A stretch of 64,000 bases of DNA from Chitinophagales bacterium (GTDB lineage Bacteria > Bacteroidota > Bacteroidia > Chitinophagales > UBA10324), in the NCBI GenBank assembly GCA_025057275.1, contig JANWXQ010000059.1, positions 1 to 64,000 on the forward strand, read 5' to 3'. Positions 1 through 64,000 of the stretch are shown here, in pieces. The notes below the pieces were generated by a model. That model saw nothing but the letters and a program-made list of their open reading frames with translations. It ran no database searches and was not told the DNA's origin. The stretch's first letter is position 1; the number at the start of each line of letters is the position of its first letter. The position numbers were made by a program, and so were the translations under genes.

Positions 1-1
1 T

Positions 2-2410
2 CGCGAAACCTTTTCTGTGGTGAACCAACTGGTCCACACCGAACTGGAGGTGGTTCCTGACTGGCAGCGCCAGGAGTTGGATGGAAAAGCCTGGCTGACC
101 CTGCATCCGCATTTTTATCCCACCGATTCGCTGACGCTGGATGCCAAAGGCTTTTTGATTCATCGCATTGCCCTGGTCAAACCCTCCGGCCTTTACGACC
201 TTACTTACCGGTACGATTCTTCGCAACTGTTTATTCAACTGGACCGCACCTACCGGCGTACAGACACTTTTACGGTTTTTGTACAGTACACGGCCCGTCC
301 CAATCGCCTGCCGCAGGGGGGTGGAGGCGCCATTCAGGCGGAAAAAGGACTTTATTTCATCAATGCCGATGGAAGCGATCCCTATTTGCCGCGTCAGTTA
401 TGGACGCAGGGAGAAACCGAATTCAGCTCGGCATGGTTTCCCACCATAGACAAACCCAATATGAAAACCACGTTGAAGCTTTCGGTAACCTACGACAGTA
501 CCCTCATCAGCCTGAGCAACGGTCTGCTCATCAGCCGGCGGAATCTGGGCAACGGCACTCGGACCGACACCTGGCAACTGTTGCAGCCCTTTGCTCCCTA
601 TCTGGTTACGCTGGTTATCGGACCGTATGCCGTGGTAACCGATACATGGCGGGGCATAGAGGTTAGTTATTATGTAGAAAAAGATTATGCACCGTATGCC
701 CGCGACATCTTTGGCCGCACCACCCGCATGCTGGATTTTTATTCCGAACTGCTGGGCGTGCCGTATCCGTGGCCCAAATACGCACAGGTGGTGGTGCGCA
801 ACTTCGTGTCGGGGGCTATGGAAAATGTGACCGCCACTACTCACGGCAGCTTTTTGCATCAGACCCGCCGCGAAATGATTGATGGCAACAACGACGACAT
901 TATTGCCCATGAGCTGTTTCACCACTGGTTTGGCAACCTGATCACCACAGAGTCCTGGTCGCACCTGACCCTGAACGAGTCGTTTGCCACCTACGGCGAG
1001 TATTTATGGAACGAATACCACCTGGGAGCCGATGAGGCCGATTTCCGGCTGCACGGCGACCTGCGTCGGTACCTGTCGCGGAAAGAAAACTACCGCAAGC
1101 CCCTGGTGCGCTACCACTACGGAAATCCCAACGACATGTTTGATGCCGTCAGTTATGCCAAAGGCGGATGCATCCTGCACCTGTTGCGTTATGAAGTGGG
1201 CGATGAAGCGTTTTTTGCGGCATTGAAGTTGTTTCTGGAGCGCCATGCTTACGGCGCTGCCGAGGCCGATGACTTGCGTCTGGCTTTTGAAGCAGTAACC
1301 GGTCGCGACCTGAACGTGTTTTTCAATCAGTGGTTCTTTTCCGCAGGTCATCCCAACCTGCTGATCACCCCGCAATGGGATGCCGACAGCGGAAGGGTGA
1401 TGGTGGAAATACGTCAGCTTCAGGAAGACGATACCGGACTGCCCGTTTACCGGCTGCCGCTAACTGTGGATGTTTATCTGGCCGACACCGTGTTGCGGTT
1501 TTTTGCCCTGGTGCAGGAGCGAAATCAGGTGCTGAAGTTTCCGTGCCGGCAACGTCCGCAACTGATTAACGCAGATGCCGACAAGGTTTGGGTGGCCACC
1601 AAAACGGTGGTCATGCCGGATTCCGCTTATGCCGTGCTTTATCGCCGCGGACTCAAATACCGCGACCGCTTTGAAGCTGTGGAATACTTTTCCAAAAACC
1701 GAAACAGCATGCTGAGCCGGTTGATTCTTTCGGAAGCGCTGCGCGACCGGTTCTGGTACATCCGCCAAATGGCTGTTTCCGCTCTTGCTGCCGAGGCAGC
1801 TACCGACAGCGCGCTGGCCACAGCGTTCAGGACACTGGCCGCTACCGATCCGCATCCGGAGGTGCGCCAATCGGCCCTTCAGGCCGTTGCCTCCTGGCAG
1901 CAGGGAGGCGACAAGGCATTGCTGGAATTTGCCCTGGGCGACAGTTCCTATGCTGTAGTGGCTGCTGCGCTAGGGGAAATAGCCCGAAACGATCCGGCCC
2001 GCGCCTTGCAGGAAGCCTACAAACTGGAATCGGAACGTTCTGACGTGTTGCGTGCTGTGCTTTTTGACCTCTATGCCACCCATGGCGGAACCGAAAAGAT
2101 GAGCTGGCTCACGGCCCGGTTGCTGGCGGCTGACCGTTATCAGAAATATTCGCTTATTTCTTTATACGAACAGTACCTGTTACGCCACGCAGCCGACAGC
2201 GCCCTGTTGTTGAACGGCGTGCAGGCGCTGGCCCGGCTCACCGGCCAGCAGGAACTGTGGTTTATCCGTTATGCTGCAGTGGCTGCCCTGCTCAAACTGC
2301 AAAAGGAAACGGAAGAATCGTCTGCCGTGGCAGCGGCTATTTCGCAACAACTACGTGCGGTTTCTGAGCAGGAAAAAGATTTGCGTATCTTAATGTTGCT
2401 GTCGCAATAA
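2..2410 (+). CDS. M1 family metallopeptidase (aminopeptidase N-like), 5' truncated
   Basis: Zinc aminopeptidase of the M1 (gluzincin) family that removes N-terminal residues from peptides. The reading frame is open to the left window edge, so the start and any signal peptide lie outside; a GTG at 17 is only the first possible start inside the window. Counting from that GTG, the substrate-binding GAMEN motif is at residues 266-270, the zinc motif HELFH at 298-302 and the third ligand Glu at 321 (NESFA). The N-terminal beta domain is nearly complete. The C-terminal part, roughly residues 570-760, is alanine-rich helical and HEAT-like, as in larger M1 enzymes. The gamma-carbonic anhydrase gene starts 6 bp after the stop, so the two are probably co-transcribed. 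Family assignment is secure; the peptide substrate is unknown. Confidence 0.93.
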   Translation, partial: RETFSVVNQLVHTELEVVPDWQRQELDGKAWLTLHPHFYPTDSLTLDAKGFLIHRIALVKPSGLYDLTYRYDSSQLFIQLDRTYRRTDTFTVFVQYTARPNRLPQGGGGAIQAEKGLYFINADGSDPYLPRQLWTQGETEFSSAWFPTIDKPNMKTTLKLSVTYDSTLISLSNGLLISRRNLGNGTRTDTWQLLQPFAPYLVTLVIGPYAVVTDTWRGIEVSYYVEKDYAPYARDIFGRTTRMLDFYSELLGVPYPWPKYAQVVVRNFVSGAMENVTATTHGSFLHQTRREMIDGNNDDIIAHELFHHWFGNLITTESWSHLTLNESFATYGEYLWNEYHLGADEADFRLHGDLRRYLSRKENYRKPLVRYHYGNPNDMFDAVSYAKGGCILHLLRYEVGDEAFFAALKLFLERHAYGAAEADDLRLAFEAVTGRDLNVFFNQWFFSAGHPNLLITPQWDADSGRVMVEIRQLQEDDTGLPVYRLPLTVDVYLADTVLRFFALVQERNQVLKFPCRQRPQLINADADKVWVATKTVVMPDSAYAVLYRRGLKYRDRFEAVEYFSKNRNSMLSRLILSEALRDRFWYIRQMAVSALAAEAATDSALATAFRTLAATDPHPEVRQSALQAVASWQQGGDKALLEFALGDSSYAVVAAALGEIARNDPARALQEAYKLESERSDVLRAVLFDLYATHGGTEKMSWLTARLLAADRYQKYSLISLYEQYLLRHAADSALLLNGVQALARLTGQQELWFIRYAAVAALLKLQKETEESSAVAAAISQQLRAVSEQEKDLRILMLLSQ

Positions 2411-2416
2411 CATTCT

Positions 2417-2974
2417 ATGCCCATTATCCGAACCGTTCGGGGTAAAACTCCGGTATTTGGGAAAAATGTATTTCTGGCCGACAATGCCGTGGTAGTCGGT
2501 GATGTGGTCATGGGCGACGACTGCACCGTATGGTTCCATGCCGTGGTGCGCGGCGATGTGCATTACATCCGCATCGGCAACCGGGTGAACATTCAGGATC
2601 ATGCCGTCATTCACTGCACCTTTGAAAAGGCCTTTACCATAATTGGCAACAATGTATCCATCGGGCACAGTGCCATTGTGCACGGCTGCACCCTGGAGGA
2701 TAATGTGGTGGTGGGCATGGGGGCCATCGTCATGGATCATGCTGTGGTGGAAAAAAACGCACTGGTAGCGGCCGGTGCCGTGGTGCTGGAAAACACGCGG
2801 GTGGAGTCGGGCAGCATTTATGCCGGTGTGCCGGCCCGGAAAGTGAAAATGCTCAGCCCGGAAGATTTTGAACAAATCAATATGCGCATAGCCGCCAACT
2901 ATGTGCGCTATGCTTCCTGGTTTCGTGAAGAGCACCAGCGGTCGTCGGCCGGGGGCGGAAACGTAGAGCTATAA
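2417..2974 (+). CDS. Gamma-carbonic anhydrase family protein (hexapeptide-repeat)
   Basis: Left-handed beta-helix protein of 185 aa made of hexapeptide repeats (runs such as AVVVGDVVMGDDCTVW), followed by a C-terminal helix. The zinc ligands of the gamma-CA family can be matched to His66 (AVIH), His84 and His89 (IGHSAIVHGC). Such proteins trimerise and are related to YrdA/PaaY; some hydrate CO2, but many members have no proven carbonic anhydrase activity. The gene starts 6 bp after the M1 peptidase stop and its last 6 bp overlap the end of the convergent chrA gene. The expected length and intact ligands suggest a metal-binding, probably functional protein; its physiological role cannot be told from context. 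Confidence 0.9.
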   Translation: MPIIRTVRGKTPVFGKNVFLADNAVVVGDVVMGDDCTVWFHAVVRGDVHYIRIGNRVNIQDHAVIHCTFEKAFTIIGNNVSIGHSAIVHGCTLEDNVVVGMGAIVMDHAVVEKNALVAAGAVVLENTRVESGSIYAGVPARKVKMLSPEDFEQINMRIAANYVRYASWFREEHQRSSAGGGNVEL

Positions 2975-4156
2975 ACGGGAATAGACATAACCGCTCAGCA
3001 GGGCCAGCGTGACCAGCAGCGATACATGCAGGCGGCTGTATTGCAACAGCAGAAAGGTGGCCACCACCACAAAAATGTTGACCGTTCGGAACTCCATGCT
3101 GGTGTACAGAACCAATGCCGCTGACAGGATCAGCCCGGCGGCAGCGGCATTGATGCCTTCCAGCGACCGGCGTGCTACTGCTGAATGCTTAACCAACTGC
3201 CAGATGGGATACACCAAAAAGGCAATCAGCGTTCCCGGCAGAAAAATACCCATGGTAGCCAGCAGGCCGCCAGCCACCATGGCGGGCAGTCCATCATCCT
3301 TCATGATCATTCCTCCGGCGAAGGTGGCAAAGGAAAAGGTGGGACCCGGCAGGGCCTGACTGATGGCCAGCCCGCTGAGGAAATCGCCGGCATCCAGATA
3401 GTTGCGGTGCTGTACAAACTGTTCAAACATTTGGGGCACCAGCACACTGCCTCCGCCGAAGGTGAGCATGCCGAAGCGGAAAAAATTTTCAAACAACACC
3501 AGATAGCGGGCTTTGGTAAACAGCGCCAGAAGACCTATGACGGCAAAAACGGCAAGCAGAATCAGCAAACTCACGTAAGACGATCGCCAGTTGATGGCAG
3601 CGGGCGGCGATGCTTCCGGCGTGGCCGTGCTGGTCAGGTTGGTGACACAGGCAGCTCCCAGAATGATCAGGGGAAACGTCCACGGCGTGGGGAAAGTGGC
3701 AGCAATCAGCAACGATAGCAGCATCAGCATCATGGCCGTATTGTTGCGCACAAAGCGAAGGGCCAGCTGATAGCCGGAATGGGCTATGATGCCGATGGCC
3801 ATGGGTTGGATGAGCAGCAGAAAATCCGTTGCCACTGCACGCATCTGCCAGCGGGCAAACAGCAGCGCCAGCAACAGCATGAACACGGTGGCCGGAAGGA
3901 TCCATACCAACAGAGCCAGGAGCGCCACCAACGTGTTCCAGCGCTTCTGGCTGAGCACGATCAGCATCTGGGTGGAGGAAGGCCCGGGCAGCAACTGGCA
4001 CAAGGCCTGACTTTCCATCAATTCCTCTTCACTGAAGTAGCGGCGGCGACGCACCAGCACCTGGTGCATGACGGCTAAATGAGCCTGAGGTCCGCCAAAG
4101 CTCGTAAGAGCCAGCCAGAAAATATCGCGCAGGTAAACGATGACCCGCGGACTCAT
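2969..4156 (-). CDS. chrA: Chromate transporter, long-chain ChrA family
   Basis: Polytopic inner-membrane protein of 395 aa with two homologous halves. Each half starts with an FGG motif (SFGGPQAH near residue 20, TFGGGSVLVPQ near residue 230) and carries a PGP motif (QLLPGPSST and QALPGPTFS), the signature of two-domain CHR proteins. Characterised members export chromate; many members in bacteria without chromate exposure have unknown anion substrates. Its start lies 1 bp from the stop of the upstream 2OG oxygenase gene, so the two form an operon. Its 3' end overlaps the convergent gamma-carbonic anhydrase gene by 6 bp, leaving no room for a separate terminator. Confidence 0.9.
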   Translation of the reverse strand: MSPRVIVYLRDIFWLALTSFGGPQAHLAVMHQVLVRRRRYFSEEELMESQALCQLLPGPSSTQMLIVLSQKRWNTLVALLALLVWILPATVFMLLLALLFARWQMRAVATDFLLLIQPMAIGIIAHSGYQLALRFVRNNTAMMLMLLSLLIAATFPTPWTFPLIILGAACVTNLTSTATPEASPPAAINWRSSYVSLLILLAVFAVIGLLALFTKARYLVLFENFFRFGMLTFGGGSVLVPQMFEQFVQHRNYLDAGDFLSGLAISQALPGPTFSFATFAGGMIMKDDGLPAMVAGGLLATMGIFLPGTLIAFLVYPIWQLVKHSAVARRSLEGINAAAAGLILSAALVLYTSMEFRTVNIFVVVATFLLLQYSRLHVSLLVTLALLSGYVYSRL

Positions 4157-4157
4157 G

Positions 4158-5114
4158 TCAGGCCTTGGCTGGCTTCAGACCGATCTCTACCAGACGCTCA
4201 TTGAGGTATTCGCCGGCGGTGATGGGTTCGTAGCGCCTCGGGTTTTCCAAGGAAATGCAGGAGCCCAGACAATCCAGCCGCATGTCGCTGCGCGGATGCA
4301 GGAAGAACGGAATACTGTAGCGTGAGGTATGCCACAATTCGCGAGGCGGATTCACCACGCGGTGTGTCGTAGAGCGCAACCGGTTGTTGGTCAGCCGCTG
4401 CAACATGTCCCCCACATTAACGACAATCTGCCCGGGCAGGGCGGTTACCGGCACCCAGTTGCCTTCCACGGTCAGAATTTCCAGCCCCTCAGCAGAAGCG
4501 CCCACCAACAAGGTAATCAGGTTAATGTCTTCATGCTGTTCGGCGCGCAAGGCAGAGCCGGGCTCGGCGGTGATGGGCGGGTAGTGTATGGCACGTAGAA
4601 TGCTGTTGCCGTTGTGCACCTTTTTTTCAAAATAATTTTCGGGCAATTCCAGATACAGCGCAATGGCCCGTAGCAGGTGATTGCCTGCAATTTCAAAACT
4701 CCGGTAGGCATTCACCATTACTTCATTGAAGCCGGGCAGTTCTTCAACCCATACGTTGTCAGGATATTCGGCTTTGATGGGGTCGCCATCGGTAACCGTC
4801 TGACCGAACTGAAAGAATTCCTTCAGATCGGGAACGGTGCTGTGCTTGGCATGCTCACGGCCAAAGGAAACATAGCCGCGTTGGCCGGCCAGCTCCTTTT
4901 TCTCGTACTTGAGTTTGATTTCAAGGGGAAGGGAAAAGAAGGACTTGACTTCGCGATACAGGTCTTCGATCAGCCGTTCGCTGATGCCGTGATTGCGGAC
5001 GGTCACAAAACCCACGTCATGGTAGGCATCGCCAAGTTCTTTAACGAAGCGACGTTTTTTTTCTGCATGGCCGGAAAGAAAATCGGCAAGGTCAATCAGA
5101 GGGACATAGCTCAT
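4158..5114 (-). CDS. 2-oxoglutarate/Fe(II)-dependent oxygenase, isopenicillin-N-synthase-like
   Basis: Soluble 318-aa oxygenase with the N-terminal DIOX_N region and the C-terminal double-stranded beta-helix typical of IPNS-like non-haem iron enzymes. Iron ligands are His194 and Asp196 (QHEDIN) and His251 (STTHRVVNPP); the 2-oxoglutarate-binding RxS pair is Arg265/Ser267 (RYSIPFF). Family members hydroxylate, desaturate or cyclise small molecules, so the substrate is open. The gene leads a two-gene unit with chrA 1 bp downstream. No biosynthetic cluster surrounds it, so beta-lactam synthesis is not implied. Confidence 0.88.
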   Translation of the reverse strand: MSYVPLIDLADFLSGHAEKKRRFVKELGDAYHDVGFVTVRNHGISERLIEDLYREVKSFFSLPLEIKLKYEKKELAGQRGYVSFGREHAKHSTVPDLKEFFQFGQTVTDGDPIKAEYPDNVWVEELPGFNEVMVNAYRSFEIAGNHLLRAIALYLELPENYFEKKVHNGNSILRAIHYPPITAEPGSALRAEQHEDINLITLLVGASAEGLEILTVEGNWVPVTALPGQIVVNVGDMLQRLTNNRLRSTTHRVVNPPRELWHTSRYSIPFFLHPRSDMRLDCLGSCISLENPRRYEPITAGEYLNERLVEIGLKPAKA

Positions 5115-5155
5115 GGAAGGGCGTTTTGCAAAGGATTAAAAATAAAAACTAGCTA

Positions 5156-5548
5156 CTAATGCGGCGCCGATTCGCTGACCCAGAGAATGGTATCACAGAT
5201 GCCGTCCGCAACGTTGTAGCGGCTGAGGCGAACATGGCTATTGCCCGTAACGCTGTCGGCTTCCAGCTTATCCCAACCAATGCCGTAGAGGTAGTAGTCG
5301 CCGTAGTACAGGCTGTCAAAAGAGCAAAAACCGGCGCCGTTACTCACGGTACTGTCGTCGTACCGGCGGGGGTCAGGCCCGGGCCAATGGGTGGTGTTGC
5401 GTTTCAGATACACCTTGCAATTCGGAACAGGCCAGCTGTGGTGGATGACGTGAATCCGCAATTCAAAATTGGGCACAATGATTTCGCCTGCCTGATGGGT
5501 GCAGGCTACCAGAAGCAACAGCGCCACCGTGCCGGCAAGATACTTCAT
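5156..5548 (-). CDS. Hypothetical lipoprotein, 130 aa
   Basis: Small predicted lipoprotein. The N-terminus MKYLAGTVALLLLVACTHQ is a type II signal peptide with lipobox LVAC (Cys16). I chose the ATG at 5548 over an upstream in-frame start at 5581 because it places the signal peptide at the N-terminus and because a -7 promoter element lies only 8 bp upstream of it. The mature part is short, rich in aromatic and Asp residues, with two further Cys pairs, and may be a beta-sandwich. I do not recognise a family. It lies downstream of gldB on the same strand, but the promoter suggests independent transcription. Confidence 0.7.
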   Translation of the reverse strand: MKYLAGTVALLLLVACTHQAGEIIVPNFELRIHVIHHSWPVPNCKVYLKRNTTHWPGPDPRRYDDSTVSNGAGFCSFDSLYYGDYYLYGIGWDKLEADSVTGNSHVRLSRYNVADGICDTILWVSESAPH

Positions 5549-5555
5549 GACTATG

Positions 5556-5563
5556 CAAAGGTA
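5556..5563 (-). promoter_or_regulatory. Putative Bacteroidota -7 promoter element (TACCTTTG)
   Basis: On the minus strand the sequence reads TACCTTTG, a perfect match to TAnnTTTG, 8 bp upstream of the lipoprotein ATG at 5548. No TTG is found at the usual -33 spacing. The mRNA would have an extremely short leader. Confidence 0.45.
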
Positions 5564-5611
5564 GCCTGCTTCTGCATGCATACGAGGGTCAGGAACAGTG
5601 CAGGATGACCG

Positions 5612-6619
5612 TCAGCGCGGCTTATAGGATGCGCCGTCCAGGATTTTCTGGGCATCGGTTTCGTGCATCAGCTGGCTAAGCGTTACGGAAGCGTTTTTTT
5701 TCATGTACTCGGTAACGATCCGCCAGCCCACCCAGGTGCCCACATTACCCGGCGCTTCAGGTGGCATGCCCGAAGTGTTGGGACCGTCGGTAACGTATTT
5801 GAAGTATTCCAATATATCCTGTTCGTAAAGCAGATCGCGGTCTAAAAAAAACTTCCAGATCAGCGGTTCGTTGCGCCGGCACCAGTCCAGGTCGGCCTGA
5901 CGAAAACCGGTGATCAGCGAATCGGGCAGTTGGGGCAGCACTTTGGATTTGAGATACAAAATCTTACCGTTTGCGATCATGGCATCCAACAAACGGCGCC
6001 CATAAGGGCTGTACGGGAACAGTTGGGTGGCCCAGACGTGGGCGGCATTCGGCAACACGTATTCGGGCCGGAAACGGCGCAACAGGTAGTTGGGTATGTC
6101 TTGATGACGATAGAAACGGGACGCGGGCCCCAGATAATCGTCCAGGTTAATGCACAACAACGTATCGCCGTAGGTGAACGCTGCGCGGCCTGGACCGTTG
6201 ATGAGGGTGACGATGGCCGGAGTTAGCGATTCAGGAAAATAATAACGGAAATATTGCATCATGCGGCGCAGGTCATGCTGATAGGCACTGAAGTCGGCAA
6301 AGCGGAGCTGAACGGAATCGAAAAGGCTTTGCAGCAGCGTATCGGTAGCATAACGCAGCACGCTGTCAGACCAGCCGGGAGTGGTTGGATGTATGCCGAA
6401 TTCTTCGAAATAAAACCAGAAAAAATCACCATAGCGGGCGGCAAGCTTTTCCACCTCATTGCCTGACGTGGTTTTTTCTAAGGAAAAAAGTTCCTGTTCC
6501 ATCCGATAGACAGGAAGCTCCAGGCGGATGTGCGACACCTTCGGCGGCCGGTCGCATTTGCAGGATCCGTAAAGAACCAGCAGGGGAATCAGAAGCAGGA
6601 CAAGGGCCTGCTTGATCAT
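5612..6619 (-). CDS. gldB: Gliding motility lipoprotein GldB
   Basis: Predicted 335-aa lipoprotein of the GldB family. The ATG at 6619 gives the N-terminus MIKQALVLLLIPLLVLYGSC with a hydrophobic stretch and a Cys at about residue 20; the lipobox is imperfect (Tyr at -3). The longer frame to 6709 runs back into the crotonase gene and adds only non-signal sequence. GldB is required for gliding and T9SS function in Flavobacterium johnsoniae; its biochemical role is unknown. The ATG overlaps the crotonase stop codon by 4 bp, so the two genes are probably translationally coupled, an unusual partner for a motility gene. Identification rests on the overall sequence pattern (acidic, Tyr/Phe-rich, YPEL-like segments). 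Confidence 0.78.
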   Translation of the reverse strand: MIKQALVLLLIPLLVLYGSCKCDRPPKVSHIRLELPVYRMEQELFSLEKTTSGNEVEKLAARYGDFFWFYFEEFGIHPTTPGWSDSVLRYATDTLLQSLFDSVQLRFADFSAYQHDLRRMMQYFRYYFPESLTPAIVTLINGPGRAAFTYGDTLLCINLDDYLGPASRFYRHQDIPNYLLRRFRPEYVLPNAAHVWATQLFPYSPYGRRLLDAMIANGKILYLKSKVLPQLPDSLITGFRQADLDWCRRNEPLIWKFFLDRDLLYEQDILEYFKYVTDGPNTSGMPPEAPGNVGTWVGWRIVTEYMKKNASVTLSQLMHETDAQKILDGASYKPR

Positions 6620-7395
6620 TGCCCCTGAAACTGCGGACGTCGTTTTTCCAGAAAGGCCTGAACGCCTTCGCGGTGGTCGGCCGTGCGGCTGGCAATTTCC
6701 TGACACCATGTTTCGTATTGCATCATGCTTTCCAGATCGGACTGAAAGGAACGGTTCAGCATGCGCTTGATAAGGCCGATGGCTTTGGTCGGGGCATTGA
6801 CGTAATAGGCTACCTGCTTTTGCACGGCTTCATCCAACTGATCCAACGGCACAACTTCATTGACCATGCCTAATTGCTGCGCTTCCCGTGCCGATACTCT
6901 ACGGCCGGTAGCCGCCAGCTCAAAAGCACGTTGCAAGCCTGTCATGCGTGGCAGAAGAAAAGAAGAGCCGGAATCGGGGGTCAGGGCGATGTTGATGAAC
7001 ACCTGAGTCAGTGAGGCCTCTTCAGCAGCTACGATGACGTCGCAGGCTAAAGCCAATGAACAACCGGCACCTGCCGCAATACCGTTTAACCTGCACAACA
7101 CCGGTTTTTCCATCTGACGCACCTGCCGGATCAGCGGGATGTACCCCTCGGTCAGCACTCGACGATAGATGTCGGACGGCTGATTGCGCACCTCCTGCAG
7201 GTCCTGACCGCTGCTAAACGCTTTTCCTTCCCCGGTCAGAACCACCACACGTACCTGCGGGTCTGCTTCGGCCTGCTGCAAGGCTTGGAGCAGCTCTCTG
7301 CGCATCTGCTGGTTGAAGGCATTGTACACCTGCGGCCGGTTCAGGCGGAGGGTGCACGCGCCGGCATGCTGTTGAATGAGAAGCGTTTCGTACAT
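6616..7395 (-). CDS. Enoyl-CoA hydratase/isomerase (PaaG-like crotonase)
   Basis: Crotonase-superfamily enzyme of about 259 aa from the ATG at 7395. The start region LNRPQVYNAFN, the oxyanion-hole loops (GKAFSSGQDL and GIAAGAGCSLALACD) and the acidic residue in LTPDSGSSFLLPR match PaaG, the ring-1,2-epoxyphenylacetyl-CoA isomerase of phenylacetate degradation. General enoyl-CoA hydratases share this fold, so the substrate is not certain. The in-frame ATG at 7425 is less likely because a perfect -7 promoter element sits at 7413-7420. The stop overlaps the gldB start. No other paa genes are visible in the window. Confidence 0.82.
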   Translation of the reverse strand: MYETLLIQQHAGACTLRLNRPQVYNAFNQQMRRELLQALQQAEADPQVRVVVLTGEGKAFSSGQDLQEVRNQPSDIYRRVLTEGYIPLIRQVRQMEKPVLCRLNGIAAGAGCSLALACDVIVAAEEASLTQVFINIALTPDSGSSFLLPRMTGLQRAFELAATGRRVSAREAQQLGMVNEVVPLDQLDEAVQKQVAYYVNAPTKAIGLIKRMLNRSFQSDLESMMQYETWCQEIASRTADHREGVQAFLEKRRPQFQGQ

Positions 7396-7412
7396 AACTG
7401 GCGCAAAAACGA

Positions 7413-7420
7413 CAAAGCTA
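7413..7420 (-). promoter_or_regulatory. Putative -7 promoter element (TAGCTTTG) for crotonase-gldB
   Basis: Minus-strand TAGCTTTG matches TAnnTTTG exactly, 17 bp upstream of the ATG at 7395 and downstream of the FAH-family stop. It argues that translation starts at 7395 and not 7425. No TTG occurs at the -33 position. Confidence 0.45.
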
Positions 7421-7456
7421 TGCAATTCACCTCCTGTGCCTCTGGAGGCGGTTGCT

Positions 7457-8482
7457 TCAGGTTGAGGATGCTGCTTTTTTACGGGCCAGCAAAGAAAAGT
7501 CGCTGTCTTCGCGCTCTATGGTATTGACCAGCGTACCCAGTCCGGTTATTTCCAGTTCCACCACATCACCTTCCTGCAACCATTGTTCCTGGTAGTTGGG
7601 GTTGTTGCGCCTGCCTGTGCCATTCAGTTCCAGAAAACAACCGGTGCCTACCGTGCCGCTGCCCACAATGTCGCCGGGATGGATGTCGGAACCGTAGGCA
7701 CAGCGTTCCAGAATTTCGGCGAAGGTCCAGTCCATATCGCTGAGGTTGCCTGATGACACCTGTTGGCCGTTGACGCGGCAGCTCATCTGCAGATTGTAGG
7801 CATGGCCCACATGACCCGGCTTGCAGGGCACCAGAAAATCGGCCAGTTCATCGGTAGTGACCAGCATGGGCCCAAAAGCTGTGGCAAAGTCTTTTCCTTT
7901 AGCCGGTCCCAGGTTGAGTTTCATTTCTTCCATCTGCAGGCGGCGCGCGCTGAAATCATTCATGATCATCAGCCCGCCGATGTAGTGGTCGGCTTCTTCC
8001 GCACGGATGTTGCGGCCGCGCCGGCAAACAACAATGGCGGCTTCCAGCTCAAAGTCCAACTGCTCAAAATGGTCGGGCATGCAGCGAATGGGTCCAGGGC
8101 CGTAAACGGCATTGTGGTTGGTGAAGTAGAAAACGGGATATTGGTCAAATTCCGGAATCATATCCAGCCCGCGGTTGCGGCGGGCAGCGGCCACATGCTG
8201 GCGGAAGGCATAACCGTCGCGGCAGGAAGTGGGTTGAGGCACGGGGGCCAGCAAATGCAGTTGATCTACCGGCTTGGGCTTCAGATGGGTTACCTTGCCT
8301 TCGCCGATCAACCGGTTGTATTCCAAGGCGAGGTCAATAACATCCTCCCAGGCATACAGAAACAGCTGCATGTTGCCGGGCAGGCGCCAATCCAGTGCAT
8401 GCATATCGTAGGCCATGCCCTCATGAACAATGGCCAGATGATCCTGGCCGTCCTGCTCTTCCTGATAGCTGATCAGTTTCAT
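7457..8482 (-). CDS. Fumarylacetoacetate hydrolase family protein
   Basis: Metal-dependent hydrolase or lyase of the FAH superfamily, 341 aa. The catalytic domain starts near residue 100. The metal-binding acidic cluster is visible in QLDFELEAAIVV (the ExE pair), with downstream Asp in MIMNDFSAR, and the family motif GDIVGSGTVGTGC lies near the C-terminus. Members hydrolyse C-C bonds in acylpyruvates, typically at the end of aromatic amino-acid or homogentisate degradation. Its neighbour is a PaaG-like crotonase, compatible with aromatic catabolism, though the intervening promoter suggests separate transcripts. The rest of the homogentisate pathway is not in the window. Confidence 0.88.
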   Translation of the reverse strand: MKLISYQEEQDGQDHLAIVHEGMAYDMHALDWRLPGNMQLFLYAWEDVIDLALEYNRLIGEGKVTHLKPKPVDQLHLLAPVPQPTSCRDGYAFRQHVAAARRNRGLDMIPEFDQYPVFYFTNHNAVYGPGPIRCMPDHFEQLDFELEAAIVVCRRGRNIRAEEADHYIGGLMIMNDFSARRLQMEEMKLNLGPAKGKDFATAFGPMLVTTDELADFLVPCKPGHVGHAYNLQMSCRVNGQQVSSGNLSDMDWTFAEILERCAYGSDIHPGDIVGSGTVGTGCFLELNGTGRRNNPNYQEQWLQEGDVVELEITGLGTLVNTIEREDSDFSLLARKKAASST

Positions 8483-8587
8483 GGCTCAAAGATGCTTTTC
8501 GTTTTGCATTTGCAGCAGCTACACGATTTGTTCATGTGTCGTCGGTAACCTTTTCAAAAGCCGTTATCGTAAAACGAAAAAAAAGTG

Positions 8588-10762
8588 ATGAAAAACTGGC
8601 TTTTCCTTCTGCCCATTCACCTGACGGTGGCGCAGGGTGCGCCGTCGGCCATCAGTCGGTTTATTCTGGTAGATCAGTTTGGCTATCGCTGTTCGGCAGA
8701 AAAAATTGCCGTGATCCGCGATCCACAAAGCGGATTTAATGCGGCGGAATCTTTTAGCCCAACCACCGGCAGCAATCAATACGAAGTGCGCCGCTGGAGC
8801 GATGATGTGGTGGTTTTTTCCGGTAACGTGAAAAAGTGGAGCAGCGGCGCCACGCACAGCCAGTCCGGCGACAAGGTTTGGTGGTTTACGTTTACTGCCG
8901 TTTCCACGCCCGGAGAATACTACATCTGGGATAAAGGCCAGCAGGTGGGATCGGTGAAATTCCGGATCGGCGACGAGGTGTACAACGAAGTCATGCGCCA
9001 TGCCCTGCGGGTGTTTTATTACCAGCGGTGCGGGCATCCGAAAAGTGCACCGTATGCCGGTACCGGCTGGACGGATGCGGCCTGCCATACAGGCAGCCTG
9101 CAGGATCTGGACTGCAGGCTGGTAACCAATCCGGTGCCATCCACTTCGCGCGACCTGCATGGCGGCTGGCACGATGCAGGCGATTACAACAAATATGTAA
9201 ATTTTATATGGACCGGATTAACCCAGTTGCTGCTGGCTTATCTGGAAAATCCCGGCATCTGGACCGATGACCTCAATATTCCCGAGAGCGGCAACGGCAT
9301 TCCCGATCTGTTGGATGAGGTGCGCTACGAGCTGCAGTGGTTGTTGCGCATGCAGGAAGATGACGGTTCGGTGCTTAGCCTGGTAGGCGTTCAGAATTAT
9401 GCTTCCGCTTCGCCGCCCTCCGCTGATGGCGCCCAACGATTCTACGGTCCGGCCACCACTTCGGCCACTTACACCGGCGCTGCGCTGTTTGCATGGGGTG
9501 CAGTAGCGTTTTATCAGATTGGCCTGACGGCTTTTGCCGACAGCCTGTACACGGCTGCCGTTGCTGCCTGGAATTGGGCCGAAGCCCATCCCGGTGTGGT
9601 ATTCTACAATTCCGGCGTGCTGGCCGCCGGCGAGCAGGAAGTGGATGACTACGGCCGCATGGTGCGCCGAACGGCCGCAGCCATTGCTTTGTATCAGCTT
9701 TCCGGCAACACCACGTACCGAAGCATCGTGGATGCCAACTACAGCCAGTTTCACATGATGCAGTGGGGCTATGTTTATCCCTTTGAGGGCACCGAGCAGG
9801 ATGTGCTGCTGTACTACACGAAGGTGCCGGGGGCAACCGCTTCGGTGGTCAATGCTATAAAGAATACCTATACCAATTCCGTGAAAACCACCAACCCCGA
9901 CAATTTCCCTGCCTATAAAAACAAAACCGATGCCTACCGGGCCTATCTGGCCACAGGCAACTACACCTGGGGCAGCAACAGCACCAAGTGTACCCAGGGG
10001 CTGATTTTCACCAACATGCTGGAATACAATTACAACCCTTCCAATGCCACCAAATACCGGCATGCTGCGGCGGCGTTTTTGCATTATCTGCATGGCGTCA
10101 ATCCACTGGCAACGGTCTATCTGACCCGTCTGTACGATGCCGGAGCCGACAGCGGCATCAGGGAAATCTATCATGCATGGTTTCGGGATGGCAGTTCGCT
10201 GTGGGATCGTACCGGTGTTTCCACCTATGGACCGGCTCCGGGGTATCTGGCCGGCGGCCCCAATCCTTACTATGCTCTGGATGGTTGCTGCCCCAGCGGC
10301 TGCTGGAGCTACAACTATCTGTGCAATACCGCATCCGTTACACCCCCGCTGGGGCAGCCGGCACAGAAGTCGTATAAGGATTGGAACACCGACTGGCCAC
10401 AGAACTCCTGGGAAGTCACCGAGCCTTCCATGGGGTATCAGGCCAACTATGTAAAACTGTTGTCATGGTTTGTAGGAGGCTCCTGCACCCAACCGCCCAT
10501 GCGGCCCGGGATAACCACAGACGACATTCGTTTGGTGGTTTATCCCAATCCGGCCACGCAGCAGATCACATTACTGATCAAGGGAATGAGTGAAGAAGCT
10601 ACGGCTGTGCGTATAGTAGATGCCAGCGGCCGCATCATCCTGGAAGAAGAGTCGGTGCAATTGCCAGCAATACGAGATGTCAAGCACTGGCAGCCGGGGC
10701 TCTATCTGGTGCAGGTGAGAACCCCCAAGCGCCTGGTCGCAACTCATTTTCTGAAGCAGTAG
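8588..10762 (+). CDS. Secreted GH9 cellulase with N-terminal Ig-like domain and T9SS sorting domain
   Basis: Exported glycoside hydrolase, 724 aa from the ATG at 8588 (a GTG precedes it by one codon). Order of parts: signal peptide of about 17 residues; CelD_N-type Ig-like domain (about 25-128); GH9 (alpha/alpha)6 catalytic domain (about 130-630); type A sorting domain (about 645-724) containing VVYPNPATQQ. The GH9 motif HDAGDYNKYV supplies the catalytic Asp pair (196 and 199). The C-terminal SWEVTEPSMGYQANYV supplies the general acid, probably Glu609. The usual activity is endo-beta-1,4-glucanase, although relatives act on other beta-glucans. The T9SS tail predicts export and surface attachment. 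The stop is directly adjacent to the stop of the convergent small gene. Confidence 0.93.
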   Translation: MKNWLFLLPIHLTVAQGAPSAISRFILVDQFGYRCSAEKIAVIRDPQSGFNAAESFSPTTGSNQYEVRRWSDDVVVFSGNVKKWSSGATHSQSGDKVWWFTFTAVSTPGEYYIWDKGQQVGSVKFRIGDEVYNEVMRHALRVFYYQRCGHPKSAPYAGTGWTDAACHTGSLQDLDCRLVTNPVPSTSRDLHGGWHDAGDYNKYVNFIWTGLTQLLLAYLENPGIWTDDLNIPESGNGIPDLLDEVRYELQWLLRMQEDDGSVLSLVGVQNYASASPPSADGAQRFYGPATTSATYTGAALFAWGAVAFYQIGLTAFADSLYTAAVAAWNWAEAHPGVVFYNSGVLAAGEQEVDDYGRMVRRTAAAIALYQLSGNTTYRSIVDANYSQFHMMQWGYVYPFEGTEQDVLLYYTKVPGATASVVNAIKNTYTNSVKTTNPDNFPAYKNKTDAYRAYLATGNYTWGSNSTKCTQGLIFTNMLEYNYNPSNATKYRHAAAAFLHYLHGVNPLATVYLTRLYDAGADSGIREIYHAWFRDGSSLWDRTGVSTYGPAPGYLAGGPNPYYALDGCCPSGCWSYNYLCNTASVTPPLGQPAQKSYKDWNTDWPQNSWEVTEPSMGYQANYVKLLSWFVGGSCTQPPMRPGITTDDIRLVVYPNPATQQITLLIKGMSEEATAVRIVDASGRIILEEESVQLPAIRDVKHWQPGLYLVQVRTPKRLVATHFLKQ

Positions 10763-11071
10763 TCAGACGTCTTTCCAGCGGGAGGGATCCTGTCGGGAGA
10801 TGACATCCGCTTTTTGCCGGTAGCGCAGTGCCATCAACGTGGCTATTTCAACAGCGGCCTGGTTGCCGGGCAGGCGCAGGGCCTGACGCACCTGTTGCTC
10901 ATCAACATCCATTCGGTACAATACCTGCATCAGCCTTTTCCGGTCGTTGCGCATCAGGTGAAGAACATGCGGTTGCAGCAGGCGGGCAAGCTCTTCCACG
11001 CTCACGGTGGTTTTGGGCAAGGCTAAGGCCAGTTCACCGAAGGGGTCGGTGTTTTCTTTTTTTTTCTGCAC
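10763..11071 (-). CDS. Conserved small hypothetical protein, 102 aa
   Basis: Cytoplasmic, helical, charged protein with no signal peptide. A Lys-rich start (MQKKKENTDPFG) is followed by VEELARLLQPHVLHLMRNDR and a C-terminal helical half ending in SRWKDV. I do not recognise a family. It lies 21 bp downstream of the DUF2400 gene on the same strand, so it is probably co-transcribed. The coding frame covers the whole interval and its stop abuts the GH9 stop without a gap. Confidence 0.6.
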   Translation of the reverse strand: MQKKKENTDPFGELALALPKTTVSVEELARLLQPHVLHLMRNDRKRLMQVLYRMDVDEQQVRQALRLPGNQAAVEIATLMALRYRQKADVISRQDPSRWKDV

Positions 11072-11092
11072 GGCAGCAGATAATCTTCAAGT

Positions 11093-11872
11093 TTACGGCA
11101 TACGTTCCACTACTCCCATGCCAAACAAGGCAAAATCAAAGCGCACCGGATCATCCGGATCCAGTTCCCGAAGGCGGGCAGTAAGGGTCAGCGCCGTTTT
11201 CCAGTTTGCGGCGCCGCAGGCAAGGCCCAGGCGACTGGCTACGCGCATGACGTGTACATCGCAAGGGCATACCAGCTGACGTGGACTGATTCGGGTCCAG
11301 ATGCCGAAATCAATACCCTGGTCGTCACGCCGTACCATCCAACGCAGAAACAGGTTGAGTCGTTTGCAGGCGGAGCCCCGTTCGGGGGTCGGAAGATGTT
11401 TGCGGGTTCGCTGGGGATATTGAGCGGCAAAAAACAGGCGGTGAAATCCGATCAGTCCGTTTTCAATCGTTTCATCGTGTGGGGAAACAAACCGGGCGAA
11501 AGCATCTTCCAGCGAAGGGTATTTGCGGTAATATCGTTTTAGAAAGTGTAGAAAATAGTAGAGGTCGGTGTCCTTAAACGTACGATGACAGAAACCGGTC
11601 AGCCGGCGCAGATCGGCAGCAGTATGATGCAGCACAAAATCGTGAGGGGCAAAATCCATATGCTGCAGCAACCTGTTGCAGCTCTTCAGAATGGAGGTAC
11701 GTCGTCCCCACGACAACACAGCAGCAAAAAGGCCGGCAATTTCGCGATCTGCTTTGCGGGTAAACTGATGCGGAACGGATAAAGGATCTTCGGCAATAAA
11801 TCGGGGATGGTGGTAATAGCGGTAGCGTTCTTCCAGCAATTGTCTGATGGACCTGTCCGGATTTTGGCTCAT
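11093..11872 (-). CDS. TIGR02757/DUF2400 family protein, HhH-GPD-like
   Basis: 259-aa protein of a family (TIGR02757, DUF2400) described mainly as conserved and uncharacterised. Visible features are an N-terminal helical region (DREIAGLFAAVLSWGRR, residues 42-58) and a C-terminal segment CPCDVHVMRVASRLGL (202-217). That segment resembles the catalytic stretch of HhH-GPD DNA glycosylases, where an Asp precedes a His-Val-x-Arg-Val pattern (here Asp205, His207, Arg210, Arg214). No Fe-S cysteine cluster is present. It probably forms an operon with the 102-aa gene downstream. Assignment to DUF2400 is confident; the link to base-excision repair is inference. Confidence 0.82.
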   Translation of the reverse strand: MSQNPDRSIRQLLEERYRYYHHPRFIAEDPLSVPHQFTRKADREIAGLFAAVLSWGRRTSILKSCNRLLQHMDFAPHDFVLHHTAADLRRLTGFCHRTFKDTDLYYFLHFLKRYYRKYPSLEDAFARFVSPHDETIENGLIGFHRLFFAAQYPQRTRKHLPTPERGSACKRLNLFLRWMVRRDDQGIDFGIWTRISPRQLVCPCDVHVMRVASRLGLACGAANWKTALTLTARLRELDPDDPVRFDFALFGMGVVERMP

Positions 11873-11900
11873 GGACCGGAACTACAGGCACACCGGCCGG

Positions 11901-12662
11901 TCAGCCCGCAACAGCAGGCCGCAGGCGGATGATGCCCATCCAATGAAACAACCGAATGAACGGATAGACCATATCGATTTGATACCAACGCACGCCGAAG
12001 TTGGGTCGCGACGGAAACCGATGGTGGTTGTTATGATAGCTTTCTCCCATCATCAGCAGGTCAACGGGAAGGAGATTGCGCGAGGTATCGTTCACTTCAA
12101 AATCAGCCGTTCCGAACTTATGCGCAAACCAGTTGATGATGGCGCCGTGCACCGGCCCCATGAAATAATGAACGGGTAGCAACAGAAACATCCACCAGGA
12201 GGTGGCAAAGGCGATATAGAATCCGGTGTAGGCGGCTATCCAGGCCAGGCGGGTTACCCAACTTTCGGCAAAGCGTTCAAAAGCCATCCACGTGGGCAGG
12301 TTTTTCCTGAAGCGTTCTTCCACCGGACGGCTGCCATCAAATATATCGCTGTAGTACTGGCGGGTCCGCCACATCATACGCCAGAAATTGCCGTCGTATT
12401 TCGGAGAGTGCGGGTCATTTTCCGTGTCGGCATAAGCATGGTGCAGTCGGTGCAAAATACCGTAGGCATAGCAACTCAGATAAGAACTGCCCTGGGCCAG
12501 CCAGGCCAGCACCATGAAGATGCGCTCGGTAATACGCGACATGGTAAACTGCTGATGAGCGGCATAGCGGTGTTGAAGGAAACTCTGGAAAAACAACGAG
12601 GCATACCAGTGTGCCACAAAAAAGGTCAAGATGATCATCGGTTCCTTGGGATTTTGCCGCAT
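11901..12662 (-). CDS. Acyl-CoA/fatty-acid desaturase
   Basis: Membrane di-iron fatty-acid desaturase, about 253 aa. It has the three histidine boxes of the stearoyl-CoA desaturase type: HRYAAH, HRLHH and HNNHH, plus the additional conserved His in NWFAHKFG. Hydrophobic segments lie before box 1, between boxes 1 and 2, and before box 3. I take the ATG at 12662; a second ATG at 12638 is also possible, and the longer frame begins at a TTG with unlikely sequence. Such enzymes introduce double bonds into acyl chains and adjust membrane fluidity. It is downstream of hutH on the same strand with a gap of about 70 bp. Confidence 0.87.
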   Translation of the reverse strand: MRQNPKEPMIILTFFVAHWYASLFFQSFLQHRYAAHQQFTMSRITERIFMVLAWLAQGSSYLSCYAYGILHRLHHAYADTENDPHSPKYDGNFWRMMWRTRQYYSDIFDGSRPVEERFRKNLPTWMAFERFAESWVTRLAWIAAYTGFYIAFATSWWMFLLLPVHYFMGPVHGAIINWFAHKFGTADFEVNDTSRNLLPVDLLMMGESYHNNHHRFPSRPNFGVRWYQIDMVYPFIRLFHWMGIIRLRPAVAG

Positions 12663-12733
12663 CCGATCAACCAGCACGCATGAAAAGAAGCGGCATCGGG
12701 GGCGCAAGGTACAACACGAATAGATGCGTTCCC

Positions 12734-14233
12734 TTAGAGTGTGGGATTATGCCGGCGAAAAGAGCGAAGAAAGCGAACCGCATTGTTTAGGTCGTTATGC
12801 AGTTCACGGTCTGCAACGTTAAACGGAACGAGTTGTCGGAAATCAGAAACAAACTGTTCCACCAGACTGCTGCTGCGCGCAGGTCGCCGGAATTCCAGTG
12901 CCTGAGCAGCGCAGAGCAACTCCACCGCCAGAATTTTTTCCAGATTCTGCCAAACGCGATAGCATTGGGTGGCGGCATTGGCGCCCATGCTTACGTGATC
13001 TTCCTGGCCGTTGCTGGAGGTAATGCTATCTACCGATGCGGGTGTACAGAGCTGTTTGTTTTCGCTGACCAGGGCAGCAGCCGTGTATTGCGCAATCATC
13101 AGGCCGGAGTTCAGGCCGGGTTGGGCAACCAGATAAGCAGGCAGCCCGCGTTGCCCGCTGAGTAAAAGAAAGGTGCGTCGTTCCGATATACTGCCCAGCT
13201 CGGCCAGGGCCATGGCCAGAAAATCCAAAGCGAGTGCCAGGGGCTGTCCGTGAAAGTTGCCGCCACTGAGGATGCGACCGTTGTCCGGCAAGACTATCGG
13301 ATTGTCGCTTACGGAGTTGATCTCCGTGGTAAACACCCGCTCACAATAAGCAAAGACATCTTTGGAAGCACCGTGTACCTGAGGAATGCAGCGGAACGAA
13401 TACGGATCCTGAATATCTGTTTTGGGCTGGGCAAACAGAGGGCTGTCGCAAAGCACCTGCTGAATAAAGGCTGCCGTAGCCAGCTGGCCGTGGTGGGGCC
13501 GCAGTTGGTGAAGCTCCAGTAAAAAGGGATCTGCGCTGCAGGCAAAGGCATCCAGCGAAACGGCAGCGATCAGGTCAGCCAGCACGGAGCAGCGCCGGGC
13601 CTGCAGCAGAAGAAAAACGCCGTAGGCGCTCATGAACTGCGTGCCGTTGAGCAGGGCCAATCCTTCTTTGCTGCGCAGGGTAAGTGGCTGCCAGCCCGCC
13701 TGTTTGAGGGCTTCGGCAGCCGGCATGCGGCTTCCCCGCCAGTACACCTCGCCTTTACCCAACAAGGGCAATGTCAGGTGAGCCAGCGGTGCCAGGTCGC
13801 CCGAGGCGCCCAGCGACCCCTGCTGATAGACCACAGGCAAAATGCCGGCATTAAAAAAATCAATCAACCGTTGTACCGTTTCGGGCAGAACACCGGAATG
13901 CCCATAGGCCAGGTTCTGAATTTTTAGCAGCAGCATCAGGCGGACTATGTCGGCCGGCACTTCTTCTCCCGTGCCGCAGGCATGGCTCATAACCAGGTTG
14001 AGCTGCAACTGTTCCAGATCGGTATCGGAAATGCGCACATTGCGAAGCGAACCGAAGCCGGTGTTGACGCCATAAAAAATGGCATCTTCTTTTCGCAGCA
14101 TGTCCTCCAGAAAACTGCGGCAGCGGGCCAAACGATGATACGCTTCATCCGAGAGCGCAAGCGGCAGGTTCTTGTCCAGAATGTTTTGAAGGTCATCCAG
14201 CCGAAGCGGGGCAGGGCTGATGCGATGGGTCAT
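12734..14233 (-). CDS. hutH: Histidine ammonia-lyase
   Basis: 499-aa enzyme that deaminates L-histidine to urocanate, the first step of the Hut pathway. The Ala143-Ser144-Gly145 triad within GSLGASGDLAPLAH cyclises to the MIO cofactor, and Tyr54 in YGVNTGFG is the catalytic base region. The selectivity position reads Ser83-His84 (MSHACGTG), as in histidine ammonia-lyases and unlike the His-Leu or Phe-Leu pairs of tyrosine and phenylalanine lyases. No hutU, hutI or hutG gene is in the window, so the pathway genes are scattered or the enzyme has another role. Confidence 0.93.
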   Translation of the reverse strand: MTHRISPAPLRLDDLQNILDKNLPLALSDEAYHRLARCRSFLEDMLRKEDAIFYGVNTGFGSLRNVRISDTDLEQLQLNLVMSHACGTGEEVPADIVRLMLLLKIQNLAYGHSGVLPETVQRLIDFFNAGILPVVYQQGSLGASGDLAPLAHLTLPLLGKGEVYWRGSRMPAAEALKQAGWQPLTLRSKEGLALLNGTQFMSAYGVFLLLQARRCSVLADLIAAVSLDAFACSADPFLLELHQLRPHHGQLATAAFIQQVLCDSPLFAQPKTDIQDPYSFRCIPQVHGASKDVFAYCERVFTTEINSVSDNPIVLPDNGRILSGGNFHGQPLALALDFLAMALAELGSISERRTFLLLSGQRGLPAYLVAQPGLNSGLMIAQYTAAALVSENKQLCTPASVDSITSSNGQEDHVSMGANAATQCYRVWQNLEKILAVELLCAAQALEFRRPARSSSLVEQFVSDFRQLVPFNVADRELHNDLNNAVRFLRSFRRHNPTL

Positions 14234-14294
14234 GGACAGGGTGAAGATACACCCGGCCGATTACTTGCCGCAAAGGGGAAGTGTGACTGGCGGA

Positions 14295-15458
14295 TCAAGC
14301 GAACAAGTCGCGGATTTTTTCAAAAAAAGTTTTTTCGTTTTTAGGAGGCCGTGGCCGGAAATTGGGGGAATGCCGCAGCCGTTCCAGCAATGCAGTTTCC
14401 TCCCGGGTCAGTTCTTTGGGCACCCAAACATTAACGTGGACGAGCTGATCACCGGTGGTATGACTGTTGAGATCGGGAAGGCCCTTGCCGCGCAGGCGGA
14501 AAATTTCGCCTGCTTGTGTTCCGGGCTTGATCCGGATGCGGGCATGACCGTCAACGGTGGGCACTTCCACACTGGTGCCCAGCGCAGCATCAATAAAGGA
14601 AATATGCAATTCGTAGAGCAGATTATTACCCTGCCGGCGCAGTTTTTCATGGGGCTGTTCCTCAATGAGGATATAGAGGTCTCCGGGAGGGCCACCCCGT
14701 TCACCGGCATTGCCTTTTCCGCTGAGGGAGAGCTGCATGCCATCGGCCACGCCGGCAGGAATGTCCACCGTAATGGTTTCTTCTCCCTGTATGCGTCCGG
14801 ATCCTTTACAGGAAGTGCAGGCATCGGTGAGCACTCGTCCCTCGCCATGACAATGCGGGCAGGTGGTGGTGGTGGACATTTGACCGAGAATGGTCTGCGT
14901 CACGCGCCGAATGGCACCGGTGCCGCCGCAGGCTGAACAGGTTTGATAGGCATTCTTGTTTTTGGCGCCGCTGCCCCCACACGTCGGGCAGGAAACCTGC
15001 TTGTTTACTTTCAGCGTCTTGCGTGTTCCTTTGGCGATGTCGGCCAGTGTGAGAGGCAGGGTAATGCGCAGATTGCTGCCGCGGGAACCGGTGCGCCGCT
15101 GGCTGCGGCCGCTGCTGCGCCCAAAGACAAACGATTCAAACGGGCTTTCACCCAGGTTAGAGAAAATGTCGCTGAAATGGGAGAAGATGTCTTCCATGCG
15201 CATGTTGCCGCTGGTGAAGCCGCCATTGCCGGCCACTCCCTGATGACCATAGCGGTCGTACCGGCTTTTCTTCTCCGGATCACTGAGCACATCGTAAGCT
15301 TCGGCCGCTTCCTTGAACTTTTCTTCAGCAGCCTTATTGCCGGGATTACGGTCGGGGTGATACTGCATGGCCACCTTGCGGTAGGCCTTTTTTATTTCCT
15401 CCGCTGTGGCATTGCGGCTTACGCCCAACACTTCATAGTAATCGCGCTTAGAAGCCAT
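14295..15458 (-). CDS. dnaJ: Chaperone DnaJ
   Basis: Type I (class A) Hsp40 co-chaperone, 387 aa from the ATG at 15458 (a GTG three codons earlier is unlikely). Domain order: J domain (about 1-70) with the HPD motif in QYHPDRNPG, Gly/Phe-rich region, zinc-binding domain with four CxxCxGxG repeats ([32 protein letters not shown]), and the C-terminal substrate-binding and dimerisation domain. It stimulates the ATPase of DnaK and delivers unfolded proteins. It lies 9 bp after grpE on the same strand; dnaK is not in the window. Confidence 0.97.
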
Positions 15459-15467
15459 GACTCCCAC

Positions 15468-16118
15468 CTATTTGCCCACAATCACTTTGGCGTGTCGTAT
15501 AATTTTATCGTTGAAGTAATAGCCGCACTCCACCTCATCCACCACTTTGCCGCGTTGCTTCTCGCCGGCCTCAATTTCGCTGATGGCTTCGTGCAGGTCA
15601 GGCGAGTAGGGCTCGCCAACGGACTGCATGGCTTTGAGTCCACGGTTTTCCAGTGCCGTCTTCAGCTTGTGATAAATGAGCCGAACGCCTTCGGTCGTCG
15701 GGTCCTGTTTGGCCTCCATCTGCTTGAGTGCGCGGGTGAAGTCATCCAGTACGGGCAGTAACGAGAGGATGACATCGGAACCGGCCAGGCGCATGATTTC
15801 CATTCGTTCGCGCTGCATACGCTTCTTATAGTTTTCGAATTCGGCATGAACGCGCAGGTATTTGTCCTCCAGGTCGGCCAGCTTCTGCTTCAGGCCGGCA
15901 TTTTGCTCTTCCAGGTCGGCCAGTTGCTTTTTGTATTTATCCTTTTTGCTCAATCCCAGTTGGGAAAGCAAGGAGGCACCGGAGGTTCCGGAATCTTCCG
16001 GTTCTTCCTCTGCGGAGGCGTTACTGCCGTCAGCGGTTGGTACGGATTCCTCGGTCTGACGTGCATCAGTATCCTGCTCATTCAGCAGCTCGTCCGACAA
16101 TTTTTCCTTCTGATCCAT
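15468..16118 (-). CDS. grpE: Nucleotide exchange factor GrpE
   Basis: 216-aa GrpE, the nucleotide exchange factor of DnaK. An acidic, low-complexity N-terminal extension (about 1-60, Glu/Asp/Ser-rich) is followed by a long coiled-coil helix (about 60-110) and the C-terminal beta-wing domain ending in the family signature VVDEVECGYYFNDKIIRHAKVIV. It is first in the grpE-dnaJ pair. A long intergenic region with hairpins lies upstream; I could not place a convincing promoter for it. Confidence 0.96.
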   Translation of the reverse strand: MDQKEKLSDELLNEQDTDARQTEESVPTADGSNASAEEEPEDSGTSGASLLSQLGLSKKDKYKKQLADLEEQNAGLKQKLADLEDKYLRVHAEFENYKKRMQRERMEIMRLAGSDVILSLLPVLDDFTRALKQMEAKQDPTTEGVRLIYHKLKTALENRGLKAMQSVGEPYSPDLHEAISEIEAGEKQRGKVVDEVECGYYFNDKIIRHAKVIVGK

Positions 16119-16238
16119 GGTATGCCTGTAAAATTGGTGCCTGATAAGGCGTGCTCAAATGCTTTGCCATGCTGCTTAATCCGACATTGTGTCAGAATTT
16201 TTTGGTTTCAGCCGCAGTAAAAGTACAATGTGGTCGCG

Positions 16239-16271
16239 CACCAGCAGCAAGTCCGGAGGGTTGCGCTGGTG
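16239..16271. other. Hairpin, 11-bp stem with one bulged A
   Basis: CACCAGC (16239-16245), bulged A, then GCAA (16247-16250) pair perfectly with TTGC (16261-16264) and GCTGGTG (16265-16271) around a 10-nt GC-rich loop. No T-run follows on either strand, so it is not a standard intrinsic terminator. The loop contains TCCGGAGGG, superficially like the SRP RNA apical loop, but the conserved asymmetric bulge is absent. Confidence 0.6.
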
Positions 16272-16419
16272 GTGATTTCGGGGGCGCATTCCGACTCAAA
16301 GCCCGGGCTTGGTTGAATGCATGTTTCTGCCTGATATCCGGATTTGGATTTTGCCGTTTGCTCCGGAAGGTATCCAAGTTCATCAGTTCAAACAGGTCAA
16401 ACATTAACTTCTGTTGTAT

Positions 16420-16443
16420 CTTGCCGCCCGTTTCTCCGGCAAG
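16420..16443. other. Hairpin, 7-bp stem
   Basis: CTTGCCG (16420-16426) pairs with CGGCAAG (16437-16443) across a 10-nt loop. It sits between the larger hairpin and the putative anmK promoter. No T-run follows. Confidence 0.5.
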
Positions 16444-16491
16444 CGCTTCGCAGGCTGGCGAGCTCAGGCGGAGAAACACTAGCGGAAAGAA

Positions 16492-16521
16492 TTGTTGTTT
16501 TCAATAGAAAGAATAGTTTAG
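16492..16521 (+). promoter_or_regulatory. Putative anmK promoter (TTG-N19-TAGTTTAG)
   Basis: TTG at 16492-16494 and TAGTTTAG at 16514-16521, separated by 19 bp, fit the -33/-7 consensus of the phylum with one mismatch in the -7 element. The expected start site is about 50 bp upstream of the anmK ATG at 16575. Confidence 0.4.
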
Positions 16522-16574
16522 CAGCCCTTTACAAAACAGCAAATTACGTTACAGCAATAAATCGAACCATTGAC

Positions 16575-17690
16575 ATGAGGGAATATCGTGTGCTTGGCAT
16601 CATGACCGGCAGTTCACTGGATGGTGTGGATCTGGCGTATTGCATCCTGCGGGAAGACCAACAGCGATGGAGCTATGAAATTGTTACTGCCGAATGCGTC
16701 CCGTTTCCTCCGCTATGGAAGCAGCGTTTGCTCAATCTGGTTTTGCAAAATGCAGTCAACTACCTGAAAGCCGACGCGCATTTCGGTCATTACCTGGGAG
16801 AAACAGCGCGGCGCTTCATCCTGCAAAATCAGCTGGAAGATAAAATAGACTTCATTGCCTCCCACGGGCAGACCATTTTTCATCAGCCGGAAAATCAGAT
16901 GACCAGCCAGATCGGCGACGGTGCTGCCATTGTAGCCGAAACCGGTTATCCGGTGATCTGTAATTTCCGCACGTTGGACGTGGCCTTGGGGGGCCAGGGA
17001 ACGCCCATGGCTCCCATTATTGATAAAATGTTTTTTCCTGAATACAAATTCTGTCTCAATCTCGGCGGCATTGCCAATATCTCTTTGAAAAAGAATGGCC
17101 GCATGATCGGTTACGACATCTGCGGCGCCAACATGGTACTCAACATGCTGTGTGCTTCGGTTGGCCTGGACCTGGACAAAGACGGCGAAATCGCACGATC
17201 CGGCTCGGTGAACCTGCAGGTGATGGAGGAGCTTAACGCACAATGGTATTACGACAAGCCCTATCCCAAATCCATTGGCGGCGGCTGGGTGACCAAGGTC
17301 TTTTTGCCCGTGTTTCGCAAATACCGCCTGAAGCTGGAGGATGCGCTGTGTACTGCCACCGAACACATAGCTGCCCAGATTGGAAAGGATATAAAAAAGA
17401 TTTATATTACAGAAGGCATGGAACTGCGTGATGATGATTCCATGCTGATCACGGGAGGAGGTGTTTTCAACAAGTTTTTGCTGGAACGCATCAACCAGCA
17501 TGTCCCTGTCAGCGTGGTGGTGGCCGACGCACAGACCAGCAAGTTTAAGGAAGCCTTGCTGGTGGCCCTGATGGGTGTGCTGCGGTTGCGCGGTGAACCC
17601 AACATGCTGGCTTCGGTGACCGGTGCCCGTGAAGATTCCTGCGGCGGCGAAATCTATCAGTCGCTGCATCGGCCCTTGCGCGGGGCCTGA
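16575..17690 (+). CDS. anmK: Anhydro-N-acetylmuramic acid kinase
   Basis: 371-aa kinase that hydrolyses and phosphorylates 1,6-anhydro-MurNAc to MurNAc-6-phosphate during peptidoglycan recycling. The N-terminal nucleotide-binding motif GIMTGSSLDGVDLAY and later motifs FIASHGQTIFHQP and GQGTPMAPIIDK are typical. The frame extends upstream to 16344, but the ATG at 16575 (MREYRVLGIMTGSS) gives the usual family length and follows a promoter-like sequence. The next gene begins 6 bp after the stop, making an anmK-SDR-rlmD operon. Confidence 0.94.
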   Translation: MREYRVLGIMTGSSLDGVDLAYCILREDQQRWSYEIVTAECVPFPPLWKQRLLNLVLQNAVNYLKADAHFGHYLGETARRFILQNQLEDKIDFIASHGQTIFHQPENQMTSQIGDGAAIVAETGYPVICNFRTLDVALGGQGTPMAPIIDKMFFPEYKFCLNLGGIANISLKKNGRMIGYDICGANMVLNMLCASVGLDLDKDGEIARSGSVNLQVMEELNAQWYYDKPYPKSIGGGWVTKVFLPVFRKYRLKLEDALCTATEHIAAQIGKDIKKIYITEGMELRDDDSMLITGGGVFNKFLLERINQHVPVSVVVADAQTSKFKEALLVALMGVLRLRGEPNMLASVTGAREDSCGGEIYQSLHRPLRGA

Positions 17691-17695
17691 GCGCT

Positions 17696-18697
17696 ATGCG
17701 CATCTTGGTCACTGGTGCTGCAGGATTTCTGGGACTGCATCTGGTGCGCCGGTTGGTAGCTTTAGCTCCGGTACGGGCGCTTTATCATCGCCATCTCCCC
17801 ACATTCAGGTCAGATGATCCGGCGGCTCAGGCCGAATGGTTACCCTGTAACATAGCAAATCCCGATGCCGTGCTGGAAGTGATGCGGCCATGCACCCATT
17901 GTTATCATGTGGCTGCACGGGTCAGCTTTGATCCAAGGCACCGCAACCAGCTGTATGCAGTGAACTATCGGGGAACGGCGCATGTGGTAAATGCGGCCTT
18001 ATCGGCGGGTATCAGCAAACTGGTGCATGTAAGTTCAGTGGCAGCCATCGGCCGCGGCCGCAATGATCAGGTGCTGAATGAAGAAGCGCCCTGGCAGGAA
18101 GATGCCTGGACCACGCATTATGCCCGCAGCAAACGCCTGGCCGAACTGGAAGTGTTCCGCGGAATGGCCGAAGGACTCACTGCAGTGATCGGCAATCCAT
18201 CGCTGATTCTGGGTCCCGGTGACTGGAGCAAAGGGCCTCCTCATTTCTTCCGTCGGGTGCGGCAAGGCCTATGGTTTTATCCTCCGGGCGGAACGGCCAT
18301 GGTGGATGTGGACGATGTGGTGGAGGTGCTTATCGGCCTGATGCATGGCCCCTATGCCGGCGAGCGGTTTATCATCAGTTCCGAGGATAAGAGTTTTTAT
18401 GATTTGTTTTCTGCTATTGCCCGCTTGATCGGTGCCCGGCCTCCGCGCTTCCGGATGGCCCCCTTTGCCATGGAGTTGTTGTGGCGCCTGGAAGGGCTTC
18501 GCAGCCGCCTGGTTGGCACCAAACCGCTCCTCACCCGTGAATCCGCCCGGCTCAGTTGCTCGTGGTCGCGGTTTGACAGCAGCAAGGTGCAGCGTACACT
18601 GGGGTTTCGTTTCCGCTCTGTCGATGAATGCCTGGAACGGACTGCGGCCGTTTTTCTGAAAGAAGAGCAGGATACAATTCACCGATCTGCACGATGA
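17696..18697 (+). CDS. NAD-dependent epimerase/dehydratase (extended SDR)
   Basis: 333-aa Rossmann-fold enzyme of the extended short-chain dehydrogenase family. The cofactor motif GAAGFLG is at residues 7-13 and the catalytic pair is in YARSK (Tyr and Lys, about 142-146), with Ser in VHVSSVAAIG. Closest general resemblance is to dihydroflavonol-4-reductase/3-beta-HSD-like epimerases; the substrate is unknown. It sits 6 bp after anmK and its stop overlaps the rlmD start by 4 bp. Confidence 0.87.
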   Translation: MRILVTGAAGFLGLHLVRRLVALAPVRALYHRHLPTFRSDDPAAQAEWLPCNIANPDAVLEVMRPCTHCYHVAARVSFDPRHRNQLYAVNYRGTAHVVNAALSAGISKLVHVSSVAAIGRGRNDQVLNEEAPWQEDAWTTHYARSKRLAELEVFRGMAEGLTAVIGNPSLILGPGDWSKGPPHFFRRVRQGLWFYPPGGTAMVDVDDVVEVLIGLMHGPYAGERFIISSEDKSFYDLFSAIARLIGARPPRFRMAPFAMELLWRLEGLRSRLVGTKPLLTRESARLSCSWSRFDSSKVQRTLGFRFRSVDECLERTAAVFLKEEQDTIHRSAR

Positions 18698-20088
18698 GTA
18701 CTGTGCTGGATTCCTTGCTGGTGGAAACGTTTGCCAATGAAGGCCGTTGTATTGCTCATCACCAAGGTCAGGTGGTACTGGTTTCCGGAGCCGTACCCGG
18801 AGAGCGTGTGCGGGCCCGAATCACGCGAAGCCGAAAAGATTACCTGGAAGCAGAAGTACTGGAAGTGCTGGAACGTTCGCCCGAACGCATTGAGCCTTTT
18901 TGCCAGCATTACGGCGTTTGCGGCGGCTGCCGCTGGCAGCACCTGGCTTACGAAGCACAGGTGAAGTACAAACAGCAGATGGTTATCGACACCCTTTGCC
19001 GCATTGGCAAAGTGGTTCCCAAAGTGGTGCTGCCCATCATTGCCGCACAGGAAACACGCGCCTACCGCAACAAGCTGGAGTTCACATTTAGCCACCGCGA
19101 ATGGCTGACTTCTCAGGCCTGGCAGGCGCATGTTAGCAAACAGGCTGTTCCAGCTCTGGGATTTCATTGGCCAGGCAAATTTGACCGCGTGTTCAATGTA
19201 TACACCTGCCATTTGCAGGAATCATTATCCGATGCCATCCGTAATTCCGTGCGCGACTACGCCCTGCAGCAGGGCTTAACGTTTTTTCATCTGAAAAAAC
19301 AAACCGGCTTGCTTCGTAACCTGATGATCCGCATCGCTGCCACCGGTCAGGTGATGGTGGTTGTCGTATTCGGTGAATGGAAGCCGGAGCTTGCCATTCC
19401 CCTACTGGAGCATCTGAACAAACAGTTTCCCCGGATCACTTCCCTGATGTACGTCGTCAACAACAAGCGCAACGACAGCATCTACGACCTGGAGGCGGTA
19501 ACCTTCTCGGGTCCGGATTACATCGAAGAGCGGTTAGCGGGGCTGACGTTTCGCATCAGTGCCAAATCGTTTTTTCAGACCAACACCCGTCAGGCGGAAC
19601 AACTGGTGGCCTGCGTGCGGGAATTCTGTTGTTTGGGTGGCAACGAACAAGTGTACGATCTGTACTGCGGCACCGGGACGCTTGCGCTGACGCTTGCTCC
19701 TTTTTGCCACCACGTTACCGGAGTGGAGAGTGTAGCCCAGGCCATAGCTGATGCACGGATGAATGCCCGCATCAACGGTATTGGCAACGTACACTTTGTA
19801 ACGGGCACCGTTGAGGAGGCCCTGACGGATGACCTGTTGCTGCAAACCGGCCGTCCCGATGTAATGGTTCTGGATCCGCCGCGGGCAGGGCTGCACACTG
19901 CGGTGGTGCGCCGCCTGTTGGAATTGGCCATTCCCCGAATGGTGTATGTAAGCTGCAACGTGGCCACGCAGGCACGCGACCTGATGGGGTTATCGGCAAA
20001 GTATGCGGTGGAGCGGATTCGCCCTGTGGATCTTTTTCCCCATACCCATCACATAGAAAATGTGGCCGAGCTGCGGCTGAAGGGTTGA
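18694..20088 (+). CDS. rlmD: 23S rRNA (uracil-C5)-methyltransferase, RlmD/RumA family
   Basis: 464-aa SAM-dependent methyltransferase that modifies uridine in 23S rRNA (U1939 type). Order: TRAM RNA-binding domain (about 1-60), Fe-S cluster cysteines CQHYGVCGGCRWQ (about 70-83) with a further Cys downstream, then a Rossmann methyltransferase domain with VYDLYCGTGTLAL and the catalytic Cys in MVYVSCN. The ATG at 18694 overlaps the SDR stop by 4 bp (ATGA); the longer frame from 18628 lies inside the previous gene and is rejected. RlmD and RlmC/TrmA-like specificities are hard to separate by eye. Confidence 0.92.
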   Translation: MSTVLDSLLVETFANEGRCIAHHQGQVVLVSGAVPGERVRARITRSRKDYLEAEVLEVLERSPERIEPFCQHYGVCGGCRWQHLAYEAQVKYKQQMVIDTLCRIGKVVPKVVLPIIAAQETRAYRNKLEFTFSHREWLTSQAWQAHVSKQAVPALGFHWPGKFDRVFNVYTCHLQESLSDAIRNSVRDYALQQGLTFFHLKKQTGLLRNLMIRIAATGQVMVVVVFGEWKPELAIPLLEHLNKQFPRITSLMYVVNNKRNDSIYDLEAVTFSGPDYIEERLAGLTFRISAKSFFQTNTRQAEQLVACVREFCCLGGNEQVYDLYCGTGTLALTLAPFCHHVTGVESVAQAIADARMNARINGIGNVHFVTGTVEEALTDDLLLQTGRPDVMVLDPPRAGLHTAVVRRLLELAIPRMVYVSCNVATQARDLMGLSAKYAVERIRPVDLFPHTHHIENVAELRLKG

Positions 20089-20089
20089 C

Positions 20090-21316
20090 TTACTGCAGAT
20101 CGGTGCTGAGCTTGTAACGGCAGATGCGGTTGTTGCCGCGATCGGCAACATATACGGTTTTATTTAAATAACATACCCCGCTGGGCTGACAGAACTGATA
20201 CGGCCCGCTGCCCGTGCCACCAAAAGAAGCCAGAATCTGTTTGGTTTGTGTGCTGTTGGGCGGTGGATTGACTCCCTCATAACCTTTGCGGGTGAACTGA
20301 TAAAGCGAATCTCTGGCAGCATCCACCAGAAAAATGTATCCGGCAGCATCGGGCGCCACGTAAATGTCGGCCGGCAGGGTAAAGCGATTAGGGGTGTACA
20401 GAAATCGATCGGCGCGGGAAAGGTCAAATTGCAGTAAGGCATCGTTCTGCTTCCACGTGATTCCGGCATCGGGGTCCACCGCCTGCACGATCCACAGCGC
20501 TTTGTATTGCGCTGCCTCCGCTTGCTGCACCAGCAAAAAGTCGGGAGACGTGCTGATGCCAAATACCTGCTGCGGTGGAGCGGCAAAACCCGCCAGGGCT
20601 CCCACATTCAGGCAGCTTTTCAGACTGGATACCGTTGGGCTCAGGCCATTAGTATAGCCTATGTTTTTTCCTTCCGCATCGAACAACAAAATGGTATTAT
20701 CCGGACGGGCTGCCGAGGCCAGATTGTTGGTAGGTCCCGAACGGGAAACATAGAGCGTGTTGTCATGCAGGGTGGCCAGGCCGGTAAAGGAAACAGCCTC
20801 GTCATCGGCACCGCGAAAGGCGGTGTTGTTGCGCGACACATCGCAGAACGGATGAATGAGGGTGTCTGCAAACACCGGTTCACCGCTTCCGGCTGCTCCG
20901 ATGATGTGGAAAACAGCAGCCAGCCGGTAGGGGGTTCCGTCTATAATCCGGGTGACCCGCCCGCATACGTAAGTGTGCAGCCGGCGGTCCTGCACCACGT
21001 CGGTGGCATCGGGGATGGCAATGAGCCGGTGCAGGGTGCCCTTCAGGTCGCGCACCTCCAGACCGGCCGGCGTTACGATGTATACCATCTGGTCGTAGCC
21101 GGCATACACGTCTATGGGTTCGGAAACATTCCAGAAAGGCAGAATGGGCACATAGCCGACTTGATTGGGCACCAGCTGAGGATCAATGCTGCCCTGTTCA
21201 AAAATTTCCTGAACGGTTTCATCTTCGGTAGTGCCCCAAAGAAAGGTGCATGCTTGCAAACACGGCGTCAGGACAGCAGCAAAAAACAGCAGAGAAGAAA
21301 GTATATGTTTTTTCAT
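20090..21316 (-). CDS. Beta-propeller lipoprotein (NHL-like), 408 aa
   Basis: Predicted lipoprotein: MKKHILSSLLFFAAVLTPCLQAC has a lipobox-like LQAC. The remainder looks like a beta-propeller with repeated Asp/Gly blades and an NHL-like C-terminal blade (SGVCYLNKTVYVADRGNNR). The first 60 mature residues mention no known domain. Its ATG overlaps the stop of the upstream PorV/PorQ-family gene by 4 bp, so the pair is translationally coupled and probably acts together at the outer membrane. The family is unknown to me. Confidence 0.75.
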   Translation of the reverse strand: MKKHILSSLLFFAAVLTPCLQACTFLWGTTEDETVQEIFEQGSIDPQLVPNQVGYVPILPFWNVSEPIDVYAGYDQMVYIVTPAGLEVRDLKGTLHRLIAIPDATDVVQDRRLHTYVCGRVTRIIDGTPYRLAAVFHIIGAAGSGEPVFADTLIHPFCDVSRNNTAFRGADDEAVSFTGLATLHDNTLYVSRSGPTNNLASAARPDNTILLFDAEGKNIGYTNGLSPTVSSLKSCLNVGALAGFAAPPQQVFGISTSPDFLLVQQAEAAQYKALWIVQAVDPDAGITWKQNDALLQFDLSRADRFLYTPNRFTLPADIYVAPDAAGYIFLVDAARDSLYQFTRKGYEGVNPPPNSTQTKQILASFGGTGSGPYQFCQPSGVCYLNKTVYVADRGNNRICRYKLSTDLQ

Positions 21317-22302
21317 AAACTTAACGTCAGACTGATGCGGTGCAGGCTGCCGAGGGTTTTCCGATGTTCAAAGCCGTAATCCAGTTGCAGGTCGGCCGGA
21401 CGCTGAGCCCAGCGCAGGCCGAAACCGAAGGTGGGAGAGGCCGGTTCATCCAGACCGAACAGGTAACCGGAGCGTACAGCCACCAGGCGGCGGAACCGGT
21501 ATTCAGCCCCCAGACCATACGTTTCGTTGTTGTCGGTGGGATGGTTCAGCTGGGCGCAAAGCGTCAGGCGGTGCAGTGCCGATCGAACCGGATCCCAGGC
21601 CACCCCGATGCGAAACACAGCCGGCACCACCACCCGGTCAAAATCGGATACGGTATCCATACCGTTCAGCGTAAGCCGCTCAATGGCGCCGCGGGGCTCG
21701 GTGCTGAAACCAAAATTGGACATTCCCACGGCAAAGCGGGTGTTGGCTTTGCCCACGTCGTATTGAAATCCGAAGTCGGTAACCACCGTTCCCAGGCGCA
21801 CGTCCGCATAGGATTCACCGACATACTTCAGGCTGACACCGAAGCGGAAATTGTCAGTCAGAATGCGTGCCAGCGAAAGGCCGGCAGCCCAATGGTTTGC
21901 CCGGAAATACTGGCCTGTGCCGAAAGGCATGAATTCAGTGGTAACCGGCATGTTGCCGGTGGCAAGCAGGAGAAAGGAAGCGCCTACAAAGGTTTCTTTG
22001 CTGACCGGATAAGCAACGGCTGCAGCGCTTAAACTCAGGTCGGCAAAATACAGTGCCTGCGATACGTTCAGGTTCAGCGATGCCGAATCTATTCCGGCCA
22101 TGCCGGCCGGATTCCAATACACCGCGCTGGCATCGTTAACAAAAGCCAGATGACTACGCGCCATGCCCGTAGACCAGGCATCCGGGCCGATGTGAAGAAA
22201 CTGAAATCCGGCAGTCGCCGTCCGGCTGTTACCGAACGATGGCAACAACTGGCCCTCAACAGCAAACGGACACAGGCAGAAAAAAACGGCCAGCAGGCGC
22301 AT
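21313..22302 (-). CDS. PorV/PorQ family outer-membrane barrel protein
   Basis: 329-aa predicted beta-barrel with an N-terminal signal peptide (MRLLAVFFCLCPFAVEGQ). The segment with NDASAVYWNPAGMA is the hallmark of the PorV/PorQ/UPF0164 group, and the alternating aromatic strands end in a terminal Leu (HRISLTLSL). PorV shuttles T9SS cargo and PorQ anchors it; which role this copy has, if either, is not clear, since the family includes many paralogues. Here it is coupled to a propeller lipoprotein. It is preceded by a plausible promoter. Confidence 0.83.
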   Translation of the reverse strand: MRLLAVFFCLCPFAVEGQLLPSFGNSRTATAGFQFLHIGPDAWSTGMARSHLAFVNDASAVYWNPAGMAGIDSASLNLNVSQALYFADLSLSAAAVAYPVSKETFVGASFLLLATGNMPVTTEFMPFGTGQYFRANHWAAGLSLARILTDNFRFGVSLKYVGESYADVRLGTVVTDFGFQYDVGKANTRFAVGMSNFGFSTEPRGAIERLTLNGMDTVSDFDRVVVPAVFRIGVAWDPVRSALHRLTLCAQLNHPTDNNETYGLGAEYRFRRLVAVRSGYLFGLDEPASPTFGFGLRWAQRPADLQLDYGFEHRKTLGSLHRISLTLSL

Positions 22303-22309
22303 GGGTGGG

Positions 22310-22340
22310 GAAAGTTAGCATGAGGGGGAGAATGTGCCAA
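22310..22340 (-). promoter_or_regulatory. Putative promoter of the PorV-family/lipoprotein operon
   Basis: On the minus strand TTG (22338-22340), a 20-bp spacer and TAACTTTC (22310-22317) resemble TTG/TAnnTTTG with one mismatch. It ends 8 bp before the ATG at 22302. Confidence 0.4.
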
Positions 22341-22424
22341 TATTTAGTCATTGCCTGACGGCTATGTGCATTCCCCTGCACGCCCTGCTGTAGCTCAGGC
22401 TCCGCTCCGCAGTTTCTTTGTCAG

Positions 22425-23072
22425 ATGCACTTTCTGGAACCTGCTCTGGAGGCTTTTGTGGAGCAGTACACTTCTGATCCGGATCCGGTGCTGGAGCAGA
22501 TCAGCCGCGATACGTATGCCCGCCAGCACATGCCGCAAATGCTTTCCGGAAAGGTGGTAGGGCGCCTGCTCAGTCTGATCAGCAAAATGCTGCAGCCCCG
22601 ATGTGTCGTGGATATCGGGACCTTTACCGGCTATTCCGCGATCTGCCTCTGTGAAGGCCTTCATCCCGACGGCATCTTGTACACCATAGATATCAACGAC
22701 GAATTGCAGAGCACTGTAAACGCCAATTTGCAGCGTGCCGGTGTGGCTCATCGCATAAAATATCTGGTGGGAAATGCCGTTGACCTGATTCCAATGCTCC
22801 ATGCACCTTTTGACCTGGTTTTTATTGATGCCGACAAGGAGCAGTACCCGGTCTATTATCAGTTGGTCCGGAAACGCATGCGGCCGGGAGGCATCATCCT
22901 GGCCGATAATGTGCTGTGGAGCGGCAAGGTGGTGCAGCCTGACCCAGATGCCGATACACGCGGATTGCTGGCCTTCTGCCAGTTGGTGCAATCCGACCAC
23001 CAGGTGGATCATGTTCTGCTCAGCGTTCGTGATGGACTGATGCTCATTCGCATGAAAACGCCCGCGCTATGA
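22425..23072 (+). CDS. O-methyltransferase (class I SAM-dependent)
   Basis: 215-aa methyltransferase of the COMT-like bacterial O-methyltransferase family 3. The SAM motif VVDIGTFTGYSAICL (about 61-75), the acidic strand end YTIDIND and the metal-binding VFIDADKEQY are present, with the second metal motif in ILADNVLWSGKV. Substrates in this family range from catechols to small metabolites and are not predictable here. Its stop overlaps the next start by 4 bp. Confidence 0.9.
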   Translation: MHFLEPALEAFVEQYTSDPDPVLEQISRDTYARQHMPQMLSGKVVGRLLSLISKMLQPRCVVDIGTFTGYSAICLCEGLHPDGILYTIDINDELQSTVNANLQRAGVAHRIKYLVGNAVDLIPMLHAPFDLVFIDADKEQYPVYYQLVRKRMRPGGIILADNVLWSGKVVQPDPDADTRGLLAFCQLVQSDHQVDHVLLSVRDGLMLIRMKTPAL

Positions 23073-24271
23073 ACCGTTTTTTTTCAGGCCTTGCCCTGAC
23101 CCTGATCCATACGCTGATTATCGTGATCAGCCCCGCCACTCATGCGCAGTTGTACGACATGAATGATGTGGAAGCCTACATCAAGACGTACAGGCAACTG
23201 GCCATTGAGGAAATGGAACGCACCGGCATTCCGGCCAGCATCAAGCTGGCACAGGCCATCATCGAATCCGGTGCAGGTAAAAGCACCTTGGCCCGTGAAG
23301 CCAACAACCACTTCGGTATCAAATGCCATAAAGAATGGGATGGAAAGCGGTATTACTACGATGACGATCAGCAAAACGAATGCTTTCGCCGGTATGCCTC
23401 CGTTCGCGAATCCTACAGGGATCACTCCGAATTTTTACGCACCCGTTCGCGCTATGCGGTTCTGTTCAGTTACGATCCCCGCGATTACGCATCCTGGGCC
23501 AAAGGGCTGAAGGCCTGCGGCTATGCCACCAACCCGCGCTATGCCGAAGTGCTCATCAAATGCATAGAAGATTACGATTTGCATCAGTGGGATTTATCGG
23601 AAAAAGAGCGCGACCGCTGGTTTGCCTCCGTAAACCAGATGCAGCACAACGGAACGTCAGAAGCAAATGGCGCCGGAAATCCCGGCCCCGCTGCGGCGCT
23701 GAGCCTGGAAGAGCGCATCGGTGAGCATAATGAGGTGAAATATATTGAGTTGCGGCAAGGCGAAAGCCTCAGCGAGCTGGCCACGGCTTTGCGGATCAGT
23801 GTTCATCGTTTGCTGCGCTACAACGATGTGGCCGACCCGGATCAGTTGCCGGCCGGCAGTCGCGTATACATTCAGCCAAAACGCAATCAGGGACCGGTCC
23901 GCGAGCATGTGGTGCAAGCCGGAGAAACCATGTTCTCCATAGCCCAGCAGCATGCCATGCAATTGGAAAAACTCTATGAGAAAAACAAGATGATTCTTGG
24001 CACCCAGCCTGCTGCCGGCGAAGTGCTGTATCTGCGGGAACACCGGCCTAAGCCCCCTGCACTCAGCGAACCGGACGGGATTTCGGCCGGCAAGGGTCCG
24101 CTTGTTCCCTCTGCTGTTGTTTACACTGTGCAACCGGGCGATACCCTGTACAGCATTGCCCGCCGCCATCAGGTTACCGTGGATGAACTGATGCAGTACA
24201 ATCAGCTCCGTTCGGCTCACCTGCGGCCGGGCATGGTTTTGCGTATTCCAGGCCGGCAACCCCAGCCGTAA
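23069..24271 (+). CDS. Secreted peptidoglycan hydrolase: GH73 glucosaminidase with three LysM domains
   Basis: 400-aa exported cell-wall hydrolase. Order: signal peptide (about 1-27, ending THAQ), GH73/FlgJ-like glucosaminidase domain (about 35-175) with catalytic Glu in AIIESGAGKS and the NNHFGIKC motif, then LysM domains at about 225-270, 280-325 and 350-396 (for example VQPGDTLYSIARRH). It cleaves N-acetylglucosaminyl bonds while the LysM modules bind glycan strands. It is coupled to the O-methyltransferase by a 4-bp overlap and followed by a separate promoter. Confidence 0.93.
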   Translation: MNRFFSGLALTLIHTLIIVISPATHAQLYDMNDVEAYIKTYRQLAIEEMERTGIPASIKLAQAIIESGAGKSTLAREANNHFGIKCHKEWDGKRYYYDDDQQNECFRRYASVRESYRDHSEFLRTRSRYAVLFSYDPRDYASWAKGLKACGYATNPRYAEVLIKCIEDYDLHQWDLSEKERDRWFASVNQMQHNGTSEANGAGNPGPAAALSLEERIGEHNEVKYIELRQGESLSELATALRISVHRLLRYNDVADPDQLPAGSRVYIQPKRNQGPVREHVVQAGETMFSIAQQHAMQLEKLYEKNKMILGTQPAAGEVLYLREHRPKPPALSEPDGISAGKGPLVPSAVVYTVQPGDTLYSIARRHQVTVDELMQYNQLRSAHLRPGMVLRIPGRQPQP

Positions 24272-24312
24272 TCTTCCGCTTTCCCTCAGGAAACGAGCTG
24301 GGGCAAAAAGGT

Positions 24313-24320
24313 TATTTTTG
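24313..24320 (+). promoter_or_regulatory. Putative -7 element (TATTTTTG) of the PPIase operon
   Basis: TATTTTTG is a perfect match to TAnnTTTG, 26 bp before the ATG at 24347. No TTG is seen at the -33 position. It would drive the five-gene set 24347-30413. Confidence 0.45.
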
Positions 24321-24346
24321 CCGCTCACAAAAAATCTGCCTTTCAC

Positions 24347-26326
24347 ATGCGCAAGCTGTTGATTTTATGCCTGTTGCCGGCCTCTGTAGCCTTGCTTGCC
24401 CAAAAGCCTTCCTACAATCCCCAGAGTATTTTGTTTACCATAGGCAATGAACCGGTAACCGCCGGTGAATTTGTTAAAGTGTATCAGAAAACCAGCATCA
24501 GCGGCGAAGCCGATTTTTCCGAAAGTTCACTTAGGGAATATCTGGATCTGTACGTCAACTTCCGGCTCAAGGTCAAGGAAGCCCGCGAGCTGGGCATGGA
24601 TACCACGGCAGCAGTGGTAAACGAGTTCCGAACCTACCGAAGCAAACTGACACCTTCTTACATGTTCGATACCTCACTGCTCCGCGAAGCCTACCAGCGC
24701 ATGCAAAAAGAGCTGCGCGTGGAGCATGTGCTCGTCAAGCTGGACCCTTCGGCTACCCCGGCTGACACCCTGAAGGCCTACCGGCGTGCCCAGAACTGGC
24801 GTAAGCTGCTCACCAGCGGTAAGATGAGTTTTCAGACCCTCGCTGCAGACTCTTCACAAGATCCATCGGCCAAGGACAACAACGGCGATTTGGGCTGGAT
24901 CACTCCCATGCAGCTCATCTACCCCTTTGAGGCTGCCGCCTACAGCTTGAAACCCGGCACCATCAGTCAGCCCGTGCGCACTGCTTTTGGGTATCACCTC
25001 ATTCGCGTTACCGACAGCCGACCTTCACAAGGCACGGTTACGGTAGCGCACATCTTCATCAAGCTGCAGCAAAAGGCTACGGAAGAAGATGCCCAAAGGG
25101 CCAAGCAGACCATAGACTCTGTCTATCAGGCCCTGAAGGCCGGAGCCGACTGGGATGAACTGGTGCGCAAATACTCGCAGGATCGCACGACCGTTTCCAG
25201 CGGCGGCCAACTCAAGCCGTTCGGCACCGGTCAGATGGTCACCGAATTCGAACAGGCTGCCTTCGCACTGAAAAATCCCGGCGATTATTCCCAGCCCGTC
25301 CGCACCAAATTCGGTTGGCACATCATCAAGCTGATCAACAAAAAGCCGCTGGGCGACTTTAACTCCGTAAAGGATGACATCAGGAAGCGCATTGAAAACG
25401 GCCCCTGGAAGGATTACGCCAAAGAGCGGTTCATTACACGGCTGCGCGAACAGTATACCGTGAAGGAGTTTCCCGCCAACCGCCAGGCCTTGTTTGCCCG
25501 CCTGGATTCTTCCCTGCTCAAGGGGATGTGGAGCGATTCCGTTGCTGCCGCCATGAAGGCACCGGTGTTCACCATCACCGACACGCGCTGGGTGCCCGAA
25601 ACCAAAACCTTTACCCAGGCCGATCTGGCGGATTTCATAGAGAAAAACCAGCGCAAGTTCATGAACAAAGGATCGCTTCAGGCCATGTACAACGCCCTGT
25701 ACGATCAGTTCCTCAACAACAGCCTTACCCTTTTTGAAGATGCCCGCCTGGAGGCCAAGAATCCCCCCTTCCGTGACCTCATGGAGGAATACATGAACGG
25801 CATTCTGCTTTTTGATCTGGCCAGCGATAAAGTCTGGACCCGTGCAGTGGAAGACACCGCCGGCCTGCGTCAGTTTTACGAACAGAACAAAATGAATTAC
25901 ATGGGTCAGGAAAAGGCTCAGGTAACCGTATTTACTGCCCGTAATGCTGATGTGGCCAGCCAGTTTCAGGCCCTGAAGGCCAAAGGATTGACTGACGAGA
26001 AAGCATTGGCCAAAATCAATAAAAAAGACAAGAACAACCTGACCGTATCCCGCGAAACCGTTGAGCGGGGCAAAAACAGCGAACTGGAAAAACTCGGCTG
26101 GGGGACTGCCGGCCAAACCTACACCGTTCCCACCGATTCCGTGGTGCGCATCCTGCGCATCGACAACATATTGCCACCGGCGCCCCGGCCGCTGAATGAG
26201 ATCAAAGGTTATGTTGTCGCCGATTATCAGGAAATGCTGGAAAAGGAATGGGTCACTGAGCTGAAGCGAAAATATCCCGTGGCGATCAACGAACAGGTGT
26301 TTCGCAGTCTGATTGTTGCGCAGTGA
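24347..26326 (+). CDS. Periplasmic peptidylprolyl isomerase with two parvulin domains
   Basis: 659-aa exported protein. Signal peptide MRKLLILCLLPASVALLAQ, helical N-terminal region (about 20-120), then two consecutive PpiC/parvulin domains at about 122-228 (starting RVEHVLVKL, ending TAFGYHLIRV) and 229-337 (starting VAHIFIKL, ending KFGWHIIKL), and a long C-terminal helical region of about 320 residues. It probably catalyses prolyl isomerisation and acts as an outer-membrane-protein chaperone. It is first in an operon with two more SurA-like proteins; the next gene overlaps by 4 bp. Confidence 0.92.
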   Translation: MRKLLILCLLPASVALLAQKPSYNPQSILFTIGNEPVTAGEFVKVYQKTSISGEADFSESSLREYLDLYVNFRLKVKEARELGMDTTAAVVNEFRTYRSKLTPSYMFDTSLLREAYQRMQKELRVEHVLVKLDPSATPADTLKAYRRAQNWRKLLTSGKMSFQTLAADSSQDPSAKDNNGDLGWITPMQLIYPFEAAAYSLKPGTISQPVRTAFGYHLIRVTDSRPSQGTVTVAHIFIKLQQKATEEDAQRAKQTIDSVYQALKAGADWDELVRKYSQDRTTVSSGGQLKPFGTGQMVTEFEQAAFALKNPGDYSQPVRTKFGWHIIKLINKKPLGDFNSVKDDIRKRIENGPWKDYAKERFITRLREQYTVKEFPANRQALFARLDSSLLKGMWSDSVAAAMKAPVFTITDTRWVPETKTFTQADLADFIEKNQRKFMNKGSLQAMYNALYDQFLNNSLTLFEDARLEAKNPPFRDLMEEYMNGILLFDLASDKVWTRAVEDTAGLRQFYEQNKMNYMGQEKAQVTVFTARNADVASQFQALKAKGLTDEKALAKINKKDKNNLTVSRETVERGKNSELEKLGWGTAGQTYTVPTDSVVRILRIDNILPPAPRPLNEIKGYVVADYQEMLEKEWVTELKRKYPVAINEQVFRSLIVAQ

Positions 26327-27249
26327 GCACGGTTAGGGGCCAAGGCTCCCGTAGGTTCCGGGCGATCGTCGCTTTTAGCCTTTGGCTTGGGGTTTTGGGG
26401 TCTTGGGCAGGATGCTCCGGTTGGAAAAAAACAGACCGCAACGAGAAACCTCTTGCCCGTGTGTACGACGAATACCTCTATCCATCCGACGTGGCTGGTG
26501 TAGGTAGCGGAGCCCTGCGACCCGAAGACAGCCTGCTGGCCGTTCGCAAATACATTGAAAGTTGGGTCCGTCATAAGCTCATGCTGCGAATGGCCGAAGA
26601 ATACCTGCCCCAGGAACAGCAGCAGATGCAACAACGCCTGCGCGACTATCAGGAATCGTTGCTTATTTACCTGTATGAGCACAGCCTGTTGCAGCAGAAG
26701 CTGGACACTACCATTGCTCCGCAAGAACTGGAGGCCTATTACGAGGAACATAAAAATTCCTTCCAATTGAAGCAGCCTATCGTCCAGCTCCGGTATCTGG
26801 TGTTGGACGTACAGCAGACGGCCGAGTTGGATAGCATACGCCAATGGTTGCGGCGCCCCAATGCTTACAATCAACCCAAACTGGAGGGGATAGCTGCCGA
26901 TCTGGCCATTCGCTATGATGTGGGCGAAAGCCGTTGGTACAACAAAGAAGACCTGTGGGCGTTTTTGCCGGTGGACCTCTTTGATCTGGAACAGGCCTAC
27001 CTCAACCGAAGCCTTGTAGAAGTGTCGGACTCTGCCTTTCGCTATCTGATCCGTTTTCTGGATTACCGGAATAAAGGCATGACCCCTCCTCTGGAATTTG
27101 TTCGTGATGAGATCAGTCTGATTCTGGTCAACAAGCGCAAAACCGCTTTCTTGCAACAACTTCATAGAGACATGCTGCAGCAGGCGCAACGCAACAACCA
27201 CTTTCAGATTTATCTCACCGATACCATCGCCCCTTTTCCCGTACCCTGA
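26323..27249 (+). CDS. SurA-N-like periplasmic protein lacking a parvulin domain
   Basis: 308-aa protein starting with GTG in a 4-bp overlap with the previous gene. An N-terminal hydrophobic stretch ends in WAGC and may be a non-canonical lipobox (Trp at -3). The rest is long, charged helices resembling the SurA/PrsA N-terminal chaperone region (SWVRHKLMLRMAEEYLP, then TIAPQELEAYYEEHKNSF). The catalytic parvulin motifs present in its two neighbours are not visible. The operon position suggests a chaperone-only partner of the two PPIases. Function is inferred from resemblance and context. Confidence 0.78.
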   Translation: MSTVRGQGSRRFRAIVAFSLWLGVLGSWAGCSGWKKTDRNEKPLARVYDEYLYPSDVAGVGSGALRPEDSLLAVRKYIESWVRHKLMLRMAEEYLPQEQQQMQQRLRDYQESLLIYLYEHSLLQQKLDTTIAPQELEAYYEEHKNSFQLKQPIVQLRYLVLDVQQTAELDSIRQWLRRPNAYNQPKLEGIAADLAIRYDVGESRWYNKEDLWAFLPVDLFDLEQAYLNRSLVEVSDSAFRYLIRFLDYRNKGMTPPLEFVRDEISLILVNKRKTAFLQQLHRDMLQQAQRNNHFQIYLTDTIAPFPVP

Positions 27250-27292
27250 AATGCATTTCGGTCAGCATTCGTCTGTTGCTCAGGTCGTTGCT

Positions 27293-28654
27293 ATGCAACT
27301 GTTCAAGCCTTTGGTGCTAGCGGTGGGGCTTGCATCCGGCCTGAAGGCCCAGCCCCTGTTGGTGGATAAAGTGGTGGCCATCGTGGACAACCGCATCATT
27401 CTGCTGTCCGATGTGGAACAGGCCTATCTGCAAATGACCCAGCAACCCAGCACCCGGCTTACAGAATCGTTGAAGTGTCAGTTGCTGGATCAGATGATGA
27501 CCGAAAAGCTTCTTGTCCGTCAGGCCGAGCTGGATAGCATTGTGGTGTCTGCCGATCAGGTAGAGCAGGAACTGGATCAGCGCATCCGTTACTTCAGCGC
27601 CATGATCGGTTCGCAGGAAAAGCTGGAGACGTATTATGGAAAAAGTATATTGGAGATCAAGGAAGATTTCCGCGAGCAGATCCGCGAACGGCAGTTAGCC
27701 GACCGCATGCGCAGCACCATTGTGGAGGGCATCAAAATCACCCCTTCCGAAGTGGCTGCCTATTTTCAATCCCTGCCGCCTGACAGCCTTCCTTATTTCA
27801 ACACGGAAGTCGAGGTCATGCAACTGGTCGTTTATCCCAGGGTGAACGACATGGTCCGGCAATACACCCGCCAGCGCATGGAAGAGCTGCTGGCCCGGGT
27901 AAAAAAGGGAGAAGATTTTGGCGCCCTGGCCCGCACCTATTCCAAGGATCCCGGTTCTGCCGAGCAGGGAGGCGATCTGGGTTTTATTAGCCGCGGCGAG
28001 TTGGACCCTGCAGTAGAGGCTGCGGCTTTTTCCCTCAAAACCCCTAATGAGGTTTCCGATATCGTGGAGTCGCGCTATGGTTTTCACATCATCCAGTTGC
28101 TGGAACGTCGCGGCGGCCGCATCCGCATCCGCCACATTTTGCTTAAACCGGAAATCACCACGTACGACATAACACGAGCCAGCCGAAGGGCCGACAGCAT
28201 TTATCAGTTGCTGCGGAACGGAGCCTACAGCTTTGAGCGGGCCGTAGGAATGTTCAGCGAAGACGACCAAAGTCGTTCGGGTGGCGGTTTGCTCATCAAT
28301 CCGTCCACGCAGAATTCCACGTTTGAGCTTGCCGATCTGGCGGCATTGGATGCAGCGTTGGTACCGGCCTTGGATACATTGCAGCCCGGGCAGTTTACCG
28401 CACCCCTGTTGTTTCGCAACCGGCAGGGTGAAAGCGGCTTCCGCATTCTTTATTTGAAATCCCGCAAACCTCCGCATCAGGCCAATCTGCGCGATGACTT
28501 TGAACGCATCCAGCAAATGGCCCTGACCGGCAAGCAGCTGGAAGCGGTGAATCGCTGGCTCGCTGAACGCATGGCCACAACGTACATTTACCTCAGTCCT
28601 GAGTTTAAATCCTGTCCCGAACTAAAAAAATGGAACCGACGCGATCCGCAATAA
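27293..28654 (+). CDS. surA: SurA-like periplasmic chaperone/PPIase
   Basis: 453-aa exported protein from the ATG at 27293, which gives a clean signal peptide (MQLFKPLVLAVGLASGLKAQ); the frame opens at 27251. SurA N-terminal domain with VDKVVAIVDNRIILLSDVE (about 23-41), first parvulin domain (about 170-270, with DPGSAEQGGDLGF and RYGFHIIQL), and a second, more divergent parvulin domain (about 275-400). It escorts unfolded outer-membrane proteins to the assembly machinery, as expected in an organism with many barrels and T9SS cargo. The last 25 bp overlap the moxR start. Confidence 0.92.
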   Translation: MQLFKPLVLAVGLASGLKAQPLLVDKVVAIVDNRIILLSDVEQAYLQMTQQPSTRLTESLKCQLLDQMMTEKLLVRQAELDSIVVSADQVEQELDQRIRYFSAMIGSQEKLETYYGKSILEIKEDFREQIRERQLADRMRSTIVEGIKITPSEVAAYFQSLPPDSLPYFNTEVEVMQLVVYPRVNDMVRQYTRQRMEELLARVKKGEDFGALARTYSKDPGSAEQGGDLGFISRGELDPAVEAAAFSLKTPNEVSDIVESRYGFHIIQLLERRGGRIRIRHILLKPEITTYDITRASRRADSIYQLLRNGAYSFERAVGMFSEDDQSRSGGGLLINPSTQNSTFELADLAALDAALVPALDTLQPGQFTAPLLFRNRQGESGFRILYLKSRKPPHQANLRDDFERIQQMALTGKQLEAVNRWLAERMATTYIYLSPEFKSCPELKKWNRRDPQ

Positions 28655-29613
28655 CCTTCGACAGCGATGCTGCGGCTGTGGACGGCCTGGCCGCCGTGTA
28701 CGAAAAACTGCAACAGCAAATCGGCCGCATCATTATCGGTCAGCACGATGTGGTAGAGCAGGTGCTGACCAGCATATTGTGCGACAGCCACAGCCTTCTG
28801 GTGGGTGTGCCCGGTTTGGCAAAAACCCTGTTGGTTAAAACCGTTGCCAATGCGTTGGACCTGTCGTTCAAGCGCATTCAGTTTACCCCTGACCTGATGC
28901 CATCCGACATCATTGGTTCGGAGGTCATGGATGAATCGCGGCATTTTTATTTCAGCCAGGGCCCTGTGTTTGCCAACATTGTACTTGCCGATGAAATCAA
29001 CCGGACTCCGCCCAAAACGCAGGCCGCATTACTGGAAAGCATGCAGGAAAAATCCGTTACCGTGGCCGGCCAGGTGCATCCCTTGCCCGACCCGTTTTTT
29101 GTGTTGGCTACGCAAAATCCCATTGAACAGGAGGGCACGTATCCGCTTCCTGAAGCACAATTGGATCGCTTCATGTTTGAAATCCGGCTCAGCTATCTGT
29201 CCATGGATGATGAACTGCGCATGGTCAAAGAAACTACCTCACTGCAAAGGCCTGCTTTGGAAAAGGTGCTTGGCGCCGATGACATCCGCTATTTCCAAAA
29301 ACTGATTCGCAAGATTCCGGTTGCCGATAACGTGATGCAGTATGCCGTAATGCTGGCCCGTCGAACACGTCCCCAGCAACCGGAAGCCCCTTCTCTGGTT
29401 AACGAGTATGTGGCATGGGGAGCCGGCCCCCGCGCCTCCCAGTTTCTGGTGCTGGGCGCCAAATGCCATGCTGCGCTTCACGGCAAGTACTCTCCGGATA
29501 TAGAAGATGTACAGGCTGTTGCTTTGCCTGTGTTGCGCCATCGCATGGTGCGCAACTACAAGGCCGAAGCAGAAGGCATGTCCATAGAACAGATTGTAGG
29601 CCGCCTGTTATAA
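28630..29613 (+). CDS. MoxR family AAA+ ATPase
   Basis: 327-aa cytoplasmic AAA+ ATPase of the MoxR group. Walker A GVPGLAKT (about 59-66), Walker B VLADEINR (about 118-125), sensor region ATQNPIEQEGTYPLPEAQLD, and an AAA-lid C-terminus. MoxR proteins act as chaperone-like factors often paired with VWA-domain proteins; no VWA gene follows here. The start overlaps the surA 3' end by 25 bp in another frame, indicating tight coupling. The pairing with SurA-type genes is typical of the phylum in my experience, but the mechanistic link is unknown. Confidence 0.94.
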   Translation: MEPTRSAITFDSDAAAVDGLAAVYEKLQQQIGRIIIGQHDVVEQVLTSILCDSHSLLVGVPGLAKTLLVKTVANALDLSFKRIQFTPDLMPSDIIGSEVMDESRHFYFSQGPVFANIVLADEINRTPPKTQAALLESMQEKSVTVAGQVHPLPDPFFVLATQNPIEQEGTYPLPEAQLDRFMFEIRLSYLSMDDELRMVKETTSLQRPALEKVLGADDIRYFQKLIRKIPVADNVMQYAVMLARRTRPQQPEAPSLVNEYVAWGAGPRASQFLVLGAKCHAALHGKYSPDIEDVQAVALPVLRHRMVRNYKAEAEGMSIEQIVGRLL

Positions 29614-29654
29614 ACGCTTGCCTCGTTACCCGTATTTTCACTTTTCGCTGTTCC

Positions 29655-30413
29655 ATGGATTCCCTGCTGCAGTGGGTGCTCGTCTTTTCCCTTTCAATGG
29701 GAGGTCGCCTTTTGGAGGTGGACCCACTGGGCAATCTTTATGTAGTAGGCAACAACCAGCAGTTATCCAAACTGGACTCCACGGGAACACTGTTGTTCAC
29801 TTATCCGCAAAACCGGTACGGCACCCTGGCTCAGGTGGATGTTTCCAATCCGATGAAGGTTTTGCTGAGCTACCCCGATTTCGCCCAGGCGGTTGTGCTG
29901 GACAATACCCTGTCCGAACTCGGCCTGCTGGCGTTAAAACGCTCCGGAATCAATGCGTTTTCGGCTATGGCTTACTCCCGCCGCGATAATACCATCTGGC
30001 TTTTTGATCGGGAAAACTGGAACCTGAAAAAAGTGGATTTCCATGGCACGATTGTGCTCAATGCGCCTGACCTGCTCCAGCAAACGGGTCAAACACTGGA
30101 ACCTGCCGTGATGCGCGAACACGAAAACCGGATTTATGTTGCTGATGCCCGGCAGGGAGTCTGGGTGTTTGATGCCTTCGGTTTGTTTCTCGAACAGTTG
30201 CCAGTGCCTCCCGTTACTGATTTTCAGATAGTGGATGAATATTTTATCGGCATTTCTGATGCGGAAACCTTTGTGTACCACTTACGCAACGGGCAACGTA
30301 AAAGCATCAGTCTGCCGGGAAATTCCACAAACGCCTGCGTTCGCTATCGGGCCGGCCGTTGGTACGTGCTCAGCCCTGATGGGCTATGGGTGTATCAACA
30401 TACACCTCGCTGA
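29655..30413 (+). CDS. Beta-propeller-like protein of unknown function, 252 aa
   Basis: The frame opens at 29415 inside moxR, but the ATG at 29655 gives an N-terminus with a hydrophobic stretch (MDSLLQWVLVFSLSM) that may act as a signal or anchor. The body contains repeated propeller-like blades (LEVDPLGNLYVVGNNQQLSKL, ENRIYVADARQGVWVF, YFIGISDAETFVYHL) with a final blade at the C-terminus (GRWYVLSPDGLWVYQH). No catalytic motif is visible. It is 41 bp after moxR and probably ends that operon. I do not recognise the family. Confidence 0.65.
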   Translation: MDSLLQWVLVFSLSMGGRLLEVDPLGNLYVVGNNQQLSKLDSTGTLLFTYPQNRYGTLAQVDVSNPMKVLLSYPDFAQAVVLDNTLSELGLLALKRSGINAFSAMAYSRRDNTIWLFDRENWNLKKVDFHGTIVLNAPDLLQQTGQTLEPAVMREHENRIYVADARQGVWVFDAFGLFLEQLPVPPVTDFQIVDEYFIGISDAETFVYHLRNGQRKSISLPGNSTNACVRYRAGRWYVLSPDGLWVYQHTPR

Positions 30414-30550
30414 CACTTTTCTGACGATTCTTTTAGTAATCAGCATATACTGCATCTGAAAAACTTTTCGTGCTTATTACGAAACATTTTGTTTGCATTA
30501 CAGTAAAAACCCCTGTTCGCACCTGTGCTGCAAGCCCAACTGCCCTCTTC

Positions 30551-32845
30551 ATGACCTCTTCTACCCTCATCAAAGCTTCTTTTGGCTTTTTTCGGAAAGC
30601 TTGGCATAGCCTTTTTCTGATCCTTGTTACGTTGGCGTGCATACAGTCTAATGAGCCGGCTATTGCCCAATGTTCTCTTCCTAAGGTTCCCTATGCTACC
30701 GTTAGCACGTGGACGGCTTGTACAGCCACACTTACCTGGGGCCGGGTAAACGGCGCTTCACATTATAGCGTAAAATACAAGTTTAAAGATGCCACCGGCT
30801 GGATAAAGCTATCCAACGTCATTACCGACACGTTTTTTGTTTTTACCAATTTATTGCCCGACACCACCTATAAGTTTGCCGTAGCCGTTGTGTGCAGCAA
30901 CGGCAGCAACTCTGGATACAAGAATGTCCAGAAAAAAACATCCAAAGCCACCAACCCTGTCAATTTTACTGCTACCGACCCGATGGGCGTTTCCATCCGA
31001 TTGACCTGGACCCCGGTATGCCCTGTCTTGCAATACAATATCCGCTACAGGAAAACCGGAACAAACACCTGGACCACCATCAATGCGGCCACAGCCGGTA
31101 TTCAATATACGGTTAACGGATTGACCCCTCAAACCGATTACGAGTTTCAGATTCAGGCGCAAACAGCTAAAGGCACCGATGGCTGGTCTGCGAGCATTTT
31201 CAAAAATTCCGAGGTGGTACCGCCGCCGCCACCGATGCCGCCGCCCAAGCCCAACTTCATAATTTACATGCTGGACGACGGTCGCTACGATAACTATGCC
31301 CCAAACGGGGGTCCCAGCTGGTTTCAGTCACCTACCATCAACCGAATTGCACAGGAAGGAATCAACTTTCTGTATTCCTTCCCCACCACTTCGCTGTGTG
31401 CGCCCAGCCGGGTGTCCATTTACACAGGGCTCTATGCGCATAAACATGGAACTATTGATAATAATACCCGCCGTTTTTACGGACTTTATCACATTCAGCA
31501 AATTCTGAAAGACAACGGTTACTACACGGGTTTCATTGGCAAGTTTGGCCAGTTTCAGGGCGACCCGGAAGGTTTTGACTGGTGGGCAACGTCCAGTGGA
31601 AACATCTTTATGAATCCACAATATGAAATAAACAATAAGGATACCCTCATTACCGGTCATATCTCAGATGCTTATCAGGATCTGTCCATCCGCTTCCTGA
31701 ACAGCGTGCCGCCTGGCAAAAAGTTTTTGCTCATGTTTTTCACTCGGATACCTCACCTGCCCACCACCCCCAGGCCGGAAGACACCAATCTGTATGTAGG
31801 CCAGCAGATGCCGCTGCCCACCAATATGTCCAACTACGCATATAATTTTCCTTCCTTCTTTTACAACGGAGGAGGGCACAAATGGAATAAAAACGCGCAA
31901 CAGACCGATTCGATCAAGCGCAGGGATTTTCAGTGCCTCAATGGCGCCGAACGCAACATGGCCGCCTTGTTTAATTGGCTGGAAACGAGAGGACTTTTAG
32001 ACAGTACCCTGATCCTGTTCACCTCTGACAATGGCTACCTTCAGGGAGAACATAACCTGGAAGCCAAACAGCTCATGCAGGAGGAGTCGATTCGTGTTCC
32101 CCTGTTTGTCCGTTTGCCCGCCTGGTTTCCTCCGGGTACCGTTTCTACCGTTCAGACCCTAAACGTAGACATCCCGGCCACCATCCTGGATGCTGTAGGC
32201 ATTCCCGACACCTTCGGTTTTGACGGGGAATCATTATTTCGGCTGTACAACGGTCAGGTCCAACGCAAATACATCTATTATCAGTTTTTCGGCGACAGCA
32301 ACACGCCTCAAATCCGCGGAGTGCGCAGCAGTCAGTACAAATACGTCAAACACTATTGTAACCAGCCCACCGAAGAATTCTATGACCTGGTTAATGATCC
32401 TAAGGAAAATACCAATTTGATCAACACGGCCAGCTACGCCAGCATCATCAACACGTACCGCCAGGTACTCGACAGCCTGCGGCAGGCCTTGAGCGACAAC
32501 ATCCCGCCCAACAGTTCCTGCCAGTTGAACAATGTTCTTTATTCCCGTGATGCACAGGAAGAGTTGCCCGGCGAAGGGGAACCGGAGGAAGATTTCTTTA
32601 CGGTACGCATTTATCCCAATCCGGCATCGGAACAGGTGCACATCAGTTACGCCGATCCCCTTCGGGAAGACTTTACCCTCATGGTGCATAAAGTTACAGG
32701 CGAGCAGCTTTTTGCGCAGCGGTTTACCAACAGCAACACTTGCCAGGTTCGGCTGGAAACCGCGCAATGGGCTTCGGGAACGTATGTGGCAACCCTCCAC
32801 AAAGGGGGTCGCTGGCACAAGCAGCTGTTTCATTTGCAACATTAA
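30551..32845 (+). CDS. T9SS-exported sulfatase with two N-terminal FN3 domains
   Basis: 764-aa secreted enzyme from the ATG at 30551 (the frame opens at 30470; this start gives a signal peptide ending in AIAQ). Order: two fibronectin type III domains (about 43-130 and 133-221), a proline hinge (PPPPPMPPPKP), an S1-type sulfatase domain (about 234-640), and a type A sorting domain with RIYPNPASEQ. The formylglycine site is CAPSR at Cys283; metal ligands fit DD at 242-243 and FTSDNG. It hydrolyses sulfate esters, probably of polysaccharides. The maturase needed to convert the Cys is not in the window. A clear terminator follows. Confidence 0.92.
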   Translation: MTSSTLIKASFGFFRKAWHSLFLILVTLACIQSNEPAIAQCSLPKVPYATVSTWTACTATLTWGRVNGASHYSVKYKFKDATGWIKLSNVITDTFFVFTNLLPDTTYKFAVAVVCSNGSNSGYKNVQKKTSKATNPVNFTATDPMGVSIRLTWTPVCPVLQYNIRYRKTGTNTWTTINAATAGIQYTVNGLTPQTDYEFQIQAQTAKGTDGWSASIFKNSEVVPPPPPMPPPKPNFIIYMLDDGRYDNYAPNGGPSWFQSPTINRIAQEGINFLYSFPTTSLCAPSRVSIYTGLYAHKHGTIDNNTRRFYGLYHIQQILKDNGYYTGFIGKFGQFQGDPEGFDWWATSSGNIFMNPQYEINNKDTLITGHISDAYQDLSIRFLNSVPPGKKFLLMFFTRIPHLPTTPRPEDTNLYVGQQMPLPTNMSNYAYNFPSFFYNGGGHKWNKNAQQTDSIKRRDFQCLNGAERNMAALFNWLETRGLLDSTLILFTSDNGYLQGEHNLEAKQLMQEESIRVPLFVRLPAWFPPGTVSTVQTLNVDIPATILDAVGIPDTFGFDGESLFRLYNGQVQRKYIYYQFFGDSNTPQIRGVRSSQYKYVKHYCNQPTEEFYDLVNDPKENTNLINTASYASIINTYRQVLDSLRQALSDNIPPNSSCQLNNVLYSRDAQEELPGEGEPEEDFFTVRIYPNPASEQVHISYADPLREDFTLMVHKVTGEQLFAQRFTNSNTCQVRLETAQWASGTYVATLHKGGRWHKQLFHLQH

Positions 32846-32872
32846 ACCCCTCCATAATCCACAAGCGCAGAG

Positions 32873-32895
32873 TCCTTCCCCTACGGAAGGATTTT
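32873..32895 (+). terminator. Rho-independent terminator after the sulfatase gene
   Basis: TCCTTCC (32873-32879) pairs with GGAAGGA (32885-32891) over a 5-nt loop, followed by TTTTG. It lies 28 bp after the sulfatase stop. Confidence 0.7.
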
Positions 32896-32976
32896 GTGTT
32901 TAACAGCCAGACCGATCGCATCAGCTTAAATGCCTTCCCGGCCTATAGATAAGTATCTTTTCTAATTTGGGCTGTC

Positions 32977-34116
32977 ATGCTGCTATACCACACCGACATT
33001 CACTACGCACGGCAGCGAGTGGACGAACTCAATCACGAGGCATGGCAAAGCTATCTGCATCACGATGTCGATGCGCTTTATGCTGCCCGCGAAGCCGAAC
33101 AGTTGGCTCGCGAAGCAGGTTACATCATTGGCTGCGCTGATGCCCTGCAAAACCAGGCCCGCTGCGCCCGAGTTTGGGCTGATTTTCGCAAATCGGCCGA
33201 ATTGTCAAGGCAGGCTTATGAGCTTTATGAACAAGCCAATCACCGCTCTGGCATGGCTGATGCCCTCAGCAACATGGCATTTATGCACATCAATCTGGAA
33301 GAATACGAACGGGCGCTGCCTCTGGCTGTTCGGGCTGAACAATTGGCAAACCGCAGCAACCATGTTGCTGTACAAAGTTTTGCCTGTCTGGTTAAGGGCA
33401 TGGCCTGTGAGCACCTGAGTCAGTTTGATCGGGCACTGCACAACCACCGCAGGGCTCTAGACTATAGCCGTTCTGCACAGGATGAGATAGGGGCTGCTTC
33501 TGCTTTGCTCAATATCGGCATTGTCATGCGCAAAACCGGCCGTCTGTCCTCCGCTATGGAATACGTGAATGAAGCCGAACACATCTTTGCACGGCATAAC
33601 ATTTTGTTGCTGATGGCCTCAGCGAAATATTATCAGGCACAACTTCAAGAGGATTCTGATGAGCTGGACCGGGCTTTTGAATTGTTGCAGGATGCCTTGG
33701 CCATGGTAAAAAAAATTCGTCATGCCCAGGGGCAGGGCCCATTGTACCTGCGGATGGGAGCCGTTCGCCGCAAGCAGTTGCGCTATGAGGAAGCCGAAGA
33801 ATACCTGTTGCAAAGTGTAGAACTGTCGCGCAGTTACGGAAAACACCAGGCCGAATGCAAAGGCCTTCTGGAACTGGCTTTAGGTTATTTAGCCCGGAAC
33901 AAAATCCCGCAGGCTATTGCTACGCTTGACGATGCCCTTGCGACTGCCGAATTTCACGGACTCGCCGGCATGCAACACATGCTGCAGCGACACCTCGGAC
34001 AGGCCTATGCCGCCAAAGGTCAATGGCGGCAGGCTTTTCTGGCCATGGAACGGGCGGCCCAGTTGCAGCAGGAACTATCCAGACGCTACCGCTCTCTTGC
34101 TTCCATGCTGCAGTAA
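32977..34116 (+). CDS. Cytoplasmic TPR-repeat protein, 379 aa
   Basis: All-helical protein of tandem TPRs (about eight to nine, for example DALSNMAFMHINLEEYERAL and SALLNIGIVMRKTGRLSSAM). It has no signal peptide, membrane segment or catalytic domain. It ends in a short coiled-coil-like helix (LQQELSRRYRSLASMLQ). TPR arrays of this kind commonly sit upstream of GGDEF, cyclase or kinase domains; here the frame stops exactly where an output domain would begin and nothing recognisable follows. It could be a scaffold or an eroded sensor. A terminator precedes it and an MFS gene follows after about 100 bp. Confidence 0.85.
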   Translation: MLLYHTDIHYARQRVDELNHEAWQSYLHHDVDALYAAREAEQLAREAGYIIGCADALQNQARCARVWADFRKSAELSRQAYELYEQANHRSGMADALSNMAFMHINLEEYERALPLAVRAEQLANRSNHVAVQSFACLVKGMACEHLSQFDRALHNHRRALDYSRSAQDEIGAASALLNIGIVMRKTGRLSSAMEYVNEAEHIFARHNILLLMASAKYYQAQLQEDSDELDRAFELLQDALAMVKKIRHAQGQGPLYLRMGAVRRKQLRYEEAEEYLLQSVELSRSYGKHQAECKGLLELALGYLARNKIPQAIATLDDALATAEFHGLAGMQHMLQRHLGQAYAAKGQWRQAFLAMERAAQLQQELSRRYRSLASMLQ

Positions 34117-34203
34117 GACAGCCTGGAGTTAGCCTCCTGGCGCCATGCCACCAACTGCATCGGGTTACCCTTGTGTCGCCTGATGACCATCAGGGCAAAC
34201 TGC

Positions 34204-34211
34204 TACATTTG
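34204..34211 (+). promoter_or_regulatory. Putative -7 element (TACATTTG) of the MFS gene
   Basis: Perfect TAnnTTTG match, 13 bp before the ATG at 34225, so the leader would be about 10 nt or less. It also supports that start over the earlier in-frame codons from 34171. No -33 TTG at the normal spacing. Confidence 0.45.
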
Positions 34212-34224
34212 TCGCCGCCTAACT

Positions 34225-35493
34225 ATGCGCCATTCTGAAGGCCATCCCTCCACCACCCTGCAGCGGCATTGGTACAACATGGCTGTTATTGTGTCAGCGC
34301 TAGGCTATTTCGTTGATGTGTATGATTTGCTGCTGTTCGGTATCGTTCGCGTGCCCAGTTTGATTGACCTGGGGTATAGCGGCGAGGAGCTGTTGCACAA
34401 GGGCGCCTACCTGCTCAACTGGCAGATGGGTGGCATGCTGGTGGGCGGCGTGCTGTGGGGCATCTGGGGCGACAAGAAAGGGCGGCTCAGCGTGCTGTTC
34501 GGATCCATTGCCCTTTATTCAATAGCAAATATCCTTAATGGAACGGTGCAAAGTATCGGCATGTATGCCTTTTACCGGTTTATTGCCGGCATAGGGCTGG
34601 CCGGTGAGCTGGGTGCAGGCATCACCTTAGTGGCGGAAGTCATGACCAAAGAGCATCGGGGATATGGCACGACCATCGTCAGTGCTTTTGGCATCTTTGG
34701 CGCCGTGGTGGCCGCCATCGTTGCCGATTGGTTTGACTGGCGAACGGCCTATTACATCGGAGGCGGTCTGGGTCTGGTGCTTCTCGTGTTGCGCATCAGC
34801 GCTTATGAATCCGGTATGTTTCATCACATGCGAAAGGAAACCGTTAGCCGGGGAAATTTTCTGGGTTTACTCTACCGGCGGCAACAGTTTCCCCGCTACA
34901 TGCGCGGCATTCTCATCGGCGTACCCATATGGTTCGTGATTGGCATTCTGATCACTTTTGCTCCCGAATTTGCCCAATACCTTCAGGTGGCTTTGGACGA
35001 AAATGGCAAAACCCTGATTGAGGCAAGCAAAGCCATCATGTACCACTATGCCGGCGCAGCTACCGGTGCCCTCTTCTGCGGCCTGCTCAGTCAGTATTTG
35101 CGCAGCCGCAAAAAAGCCCTCTTTTATTTTCTGGCTGCAGATGCCCTGGGCGTTTTTGCCTATTTCCTGCTGACGGGCTCTTCTGCGGCGGTGTTTTATC
35201 TGTATTGTTTTTTGTTTGGCGTGGCCAACGGCTATTGGAGCGTGTTCATCACAGTGGCGAGTGAGCAGTTTGGCACCAACATCCGGGCCACCGTAACCAC
35301 CTCAACTCCCAATTTTGTTCGCGGAGCGGTGGTACCCATCACTACTTCGTTTGTCTGGCTCAGCCAGCAGGGCATGGGGCTGATGGGTGCAGCACTGCTG
35401 GTGGGTGCCGTCGTGCTGGCGCTGGCCTTCGTATCTCTTTACCTGACGGAAGAAACCTATGGAAAAGACCTTAACTACCTGGAACCTTTCTGA
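34225..35493 (+). CDS. MFS transporter, sugar/metabolite-proton type
   Basis: 422-aa inner-membrane protein with about 12 predicted membrane segments. The loop 2-3 motif GDKKGRLSVLFGS is the MFS signature, and the first helix contains ALGYFVDVYDLLLFGIV, a charged pattern seen in the sialate/aromatic-acid:H+ symporter group. The substrate cannot be fixed; GlgE and maltokinase just downstream are suggestive of a sugar but the 59-bp gap does not prove an operon. The ATG at 34225 is preferred because of the promoter element 13 bp upstream. Confidence 0.88.
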   Translation: MRHSEGHPSTTLQRHWYNMAVIVSALGYFVDVYDLLLFGIVRVPSLIDLGYSGEELLHKGAYLLNWQMGGMLVGGVLWGIWGDKKGRLSVLFGSIALYSIANILNGTVQSIGMYAFYRFIAGIGLAGELGAGITLVAEVMTKEHRGYGTTIVSAFGIFGAVVAAIVADWFDWRTAYYIGGGLGLVLLVLRISAYESGMFHHMRKETVSRGNFLGLLYRRQQFPRYMRGILIGVPIWFVIGILITFAPEFAQYLQVALDENGKTLIEASKAIMYHYAGAATGALFCGLLSQYLRSRKKALFYFLAADALGVFAYFLLTGSSAAVFYLYCFLFGVANGYWSVFITVASEQFGTNIRATVTTSTPNFVRGAVVPITTSFVWLSQQGMGLMGAALLVGAVVLALAFVSLYLTEETYGKDLNYLEPF

Positions 35494-35552
35494 TGATTTC
35501 ACCGAATCGTTCCGCCTGAAAAAAGCTCCTGAAGTGCAAACAGTAATGGTTT

Positions 35553-37514
35553 ATGAAACCCACTGATCAACCGAACGGGAGAAACCGGGTAGTCATTGAC
35601 CAGATTCAGCCGGTCATTGAGGGCGGCCGTTATCCGGTTCGTCGTACCACAGGGGAATGGGTGGAAGCATCGGCTGATGTGTTTGCCGATGGGCACGATG
35701 TGGTGCAATGCCGCCTGCTCTACCGCCATCACAGCGAACGACGCTGGCACAGCGTGCCCATGGAGCCTGTATATGGTCATACCTTTCGCGGTAGCTTCCG
35801 GATTCAGCGGGAGGGATTATGGCAATTCAAAATAGCAGGGTGGGTGGACCATCCGCTGTCCTGGCAGCATCAGCTCAAGCGACGTCATCAGGCCCGCGAA
35901 CGTCTGGAATCGGAGTTATTGATGGGCGCACAATTTCTTCGCAACGTGCTCACCCGGTGCCGCGCGGAAGAACAGGAGGCTGTGCAGCAACTGGTGGATT
36001 TGTTTACCGATTCCGACCGATACGAACAGGCCGTTCAGGCTGCGCTGAACGGCGCGGCGCAGCATTGGTTTCTGGCCTATCCTGCCGATGAGCTTTGTAC
36101 CGAGTCGGCAGTAGTTCGCATTATGGCCGAGCGGTTGCGCGCACGGTTCAGTACCTGGTATGAACTTTTTCCGCGCTCGGCTGCTTCCAAGCCGGGCCAT
36201 CACGGCACCTTTTCCGATGTGCAACGTCTGTTGCCCCGCCTTCAGGAAATGGGCATCGATGTCCTGTATCTCCCTCCCATCCATCCCATTGGCCTGACGA
36301 ACCGAAAAGGAAAAAACAACTCATTGAGAGCCCGCAAAGGCGAACCCGGTGTGCCGTGGGCCATTGGCAACAAAGAGGGCGGCCATAAGGCCATTCACCC
36401 TCAACTGGGCACGTTGCAGGATTTCCGTGCTTTGCTCAAGGCCGCAGCAGAGCAAGGCATTGAAATTGCCCTGGATTATGCCCTGCAATGCTCGCCGGAC
36501 CACCCTTATGTCAAGCAACACCCATCCTGGTTTCGCTGGCGCCCCGATGGCTCAGTCCAGTATGCCGAAAATCCTCCCAAAAAATATCAGGACGTTATTC
36601 CTTTCAACTTTGAAACGGAAGACTGGAAAAACCTCTGGGACGAACTGAAAAGCATTTTGGAATTCTGGATTCAAGAAGGGGTAAAAATTTTTCGCGTTGA
36701 TAATCCGCACACCAAACCCATGGGCTTCTGGGAATGGGTCATTGCGAAAATCCATGAGGAGCACCCCGAGGTGATCTTTCTTTCAGAAGCGTTTACCGCA
36801 CCCAAAATGATGTATCACCTGGCTAAAATCGGATTCACCCAGTCGTACACCTATTTTACCTGGCGCCAGACCAAAGCCGAACTTATGGACTACATGGAAG
36901 AACTGACCAAAAGCGAAGTGCGAGAGTTCTTCCGCCCCAATTTCTGGCCCAACACCCCCGACATCCTTCCGTTTCACCTGCAGAGCGGCACCGAATCGGT
37001 ATTTATTACCCGCCTGTTTCTGGCTGCAACCCTCAGCGCCAACTACGGCTTTTATGGCCCGGTGTATGAACTCATGGTGCACGAAGCCCTGCCCGGCCGC
37101 GAAGAATACCTGAACAGCGAAAAGTACGAGTTGCGCCATTGGGACTGGGACCGCGATACCCGACTCAAAATGCTGATTGCCATAATCAACCGCGCCCGCA
37201 GGGAACATGAGGCGCTGCAGTTTACAAATAACATAGAATTTTTAAATATACAAAACGAGCATTTGCTTGCATATCTGAAATACGATCCGGCCGGCAGCGC
37301 CCACTTGTTGTGCGTGGCCAACCTGCATCCCGACCATACCCAAAGCGGCTTTGTACAGGTGCCTCTGGAAAAGATCGGCCGCACCGAAGAGCAGGAGTTT
37401 GCCGTCCGCGACCTGCTCAACGATGCCCGTTATATCTGGAAGGGTCGCTGGAATTACGTCGAACTTAACCCCCGCATTCTGCCCTGCCATTTGTTTCGCA
37501 TCGAAGATCCTTGA
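35553..37514 (+). CDS. glgE: Alpha-1,4-glucan:maltose-1-phosphate maltosyltransferase
   Basis: 653-aa GH13 subfamily 3 enzyme that transfers maltosyl units from maltose-1-phosphate to alpha-glucan. An N-terminal beta-sandwich (about 10-105), an inserted helical region (about 110-200), and the (beta/alpha)8 catalytic domain (about 200-570) are followed by a C-terminal beta domain. The nucleophile is Asp383 in FRVDNPH and the acid/base is Glu412 in FLSEAFT, with the same 29-residue spacing as in characterised GlgE. The next gene is a maltokinase, making the substrate in situ. Neither treS nor glgB is in the window. Confidence 0.95.
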   Translation: MKPTDQPNGRNRVVIDQIQPVIEGGRYPVRRTTGEWVEASADVFADGHDVVQCRLLYRHHSERRWHSVPMEPVYGHTFRGSFRIQREGLWQFKIAGWVDHPLSWQHQLKRRHQARERLESELLMGAQFLRNVLTRCRAEEQEAVQQLVDLFTDSDRYEQAVQAALNGAAQHWFLAYPADELCTESAVVRIMAERLRARFSTWYELFPRSAASKPGHHGTFSDVQRLLPRLQEMGIDVLYLPPIHPIGLTNRKGKNNSLRARKGEPGVPWAIGNKEGGHKAIHPQLGTLQDFRALLKAAAEQGIEIALDYALQCSPDHPYVKQHPSWFRWRPDGSVQYAENPPKKYQDVIPFNFETEDWKNLWDELKSILEFWIQEGVKIFRVDNPHTKPMGFWEWVIAKIHEEHPEVIFLSEAFTAPKMMYHLAKIGFTQSYTYFTWRQTKAELMDYMEELTKSEVREFFRPNFWPNTPDILPFHLQSGTESVFITRLFLAATLSANYGFYGPVYELMVHEALPGREEYLNSEKYELRHWDWDRDTRLKMLIAIINRARREHEALQFTNNIEFLNIQNEHLLAYLKYDPAGSAHLLCVANLHPDHTQSGFVQVPLEKIGRTEEQEFAVRDLLNDARYIWKGRWNYVELNPRILPCHLFRIEDP

Positions 37515-37596
37515 TCAGACATAGAGCTGCTCCTTTGTTGCTAAATTGTACGGCTCTTCTGAACTGGTGACGACCGCCGGCTTGCCGATTTCGCCG

Positions 37597-39075
37597 ATGC
37601 CGGCTGCAGGAGACGAGGCAACCCTGCAGTGGCTGGAGGGAGAAGTGTTGCCGGCTTATTTGCCCCGCTGCCGGTGGTTTGCCGCCAAAGCCCGCCGCCT
37701 GGCCCGTATCTATCTGGAGCTTGTGTTGCCCCTGCCGCTGGCTTCTACAGCGCTGTGGATGGTGCGCGCCCGCTTTACCGATGGGGGTTCCCAGCGCTAT
37801 CTGCTGCCCGTTGTGTGCACCGACCCATCCACTGACCTTCCCCAACAGGGCCGCATTGCTGAAACACCATCAGCCATTATGGCCGATGCCTGCTACGACG
37901 ACCGCTTCCGCCGCTTCCTGTTTGCGGCCATGTGCGCCAACGAACAGCTGGCTTATCCACAAGGCAGACTTTTGTTTCAGGCAGGTCGTAATCTCCGGCC
38001 CAACAGCGCTCAACTTCCGATGCAATCGCGGCTTTTGGCAGTTGAACAAAGCAACACCGCTATGATGTTCGACCTGCAGCCGTCAGGCTATTTTTTGAAA
38101 TTGTATCGCCGGATTCAGCAGTTGGAAAATCCTGAAGTGGAGCTTACCCGCTATCTGACCGAAGAGGCCGGTTTTACCTCCATACCTACCTATGCGGGAG
38201 CAATTTATTGGAAACCGGCAAGCGGTCAGGGCAGTACGCTGGCCATTCTGCAAGGCCAGATTCAGGCAAAAACCGACCTGTGGACATTATGGGGCAATTG
38301 CCTGAATGAAGTCCCCACGGATGCCGATCTGCCGGCCCTAGTGCAACATCAGGCCGTTCAGCTCGGCGTGCGCACAGCTGCTATGCACCGGGCTTTGTCG
38401 GCCGCTACCCATCAACCCCGACTCATTCCCGAACCGTTTCATCGGGCCTATTGCACTCTCCTTGCGGAACGTTGCCGCCGTATGTTGCAAGAAACGCTGC
38501 TTACACTGAAAAAACAGAACCATTTGCTTTCCGACTCAGCCCGCCACTTGGCCGGCTGGCTGACCGGGCAGCGCCTGCAAGCTGAAAGCCTGATTTCAGG
38601 TTTCGCATCAGCCACCTTGCACTCCCTGCGCATCCGCATTCACGGCGATTACCACCTTGGCCAGATCGTTACCGATGGAAACGACCTGACGATCCTGGAC
38701 TTTGAAGGCGAGCCGGACCGTTCCATCCTTCAGCGTCGCATCAAGCATTCCCCGCTGAAGGACGTAGCGGGCATGCTACGCTCCTTCCACTACAGGCTCT
38801 GCGCACAGATCCTGGATGCAGGCCAGGCTTTGCATGAATCGGCTGCAATAAGCCGTACGCTGCAGCATCGCTACGAACGGTTGTGCTCCCTTTTTCTTCA
38901 CGCCTATAAAAACAGCAATCCACCAGAATATCTGCTTTCTTGCCCGCAGGAAGAGTTTGATCAGCAATTGCGATTTCATTTATTGGAAAAAGCCATTTAC
39001 GAGCTGCGCTACGAACTGAACAGCCGGCCGGCCTGGGTGCCGATTCCTTTACAGGGCATGGTCAGCTTGTTGTAA
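37597..39075 (+). CDS. Maltokinase-like protein (Mak/Pep2 type)
   Basis: About 492-aa kinase of the maltokinase/aminoglycoside-phosphotransferase fold that makes maltose-1-phosphate from maltose and ATP for GlgE. The N-terminal cap contains LPAYLPRCRWFAAKARRLAR, typical of Mak; the catalytic Brenner motif is HGDYHLGQI and the metal motif is ILDFEGEPDR. The ATG at 37597 is chosen, but the frame is open from TTG 37546, so the start may be up to 17 codons earlier. It lies 82 bp after glgE and shares its strand. The catalytic motifs and context make the assignment solid; kinase activity is inferred. Confidence 0.88.
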   Translation: MPAAGDEATLQWLEGEVLPAYLPRCRWFAAKARRLARIYLELVLPLPLASTALWMVRARFTDGGSQRYLLPVVCTDPSTDLPQQGRIAETPSAIMADACYDDRFRRFLFAAMCANEQLAYPQGRLLFQAGRNLRPNSAQLPMQSRLLAVEQSNTAMMFDLQPSGYFLKLYRRIQQLENPEVELTRYLTEEAGFTSIPTYAGAIYWKPASGQGSTLAILQGQIQAKTDLWTLWGNCLNEVPTDADLPALVQHQAVQLGVRTAAMHRALSAATHQPRLIPEPFHRAYCTLLAERCRRMLQETLLTLKKQNHLLSDSARHLAGWLTGQRLQAESLISGFASATLHSLRIRIHGDYHLGQIVTDGNDLTILDFEGEPDRSILQRRIKHSPLKDVAGMLRSFHYRLCAQILDAGQALHESAAISRTLQHRYERLCSLFLHAYKNSNPPEYLLSCPQEEFDQQLRFHLLEKAIYELRYELNSRPAWVPIPLQGMVSLL

Positions 39076-39219
39076 AGTTTCGCATCCTGATTTGCGAATC
39101 GCTGCATTGTGCCTATGCACCGATTTTTCCTATTTTCATGCCGTCTTTAGCCGGGCACCCCCCTTTCCCGGCGCAAATAATTCATCGGAATCAAGTAAAA
39201 ACACCCAAAAAAACAACCC

Positions 39220-40575
39220 ATGGATGTAGCCAAAACCATATATGGCGTTGAAGCATTTGTCAGCAGGATTCAGGAAAAAAATCCCGGCGAATTGGAATTT
39301 CATCAGGCAGTGGAGGAGGTGGCGCAGGATGTGTTGCCCTTCGTGGAGGCACATCCCCGCTATGCACAGGCCCGAATTCTGGAACGCCTTACCGAAGCTG
39401 ACCGAATTGTGATCTTCCGCGTCTGTTGGATAGACGATCAGGGCAACTACCAGATCAACCGGGGGTATCGGGTTCAGATGAACAATGCCCTGGGACCCTA
39501 CAAGGGCGGGTTGCGTTTTCACCCCTCAGTGAACCTGAGCATATTAAAGTTTCTGGCATTTGAGCAGGTGTTCAAAAATGCGTTAACCGGTTTGCCCATG
39601 GGTGGAGGCAAAGGAGGCAGCAACTTCGACCCCAAGGGCAAATCGGATAATGAAGTCATGCGGTTTTGCCAGAGCTTCATGACCGAGCTGTTTCGACACA
39701 TTGGTCCGGACACCGACGTTCCTGCCGGCGACATCGGCGTTGGCGCCCGGGAGGTGGGCTATCTGTTCGGGCAGTACAAACGGCTCCGAAACGAATTTAC
39801 CGGTGTACTTACGGGCAAGGGGGCCGAATACGGCGGTAGCTACATTCGTCCCGAAGCTACCGGCTATGGCTGTGTGTATCTGCTGGAAGAGATGTTGCGC
39901 ACGCGCGGCGAGCAGCTCAAAGGCAAAAATGTGGTGATCAGCGGTTCAGGAAACGTGGCGCAGTATGCCGCAGAAAAAATCCTGGAGTTGGGAGGCCGGG
40001 TGGTTACGCTCAGCGACAGCGACGGCTTTATCCACGACCCCGACGGTTTGGATAAAGAAAAATTAAAATATGTAATGTGGCTGAAGAATGAACGGCGCGG
40101 CCGCATGGCCGAGTATGCCCGTAAGTTTGGCTGCGGCTATTATGCCGGCAAAAAGCCCTGGGCTGTCCCTGCCCACGTGGCAATCCCCTGCGCTACACAG
40201 AATGAGCTTTCCGGTGATGATGCCCGCGAACTGATCAGTAATGGTTGCCTGGCTGTGGTGGAAGGTGCCAATATGCCTTGCACACCGGAGGCGGTGGAAC
40301 ATTTTCTGCATAAGAAAGTACTCTATGCTCCGGGTAAAGCGAGCAATGCCGGCGGGGTAGCCGTGTCGGGTCTGGAAATGAGTCAGAATTCCCTCCGCCT
40401 GCGCTGGAGCCGCAACGAAGTGGACCAGCGTTTGCGGGAAATAATGCTCAGCATTCATCAGACCTGTGTGCAGTACGGCAAACAGGAGGATGGCTCGGTC
40501 AACTACGTAAAGGGAGCCAACATCGGCGGCTTTGTTCGCGTAGCCGATGCCATGCTGGCTCAGGGCCTGGTGTAA
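39220..40575 (+). CDS. gdhA: NADP-specific glutamate dehydrogenase
   Basis: 451-aa hexameric-type glutamate dehydrogenase that assimilates ammonia into 2-oxoglutarate. Motifs: GPYKGGLRFHPSVN and the substrate-binding LPMGGGKGGSNFDPKGKS, and a C-terminal Rossmann domain with VISGSGNVAQYA. Length and GSGNVA point to the NADPH-linked small-subunit family. It follows a 144-bp spacer after the maltokinase gene with no clear promoter. It is convergent with the hemerythrin gene, with a gap of 30 bp and no obvious terminator. Confidence 0.96.
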   Translation: MDVAKTIYGVEAFVSRIQEKNPGELEFHQAVEEVAQDVLPFVEAHPRYAQARILERLTEADRIVIFRVCWIDDQGNYQINRGYRVQMNNALGPYKGGLRFHPSVNLSILKFLAFEQVFKNALTGLPMGGGKGGSNFDPKGKSDNEVMRFCQSFMTELFRHIGPDTDVPAGDIGVGAREVGYLFGQYKRLRNEFTGVLTGKGAEYGGSYIRPEATGYGCVYLLEEMLRTRGEQLKGKNVVISGSGNVAQYAAEKILELGGRVVTLSDSDGFIHDPDGLDKEKLKYVMWLKNERRGRMAEYARKFGCGYYAGKKPWAVPAHVAIPCATQNELSGDDARELISNGCLAVVEGANMPCTPEAVEHFLHKKVLYAPGKASNAGGVAVSGLEMSQNSLRLRWSRNEVDQRLREIMLSIHQTCVQYGKQEDGSVNYVKGANIGGFVRVADAMLAQGLV

Positions 40576-40605
40576 CTCCGGAGGGTTTACTATTAAGATC
40601 TGAAA

Positions 40606-41277
40606 TCAGGCTGCTTTAGGCAGTTCCTCCAGCGTACGCCAACGATGCCGGAACTGTGGCCGGCCCCACCACCGAACAGCCCAACACACATACCACGGAA
40701 CCAGGCGGTACAGATGATGCCGCTCCTCGCTGTTGAGTCGGTCTTCGACCCAGGGGACATAATACACTTGATAGGCAAACGGGTCCTGACGCCGCAGCTT
40801 ACTTTCCAGTTGCCATTGATCGTCGTGGCTCCAACGGGCATTCATCATGTTCACCACCAGGCGTTCTTCACTGGCTATGTGGCTACGCATCAGCTCGAGC
40901 AACGCTATGCCGCGCTGTTGCAGCAGGTTGATGTTTCGTTGGCCCTCGGCCACAGCGCAATGCAAAAGGCCCTGAATTTCGTCCAGCAAAAACTGCAGAT
41001 GCTGATGTTCGGCTTCAATGTCCTCAATGGCTTCGGAGGGCGAGCCTGACCGGCGCTCCAGCTCCTGAAACAACACATGGTCTTCTGCCTGATGATGGCG
41101 CTCCAGCAGCTTGCGGAACTGCAGGTACCATTTTTGCAAGCGAAGCAGCTGCTCCGAAGAATATCCGCTTAGGGCCTGAAGGCTGCGGTGAAGCAATTCT
41201 ACATCCCGCAGCAAGGCACGGTGGGCAAAAAAAGTACTGCGCAAAGCCAAATGGGAAGAATGTTTAGGTTGGCTCAT
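40606..41277 (-). CDS. Hemerythrin-like (HHE) domain protein
   Basis: 223-aa cytoplasmic protein. The ATG at 41277 is preferred because the longer frame (41310) starts before a -7 promoter element. The N-terminal about 150 residues form a hemerythrin-like four-helix bundle with candidate ligands in FFAHRALLRD, LERHHQAEDHVLF, EAEHQHLQF and SHIASEE. The C-terminal 70 residues are Trp/Arg-rich (WGRPQFRHRWRTL) and not part of the domain. HHE proteins bind O2, iron or NO and are linked to stress sensing; the extra C-terminal tail is of unknown use. Confidence 0.8.
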   Translation of the reverse strand: MSQPKHSSHLALRSTFFAHRALLRDVELLHRSLQALSGYSSEQLLRLQKWYLQFRKLLERHHQAEDHVLFQELERRSGSPSEAIEDIEAEHQHLQFLLDEIQGLLHCAVAEGQRNINLLQQRGIALLELMRSHIASEERLVVNMMNARWSHDDQWQLESKLRRQDPFAYQVYYVPWVEDRLNSEERHHLYRLVPWYVCWAVRWWGRPQFRHRWRTLEELPKAA

Positions 41278-41287
41278 AGCCTTTAAG

Positions 41288-41295
41288 CAAATGTA
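41288..41295 (-). promoter_or_regulatory. Putative -7 element (TACATTTG) of the hemerythrin gene
   Basis: Perfect TAnnTTTG on the minus strand, 11 bp upstream of the ATG at 41277. The leader would be only a few nucleotides. No TTG at the expected -33 position. Confidence 0.45.
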
Positions 41296-41357
41296 AAAAG
41301 GCCCTTCCAAGCGCTGTATGGCCGGGCCGATGCCCTATTAAACTGCACCTCTTCCAT

Positions 41358-41365
41358 TAGCTTTG
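41358..41365 (+). promoter_or_regulatory. Putative -7 element (TAGCTTTG) of the esterase gene
   Basis: Perfect TAnnTTTG, only 5 bp before the ATG at 41371, so the transcript may begin at or next to the start codon. It is one of two divergent -7 elements in a 93-bp intergenic region. Confidence 0.45.
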
Positions 41366-41370
41366 GCTTC

Positions 41371-42765
41371 ATGTCTAATTGGTTGATCGGTTTTTTATGT
41401 GTCTGGCTGTGGCAAACCCAGGCGTTGGGTTTATCGGTAGTAATTGAGGTGGTTTCCCTTCCCTCCAATACACCAGCCAGCGATCCTATTTACATTGCCG
41501 GAACTTTCAATGGCTGGAATCCCGGCCATCCCTCGTACCAGCTCATGCCACCGGGCGGCCCTGCCTACAGCATTACGCTGCAGGGCACCGGCACCATTGA
41601 GTTCAAATTTACCCGGGGCAGTTGGTCCAAAGTGGAATGTCAGGCCGATGGTTCCTTTCTGCCCAACCGGCAGTTCACCTTCGGCTCTGCTGATACTTTG
41701 CAGGTTGCCATTGCTGCATGGGAGGACCTGCTCGGTGCCAGCTCGACTGCCCTGCCCAACGTGGTGCTGCTTTCCGACAGCTTTTTTATTCCCCAACTAA
41801 ACCGATACCGCAGCATCTGGTTGTACCTGCCGGATGATTACTACAGCGCGCCCGACAAACGCTATCCCGTTTTTTATCTTCAGGACGGGCAGAATGTTTT
41901 TGACGAGGCCACAGCCTTTGCCGGTGAATGGCAGGTAGATGAAACCCTGCATGCATTGGAGCTCAGCGGTGATGCCGGTTGCATAGTAGTGGCCGTGGCC
42001 AATGGCGGTGTAAATCGCATAGAAGAATATTCCCCATGGGTGAATCCATTGTATGGCGGCGGCCAGGGAGACGCCTATGCTGAATTTTTGGCTCAGGTGC
42101 TTAAGCCCTACATTGATGCCCATTACCGCACCTTTCCGCAGCGTGATTTCACCGCTATCGGAGGCAGTTCTCTGGGCGGGCTCATAGCCTTTTACACTGC
42201 ACTGAAATACAACGACGTCTTCAGCAAGGCGGCCGTGTTTTCTCCTTCTTTTTGGTTTGATGATTCGGTGGAACTTTTTGTTGCGGCCCACCAGAAATCG
42301 CACCCCATGCGCATTCGTTTTGTGGCCGGCTATCCGGAAAGCAGTTCCATGATCCCCGAAATCCGCAGCGTCTACGGTTTGCTTCGACAGGGCAGCTACA
42401 GTGAACAGGAACTGGATACTTCTTTTCATTGGGACGGGCAGCATGCCGAATGGTTCTGGGCTCGGGAATTCGGCCCCACCTATCTGTGGTTGTTTGCTTC
42501 ACAGGATGCTGTGGGATCAACAACAACATCGGCAGTGCGCCTGATTCCTCAGCCTGCTTTTGATCAGGTGGTCATCAGCGGCAGCTTGCCTTACGGCCAG
42601 CCATTGCAGGTGCGTATCTACGATTCCTCCGGCGTGCTTCGCCGCACCCTTTCCTGTCGGGCAGGTCAGCCCGTTGATCTGGGCAGCTTGCCTTCCGGAG
42701 TTTATCAAATGCAGGTGATGGTGGGCAGAAAGCGTTACGAAACGCCGCTGGTGCTGATTCGCTGA
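41371..42765 (+). CDS. T9SS esterase (alpha/beta-hydrolase) with N-terminal CBM-like domain
   Basis: 464-aa exported esterase. Signal peptide (1-20), a starch-binding-like beta domain (about 25-115, motif YIAGTFNGWNPG typical of CBM20/48 folds), an esterase domain of the putative-esterase D/Fes type (about 125-380) with nucleophile Ser267 in GGSSLGG, and a C-terminal sorting domain (about 390-464). The sorting domain is divergent: IPQPAFDQVV where the other cargo has YPNP. It may deacylate polysaccharides; the substrate is not known. It is divergent from the hemerythrin gene. Confidence 0.86.
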   Translation: MSNWLIGFLCVWLWQTQALGLSVVIEVVSLPSNTPASDPIYIAGTFNGWNPGHPSYQLMPPGGPAYSITLQGTGTIEFKFTRGSWSKVECQADGSFLPNRQFTFGSADTLQVAIAAWEDLLGASSTALPNVVLLSDSFFIPQLNRYRSIWLYLPDDYYSAPDKRYPVFYLQDGQNVFDEATAFAGEWQVDETLHALELSGDAGCIVVAVANGGVNRIEEYSPWVNPLYGGGQGDAYAEFLAQVLKPYIDAHYRTFPQRDFTAIGGSSLGGLIAFYTALKYNDVFSKAAVFSPSFWFDDSVELFVAAHQKSHPMRIRFVAGYPESSSMIPEIRSVYGLLRQGSYSEQELDTSFHWDGQHAEWFWAREFGPTYLWLFASQDAVGSTTTSAVRLIPQPAFDQVVISGSLPYGQPLQVRIYDSSGVLRRTLSCRAGQPVDLGSLPSGVYQMQVMVGRKRYETPLVLIR

Positions 42766-42789
42766 GGCCTCACCGCCGATGCTTTCACA

Positions 42790-44058
42790 TCAGCGCAGAA
42801 TGGCCAGACGGTCACCGTCCAGTTTTACCAGAATAAAAACCAGAATGGTGAACGACAACAGCGACGAGCCGCCGTAACTGATAAATGGCAACGGAATGCC
42901 GATAACCGGCATGAGGCCAATGGTCATGCCAATGTTGATGAACAGGTGAAAGAACAGCACCGAGGCCACGCAGTAGGCGTAGATCATGGAAAAGCGCGAG
43001 CGCTGACGCTGCGCAATAAACAGGATGCGCAGGATCAGCGCCAGAAAAAGCAATAACAACAGGGTGCTGCCCCAGAATCCGAATTCTTCGCCTATGGTGC
43101 AGAAAATGAAATCGGTGCTTTGTTCCGGAACAAAATTGTAACGGGTGAGGGTGCCGTTCAGAAATCCCTTACCCCAAAACCCGCCGGAACCAATGGCAAT
43201 TTTGGACTGCCGTACATTGTAATCGGCGTCGCGGGCCGCTGCCTCCTGTCCGAGCAAAACGCGGATGCGGTCCTGCTGATGGGGCTCAAGCATGTGTTCA
43301 AACACATAGCCGGAGGCAAACACATAGCCTACCGACAATAAGAGCGCCACAGCGCCGGTCAGCAGCAGGGCCCGGTTTTTTCTTACTGCTATCAGCACCA
43401 GAGCACCTAAAGCGAACAGGATCAGCACAAGCAGGGTTGGATCCATCACTACAGTGAGTAAGGATAGCGCCACCAGCAAAACCACTGCCAGCAGATACCC
43501 TGCCGAAAGTCCGAATCGATACATGACCAATGCATACGATGCAAAAACAATGGCAGATCCGGCATCGCCCTGAAGCAACACGAGCACGGCCGGCAGACCC
43601 AGAATGGCCAATGCAAGCAGTTGCTGCCGCAGACTTCGTATGTTGAAGTTCTGGCTACCCATCAGCTTGGCCAGGGCCAGTGCCGTGGCAAACTTGGCAA
43701 ACTCCGAAGGTTGCATGCGCACCGGACCCAGCACCAGCCAGTTCGTATCACCACGCACGGTTACCCCAAACACGAAAACCAGCAGGAGTAAAACCATCAT
43801 CACCCCATACACAGCATAGGCAAAAACAGTGTACACCTTGGAATCCACGAGAACGATTACTCCAGCAACAACCAGACTGACGAGCATCCACAACAATTGC
43901 CGGCCATGCATCTGGGTCAGGTCCAGCAGCCGGAAGTGGCCGTCGGCAGCTCCGGAAGAAAAGACGGCCAGCACGCCGATCACCATCAGCGTAACCACCA
44001 ATCCGATCAGCAGCCAGTCAATGCCCTGGTTGGGGCGCCGGGAAACGTAATAGGTCAT
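42790..44058 (-). CDS. rodA: Rod shape-determining protein RodA (SEDS glycosyltransferase)
   Basis: 422-aa integral membrane peptidoglycan polymerase with about 10 membrane helices. Conserved SEDS signatures are visible: GDTNWLVLGPVRMQPSEFAK and TDFIFCTIGEEFGFWGS, and the terminal segment IGIPLPFISYGGSSLL. It works with PBP2, whose gene overlaps its start by 4 bp. It follows a 24-bp convergent gap with the esterase gene. Confidence 0.96.
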   Translation of the reverse strand: MTYYVSRRPNQGIDWLLIGLVVTLMVIGVLAVFSSGAADGHFRLLDLTQMHGRQLLWMLVSLVVAGVIVLVDSKVYTVFAYAVYGVMMVLLLLVFVFGVTVRGDTNWLVLGPVRMQPSEFAKFATALALAKLMGSQNFNIRSLRQQLLALAILGLPAVLVLLQGDAGSAIVFASYALVMYRFGLSAGYLLAVVLLVALSLLTVVMDPTLLVLILFALGALVLIAVRKNRALLLTGAVALLLSVGYVFASGYVFEHMLEPHQQDRIRVLLGQEAAARDADYNVRQSKIAIGSGGFWGKGFLNGTLTRYNFVPEQSTDFIFCTIGEEFGFWGSTLLLLLFLALILRILFIAQRQRSRFSMIYAYCVASVLFFHLFINIGMTIGLMPVIGIPLPFISYGGSSLLSFTILVFILVKLDGDRLAILR

Positions 44059-45875
44059 GGCAGCAGATTGGCCTCCAGCATGCGCTGTTCCAGATACTTG
44101 CGCGTGTGGCTGATGGTATCGGTAAGATATTTTTCAACCATCAGGCTGGCTATAGGTGCGGCATAAGAAGCGCCCCAGCCTGCATTTTCCACGACGACGG
44201 CAATGGCAATTCGGGGTTGATGCAAAGGGGCAAAACCAACAAACAGAGAGTGATCGCGACCATGCGGGTTTTCCGCCGTTCCGGTCTTGCCGGCCAGGGT
44301 TATGCCGGGAATCCGAACCCCGCGGCCGGTGCCTGCCTCCACAACCCGAAACAATCCCTCACGGATAACGCTCAGGTGGTTCGTGTCCAGATCAACAATG
44401 TGACGGGCTGTCTTTATCGGTTTGCCAGTGCCTGACTCCTGTACGGAACGCACTACGTGAGGCGTGATCCAGTACCCTCCGTTGGCAATGGCTGCCATCA
44501 GATTGGCCATCTGCAGGGGGGTCATGCCCAGCTCGCCCTGTCCTATGCCCAGGGAAACTATGGTTACCGAATTCCATCGTTTTTTTCCGTATATTTTATC
44601 GTAATAATCTGATCCGGGCACATAGCCATACCCCTCGTTGGGCAAATCAATGCCGGTGCGCCGGCCTATGCCCAGGGCATCCATTACTTTCTTCCACTGG
44701 TCAAGGCCTTCAGCGGTTTGATTAAACCTGCTGTCGTCAATGGTTTTTCTGAATATATGGCAGAAGTAGCTATTGCACGAATACTGTATGGCAGTTTGCA
44801 CATCGGCTACATAGCCTGCATGATGACAGGCCACACTGAGCGAACCGACGGAGTAAGCGCCTGCGCAACTGTAGCCGGTTCGGGGAGTGATGCTGCCCAG
44901 TTGCATGGCAGCGAGGGCTACGGCAGGCTTAAACGTAGAGCCGGGGGGATAGGCTGCCTTGAGCGGCCGTACAAACAGTGGCCGCAAGCTGTCAGACGCC
45001 AGTTGCCTGAAATGGCGCGTGCGTTCCATTCCCGTCAGCAGGGAGGGGTCATAGGCCGGACTGCTGACCAGAGCCAGCACCTCACCGGTAGCCGGCTCAA
45101 TGGCTACAATGCTTCCCACCTTGTTTTTCATGAGCAGCTCACCGTAAAGCTGCAGGTCCATGTCCAGCGTGGTCAGGAGATTGTATCCGGGAATGGCGGC
45201 CGTGTCGAAGCTGCCTCCGGCAAAAGCGCCTTGCTCCCGGTTGTGCACATCCACAAGGACAAACCGGCTGCCTTTGCGTCCGCGCAGCTCGTTTTCATAA
45301 AATTGTTCCAGACCGCTGATGCCTATGTAATCGCCCATACGGTAATAGCCACCGCCCTGCTCTATCTGGCTTTGGCTCACTTCGCCGATGTAACCCAGCA
45401 GATGGGCAGCCCCCTGATGCGGATAGGCACGTACCGTGCGCACCTGGCCGAAAAAACCCGGGAACAGATACAACTCTTCCTGAATGGCCGCATATTTCTC
45501 TACGGATATGCCTTTCAGCAGAAGAGAGGGCTTGAACCGGGAATAAGCAGCCGCTTTTTTCAGCGTCAGCCGCAGCAGCGAATCACTGATTCCGATGAGG
45601 GAACAGAAGGCGGCAGTGTCGAATGCCTGCACCTGCGAAGGTACCACCCACAGGTCGTATTCGTTTTGGTTGTCTACGATCAGCTTGCCCTTACGGTCGT
45701 AGATCAGTCCGCGCGGAGCAAAAACGGTAACCTCCCGCAGTACATTGTTGCGGGCCAGTTGCTGGTAATTCTTGCTGAGCACCTGCAACTGAAACAGCCG
45801 CAGCACATAGACGATCACCACAGCCACCACCACGTACTGGATGACGTAGCGACGGTTTTGAAAAACATCGGTCAT
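44055..45875 (-). CDS. mrdA: Penicillin-binding protein 2 (peptidoglycan D,D-transpeptidase MrdA)
   Basis: 606-aa class B PBP. One N-terminal membrane helix (about 12-30), a dimerisation domain (about 40-220), and the transpeptidase domain with the three active-site motifs: STFK (nucleophile Ser), SCN and KTGT. It crosslinks peptidoglycan for cell elongation with RodA. Its stop overlaps the rodA start by 4 bp. In many Bacteroidota mreB-mreC-mreD precede mrdA, but here the upstream neighbour is the divergent glyA. Confidence 0.96.
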
Positions 45876-45895
45876 GATGGCGATCCTGCCCCCTA

Positions 45896-45927
45896 CAAAA
45901 TTGCTGCCTGGCCATGCACACCTCCAA
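45896..45927 (-). promoter_or_regulatory. Putative mrdA-rodA promoter
   Basis: On the minus strand TTG (45925-45927), a 21-bp spacer and CAATTTTG (45896-45903, one mismatch to TAnnTTTG), about 20 bp upstream of the mrdA ATG. Confidence 0.3.
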
Positions 45928-46026
45928 GCCGGTTGCGGCTTTTTTCTGTGCCGGCCCTCACCGCACCCGGCATTTCAACAGGCATCCGGAAGCAGGCCAC
46001 TATCTTCATGGCCCAATCGGAAGAAC

Positions 46027-47307
46027 ATGAAGCGCGATCAGCAGCTCTTTGACCTGTTGCAGCAGGAAATGGTGCGTCAGCAAAACGGACTGGAGCTTAT
46101 TGCATCGGAAAACTTCGTCAGCAGACAGGTACTGGAAGCGATGGGCAGTGTGCTGACCAACAAGTATGCAGAAGGCTATCCGGGGCGGCGCTATTACGGC
46201 GGCTGCCAGGTCATCGATCAGGTAGAGCAACTGGCTATTGACCGGCTGCGGCAGCTCTTCGGTGCCGCTTACGCCAATGTGCAACCCCATTCCGGCGCAC
46301 AGGCCAACCTGTCGGTTTATTACGCCTTGCTTCGTCCGGGAGATAAGATTCTGGGGCTCAACTTGTCGCACGGAGGCCACCTGACGCATGGCTCTCCGGT
46401 TAGTGTTTCCGGTACCTGGTTTCAGCCGGTTTTTTACGGCGTAGATCGTACCACTGGCTTAATTGATTTGGACGAAGTGGAACGCATCGCCCATAAGGAA
46501 AGGCCCCGGCTGATCATTTGCGGCGCTTCTGCCTATTCACGCGACTGGGATTACGCCCGTTTTCGGCAGATTGCCGATTCCATCGGCGCTTTTCTGATGT
46601 GTGATATGGCTCATCCGGCAGGACTTATCGCTTCCGGACTGCTGAATAATCCGTTACCGCATTGTCATGTGGTCACTTCTACCACCCATAAGACCCTGAG
46701 GGGCCCGCGCGGCGGCGTCATTCTTATGGGTCAGGATTTTGATAATCCCTTCGGACTGAAAACTCCCAAAGGAGAAATCCGCAAGATGAGCAGTGTGTTG
46801 GATAGCGCTGTCTTTCCAGGCATTCAGGGGGGACCGCTGGAACACGTAATTGCGGCCAAGGCAGTGGCTTTTGGCGAAGCGCTGACAGATGAATTCCGGC
46901 AATACTGTGAGCAAGTCATCAAAAACGCCCGGGCTATGGCTAAGGCTTTTGTTGAGCTGGGCTATCACATTGTTTCGGGGGGCACCGACAACCATTTGAT
47001 GCTCATAGATCTGCGCAACAAAAACATCAGTGGAAAAAAGGCCGAACAAGTCCTGGAGCAGGCCGACATAACGGTCAACAAAAACATGGTGCCTTTTGAT
47101 GATAAGTCGCCGTTCATTACCTCGGGCATGCGCATCGGTACGGCGGCCATTACCACGCGGGGCATGGGGGAGGAGGAAATGGTTCAGATAGTTTCTTTAA
47201 TCAATCAGGTCATCTCCCGGCCCGACGATGCTTTAGCAATAGATAGGGTCAAGCAGCAGGTTCATGAACTTTGCGCTAAGTTTCCGCTGTATGCTGCGGA
47301 AGCTTGA
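46027..47307 (+). CDS. glyA: Serine hydroxymethyltransferase
   Basis: 426-aa PLP enzyme interconverting serine and glycine with tetrahydrofolate. The N-terminal block [13 protein letters not shown] and [15 protein letters not shown], and the PLP lysine in [13 protein letters not shown] are diagnostic. The ATG at 46027 is correct; the frame to 45874 upstream has no homologous sequence and runs over the mrdA promoter. Divergent from mrdA with about 150 bp between starts. The following 126 bp hold regulatory-looking inverted repeats before the giant secreted-protein gene. Confidence 0.96.
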
Positions 47308-47316
47308 CTAAGCAGT

Positions 47317-47329
47317 TTATTGTCAATAA
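47317..47329. other. 13-bp palindrome downstream of glyA
   Basis: TTATTG-T-CAATAA is a perfect palindrome with a single central base, 9 bp after the glyA stop. It could be a weak AT-rich stem or an operator; no T-run follows directly. Confidence 0.35.
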
Positions 47330-47371
47330 GTTATCTAGCTATTTGACAGGCGGATGCCTCTGTAACCTTTA

Positions 47372-47430
47372 GAGGCTTGTTTCGTAAAAACTACCACTTT
47401 TTAGGTAGTCATAACCCACTAAAAAGCCTC
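47372..47430 (+). promoter_or_regulatory. Nested hairpin in the leader of the giant T9SS gene
   Basis: Outer arms GAGGCTT (47372-47378) and AAGCCTC (47424-47430) enclose an inner hairpin ACTACC (47390-47395) and GGTAGT (47404-47409) with an 8-nt loop. The outer 3' arm ends 3 nt before the ATG at 47434, so folding could occlude the start codon. Whether the transcript begins upstream of it is not known. Confidence 0.45.
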
Positions 47431-47433
47431 CTT

Positions 47434-50400
47434 ATGAAAGCCATTAACCCCCGTGGCATTCGCTGCGCATTACTGTGTTTGATCATGCAGGCTTCATGGA
47501 GCGAAGGAACTTTCGCTCAGGTGCTTGGCGTAGAGCTTTCCACCCGCAGAACGTTGCCTCCGCATTTTCTGGGCTACAATGGCCAAAACGTTATTCGCAA
47601 CGGATCATCTTGGGTAAATCCTAACCTGACGGCCAACGTACCCCAACTGAGAGCCAAGGTGTATCGTTATCCTGCAGGGGGCATAGGCAATTGGTGGGAC
47701 TGGCGGCGTGGCTGGTTTGTGGATGTTCCGTACCTGCCTTCCAATTACAAAAATCTGCCCCGCCAGCCCAATTACCTGCATAACTATAAAGCTGTGGCTG
47801 ATGCTACGGGGGCTCAGACGGTGTTCATGCTGAACATGGTCACCTCCACGCTGCAGGAGCAGTTGGCCATGCTCCGTCATGCCGATTCCCTAGGATTTGA
47901 TGTCAAATATGTCGAGCTGGGAAATGAATTCTTTATCTCCGCCGACGACGAAGATGCCGGCGAAGGTTCGGTGTACGTGGATTCTGTTTTCAAATACGTT
48001 AAGACGTATGCCGATATGGCCAATATCTGGATAGATTCCATTCATGCGCATTTTCCTAATGCTTTGGTAGCTGTACAGGGATGTTTCCAGAAAAACAAAA
48101 AGCCCAAGCGACTGAAATGGAACGATTCCCTGCGCATATTGCTGAATGGCCGGGAAGATGCCTGGAGTTTTCATACTTATTATTCATCGGCCTGGAACGA
48201 TACTACGGAAACCGTGGCCGATAAGCAGGTGCAAACCCTGGACGAAGTGCCCAACTGGTTGTACCAGCCGTTTAAGATGTGGCGCGTGTTTAAGGAGCGA
48301 ACCCTGCCGCAAATTCCTCCCGGAAAGCAATTCTGGAACACGGAATACAATATGACCGACCACGACCGGCCTGTGCACGGCCTTTGGGCTCATGGCTTGT
48401 ATCTACCGGTTCAGACCTTACAATTCCTGAATGAAGAGCGGTTTAAGATCCTGAACTGCCACGCCATGGTGGGCACAGCTTTGTATGGGCAGTATTTTTT
48501 TGTTACCAATGGCTTTTATCTCGGAGGTGAGGATGGCGACTGGACCCCCCTGCCCAATCCGCCGTCCACACAGTTTTATGGCCTGACCGCTACCGGTCAC
48601 AATATGAAGATGCTGGGCGAAGCCATGTGGGGCAAGAGTTATGCTTCTCCCCTGGTATTTACTCCCACGCCCCAGATCATGACCACCGAAGATTACGGTG
48701 CATCGGTGTATTACTACCCCGCAGTGTATGGTTGGTTATTCAGCAGCGACACCGCTTCGGCAGCCGTGATATATAATTTGTCTGATACCTCCCGTGAAAT
48801 TTATACTTCCCTTTTCGGCTCGGGGAGTTTTTTGCAGAAGTATGCGCCTCCCCTTCGTCCCATAGCGCGTAACGATAGTGTAACGGTTGTCAGTGGCACA
48901 TTGGGTTCCACCTTAACGCTTCCTCCCTATTCTTCCACAAAAATTCATTGCTCCTTTATCCCCCAACCACCACCTACGGTTGATATTACCGTTTTAGGCA
49001 ATACGACTATCTGCGCCAACCAAACCACCACATTGGATGCCGGAGCAGGCTATGTTCGCTACGTGTGGTCTACCGGCGATACCACCCGAACCATTACGGT
49101 AAACACTTCAGGCAATTACTGGGTTCGGGCTTACGCGGTTCCCGGAGGATACTATGCTGCCGACACAGTAAGCATTACTGTTAATCCTACCCCCAAGCGG
49201 CCAAACATTGTGCCACAAGGCACGCGTTCTTTCTGTCAGGGAGGTAGCCGCCTGGTGATTCCCACATATTCGGGGGCTTCACCCACCGGCATAACCTACC
49301 TGTGGAACTCCGGCGACACCACTACCAATCTGGTGGTGACACAAGGTGGGGCCTATTGGGTCGTCATTACTGACCAAAACGGCTGCACGGCGGTTTCGGA
49401 TACTGAAGTATTTACCGTTCATCCGCTTCCCAGCCCAACGATTACCGCTAACGGCCCTACTGCATTTTGTTATAATCAGAGCGTTACCCTTTCGGCTCCG
49501 CCCGGTTACACAAGCTACAGCTGGTCGCCCAGTGGCTTTGGACAGACCCGCACGGTGACGCAATCCGGCACCTACTTCGTTACGGTAACCGATACCAACG
49601 GCTGTACCGGTCAAAGCAGCAACTCCATAACCGTTACCGTTTACGACTTGCCCACGCCTACTGCTTCTACCGTTGGAGGCGGTCCTCAGTTTTGTTCCGG
49701 CGCGGGGGTGTATTTAACGGCCAGTCCGTCGGGGTATAATTACCAATGGCAGAAAAATTCCATCAACATCACGGGAGCTACCCAGCAGAATTATACTCCT
49801 ACGGAAAACGGACCCTATAGGGTGGTGGCTACCGATGCTTACGGTTGCAGCCGCACGTCTTCGCCGGTTAACATTACCATTTACCCCTTGCCAACTCCCA
49901 ATATAGTGGTTACCGGCGGTACGAACATCTGTCAGGGTCAAAGCACGACGCTGAGTTCCAACAACACCTACGTTTCGTATTTATGGAGTACCGGCCAGAC
50001 GACATCATCCATTTCCGTATCGACTTCGGGCACCTACTTTCTGACCGTTACCGATAACAACGGCTGTGTAGGCACTTCTTCCGGCCGAACCATCACCGTG
50101 AATCCGAATCCGGTGCCTACCATAGTTGCTCAGGGGCCTACGGAGTTTTGCGACGGAGGAAGTGTTACCCTGCAGGTTACTCAAACCTACAATAGCTACA
50201 ACTGGTCAAACGGTACAGTCGGCCAGTCCAGAACCTTTTACGATAGCGGTACTTATTGGTGCACGGTAACCGATGCCAACGGTTGCACCGGTGTTTCCAA
50301 CTCCATTACAGTCACAGAATACATTCTGCCGATACCGAATATTTTTACCAGCACCGGTCAAACCGCCTGGTGTACCGGAGCAGGAGTATTCCTGTCCACC

Positions 50401-53331
50401 AGTGTTACCGGCTATAATTATCAGTGGCAACTTGGAGGTGCTAATATCAGCGGGGCTACCAATCAGTCGCATACGCCTACGAGCGGTGGAAATTATCGCG
50501 TGGTCATTTCCAACTTCTTCGGTTGTACCAAGCGTTCCGATCCGCTCAGCATTACTCTTCATGCCCTGCCAACTCCTTCCATCACAGTGACGGGAGGAAC
50601 CAGCATCTGCGAAGGGCAATCTTCTACTTTGTCTACCGGAACCTATGTAAGTTACCTGTGGAGTACGGGTGCCACCACGCAGTCCATTTCGGTGAACACC
50701 ACGGGCACTTACTTCGTTACCGTTACCGATGCCAACGGCTGTGTAGGCACTTCCACCGGCCGAACCATCACCGTGAACCCGAACCCGACGCCTACCATCA
50801 TTGCATTGGGAAATACGGACATCTGCCAGGGCAGCAGCGTAACGCTTCAGGTAACGCAGACCTATAGCAGCTACAATTGGTCTAACGGCACGGTGGGTCA
50901 GAGCAAATCGTTCAGTCAGAGCGGCACATACTGGTGTACCGTGACCGATGCGAATGGCTGCACCGGTGTTTCCAATTCCATAACCGTTACCGTTCACTCC
51001 GTCCCTACACCTACTGTGTCCTCCAGCACTGGCCAAACCACGTTTTGCAGTAATGCCGGCGTTTATCTGATTGCCAGCCCATCGGGGTATAACTATCAAT
51101 GGCAGAAATCGGGAGTGGACATGCCGGGCGAAACCAACATTACACATACCCCGACCTCCACGGCCAACTACAGGGTTCGCTTGTCTAACTGGTTGGGTTG
51201 TTCAGCAACTTCTTCAGCGCTTTCGATAACCGTTAATACAGCGCCAAGCCCCACCGTAAACATCACCGGTAACACGGTTCTGTGCAACGGTCAGACTGCT
51301 ACGCTCACTTCGGCCCAGAATTATTCGGCCTATCAGTGGTCCACCGGAGCAACTTCCAAGTCCATTACGGTCAGCACAGCGGGCACTTATGTTCTGACAG
51401 TTACATCCTCTAACGGATGCACGGCATCGGCAGCTCCTGTGGTTATAACTACTTCTATTCCTAACGTAACCATTTCGGCTTCCGGTCCTTTAACGTGGTG
51501 CGGATCCGGCAGCGTAACGCTTTCTGCTCCTGCCTATTCCAGCTACCAGTGGAGTACGGGCGCAACTACCCAGTCCATTGTAGTTACCACTTCAGGCACC
51601 TATTCCTGTACCGTTACCGATGCCAACGGATGTACAGGAACTTCCAATTCTGTAGTGGTTTCGGCGGGAAGTAACCTGACACCGGTAATAGCCTCCTCCA
51701 ATGGCACCAGTCTTTGCACCGGACAATCCACTGTATTGTCCACCACACAGTCGTTTCATGCCTACCAATGGTCCACCGGAGCCACCACATCCACCATCAC
51801 CGTAAGCCAGGCAGGAACCTACACCGTCACGGTAACCGACGCCGCTGGTTGTACGGGTGTTTCTTCACCCATAACGATTACCACGGTTAGTTCGTTGTCG
51901 CCTGTTATTACAGCAGGCAGCGCTACCAAATTCTGCACCGGAGGGTTTGTGGTGCTTTCTGTGTCGCAGCCATTTGCTTCGTATCAATGGTCCAACGGCG
52001 CTACCACTCAGTCCATTACTGTAACCACTTCGGGTACCTATTCCTGCACAGTAACAAATGCCGGGGGATGCACAGGAACGTCCAACAGCATAACGGTGAG
52101 TGTGGTGAGCAGCCTGGATAAGCCGGTCATCGTCAGCAGTACAGGAACGAATGCCTGGTGCGAAACAGCAGGTGCATTCCTTTCCACAACGGCCACCGGC
52201 TACAGTTATCAGTGGTCGCAGGGAAGTACCAATCTCGCCGGGGCAACCAACATCAACTATACGCCTACAGCCAGCGGTACCTATAAAGTGCAAATAACCG
52301 ATAATGCCGGCTGCACCAAAAAATCCGATGGATTTTCAGTTACCATCAACAAAAATCCAAATCCTACCATTACCGTTACGGGAGGAACAGTGATTTGCCA
52401 TGGGCAAACGACCACCTTGTCCGCAAATAAGGATTATGCTTCTTACCTGTGGAGCACGGGCGCTACGACCAAAAGTATAGTGGTCGGTTCCTTAGGTACC
52501 ACCAGTTACTCGCTCACGGTAACGGATGCCAACTCGTGCACAGGGAGTACCACCAGCCCAACAACCGTTACGGTACATCCCAAGCCGGTAGCGACCATAA
52601 CGGCTTCCGGCCCGCTGAGCTTCTGCGATGGCGGCAGCGTTACCCTAACGTCCAATTCGGCCAGCTCCTACAAATGGTCCAATGGCAAGACGACGCAGTC
52701 CATTGAAGTAACAGCCAGCGGAACATTCAGCGTTACCATTACGGATGCCAATGGCTGCAAGGACACGTCGGATGCGGTAACGGTCACCGAGTGGATATTG
52801 CCGGAACCTACTGTTACGTTAACCGGCCCTGCAACCTACTGCAGTAGCAGCCCGTCCACTTTATCTACCATTTTTGGTTCCTATTCCTATCAATGGCAAA
52901 AGGGCAGCAGCAATGTGGCAGGCGCAACCAACCGAACCTATCAACCGACATCCAGTGGTACGTACAAGGTACAGATAACCGATGTCAACGGTTGTACCAG
53001 AAAATCCGCTACCGGCGTGAAAGTAACGGTGAATAACTGTCGCGAACAGGAAGATCCGGAAGTCCAGGAACCCGTGCTGGTGGTTTATCCCAACCCCTCA
53101 GCAGGCACGGTCACGCTGCGCACCAATCTGTTTGACAGCAACGAAGCCATCTATCATCTGGAGATTTACAATCATGTCGGTCAGTTGATGCTGCGCGAAC
53201 GGTTCGTAGTTGCACCGGGAACCACGTCCGTTCGCATTGACCTGTCTCATAGGATTGCGGATGGTATTTATCTTTTGCAGGTACGTAGCTCGGCCCAGGT
53301 GGCGCGACAACGGATAACGTTGCTGCATTAA
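47434..53331 (+). CDS. Giant T9SS glycoside-hydrolase-like protein with 18 Ig-like repeats
   Basis: 1965-aa exported protein from the ATG at 47434 (the frame opens at a TTG 57 bp earlier). Parts: signal peptide 1-29 (ending TFAQ); TIM-barrel-like glycoside-hydrolase domain about 30-510; 18 Ig-like domains of 70-80 residues at about 515-1870; type A sorting domain at about 1883-1965 with VVYPNPSAG. The catalytic candidates are Glu165 (ELGNEF) and Glu304 (WNTEYN), spaced as acid/base and nucleophile in clan GH-A; RYPAGGIGNWWDW precedes them. The precise GH family and substrate are unknown to me. A paralogue with 5 repeats lies downstream on the same strand. A bidirectional terminator follows the stop. 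Confidence 0.88.
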   Translation: MKAINPRGIRCALLCLIMQASWSEGTFAQVLGVELSTRRTLPPHFLGYNGQNVIRNGSSWVNPNLTANVPQLRAKVYRYPAGGIGNWWDWRRGWFVDVPYLPSNYKNLPRQPNYLHNYKAVADATGAQTVFMLNMVTSTLQEQLAMLRHADSLGFDVKYVELGNEFFISADDEDAGEGSVYVDSVFKYVKTYADMANIWIDSIHAHFPNALVAVQGCFQKNKKPKRLKWNDSLRILLNGREDAWSFHTYYSSAWNDTTETVADKQVQTLDEVPNWLYQPFKMWRVFKERTLPQIPPGKQFWNTEYNMTDHDRPVHGLWAHGLYLPVQTLQFLNEERFKILNCHAMVGTALYGQYFFVTNGFYLGGEDGDWTPLPNPPSTQFYGLTATGHNMKMLGEAMWGKSYASPLVFTPTPQIMTTEDYGASVYYYPAVYGWLFSSDTASAAVIYNLSDTSREIYTSLFGSGSFLQKYAPPLRPIARNDSVTVVSGTLGSTLTLPPYSSTKIHCSFIPQPPPTVDITVLGNTTICANQTTTLDAGAGYVRYVWSTGDTTRTITVNTSGNYWVRAYAVPGGYYAADTVSITVNPTPKRPNIVPQGTRSFCQGGSRLVIPTYSGASPTGITYLWNSGDTTTNLVVTQGGAYWVVITDQNGCTAVSDTEVFTVHPLPSPTITANGPTAFCYNQSVTLSAPPGYTSYSWSPSGFGQTRTVTQSGTYFVTVTDTNGCTGQSSNSITVTVYDLPTPTASTVGGGPQFCSGAGVYLTASPSGYNYQWQKNSINITGATQQNYTPTENGPYRVVATDAYGCSRTSSPVNITIYPLPTPNIVVTGGTNICQGQSTTLSSNNTYVSYLWSTGQTTSSISVSTSGTYFLTVTDNNGCVGTSSGRTITVNPNPVPTIVAQGPTEFCDGGSVTLQVTQTYNSYNWSNGTVGQSRTFYDSGTYWCTVTDANGCTGVSNSITVTEYILPIPNIFTSTGQTAWCTGAGVFLSTSVTGYNYQWQLGGANISGATNQSHTPTSGGNYRVVISNFFGCTKRSDPLSITLHALPTPSITVTGGTSICEGQSSTLSTGTYVSYLWSTGATTQSISVNTTGTYFVTVTDANGCVGTSTGRTITVNPNPTPTIIALGNTDICQGSSVTLQVTQTYSSYNWSNGTVGQSKSFSQSGTYWCTVTDANGCTGVSNSITVTVHSVPTPTVSSSTGQTTFCSNAGVYLIASPSGYNYQWQKSGVDMPGETNITHTPTSTANYRVRLSNWLGCSATSSALSITVNTAPSPTVNITGNTVLCNGQTATLTSAQNYSAYQWSTGATSKSITVSTAGTYVLTVTSSNGCTASAAPVVITTSIPNVTISASGPLTWCGSGSVTLSAPAYSSYQWSTGATTQSIVVTTSGTYSCTVTDANGCTGTSNSVVVSAGSNLTPVIASSNGTSLCTGQSTVLSTTQSFHAYQWSTGATTSTITVSQAGTYTVTVTDAAGCTGVSSPITITTVSSLSPVITAGSATKFCTGGFVVLSVSQPFASYQWSNGATTQSITVTTSGTYSCTVTNAGGCTGTSNSITVSVVSSLDKPVIVSSTGTNAWCETAGAFLSTTATGYSYQWSQGSTNLAGATNINYTPTASGTYKVQITDNAGCTKKSDGFSVTINKNPNPTITVTGGTVICHGQTTTLSANKDYASYLWSTGATTKSIVVGSLGTTSYSLTVTDANSCTGSTTSPTTVTVHPKPVATITASGPLSFCDGGSVTLTSNSASSYKWSNGKTTQSIEVTASGTFSVTITDANGCKDTSDAVTVTEWILPEPTVTLTGPATYCSSSPSTLSTIFGSYSYQWQKGSSNVAGATNRTYQPTSSGTYKVQITDVNGCTRKSATGVKVTVNNCREQEDPEVQEPVLVVYPNPSAGTVTLRTNLFDSNEAIYHLEIYNHVGQLMLRERFVVAPGTTSVRIDLSHRIADGIYLLQVRSSAQVARQRITLLH
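48970..53040 (+). repeat. 18 tandem Ig-like (CHU_C-associated type) domains
   Basis: Each unit has the pattern PxPxI...GxxxxCxG..VTL....YxWSTG.TT..I.V..SGxYxVTVTDxNGC. Seventeen carry a second Cys (NGC-type), predicting one disulfide each; the first domain lacks it and has GGYYAAD in its place. Units 4, 7, 10, 15 and 18 are a second type with YNYQWQK and a YTPT strand. Confidence 0.85.
49654..51006 (+). repeat. Tandem duplication of a three-domain unit within the Ig array
   Basis: Domains 4-6 (49654-50331, 678 bp) and 7-9 (50332-51006, 675 bp) correspond one to one. Domains 5 and 8 share CCGGCCGAACCATCACCGTG and nearby sequence exactly 675 bp apart (50061 versus 50736). Domain 10 begins a third copy at 51007. 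Confidence 0.75.
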
Positions 53332-53356
53332 CAATCAGCAAAACCGCCCATGCAGT

Positions 53357-53384
53357 AAAGGCACAGCCTTGCGCTGTGCCTTTT
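53357..53384. terminator. Bidirectional rho-independent terminator
   Basis: An 11-bp perfect stem, AAAGGCACAGC (53357-53367) and GCTGTGCCTTT (53373-53383), with loop CTTGC, followed by T. It sits between the convergent giant gene and the CARDB-like gene and serves both strands; the last base overlaps the minus-strand stop codon. Confidence 0.8.
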
Positions 53385-54130
53385 CAGTCTGCTATGGTAA
53401 ATCGGAAAGCAGCCCTTTTAGTGCTGTGCCTCTGTTGAACCAAAGCCACGTAGGCTGAAGGAGGCAAATGGTGTACAGGCACCACACAGCCTTGCGCCTG
53501 TTGCTGCACAGAAACGGGCATCTGCTGCCCGAACAGATTGAGAATAACCACCTCCCCGATGTGGCCTCCGTTCTGTATGCTGATCCAGCACTGCTTCTGT
53601 TCGGCATTAAAGGAAAAGGAGATCGCATCCTGAGGCGGATCGGATAATCCTACAGCACATGTGAGATACAGGGGTTGGCCAAATATGCCTGCATTGTTGC
53701 TTTCGTTCAGCTCCACCACTTTGTCGTGTGGATCAACTGAATAACCGATAAATATGGGATCCGGGCCCCGGTAGGTGTTGGGTATGGTACTCAGCAGTAA
53801 GGAATCACAAAAATTAAAAACGGTATCCAGCTCGGTGGTGTCGTTGGCGTACAAAAAAAATCCGGCTTTCAGGTAAAACAGCAATTGGCTGGGAATCAAC
53901 AGGGCGGTTTTTCCCACGTATATGCCTACGTCCATGTTGCAGCAGGCCGGGAGGGTGCCCTTGTTGATTACTTTAAGCGATATGGAAGTCCAGTCGGGAT
54001 CGCCATCGAAGTGAACCGCAAACTGCTCTACAAACAGATCGGCCTGACTTCGTACCTCGCCGGCTTGAAGGCAAAATGCCACAAAAAGCCAGGCACGAGG
54101 AAAAGTAAACCCGAAGCGAAAGCGTAACAC
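53384..54130 (-). CDS. Secreted CARDB-like protein with degenerate T9SS-type C-terminus, 248 aa
   Basis: Exported protein whose only early start is GTG at 54130; no ATG suits. A hydrophobic N-terminus (AWLFVAFCLQAGEVRSQ) looks like a signal peptide. Residues about 35-150 resemble a CARDB/APHP-type beta-sandwich (SLKVINKGTLPACCNMDVGI, VVELNESNN). The C-terminal 80 residues keep the shape of a sorting domain (VVILNLFGQQMPV, then YVALVQQ) but lack the YPNP motif (SFNAEQKQC in its place). It is convergent with the giant gene and divergent from its paralogue. Function unknown; export by T9SS is uncertain. Confidence 0.68.
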   Translation of the reverse strand: MLRFRFGFTFPRAWLFVAFCLQAGEVRSQADLFVEQFAVHFDGDPDWTSISLKVINKGTLPACCNMDVGIYVGKTALLIPSQLLFYLKAGFFLYANDTTELDTVFNFCDSLLLSTIPNTYRGPDPIFIGYSVDPHDKVVELNESNNAGIFGQPLYLTCAVGLSDPPQDAISFSFNAEQKQCWISIQNGGHIGEVVILNLFGQQMPVSVQQQAQGCVVPVHHLPPSAYVALVQQRHSTKRAAFRFTIAD

Positions 54131-54342
54131 CTAATTAACCCCTGATTAACCTCTACCGCCATACCGCGGCATGGGTCGTGCAAGATAATACACCTCACCT
54201 AACCAGGAACAACTGACTTTGACTCAATCGCTTTTCCGTTAAAAAAAATTAAGTTCTTTTTCCCGACCGGTGACCCAATGGGTCGTTAGTAAATGAAAGT
54301 AAAAGGTAAAAAAAATTTTACGGAAAATACCCCAAAAGGAGG

Positions 54343-54373
54343 TTGATTTTCTGGAAAAGGATTTGTACTTTGC
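54343..54373 (+). promoter_or_regulatory. Putative promoter of the second giant gene
   Basis: TTG (54343-54345), a 20-bp spacer, then TACTTTGC (54366-54373), a -7-like element one base short of TAnnTTTG. The expected start site is about 20 bp before the ATG at 54396. The 265-bp upstream region also holds GACCC-AAT-GGGTC (54272-54284) and runs of A and T. Confidence 0.45.
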
Positions 54374-54395
54374 CGCTGCCTACAAACCGACCCCC

Positions 54396-57338
54396 ATGCA
54401 AGTCACCCCCCTCAGCGCTCTTGGTGTTTGCTTTCTGTTCCTCTTGTTTCTTTCCGACCTGCAGGCGCAGAATCATACCATGTCATTGGGCTACCGCCGC
54501 TCAATTAACCCCGATTGGATAGGCTACAACGGTCAAAATATGGTTCGGGATTCACTAGGGTGGTCCAATCCGTATCTATTGTCCAATCTGCCTAAGCTGC
54601 GCCCCAAAATCATCCGGTACCCGGGCGGCGGCGTAGCCAATTGGTGGGACTGGCGCGAAGGCTGGTTTGTTAATCACCCCTTGTTGCCCAGCGCCTATGT
54701 GAATGCGCAGCGCAAAGACAATCGCCTGGATAAGTTTAAACTGGCGCTCAATGCCACGGGCGCCACGCCCATTTTTGTGCTCAACATGATCTCTTCCACG
54801 CTGCAGGAGCAACTGGCCATGCTGCGTCATGCCGATTCGCTAGGTATTCCTGTAAAATATGTGGAATTAGGTAATGAGTTCTACCTGGACGGTGGCGAAG
54901 ATTCGGTAGCTATCATGCAGGCATTTCCCACTGCTGCCGTGTATGCCGAGGTTTCTGCCCAATGGGCTGATTCCGTACACAAGTATTTTCCTTTAGCCAA
55001 AGTGGCCATTCAGGGAGCGTTCAACCGAAACAATGCCCCCCGGCGCATTACCTGGGATGAAACCCTTTTTCCGCTTATGCGCGGACAGAATGCCATATCC
55101 TATCACAGCTATATGGCTGCTGCCGCCGCTGATGAAAACTATCAGGCAACCTCTGGTACGTTTACCGTTTCTGAAGTGCCTACCATGCTCTCGCGGCCTT
55201 TTACCATGTGGAAGATCCTAAGCACCGAAGACTTCCCCCTTGTTCCGCCGGGCAATGATATCTGGATTACTGAATTTAATCTGCGCGACAAAACCAAACC
55301 CACTCAGGGCTGCTGGGCTCATGGGCTTTTTGCCGCTACCCAAACCCTGCATTTTCTGAATGAACCCCGTATCAAGCATTTGTCTTTTCATGCTATTTCC
55401 GGAACAGCTGTTGCGGGTTGCTTCTTTTTTAATACCAATGGTTATGAATTTGGCGGCGATGGCAATTTTATTCCTCCCACGCCTTCTCCCGGTCCCACCA
55501 AATACTGGGGTAAGACCGCTGCAGGCATCACTATGGAGCTGCTTGGGCTGGCCTTGAAGGATGCCAATTACGTTTCTCCTCTTGAGTTTACCCCCAATCA
55601 ATACATCACCGTCACTGATGGTGCTAATACAGTGACATATCCGGCTCTGTACGGCTGGGCTTTTGAGAAGAACGATTCATTCCATGTAGTCATTCTGAAC
55701 TTGTCGTCTAACGAATTGAAAGTAAAGACGGATTACTTGTTCCCGGGCTCCAGCAAATACATCCGCTATTCTGCTGAGCCGTTGCTCTATGTAACCAACG
55801 ACGCTCAGGTAACCTACAAATCGGCTACCCCATCTGCCAATTATTCGGCCAAAGCGTATTCCATAACGCACATCCGTTCGGCCGTGCTACCTGCCCCGCC
55901 TCCTTCCGTGGATATGGTCGTGAACGGAGCTACTACTTTCTGCAGCGGCGGTTCGGTGGAGTTGGATGCCGGCGCCAACTATCTGGAATACCTCTGGAGC
56001 ACCGGAGCTACTACCCGAAAAATTACTGCCACTACCAGCGGCACCTACTGGGTGCGTGTGCGTAACGTAACCGGCGGTTACTGGAGTGCAGATACGGTGG
56101 TCATTAATGTATTGCCCGCTCCGGAAAAGCCCAAGCTAAACACCGTTTCCAATACCGGCTTCTGTCAGGGGGAAAGCATTACCCTTTCTGTAAAAAACCC
56201 ATCTCCGTCGTTAACCTATCAATGGACTGGTGGCGCTACAGGCACTTCATTTACGGCCACGAATGGAGGCACTTACACCGTTACAGCCACTGATTCCAAC
56301 GGCTGTTCCTCAACCTCCGATGGCATAACCTTGACCCGATATCCACTGCCTACCCCGGTCATTTCTCCGGCAGGCCCCATCAACACCTGTTACAACCAAT
56401 CCGTGACCCTGGATGCCGGTCCTGGTTATAAATCCTACACCTGGTCCAATGGCAAAACCGGTCAGACCCTTAAAGTGGACGTCACTGGTTCCTACAGTGT
56501 CACGGTCAAAGACAACAACAATTGTCAGGGAACTTCTACTGCCGTTTCGGTGACAGTTCATGAGCCTGTAACACCGGTCATTTCCATTGTCGGCCCATCG
56601 GCATTTTGCGAAGGCTCATCGCCCACTTATTTGCAGGCTCCTGCCGGTTACAGCTATCAGTGGCAAAAAGGAAGTAACATCCTTCCTGGTGAAACCAAAC
56701 AGAAATATTATCCGACCACCGGCGGCAATTACCGCGTTACCATTACCGACGCCTACGGTTGTACCAAAAAATCGGAATCCGTGAACATTACCGTTCACTC
56801 TAAGCCCTCCACCAAGATTACCCTGCCCGCAGGTCAGGATAAAAAAATCTGTGAAGGTCAGGAAACCGTAACCCTTTCGGCCAAAAGCTGCGCGGGTTGT
56901 ACCTATCAGTGGAAGAAAAACGGGAACAACATCAACGGCGCAACCAACATCAGCTATACGGTCAGCACTGCCGGCGATTACAGCTACAAAGTAACCGATG
57001 CCAACGGCTGCACCAACACTTCCAAGACTACAACCATCACCAACAACTGCCGCCAAGGCGATGAGTTGATTGCCGCGGCTGGTGACGTCAGATTATATCC
57101 CAACCCGGCAACTGATTACATGCATGTGGAACTCCAATTACCTGAAGACATCACATCGGTTCAGATCGCCGTCTTCAGTATGATGGGACAAATGCTATGG
57201 ATGCAACCCCCGCAGCCTGTTGAATCCGTCCGGCATCTAACCCTTCATACGGCACATCTGCCTGCCGGCATGTATTTGCTGCGCGTGAGTTACGACGGCG
57301 GTATGGTGGTGAAGCGTTTTGAAATTCTGAGGCGGTAG
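54396..57338 (+). CDS. T9SS glycoside-hydrolase-like protein with 5 Ig-like repeats
   Basis: 980-aa paralogue of the giant protein upstream. The frame opens at a TTG (54363) inside the promoter; the ATG at 54396 gives a signal peptide (MQVTPLSALGVCFLFLLFLS, ending LQAQ). Glycoside-hydrolase domain about 26-500 with IRYPGGGVANWWDW, Glu161 (ELGNEF) and Glu293 (WITEFN); then five Ig-like domains (about 505-885); type A sorting domain with RLYPNPATDY. Domains 1-4 align in order with domains 1-4 of the larger protein. Domain 5 has four Cys. Family of the barrel is uncertain. The stop is 7 bp from the end of the minus-strand oxidoreductase gene. Confidence 0.87.
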   Translation: MQVTPLSALGVCFLFLLFLSDLQAQNHTMSLGYRRSINPDWIGYNGQNMVRDSLGWSNPYLLSNLPKLRPKIIRYPGGGVANWWDWREGWFVNHPLLPSAYVNAQRKDNRLDKFKLALNATGATPIFVLNMISSTLQEQLAMLRHADSLGIPVKYVELGNEFYLDGGEDSVAIMQAFPTAAVYAEVSAQWADSVHKYFPLAKVAIQGAFNRNNAPRRITWDETLFPLMRGQNAISYHSYMAAAAADENYQATSGTFTVSEVPTMLSRPFTMWKILSTEDFPLVPPGNDIWITEFNLRDKTKPTQGCWAHGLFAATQTLHFLNEPRIKHLSFHAISGTAVAGCFFFNTNGYEFGGDGNFIPPTPSPGPTKYWGKTAAGITMELLGLALKDANYVSPLEFTPNQYITVTDGANTVTYPALYGWAFEKNDSFHVVILNLSSNELKVKTDYLFPGSSKYIRYSAEPLLYVTNDAQVTYKSATPSANYSAKAYSITHIRSAVLPAPPPSVDMVVNGATTFCSGGSVELDAGANYLEYLWSTGATTRKITATTSGTYWVRVRNVTGGYWSADTVVINVLPAPEKPKLNTVSNTGFCQGESITLSVKNPSPSLTYQWTGGATGTSFTATNGGTYTVTATDSNGCSSTSDGITLTRYPLPTPVISPAGPINTCYNQSVTLDAGPGYKSYTWSNGKTGQTLKVDVTGSYSVTVKDNNNCQGTSTAVSVTVHEPVTPVISIVGPSAFCEGSSPTYLQAPAGYSYQWQKGSNILPGETKQKYYPTTGGNYRVTITDAYGCTKKSESVNITVHSKPSTKITLPAGQDKKICEGQETVTLSAKSCAGCTYQWKKNGNNINGATNISYTVSTAGDYSYKVTDANGCTNTSKTTTITNNCRQGDELIAAAGDVRLYPNPATDYMHVELQLPEDITSVQIAVFSMMGQMLWMQPPQPVESVRHLTLHTAHLPAGMYLLRVSYDGGMVVKRFEILRR
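55900..57050 (+). repeat. Five tandem Ig-like domains of the paralogue
   Basis: Same pattern as the 18-repeat array. Domain 1 likewise lacks the second Cys and has GGYWSAD. Domain 3 shares CYNQSVTL with domain 3 of the larger protein, and domain 4 is of the YSYQWQK type as in domain 4 there. Confidence 0.85.
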
Positions 57339-57344
57339 TCCGCA

Positions 57345-57989
57345 TTATTTCCGCAACAGCCGGAAGGCATGATTCCACCGGTTGTGCAGAAAGCCGGGAA
57401 TGCACCACAGCATGGCCAGCGGTTCAATGGCGCGGGCAGCTTCCGCACCACCCATATCGGCCACGTCCCAACCTACTGTTTCGAGTAATGCGGTTACCTC
57501 TTGTTTTGCATTCGCATCGTTGCCACAGATGAACATCGTGGGCCGCTCCGAAAACTGCGGGTCAATCATGTGGGCGCTGCCCACGCAACTGAAACACTTT
57601 ACCAGCCTGGCCTGAGGCCTGAGTTCCTGCAGCTGTTCCATCAACGATCGGTTCAGTGAAGTGAAGTATTGCAACACGCCATGCTGCGGCGGACTATCGG
57701 CTATGGGATTTGTCGTGTCCATCACGATTTTACCTGCCAGGGCTTCTTCATCAACAAGTTTCAAGGCCGTTAGGGCCGCACTGCCTTTAACCGAAAGCAC
57801 CACCCATTCGCCGTATTGCGCGGCTTCTTTGAACGTTCCGGTTGTGGCTCCGGCCACCTGCTGGCGCAGTAAGGCTTGCTTTTCCGCATGCTGCGTGCCC
57901 AACATCACGTCATGACCGTGACGCAGAAATCCCCTCGCCAGGGTTTGCGCCACCACACCGGATCCGATAATACCGATTCGCTTTTTCAT
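57345..57989 (-). CDS. NAD(P)-binding F420-dependent-reductase-like oxidoreductase
   Basis: 214-aa Rossmann protein. The cofactor motif GIIGSGVVAQTLARGF is at residues 5-20, followed by LGTQHAEKQ, the type seen in the NADPH-dependent F420 reductase-like family (now known to include many F420-independent members). It has TTNPIAD and a C-terminal region with many hydrophobic residues. Substrate unknown. It lies 30 bp after the RND permease stop on the same strand, so it may be read through from that operon. Confidence 0.82.
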   Translation of the reverse strand: MKKRIGIIGSGVVAQTLARGFLRHGHDVMLGTQHAEKQALLRQQVAGATTGTFKEAAQYGEWVVLSVKGSAALTALKLVDEEALAGKIVMDTTNPIADSPPQHGVLQYFTSLNRSLMEQLQELRPQARLVKCFSCVGSAHMIDPQFSERPTMFICGNDANAKQEVTALLETVGWDVADMGGAEAARAIEPLAMLWCIPGFLHNRWNHAFRLLRK

Positions 57990-58019
57990 TGTTTTGATTA
58001 AGAAATTAACTAAAAAGAC

Positions 58020-61000
58020 TTAATTAATTTGTTCTTCTGCTGCCACCACCTCTGTTTTTGCATGAATGCCTGCTGTAACCGGCTGAGGCTGTAATCCAAG
58101 TTTCCGGAACAGCCAGCTCCGGAACCGCTCGTTCAGCAGATACATGACCGGCACTACCAGCAACGTAACAAAGGTTGCGAAACTCAGGCCGAAAATAATG
58201 GTCCACGCCAGCGGACCCCAGAACACCACATTTTCACCGCCAAGCCAGATATCGGGCTTAAAAGCGGTAAACAAACCATAAAAATCGATATTCATGCCGA
58301 TAGCCAGCGGAATCATTCCCAGAATGGCGGCCGTGGCTGTCAGCAACACCGGCGTCATGCGAATTCGCGCAGCTTCCACCACGGCCTCCCGCAAAGGTAT
58401 CCCCTGCTCGATGAGCACGTCGGTAAATTCAACCAGCAGAATACCGTTGCGCACCACAATACCCAATAGCGCTACCACGCCAACACCCGTCATGACGATG
58501 GATGCCGTCATACCCGTAAGCCCGTATCCGAGCAAGACGCCGATGATGCTGAAAAACACTTCAGCGAATATGATCAGCGGCTTGGATACGGAATTGAATT
58601 GCGTTACCAGAATGAAAATGATCAGAAACAGCGAAATGAACCAGGCAATGCTCAGAAAATTGATAGTTTCTTCTATATCCTGACTGGCTCCGGCGTAGCG
58701 TAGCGTTACGCCTTCCGGCAGCGGATAATCGGCCAGCAGTTCTTTAATCTGCCCCATGATCATGGGCTGGCGGTTCTCGTATCCACTCAGCAGATTGGAC
58801 TCCAGCGTGATTACCCGCTTCTGGTCAAGGCGCTTAATGGCGGAATAGGTTGTGGAATATGCTATGGTGGCAAAAGCACTCAGCGGCACCTGCTTTACCT
58901 GGCCGGTAGTCATGTCCCGGTAAGTGATCTTCAGTTCTTTGAGCCGTTCTACATTCTTGCGCTGATCTCCGGCATACCGGATGACAATGGGAAAATCGTC
59001 CGCCTGCTCTTTGTACCGCGAAGCCTCCCAGCCGAAAATGGCATTGCGGATTTCAAATCCTACCTGTTGGGTATTGATGCCCAAACGGTTCATTCGTTCG
59101 CGGTCAAGCTGCACCACAATTTCCGGCTTGGTGGGCTGCAGATCGGCCTTAAGCTCTTCTATTCCCGCTATATTCAAAGAATCCAGATGCCGCTTAATAC
59201 CGGAGGCTACCTGAATCAACTGATCCAGATCGTCGCCGGCTATCTGAATGTTAATGGGCTTGCCTTGTGGCGGACCATTTTGTTCGGCGCTGATCGTAAT
59301 GGAAGCACCCCTAAGGTCACGAACGGCAGAACGGAACTGTTCCAGATACGGTTCCGATTTGCGTTGGCGACGTTCGGCCGGATCAATGAAATTGACCGCT
59401 ACCTTGCCTTTATGCGAACTGACGCTTTGATCAAACGGATCCTCGCTGGCACCAAGGGCTACGCTCGAAATAACTGACTTCACGATGGGGTTGTCGGGTC
59501 CAAGCACTTGCTGAATGCGTCGCTCCACTTCGCGGGTTATGGAATCCGTAACGGCCGCGTCGGTGCCACTCGGCATCACGATGTAAGCGTATATGGCATT
59601 GGGGTCGCCGCTGGGAAATTGTTCTACTCCCGGCTTTTGTATGCCAATTAAAATCAGCGAAACGATAAACAGCGCCATGATGCCTCCGAACAGCTGCACA
59701 GGATGGTCCAGCGTCCAACGCAGCAGGGCAGCATATCGGGCCTGTACCTGCGGCCAGATGCGATTCTGAAACTTTCTAACCCCATGAATCAACACCAGTT
59801 GATACAACCAATACAGCAAAACGGCTGTGATCAGCAGGTTGCCTACCAAAGGTGCACCGCTCAATGACAGAATCAATCCCGCAGCCACTGCTGCAACAGA
59901 CAGCCACAGGGCTCGTCGCCGTTGAGGGGGCTGGCCGGTCTGCGGCCTCATGAACGTGGCTGCAAACACCGGATTGAACAAATAGGCGACCAGTAGCGAA
60001 GCCGTCAGCGTGATGATGAGCGTAACCGGCAATCCTTCCATAAACTGGCCGATAATGCCCGGCCAGAACAGCAACGGAAAGAAAGGTGCCAGCGTGGTTA
60101 GTGTTCCCGAAAGAACGGGTACGAACACTTCTCCGGCAGCGTATTTGGCTGCCTGTTTAATGGGCATTTTTCCGTTACCAAACAGCCGGTGGGTGTTTTC
60201 AATCACTACGATCGCATCGTCCACTACGATACCCAAACCAAGCAGAAAAGCAAACAGTACAATCACGTTCATGCTCCAACCCATCAGGCTCAGCACAATA
60301 AAGGCCAGAAACATGGACAACGGCACAGAGAAGGCGACGAACATGGCATCGGCAGCTCCCATAAAAAACATCAATACCAGGGTCACCAGGATAAACCCGA
60401 TGATGATCGTGTTGATCAGTTCCTTAACCTGCGTTCGGGTCAGCGTGGAGGTGTCTCCCGTTATGGTCAGGTCAATGTCGGAGGGAATGCTGTGGCCGGC
60501 AGCACGGTTTACCAGCGCGCGTATACTGTCAGAAGCTTCGATCAGGTTTTCACCACTTTTTTTAATGACGCTTAGAGTAATGACCTTTTCGTCGTTGAGC
60601 CGCGCATAGCTTTCCTGTTCTTTAAATCCGTCGGTTATGGTAGCCAGTTGCTTTAGCGGTATGGGCTGGTTGTGCAGGTTGTTGATAGTCAGGTTTTCCA
60701 GATCAGAGAGGTTTTGAAATTCCCCGCTGATGGTTATGCTGCGCCGCATGTCGCCAATGCGAATCGTGCCGCCGGATACCAGGCGGTTTTCGTTGCTGAT
60801 GGTGGAATAAATGTCAAACAGCGTTACCTGAGCCACCTGCATCTGGTACATGTCCACATCTACCTGAATCTCCCGCTCCGGAGCACCGATCAGATCCACG
60901 CGTGCGATCTGGGGCAGTTGCTCAATTTGATCCTGCAACAGTTCGGCATATCGCTTCAGCCGGCCCAAATCGTAATCGCCGCTGACGTTTACCTGAAGGA

Positions 61001-61448
61001 TGGGAAAATCGGCAAATTCGATCTTGGATACATTAGGTCCCCAGGTGGGGTCCAGATCACCGGGCAGCTTTGGCTTGGCCTTATCTACCGCATCTTTTAC
61101 CAGCTGATTGGCGGCATTGATGTCGGTGCCGGAAACAAACTCTACCTGAATGGCCGAAAAATCCTGCACCGAATTGCTGGTAATCTTATAGACGCCGTTT
61201 ATGGCACCTATTTCCTTTTCCAGCGGCCGGGTGATCAGGTTTTCAATATCAGCCGGTGCCGAGCCCGGATAAGCCGTAGCCACATAAACCGTGGGCAGCG
61301 TAACGTCAGGAAAGAGCTCTTTGGGCAAATCACGGTAAGCCCGCAGCCCCATGATGACCAGAAAGAGGGTCAGAACGAAAATGGTCGTCCGGTTGTCTAT
61401 AGCCCAACTGCTGGGGCCGAATTCCTTAAATTTTTTGCCGGCGTTCAT
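58020..61448 (-). CDS. RND efflux transporter permease subunit
   Basis: 1142-aa inner-membrane proton-driven pump of the RND superfamily. Twelve membrane segments with two large periplasmic loops are visible. The fourth-helix region contains the acidic pair GIVVDDAIVVIEN, and the start includes LPKELFPDVTLPTVYVATAY. It is longer than typical (about 1030-1050), mostly from loop insertions. It exports drugs, bile salts, metals or lipids; specificity cannot be fixed. It is last in the TolC-adaptor-permease operon. Confidence 0.94.
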   Translation of the reverse strand: MNAGKKFKEFGPSSWAIDNRTTIFVLTLFLVIMGLRAYRDLPKELFPDVTLPTVYVATAYPGSAPADIENLITRPLEKEIGAINGVYKITSNSVQDFSAIQVEFVSGTDINAANQLVKDAVDKAKPKLPGDLDPTWGPNVSKIEFADFPILQVNVSGDYDLGRLKRYAELLQDQIEQLPQIARVDLIGAPEREIQVDVDMYQMQVAQVTLFDIYSTISNENRLVSGGTIRIGDMRRSITISGEFQNLSDLENLTINNLHNQPIPLKQLATITDGFKEQESYARLNDEKVITLSVIKKSGENLIEASDSIRALVNRAAGHSIPSDIDLTITGDTSTLTRTQVKELINTIIIGFILVTLVLMFFMGAADAMFVAFSVPLSMFLAFIVLSLMGWSMNVIVLFAFLLGLGIVVDDAIVVIENTHRLFGNGKMPIKQAAKYAAGEVFVPVLSGTLTTLAPFFPLLFWPGIIGQFMEGLPVTLIITLTASLLVAYLFNPVFAATFMRPQTGQPPQRRRALWLSVAAVAAGLILSLSGAPLVGNLLITAVLLYWLYQLVLIHGVRKFQNRIWPQVQARYAALLRWTLDHPVQLFGGIMALFIVSLILIGIQKPGVEQFPSGDPNAIYAYIVMPSGTDAAVTDSITREVERRIQQVLGPDNPIVKSVISSVALGASEDPFDQSVSSHKGKVAVNFIDPAERRQRKSEPYLEQFRSAVRDLRGASITISAEQNGPPQGKPINIQIAGDDLDQLIQVASGIKRHLDSLNIAGIEELKADLQPTKPEIVVQLDRERMNRLGINTQQVGFEIRNAIFGWEASRYKEQADDFPIVIRYAGDQRKNVERLKELKITYRDMTTGQVKQVPLSAFATIAYSTTYSAIKRLDQKRVITLESNLLSGYENRQPMIMGQIKELLADYPLPEGVTLRYAGASQDIEETINFLSIAWFISLFLIIFILVTQFNSVSKPLIIFAEVFFSIIGVLLGYGLTGMTASIVMTGVGVVALLGIVVRNGILLVEFTDVLIEQGIPLREAVVEAARIRMTPVLLTATAAILGMIPLAIGMNIDFYGLFTAFKPDIWLGGENVVFWGPLAWTIIFGLSFATFVTLLVVPVMYLLNERFRSWLFRKLGLQPQPVTAGIHAKTEVVAAEEQIN

Positions 61449-61488
61449 GTGAAGTCTGCATTCGCTGGAGTTGTTGCATGGCCTGGTT

Positions 61489-62616
61489 TCACGATTCCGG
61501 ATTTATGGGCTGCCCGGCAACCAGATCCAGATAGCCCGAGGTAATCAGCCGGTCGCCGGGTGAAAGCCCGGAGAGAATTTCTGCCTTGCCGTCAAACACC
61601 CGACCCACCGTAACCGGTGCCCGCTGCGTAACCCACCCCTCACCGTCAGGTCGGGCCACCAGCACGAAGGTGCCTTCCCGCGCCTGCTGCAACAGATTGA
61701 CGTCCACTACGATTGCATTGCTTTTTTCGTAATCTATAATCCGTAAAACCGCCACCATGTTGGGTTTCAGTCGCTCGTTGTACGGAATCCGGCATTCCAC
61801 ACCAAAAGTTCGCGATTGGGGATGAATCACCTTGCTTACATAGCTGAGCGTCGTCTGAACTTCTTCCCCGATATCCGGAAAATACACCCGCGCCGGCATC
61901 TGCAGGCGCACGCGTGCGCTGTAAGCCTCAGACACCGAAGCGGCAACCTTCAGTTCCTGCATGTTCACCACCCGGATGCCGGTTATTCCTGGTGTGGCCA
62001 GCTCACCGACTTTCAGACCCACCTCGTCTACCACGCCGGAAAAAGGTGCGGTGAGCGTGGTTTGAGCCACCTGTTCGCGGGCTGCTGCCACCTGTTGTTC
62101 CAATGTTTCCTTATTGGTCTTTGCCGTCAGGTATTGGACTTCCGTTCCTACCTTTTGCTCCCACAGCATGCGTTGACGCTCATACAGGCTGTGGGCCAGT
62201 TGTAACTGTTGTTGCAACGCATCCAGATTCCTTTTCAAAGCTTCATTGTCCAGCTCGGCAAGTACCTGCCCCTTGCTGACCTGCTGGCCGCTGCGTACCG
62301 TGATCCGCTTCACCACGCCGGGCATGGTCGGACTGACCAGTACGTTTTGTTCGGCCTCCAGCGAGCCCTGTACTTCAATGGAACTGGAAAAGACGGCAGG
62401 ATGCACCTCAGCAACCGATACGGTCCGAACGAGTGCACTTCGGCCGCTGTTAACTTGTTCTTCCAGTTTCCGGATGCGCTGTTCCAGTTCCTGCTTCTGC
62501 TGACGGAGGCGCTCCAGCTCCGCTGCAGGGTCGCCGGCACCGCCCGATCCGCAACCTGCCAGCAAAACTACGACCAACAGGCTGGCAAAAATTCCGTTCC
62601 AGATTCGGTTATTCAT
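61489..62616 (-). CDS. RND efflux periplasmic adaptor subunit (lipoprotein)
   Basis: 375-aa membrane fusion protein. Type II signal peptide with lipobox LLAGC (Cys about 22), a coiled-coil start (ELERLRQQKQELEQRIRKLE), the lipoyl-like half-motif region (LVSPTMPGVVKRITVRSGQQVSKGQ), an alpha-helical hairpin, then beta-barrel and membrane-proximal domains. It links the permease to the TolC-type channel. The stop is 40 bp before the permease start and its own start is 5 bp after the TolC stop. Confidence 0.94.
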   Translation of the reverse strand: MNNRIWNGIFASLLVVVLLAGCGSGGAGDPAAELERLRQQKQELEQRIRKLEEQVNSGRSALVRTVSVAEVHPAVFSSSIEVQGSLEAEQNVLVSPTMPGVVKRITVRSGQQVSKGQVLAELDNEALKRNLDALQQQLQLAHSLYERQRMLWEQKVGTEVQYLTAKTNKETLEQQVAAAREQVAQTTLTAPFSGVVDEVGLKVGELATPGITGIRVVNMQELKVAASVSEAYSARVRLQMPARVYFPDIGEEVQTTLSYVSKVIHPQSRTFGVECRIPYNERLKPNMVAVLRIIDYEKSNAIVVDVNLLQQAREGTFVLVARPDGEGWVTQRAPVTVGRVFDGKAEILSGLSPGDRLITSGYLDLVAGQPINPES

Positions 62617-62621
62617 AAGGA

Positions 62622-63959
62622 TTAAAAATTTTTGTCAAGTGTTCCCAAAGCTTTTTCCAGTTCCAGCTTAGCCAGCCACACCTCATAGAGTGAAGTGAGA
62701 TAGGCAATCTGCGCATTCTTTAGCGATGCCTCCGCTTCGGTGACCTCCAGCGAACTGCCTACCTGCTGCTCAAATTTGATGCGGCTGCTCCTCATGACTT
62801 TATCGGCCAGCTCCAGATTTTCCTCGTTTACTTTCAAACTTCGCAGGGCATTTTCCAGGTTGCCGCGCGCCGTTCGCACTTCCAGGTTCATGCTGTTTTC
62901 AAACAACTCCATATTGTTTTGCGCCCGAAGCAGCTCCAACTTGGCCCCCTGAATCTGACGCACCTTGCTCAGCCCGTCAAAAATCGGAACATTGAGGCTG
63001 AGCCCTACCAGACTCATATCGTACCAGGTTCCGGAGGGAATATCCTTTAACCGGTTTTCCTGCGATTGTACCTGCAGGCTGGCTGCACCATACAGACTGG
63101 GCCAGTAACCGGCACGGTATCGCTTCACGTTCATTTCGGCCAATCGCAGTTGATCCTGCAGCATGCGGTATTCAATGCGCTGATTGGGATCCGTTGCCAG
63201 CGCAGGAATCAGGGAAACGGCCTCCACGGAAGGCAGGCTGTCCGTCAGCCCGATCTCCGCTTGCACCGGCAGACCCATCTGAAACTTGAGTAAATCCTTA
63301 CTGCTTTGTACAAAAAACGACACCTTCTCCTGTTCGGCCAGCAGGTTGTTGTAGCTCACCCGCAAACGATCTACATCCAGCTGCTCCACAAAACCGGCTG
63401 CATAAAGGGCTTCGGTGTTTTTGAGCAGTTCATTCAGGCTTTTCAGGTTGGACGCTACCTGCATTTGCCTTTGCTCGGCCATCAGAGCGGTCAGATAGGC
63501 TTTGCTAACCTGCTCGATGACGGCAATGCGGCTGCGTTGGGCCTCTTTGCTTGCAAGCTCCTGTACGATCTGTGCGGCCTTCACCCCGAGCAAGTAACGA
63601 CCGTCAAACAACAACTGAGTCAGCGTAAGTCCCGCCCCTGTGTTGTATGAAGTGCCAAACTGAACAGGAATGTAAGTGCCTGGCTCACCGCCGAAAAATT
63701 CTCCCGGAATCAGGGAGGTGGGCAATTCCAGGTAATGGGTGAAATCTGCCTTGGCCGTCACCTGGGGTAATCCTATACCAATAACTTCCTGCACGCTGCG
63801 ACGGGAAATTGCTACGCCCAGCTCTGCATTGCGATGAACGGGCTGGTGCTCCAGGGCATAACGAACCGCCTCCTGTAAACCGAACCATTGTATGGCAGAA
63901 CCTTGAGCCCACGATTCAAATGAAACCAACAGCCCGAAAATCAGTGTTCGCACCTTCAT
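62622..63959 (-). CDS. TolC family outer-membrane efflux protein
   Basis: 445-aa outer-membrane channel. Signal peptide of about 18 residues (ending in WAQG), then the two OEP repeats with long helices (LEHQPVHRNAELGVAISRR, ALYAAGFVEQLDVDRLRVSYNNLL and a matching second half). It is first in the operon with the adaptor and permease. Only 41 bp remain upstream in the window; no confident promoter is seen. Confidence 0.94.
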   Translation of the reverse strand: MKVRTLIFGLLVSFESWAQGSAIQWFGLQEAVRYALEHQPVHRNAELGVAISRRSVQEVIGIGLPQVTAKADFTHYLELPTSLIPGEFFGGEPGTYIPVQFGTSYNTGAGLTLTQLLFDGRYLLGVKAAQIVQELASKEAQRSRIAVIEQVSKAYLTALMAEQRQMQVASNLKSLNELLKNTEALYAAGFVEQLDVDRLRVSYNNLLAEQEKVSFFVQSSKDLLKFQMGLPVQAEIGLTDSLPSVEAVSLIPALATDPNQRIEYRMLQDQLRLAEMNVKRYRAGYWPSLYGAASLQVQSQENRLKDIPSGTWYDMSLVGLSLNVPIFDGLSKVRQIQGAKLELLRAQNNMELFENSMNLEVRTARGNLENALRSLKVNEENLELADKVMRSSRIKFEQQVGSSLEVTEAEASLKNAQIAYLTSLYEVWLAKLELEKALGTLDKNF

Positions 63960-64000
63960 GATTTTCTTATTGTTTTTTTTCAGAAGTATGTTTGGCCAAC

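Follow-up and report, generated by a model that had tools for sequence, protein, structure and literature searches.

The functional core of the 456-bp gap between grpE and anmK is, with good confidence, a promoter of the sigma-54 type which is read on the minus strand and serves the heat-shock operon grpE-dnaJ. The rest of the gap is mostly unconserved spacer, with a probable anmK promoter. Sigma-54-type chaperone promoters are already known in related bacteria and the grpE promoter described here adds another; in a limited search, heat-shock gene control in this large bacterial group was found to be little described.

The grpE-anmK gap and the element before grpE

The host genome (G000) is a Bacteroidota genome of 2.48 Mb. 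The gap occupies positions 16119-16574 of the window, i.e. the whole stretch of 64,000 nucleotides analysed, and it is bordered by the divergent grpE-dnaJ genes (minus strand) on one side and by anmK (plus strand) on the other. These coordinates and flanking genes, as given in the original prediction, were confirmed by the ATG codons of grpE and anmK and by Pfam matches. The features are listed below; G001 is the sole same-genus genome compared.

14295-15467, minus strand: dnaJ, downstream of grpE and co-directional with it (Pfam DnaJ and DnaJ_C)
15468-16118, minus strand: grpE (Pfam GrpE, 2.8e-43; ATG at 16118)
16143, minus strand: predicted transcription start, placed from the -12 position, with a 25-nt leader to the grpE ATG
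16155-16159, minus strand: TTTGA, predicted sigma-54 -12 element, in which A replaces the classical C at -12
16165-16169, minus strand: TGGCA, predicted sigma-54 -24 element, from sequence comparison
16183-16186, minus strand: TGTC, second box of the TGNCA pair, predicted at -43 to -40 (comparative match)
16190-16194, minus strand: TGACA, first box of the TGNCA pair, predicted at -51 to -47 (comparative match)
16239-16271, plus strand: bulged-A hairpin of the original prediction, lost in G001
16299-16310, no strand: 12-bp palindrome of the original prediction, lost in G001
16514-16521, plus strand: TAGTTTAG, possible anmK -7 element, within a block kept in G001
16575-17690, plus strand: anmK (Pfam AnmK, 9.7e-63; ATG at 16575)

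The listed start of dnaJ is a GTG, and an ATG is found 9 nt further inside. The gap had been described as having no convincing ORF, which agrees with our results: an ORF of 95 aa on the minus strand and one of 118 aa on the plus strand gave no Pfam match, and a search of 60 genomes with the 95-aa ORF returned, beyond the self-match, nothing better than E 0.07. A hidden gene in the gap was rejected, since the two ORFs have no relatives. No grpE relative was detected in the viral contigs searched.

When the gap was aligned to G001, only short blocks were kept, namely CCGACATTGTGTCAG near grpE, 16413-16426 and 16508-16530. The CCGACATTGTGTCAG block pointed to a motif located shortly before grpE in relatives. 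In the host it forms a 40-bp element (16155-16194, minus strand) that reads TGACA-N3-TGTC, 13 nt, TGGCA-N5-TTTGA and is absent from the original prediction; the full motif on the grpE strand is TGNCA-N3-TGNC-N12-14-TGGCA-N6-TTG. A heat-shock control region had been suggested for the gap, and this suggestion is borne out by the conserved promoter element, although not by the stems on which it was based.

At least 13 of the 15 fixed letters of the motif were present upstream of grpE in 89 of the 96 Bacteroidota loci, which are relatives and thus not independent, and 66 loci scored 15/15. The GrpE protein served to identify the loci, and each region was represented by its highest-scoring position, likewise in the shuffled controls, none of which (0/1920) reached 13; their maximum was 12, and these mononucleotide shuffles preserve base composition alone. 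Outside Bacteroidota 72 of 73 grpE loci were scored, none reached 13 and the maximum was 11. The 96 loci represent 90 genomes (host included) of the 92 with grpE, and six named Bacteroidota loci; G054 and G072 were omitted from the scoring, and G054 was later found to have a site. The gene itself was detected in 21 of the 22 families surveyed. Seven of the 96 loci remained below 13, among them L050, which is a start-calling error. Two genomes that share a genus (g22; L216 and L219) carry a degenerate element upstream of grpE, in which the pair CCGACAAAAGGGTC is followed by TGGCG-N6-TTG. The spacer between TGNC and TGGCA in the 89 sites is 12 nt in 6, 13 nt in 64 and 14 nt in 19 cases.

Promoter class of the grpE element

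The sigma-54 consensus is TGGCAYR-N4-TTGC, and the classical base at -12 is C. In the grpE element the distance from the T of TGGCA to the start of TTG is 11 nt, which is the -24/-12 geometry of sigma-54 promoters. The letters of TGGCA occur in the 89 grpE sites with frequencies of 0.98, 0.98, 1.00, 0.96 and 0.93, the first three being the TGG expected at -26 to -24, and those of TTG with 1.00 each. The G at -13 is present in 89/89 sites, while the -12 base is A at the host grpE; C occupies -12 in a fraction of 0.13 of the grpE sites of the order, yet in most sites of family f25. Since the G at -13 corresponds to 16156, the start would fall at 16143 and leave a 25-nt grpE leader. The rpoN gene (PF04552) was detected in 95 of 98 relatives including the host (E 1.9e-54). 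The absence of rpoN was considered as a contrast and rejected because the gene is near universal in this set. A sigma-70 consensus scan of the region gave no match, as expected for the phylum. We infer that the grpE element is used by sigma-54.

The accessible parts of a study on Flavobacterium psychrophilum report mapped -24/-12 starts at groES-groEL, dnaK, grpE-dnaJ, htpG, clpB and lon, and mutation confirmed there that the -24/-12 motif matters at another operon (PMC9723704). The median leader of that organism is 24 nt, to which the predicted 25-nt grpE leader is close (PMC9723704). The sigma-54 (SM4) promoters of F. psychrophilum share the -24/-12 element with the grpE promoter; the starts were measured there and are predicted here, and the TGNCA pair is not described in the portion of the SM4 text available (PMC9723704). 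According to the accessible part of a second study, sigma-54 promoters are enriched in Bacteroidota before GroEL, GroES, IbpA, GrpE, DnaJ and DnaK, and in Bacteroidia before HSP90 too; it cites a Blattabacterium paper for grpE and groES (PMC12316311). That chaperone cluster comprises the same genes, it was predicted by profiles, and in the part available neither an upstream element nor an activator is named (PMC12316311).

An alternative would be that the grpE element is a housekeeping sigma-A promoter (TTTG at -33, TAnnTTTG at -7) overlapped by a repressor operator, the TGNCA pair, and that heat derepresses it. The TTTG-TTTG spacing does suit sigma-A at many sites, the core of the f25 sites reads TACTTTTG, a perfect TAnnTTTG, and a repressor on the pair, near -45, could block the polymerase. 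At the host grpE, however, the -7 position reads AGCATTTG, which departs from TAnnTTTG, and TA is unconserved at this place in the 89 sites, while TGGCA is conserved in the order instead. The form found before groES, TGGCA-N7-TG[A/C/T], has no TTTG at all, and PMC9723704, in its accessible parts, places these genes under the -24/-12 motif and not under the TAnnTTTG motifs. Sigma-A use of the f25 sites is possible, though it would explain neither the TGGCA of the order nor the groES form, and for the grpE element as a whole the sigma-A explanation is unlikely.

If the sigma-54 assignment is correct, TGGCA (-24) and TTTGA (-12) would be contacted by the sigma-54 form of RNA polymerase, which would stay there in a closed complex. 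Opening this complex would be the task of an AAA+ enhancer-binding protein that most likely sits on the TGNCA-N3-TGNC pair (-51 to -40), and the opening of the grpE promoter would be triggered by protein-folding stress.

Putative heat-shock regulon and candidate activator

A strict pattern of the element has a single match in the host genome, the grpE site. It was found in 63 of 98 relatives, where the reversed control had 0 matches. Among 395 genomes sampled from the whole phylum 54 contained it, while the reversed control had one match; all except four of these 54 genomes belong to the same class. The distinct strict sites examined (65, i.e. 69 locus rows minus the four repeats L291, L303, L304 and L305) are those in the fetched loci, a subset of all pattern matches in the relatives and the phylum, and 65/65 precede heat-shock genes: 47 grpE, 17 htpG and 1 hsp20 (PF00011, 9.6e-21). 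One element is thus found at several heat-shock genes and nowhere else among the 65 sites examined.

A variant, TGGCA-N7-TG, occurs within 150 nt upstream of groES in 20 of 32 loci, the host (L292) and G001 (L293) included, vs 13 of 3200 shuffles. The remaining 12 groES regions have no strict TGGCA-N7-TG form. The 32 loci consist of 30 of the 60 genomes searched, selected as best-scoring, and G000 and G001. In front of the host groES (G000:C32) TGACATTTTTTAGC is followed by TGGCACAGCAAATGC, which lies 76 nt upstream of the ATG; the layout is a weaker version of that of the grpE element and has C at -12.

In the proposed model the TGNCA pair would serve as the activator binding site. This assignment is helped by the absence of another conserved upstream block: the pair was the only one found up to 200 nt above TGGCA, and the 170 nt upstream of the pair held none, so that a second activator site there was rejected. 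The sites in this search were selected by pattern, and it informs only on positions that the pattern leaves free. The form of the pair also resembles the sites of Fis-type activators. The usual sigma-54 activator sites lie at approx. -80 to -150, and the pair (-51 to -40) is much nearer to the promoter. This unusual closeness to the -24 element, and the resemblance of each TGNCA box to the -24 box itself, would favour a different arrangement, in which sigma-54 uses the promoter, the pair binds some other protein or extends the polymerase contact, and the activator works from elsewhere or from solution; we regard this as a serious possibility that falls short of an even chance. NorR-type activators bind GT-N7-AC, as in GTCA-N3-TGAC, and a similar short palindromic form, e.g. 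TGTCA-N3-TGACA, is seen in some of our loci. NorR has several sites farther upstream, while here a single pair is found next to the promoter, and its middle base varies. The CIRCE element of HrcA, TTAGCACTC-N9-GAGTGCTAA, is likewise an inverted repeat at a heat-shock promoter; its sequence differs from that of the pair and it was absent from the gap when inspected by eye. A limited literature search returned no description of the fixed TGNCA pair (-51 to -40) and no activator assignment.

Only two canonical PF00158 activators are encoded in the host genome. One has a receiver domain; the other is receiver-less, starts nearly at its AAA+ domain and carries a C-terminal Fis-type HTH. The gene of the latter sits between miaB (named by eye) and lptE (Pfam LptE). 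Since the HTH is well conserved in both proteins, conservation cannot choose between them. We infer that the receiver-less activator beside lptE is the best candidate to act on the grpE element. Since the pair is conserved across families and the canonical activators are only two, the identity of the heat-shock regulator becomes open to a simple test.

The order miaB, receiver-less activator, lptE was observed in L330 (1456-3155) and in L363-L371, and in nine chosen relatives groES and groEL come next, all on one strand (9/9). These nine were preselected for groES and the activator lying nearby on one contig, so that 9/9 is not a frequency. From three further genomes two activator regions were fetched without groES and one groES region had no activator in the stretch; in the host genome the activator and groES are on separate contigs. 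The gene order ties an envelope gene to a chaperone operon. The F. psychrophilum activator-lptE pair, THC0290_0733/0732, and groES (0729), four locus numbers away, fit the activator-lptE-groES order of the nine relatives (PMC9723704). Three PF00158 proteins are mentioned there and, in the accessible text, the activator is left open (PMC9723704).

An extended form of the model would make the pair the site of one dedicated, promoter-adjacent, receiver-less activator, the one encoded beside lptE. In Bacteroidia this protein would take the role that sigma-32 or HrcA has elsewhere as chief regulator of the heat-shock response, and it would be restrained in trans. This is put forward tentatively and is rather doubtful as it stands. 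If true, it would mean that an activator with no sensor of its own is restrained in trans, e.g. by free chaperone.

Stems, palindrome and the anmK side of the gap

The structures of the original prediction are present in the gap. The 11-bp stem with one bulged A pairs 16239-16250 with 16261-16271 around a 10-nt loop, in which folding pairs two further bases; the 7-bp stem (16420-16426/16437-16443) has a 10-nt loop as well, and the perfect 12-bp palindrome is AAGCCCGGGCTT at 16299-16310. They had been considered far more than expected of spacer, and this part of the prediction failed in the comparison with shuffled sequences. The fold of the whole gap gave z -0.13 on the plus strand (45/100 shuffles equally good) and z -1.16 on the minus strand (12/100), and palindromes of at least 12 bp occur in 37 of 300 shuffles. 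Six 7-bp stems were counted vs a shuffle mean of 2.2 (13/200 shuffles reach 6), three of the six being one stem in overlapping frames, and fifteen 6-bp stems vs 7.85 in shuffles (9/200 reach 15). The best 40-nt hairpin of the plus strand, which spans 16239-16271, is mildly unusual at most: 5 of 150 shuffles equalled it, as did 8 of 100 pieces of the window. A plain palindrome pattern, CTGACANNNTGTCNG with one mismatch allowed, was tried as a regulon signal and rejected: it occurs 13 times in the genome vs 17 for the reversed control, and the near matches are not at heat-shock genes, as judged by eye from the neighbouring ORFs. Only the full composite element is specific.

In order to account for the structured spacer, it could be proposed that it encodes a small RNA, or else a leader with structure such as an RNA thermometer. 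The mildly above-chance hairpin of the plus strand (5/150 shuffles) would speak for it, but the predicted grpE leader is merely 25 nt, the whole-gap folds are ordinary on both strands, and an Rfam scan of the window gave no family at gathering score. The palindrome and the stems are lost in G001, the only relative alignable, in a two-sequence alignment; in the 7-bp stem conservation is limited to the 5' arm and does not extend to the 3' arm. Neither this alignment nor a DNA search of 99 genomes for homologous sequence lent support to a small RNA, and little sequence is shared even with G001 apart from the promoter element and the blocks at 16413-16426 and 16508-16530. The suggested small RNA is unsupported, and a structured RNA of either kind is very improbable. 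The gap also shows that a spacer of ordinary fold energy can hide a deeply conserved switch which is revealed only by comparison.

The two short blocks lie towards anmK. The block at 16413-16426, GTTGTATCTTGCCG, is kept at the matching place of G001 amid otherwise diverged spacer and overlaps the 5' arm of the 7-bp stem; the grpE promoter does not explain it. The block at 16508-16530, AAAGAATAGTTTAGCAGCCCTTT, is conserved with G001 and is probably part of the anmK promoter. It contains TAGTTTAG, which has one mismatch to TAnnTTTG, the consensus given in the accessible part of PMC9723704.

Follow-up and report, generated by a model that had tools for sequence, protein, structure and literature searches.

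The window, a 64,000-nucleotide stretch of a contig from a Chitinophagales bacterium, carries on its forward strand two related genes, A (47434-53331; ATG at 47434, stop at 53331, 1965 amino acids) and B (54396-57338; ATG at 54396, stop at 57338, 980 amino acids). Both proteins are laid out alike: a hydrophobic, signal-peptide-like N-terminus, recognised by inspection (MKAINPRGIRCALLCLIMQASWSEGTFA at 47434-47517 in A, MQVTPLSALGVCFLFLLFLSDLQA at 54396-54467 in B), is followed by a barrel of ~485 residues (47518-48975 and 54468-55904) and a run of Ig_7-type domains, and each protein ends in a type IX sorting domain (53050-53331 and 57057-57338, stop codon included). An earlier note on this DNA had described paralogues with a similar barrel and 18 Ig domains against five. 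The barrels are indeed 45% identical, domain HMMs find the same 18 and five Ig domains, and the note's coordinates, frames, motifs and total of 23 domains all hold. Whole-protein scores for Ig_7 (PF19081, CHU_C-associated Ig-like) are 97.2 bits for A and 45.0 for B, at a gathering cut-off of 27.3. In the first Ig domain of each array the place of the NGC motif is taken by GGYYAAD in A and GGYWSAD in B, leaving a single Cys that is kept in 12 of the 13 family members described below; CYNQSVTL in domain 3 and YQWQK in domain 4 are present in both proteins, and the fifth domain of B likewise belongs to the inserted-loop (YQWxK) length class. Between A and B lies a minus-strand gene (53384-54130) with a weak CARDB match, of which a 51% identical copy is found at the same-genus locus and none at the corresponding locus of genome G003. 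Close to the pair, at 41371-42765, is an esterase (PF00756) whose T9SS sorting domain scores just at the cut-off.

The sorting domains of A and B are matched by TIGR04183 (41.4 and 39.7 bits, cut-off 23) and by Pfam PF18962 (37.2 and 43.6 bits, cut-off 27), and the genome encodes the secretion system, with a PorU sortase at 1352 bits, SprA_N at 515 bits, and over 120 matches to the sorting domain that pass the cut-off. We infer that A and B are enzymes that reach the cell exterior through the type IX secretion system, presumably to be anchored at the cell surface. Between the two species of the genus, the sorting domains of A and B have a dN about four to seven times that of the rest of the proteins.

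The nature of the enzyme has to be read from remote similarity, as no Pfam or NCBIfam family reaches its cut-off on the barrel and a PDB search with a single barrel sequence gave no significant match. A profile of 12 barrels does match GH51, at E=3.9e-6 to 3s2c over positions 37-233 (hmmsearch), mainly in the N-terminal half, and the barrel motifs follow the order of clan GH-A: RxPGG, then an acid/base Glu in GNE, then a nucleophile Glu in TE(Y/F)N. E141 and E273, numbered on the first sequence, are invariant across the 12 aligned barrels, and the residue preceding the acid/base Glu is N, S or E. By these motifs the putative acid/base and nucleophile would be Glu165 (codon 47926-47928) and Glu304 (codon 48343-48345) in A, and Glu161 (codon 54876-54878) and Glu293 (codon 55272-55274) in B. 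An AlphaFold2 model of the barrel built from 4 sequences reached a pLDDT of 33. The barrel thus resembles the GH51 alpha-L-arabinofuranosidases (PDB 3s2c, 4atw, 3ug3) in profile and motif order but differs from them in standing outside the Pfam and NCBIfam families; alignment, profile and motifs together point to a GH51-like, clan GH-A type hydrolase. The same genome has two more barrel paralogues (contig C23, 79714-81078, and contig C56, 1051-2433), with large, differently built flanks and no X-Y-Z stalk of the kind described next.

Relatives of the pair and the order of their Ig domains

Relatives were sought in 16 genomes of the bacterial family and 299 genomes of the order. Proteins that combine the barrel with Ig domains number 13 and come from six of the 16 family genomes; the 299 order genomes gave no further comparable match, the barrel proteins found there being more remote and for the most part shorter, and a GTDB contig scan returned a same-genus genome as its sole match. 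Eight of the 13, spread over all six genomes, are short forms with exactly five Ig domains each, and the other five are long forms with 11, 17, 18, 18 and 26. The earlier note had proposed looking in relatives for other repeat numbers, and 5, 11, 17, 18 and 26 are what the family offers. The same-genus genome (G001; the genome of the window is G000) carries the same pair, with 18 and five domains, so that the long protein has 18 in each of the two species of the genus. The long gene adjoins glyA in G000, G001, G003 and G008 (18, 18, 17 and 26 domains), the short gene is followed by an RND pump gene in G000, G001 and G004, and a long/short pair is present in another genus too. Given the pair in the same-genus genome and these shared neighbours, the two genes probably came to lie together before the genus arose.

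In all five long proteins, A included, domain self-similarity peaks at lag 3, with none of 2000 shuffles of domain order scoring as high (p<1/2000 for each); mean identity is 0.37-0.41 (~39%) between neighbours and 0.51-0.56 (~53%) between third neighbours. A tree of 130 domains sorts them into classes. The position 1 domains form a clade (100/95, 13 members), as do class X (97/93), made up of domains 5, 8, 11 and so on and confined to long proteins, class Z (99/90), made up of domains 4, 7, 10 and so on, and class F (100/97), made up of last domains, while class Y is less well supported. The training sets for class HMMs were the long arrays from G003, G007 and G008, the F domains of short forms, and, for class 1, all members. 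By these the usual order is Z-(XYZ)n-F, the short form being the case n=0 (domains 1-2-3-Z-F), and copy numbers of 11, 17 and 26 fit 5+3k.

A reads 1-Y-Y-Z-XYZ-XYZ-XY-XYZ-XYZ and breaks the rule twice, with an additional X-Y pair and no F, both of which recur in the same-genus genome. Its first four domains are Ig1 (48976-49203; class 1, with one Cys and no NGC), Ig2 (49204-49437), which is nearest class Y by 4 bits only, Ig3 (49438-49659; Y) and Ig4 (49660-49899; Z). Then come two X-Y-Z triplets, Ig5-Ig6-Ig7 (49900-50577) and Ig8-Ig9-Ig10 (50578-51252), the extra X-Y pair Ig11-Ig12 (51253-51684), and two further triplets, Ig13-Ig14-Ig15 (51685-52365) and Ig16-Ig17-Ig18 (52366-53049), the last directly before the sorting domain. 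Margins are small around the pair, at 4 bits for Ig12 and 8 bits for the assignment of Ig13 to X, and the tree groups Ig13 with Ig12 and Ig14 and not with X. Either of the two X-Y pairs could be the additional one. In B, Ig1-Ig4 (55905-56813) comprise a class 1 domain, a second domain with no clear class, a third in the Y-like position-3 group and a fourth of class Z, and Ig5 (56814-57056) sits within the F clade.

The end of the array in A bears on how the two proteins are to be compared. Ig18 is Z by 42 bits in the class HMMs and lies within the Z clade of the tree, and it is 0.56 identical to the penultimate Z of the 17-domain protein of G003 and 0.29 identical to that protein's last (F) domain; an AU test on the single-domain alignment of 80 columns is still compatible with class F for A18 (p=0.26). 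By HMM class and tree, loss from A of the terminal F, which B and the other long forms retain, is strongly indicated and most likely, though short of proof. If A has no F, the fifth domain of B has no counterpart in A, and one further domain in B against fourteen in A would be more than a plain difference in number at one end.

Arrays of this kind invite the concern that short-read repeats were collapsed or inflated, a concern the earlier note had itself raised, and the genome is indeed in 108 contigs, which probably reflects a short-read assembly. But a separate genome has the same 18 domains in the same order, each of the 18 finding its best match at its own position there (76-93% amino acid identity); the longest exact DNA repeat within the array of A is 22 nt, and no two of its domains exceed 71% identity in DNA. 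On the strength of the same-genus match and the short exact repeats we reject an artefact, which has next to no chance of explaining the array. Tandem Repeats Finder detects no DNA repeat in the array of A. Between G000 and G001 the array is conserved in number and in sequence, unlike a hypervariable repeat: dN stands at 0.10-0.125 in the Ig domains, against 0.08 in the barrel and 0.48 in the sorting domain, with synonymous sites so saturated that the dN/dS ratio has no value for most regions.

The same stalk beneath other heads

A stalk search with triplet 1 of A as the query found the array order beneath heads other than the barrel. One protein (L085) has ten Cu-binding_MopE motifs, no barrel, and a stalk that reads YZ(XYZ)4F, and a second MopE-like protein (L089) has FZ(XYZ)2F. 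Another (L086, 1-4452) has a stalk of Z(XYZ)3F below a head that looks hydrolase-like by eye only, from a GVSHNGFG serine motif and with no Pfam match; L087 (2-2695) is a partial relative of it and L088 a fragment, and L086 and L087, with this Pfam-unmatched head on an X-Y-Z stalk, come from two other genomes. Non-barrel arrays that run into contig ends read YYZ(XYZ)2F and ZXYZ. With the same class HMMs the X-Y-Z order was absent from four Ig arrays of other families in the order. Downstream of the window on its own contig (C52, 73300-76770), a 2647-residue Ig_7 protein with a sorting domain likewise has no X-Y-Z order.

L085 also records how such arrays can lengthen. Within it a unit of 666 nt, three domains long, matches the following unit at 90% identity from end to end, and a further ~430 nt matches a third copy at 90-100% identity for most of its length, with a longest exact repeat of 110 nt. 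This is direct evidence for tandem duplication with a three-domain period, in a MopE-like relative and not in the barrel family itself. The near-identical, recently duplicated three-Ig units of this MopE-like T9SS protein lie at L085:3321-5086 (contig C2 of G003).

How stalk length has changed

The earlier note had the larger gene growing from the smaller by insertion or duplication after domain 4. The extra domains do lie there, but the unit in which they come is the X-Y-Z set and not the single domain. We envisage that whole three-domain units of ~666 nt would be gained and lost by in-register recombination between domains of the same class, which would leave most arrays at 5+3k; a B-type protein would be the case n=0, and A would have four triplets, the additional X-Y pair and a missing terminal F. 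The order Z-(X-Y-Z)n-F-sorting domain would then be a grammar fixed in this bacterial family.

If a five-domain, B-like ancestor had been extended once after domain 4, in the lineage of A itself and with no other change, one might expect the position of the extra domains, as well as the eight relatives in six genomes with exactly five. One might also expect A to end in F, which it does not by either HMM or tree, and the long barrels to form a clade, which an AU test rejects (p=3e-5). In the best tree, moreover, the X domains of all long proteins are one class and do not derive from each protein's own domain 2, although a separate origin of the X domains of G007 from its own domain 2 was not rejected (AU p=0.09, on an 80-column alignment), and a long/short pair in a second genus is hard to fit to growth within one lineage. 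We consider such a single extension improbable. Growth in one direction from five to 18 domains is too simple and is not supported as stated, as the short forms are no barrel clade either (AU p=1.6e-40), the short form of G008 looks like a collapse, and the pair probably predates the genus.

As neither the long nor the short forms are a clade on their barrels, length must have changed repeatedly or stalks must have been exchanged, and as X is one class across all long forms, the choice lies between a single origin of the triplet with several later losses and a movement of stalks from gene to gene. In the barrel tree the 11-domain protein of G007 groups with the short forms of that genome, and the short form of G008 is sister to its 26-domain protein (94-97% bootstrap); we regard the former as a candidate stalk exchange and the latter as a candidate collapsed long form. 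Collapse could be general, if the long form were ancestral and domain 4 recombined with the last Z, deleting all triplets and always leaving 1-2-3-Z-F. This would account for the five domains of every short form, and it suits the short form of G008, whose domain 4 clusters with a Z from inside the array of the 11-domain protein of G007 (95/84) and whose barrel is sister to a long form. Yet seven of the eight short forms have their domain 4 in a single clade (98/91), a pattern that speaks for one old short lineage rather than many collapses, and the outgroups differ in architecture and give no polarity, so that we hold general collapse to be doubtful.

It is also possible, at somewhat less than even chances in our judgement, that stalks have been swapped as modules between genes by recombination, with barrel and stalk length having separate histories. 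The Z-(XYZ)n-F stalk does occur beneath MopE-like and hydrolase-like heads, and the 11-domain protein of G007 is 0.66 identical in its barrel and 0.64-0.72 in domain 2 to the short forms of its own genome, while its domain 4 is nearest to long forms. Against this, crossing points are weakly supported on domains of 80 residues, and repeated gain and loss could produce part of the pattern. The suggestion that domains 1-4 of A and B pair in order stands in part. Domain 1 pairs clearly (the clade at 100/95), most copies of domain 3 share a clade with weak support, domain 4 shares a class with no specific pairing, and no clear pairing is seen for domain 2 (AU p=0.37).

A possible spacer beneath a surface enzyme

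Tandem Ig domains extend ~4 nm each, at which the stalk of B would be ~20 nm long and that of A ~70 nm. The natural reading of the longer array, as the earlier note had it, is that it puts more distance between enzyme and sorting domain, and the most likely role is that of a variable-length spacer that places the GH51-like enzyme off the outer membrane. The stalk is a general carrier, common to several head domains, and its length would set the distance of the head from the outer membrane. The account we find fairly probable as a whole is that T9SS-exported, GH51-like enzymes are mounted on a shared Z-(XYZ)n-F stalk that varies by triplets and would serve as a spacer.

Alternatively, the Ig domains could be carbohydrate-binding or self-assembly modules, with length setting avidity, or with chains bundling as the GhpA hook may. 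A structure model of Ig3-Ig7 (pLDDT 88) has Ig stretches of GhpA as its nearest solved structures (E 4.5e-22; by sequence E 2e-139), and the array is under purifying selection, as judged from the low Ig dN beside saturated dS. But an identity of ~24% and a common Ig_7 ancestry are enough to account for the GhpA match, and we think binding or bundling less likely, if realistic, alternatives. GhpA (PDB 9flp and others; Lien et al. 2024, cited in PMC12421860) is the grappling hook protein of Aureispira, a bacterium that preys with the help of T9SS. It shares with A a long Ig-like array, and is the best match of the stalk in structure and in sequence; it differs in its 5898 residues and its distant sequence, and no barrel match was seen in it.

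Other known systems share parts of this design. Bacteroidetes are known to have fibrillar adhesins that carry a Por_Secre_tail (PMC8286594). The nearest concept is that of Periscope Proteins (Whelan et al. 2021, PMC8201768), bacterial surface proteins whose N-terminal functional domain projects to a distance set by the number of copies in the tandem array that bears it. A and B similarly have an N-terminal head on a tandem array as a variable stalk. Periscope Proteins, however, have highly similar domains, within-species variation and a host-ligand-binding head, whereas in the family of A and B an enzyme forms the head, neighbours are ~39% identical, similarity recurs with a period of three, and copy number differs from genus to genus. 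For nebulin-type super-repeats, autocorrelation has shown that arrays grow several domains at a time, often from within (Bjorklund et al. 2006, PMC1553488), and the A family resembles these in having its autocorrelation peak above lag 1, at lag 3 in five proteins. It differs in being a bacterial T9SS surface protein with a three-domain unit, and in that the block is also found beneath unrelated heads. Our searches of an open-access library found no paper that describes the three-class X-Y-Z stalk.

Variation in repeat number on bacterial surfaces has mostly been described for near-identical domains; here unlike neighbours are kept while length moves by threes, and the arrangement is reused under different heads. 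We tentatively speculate that X-Y-Z is a selected grammar, in which three classes whose interfaces fit one another have to alternate; the cassette would be interchangeable between enzymes, proteins with metal-binding motifs and others, and n would be tuned for each head. The barrel family offers a natural length series, with n = 0, 2, 4 and 7 and the irregular form of the window, partly at one positionally conserved locus, which allows tests of stalk length against the surface enzyme and of neighbour dissimilarity against folding. If the selected grammar proves to be true, the surface proteins of one bacterial family would share a standard mount that can be adjusted.
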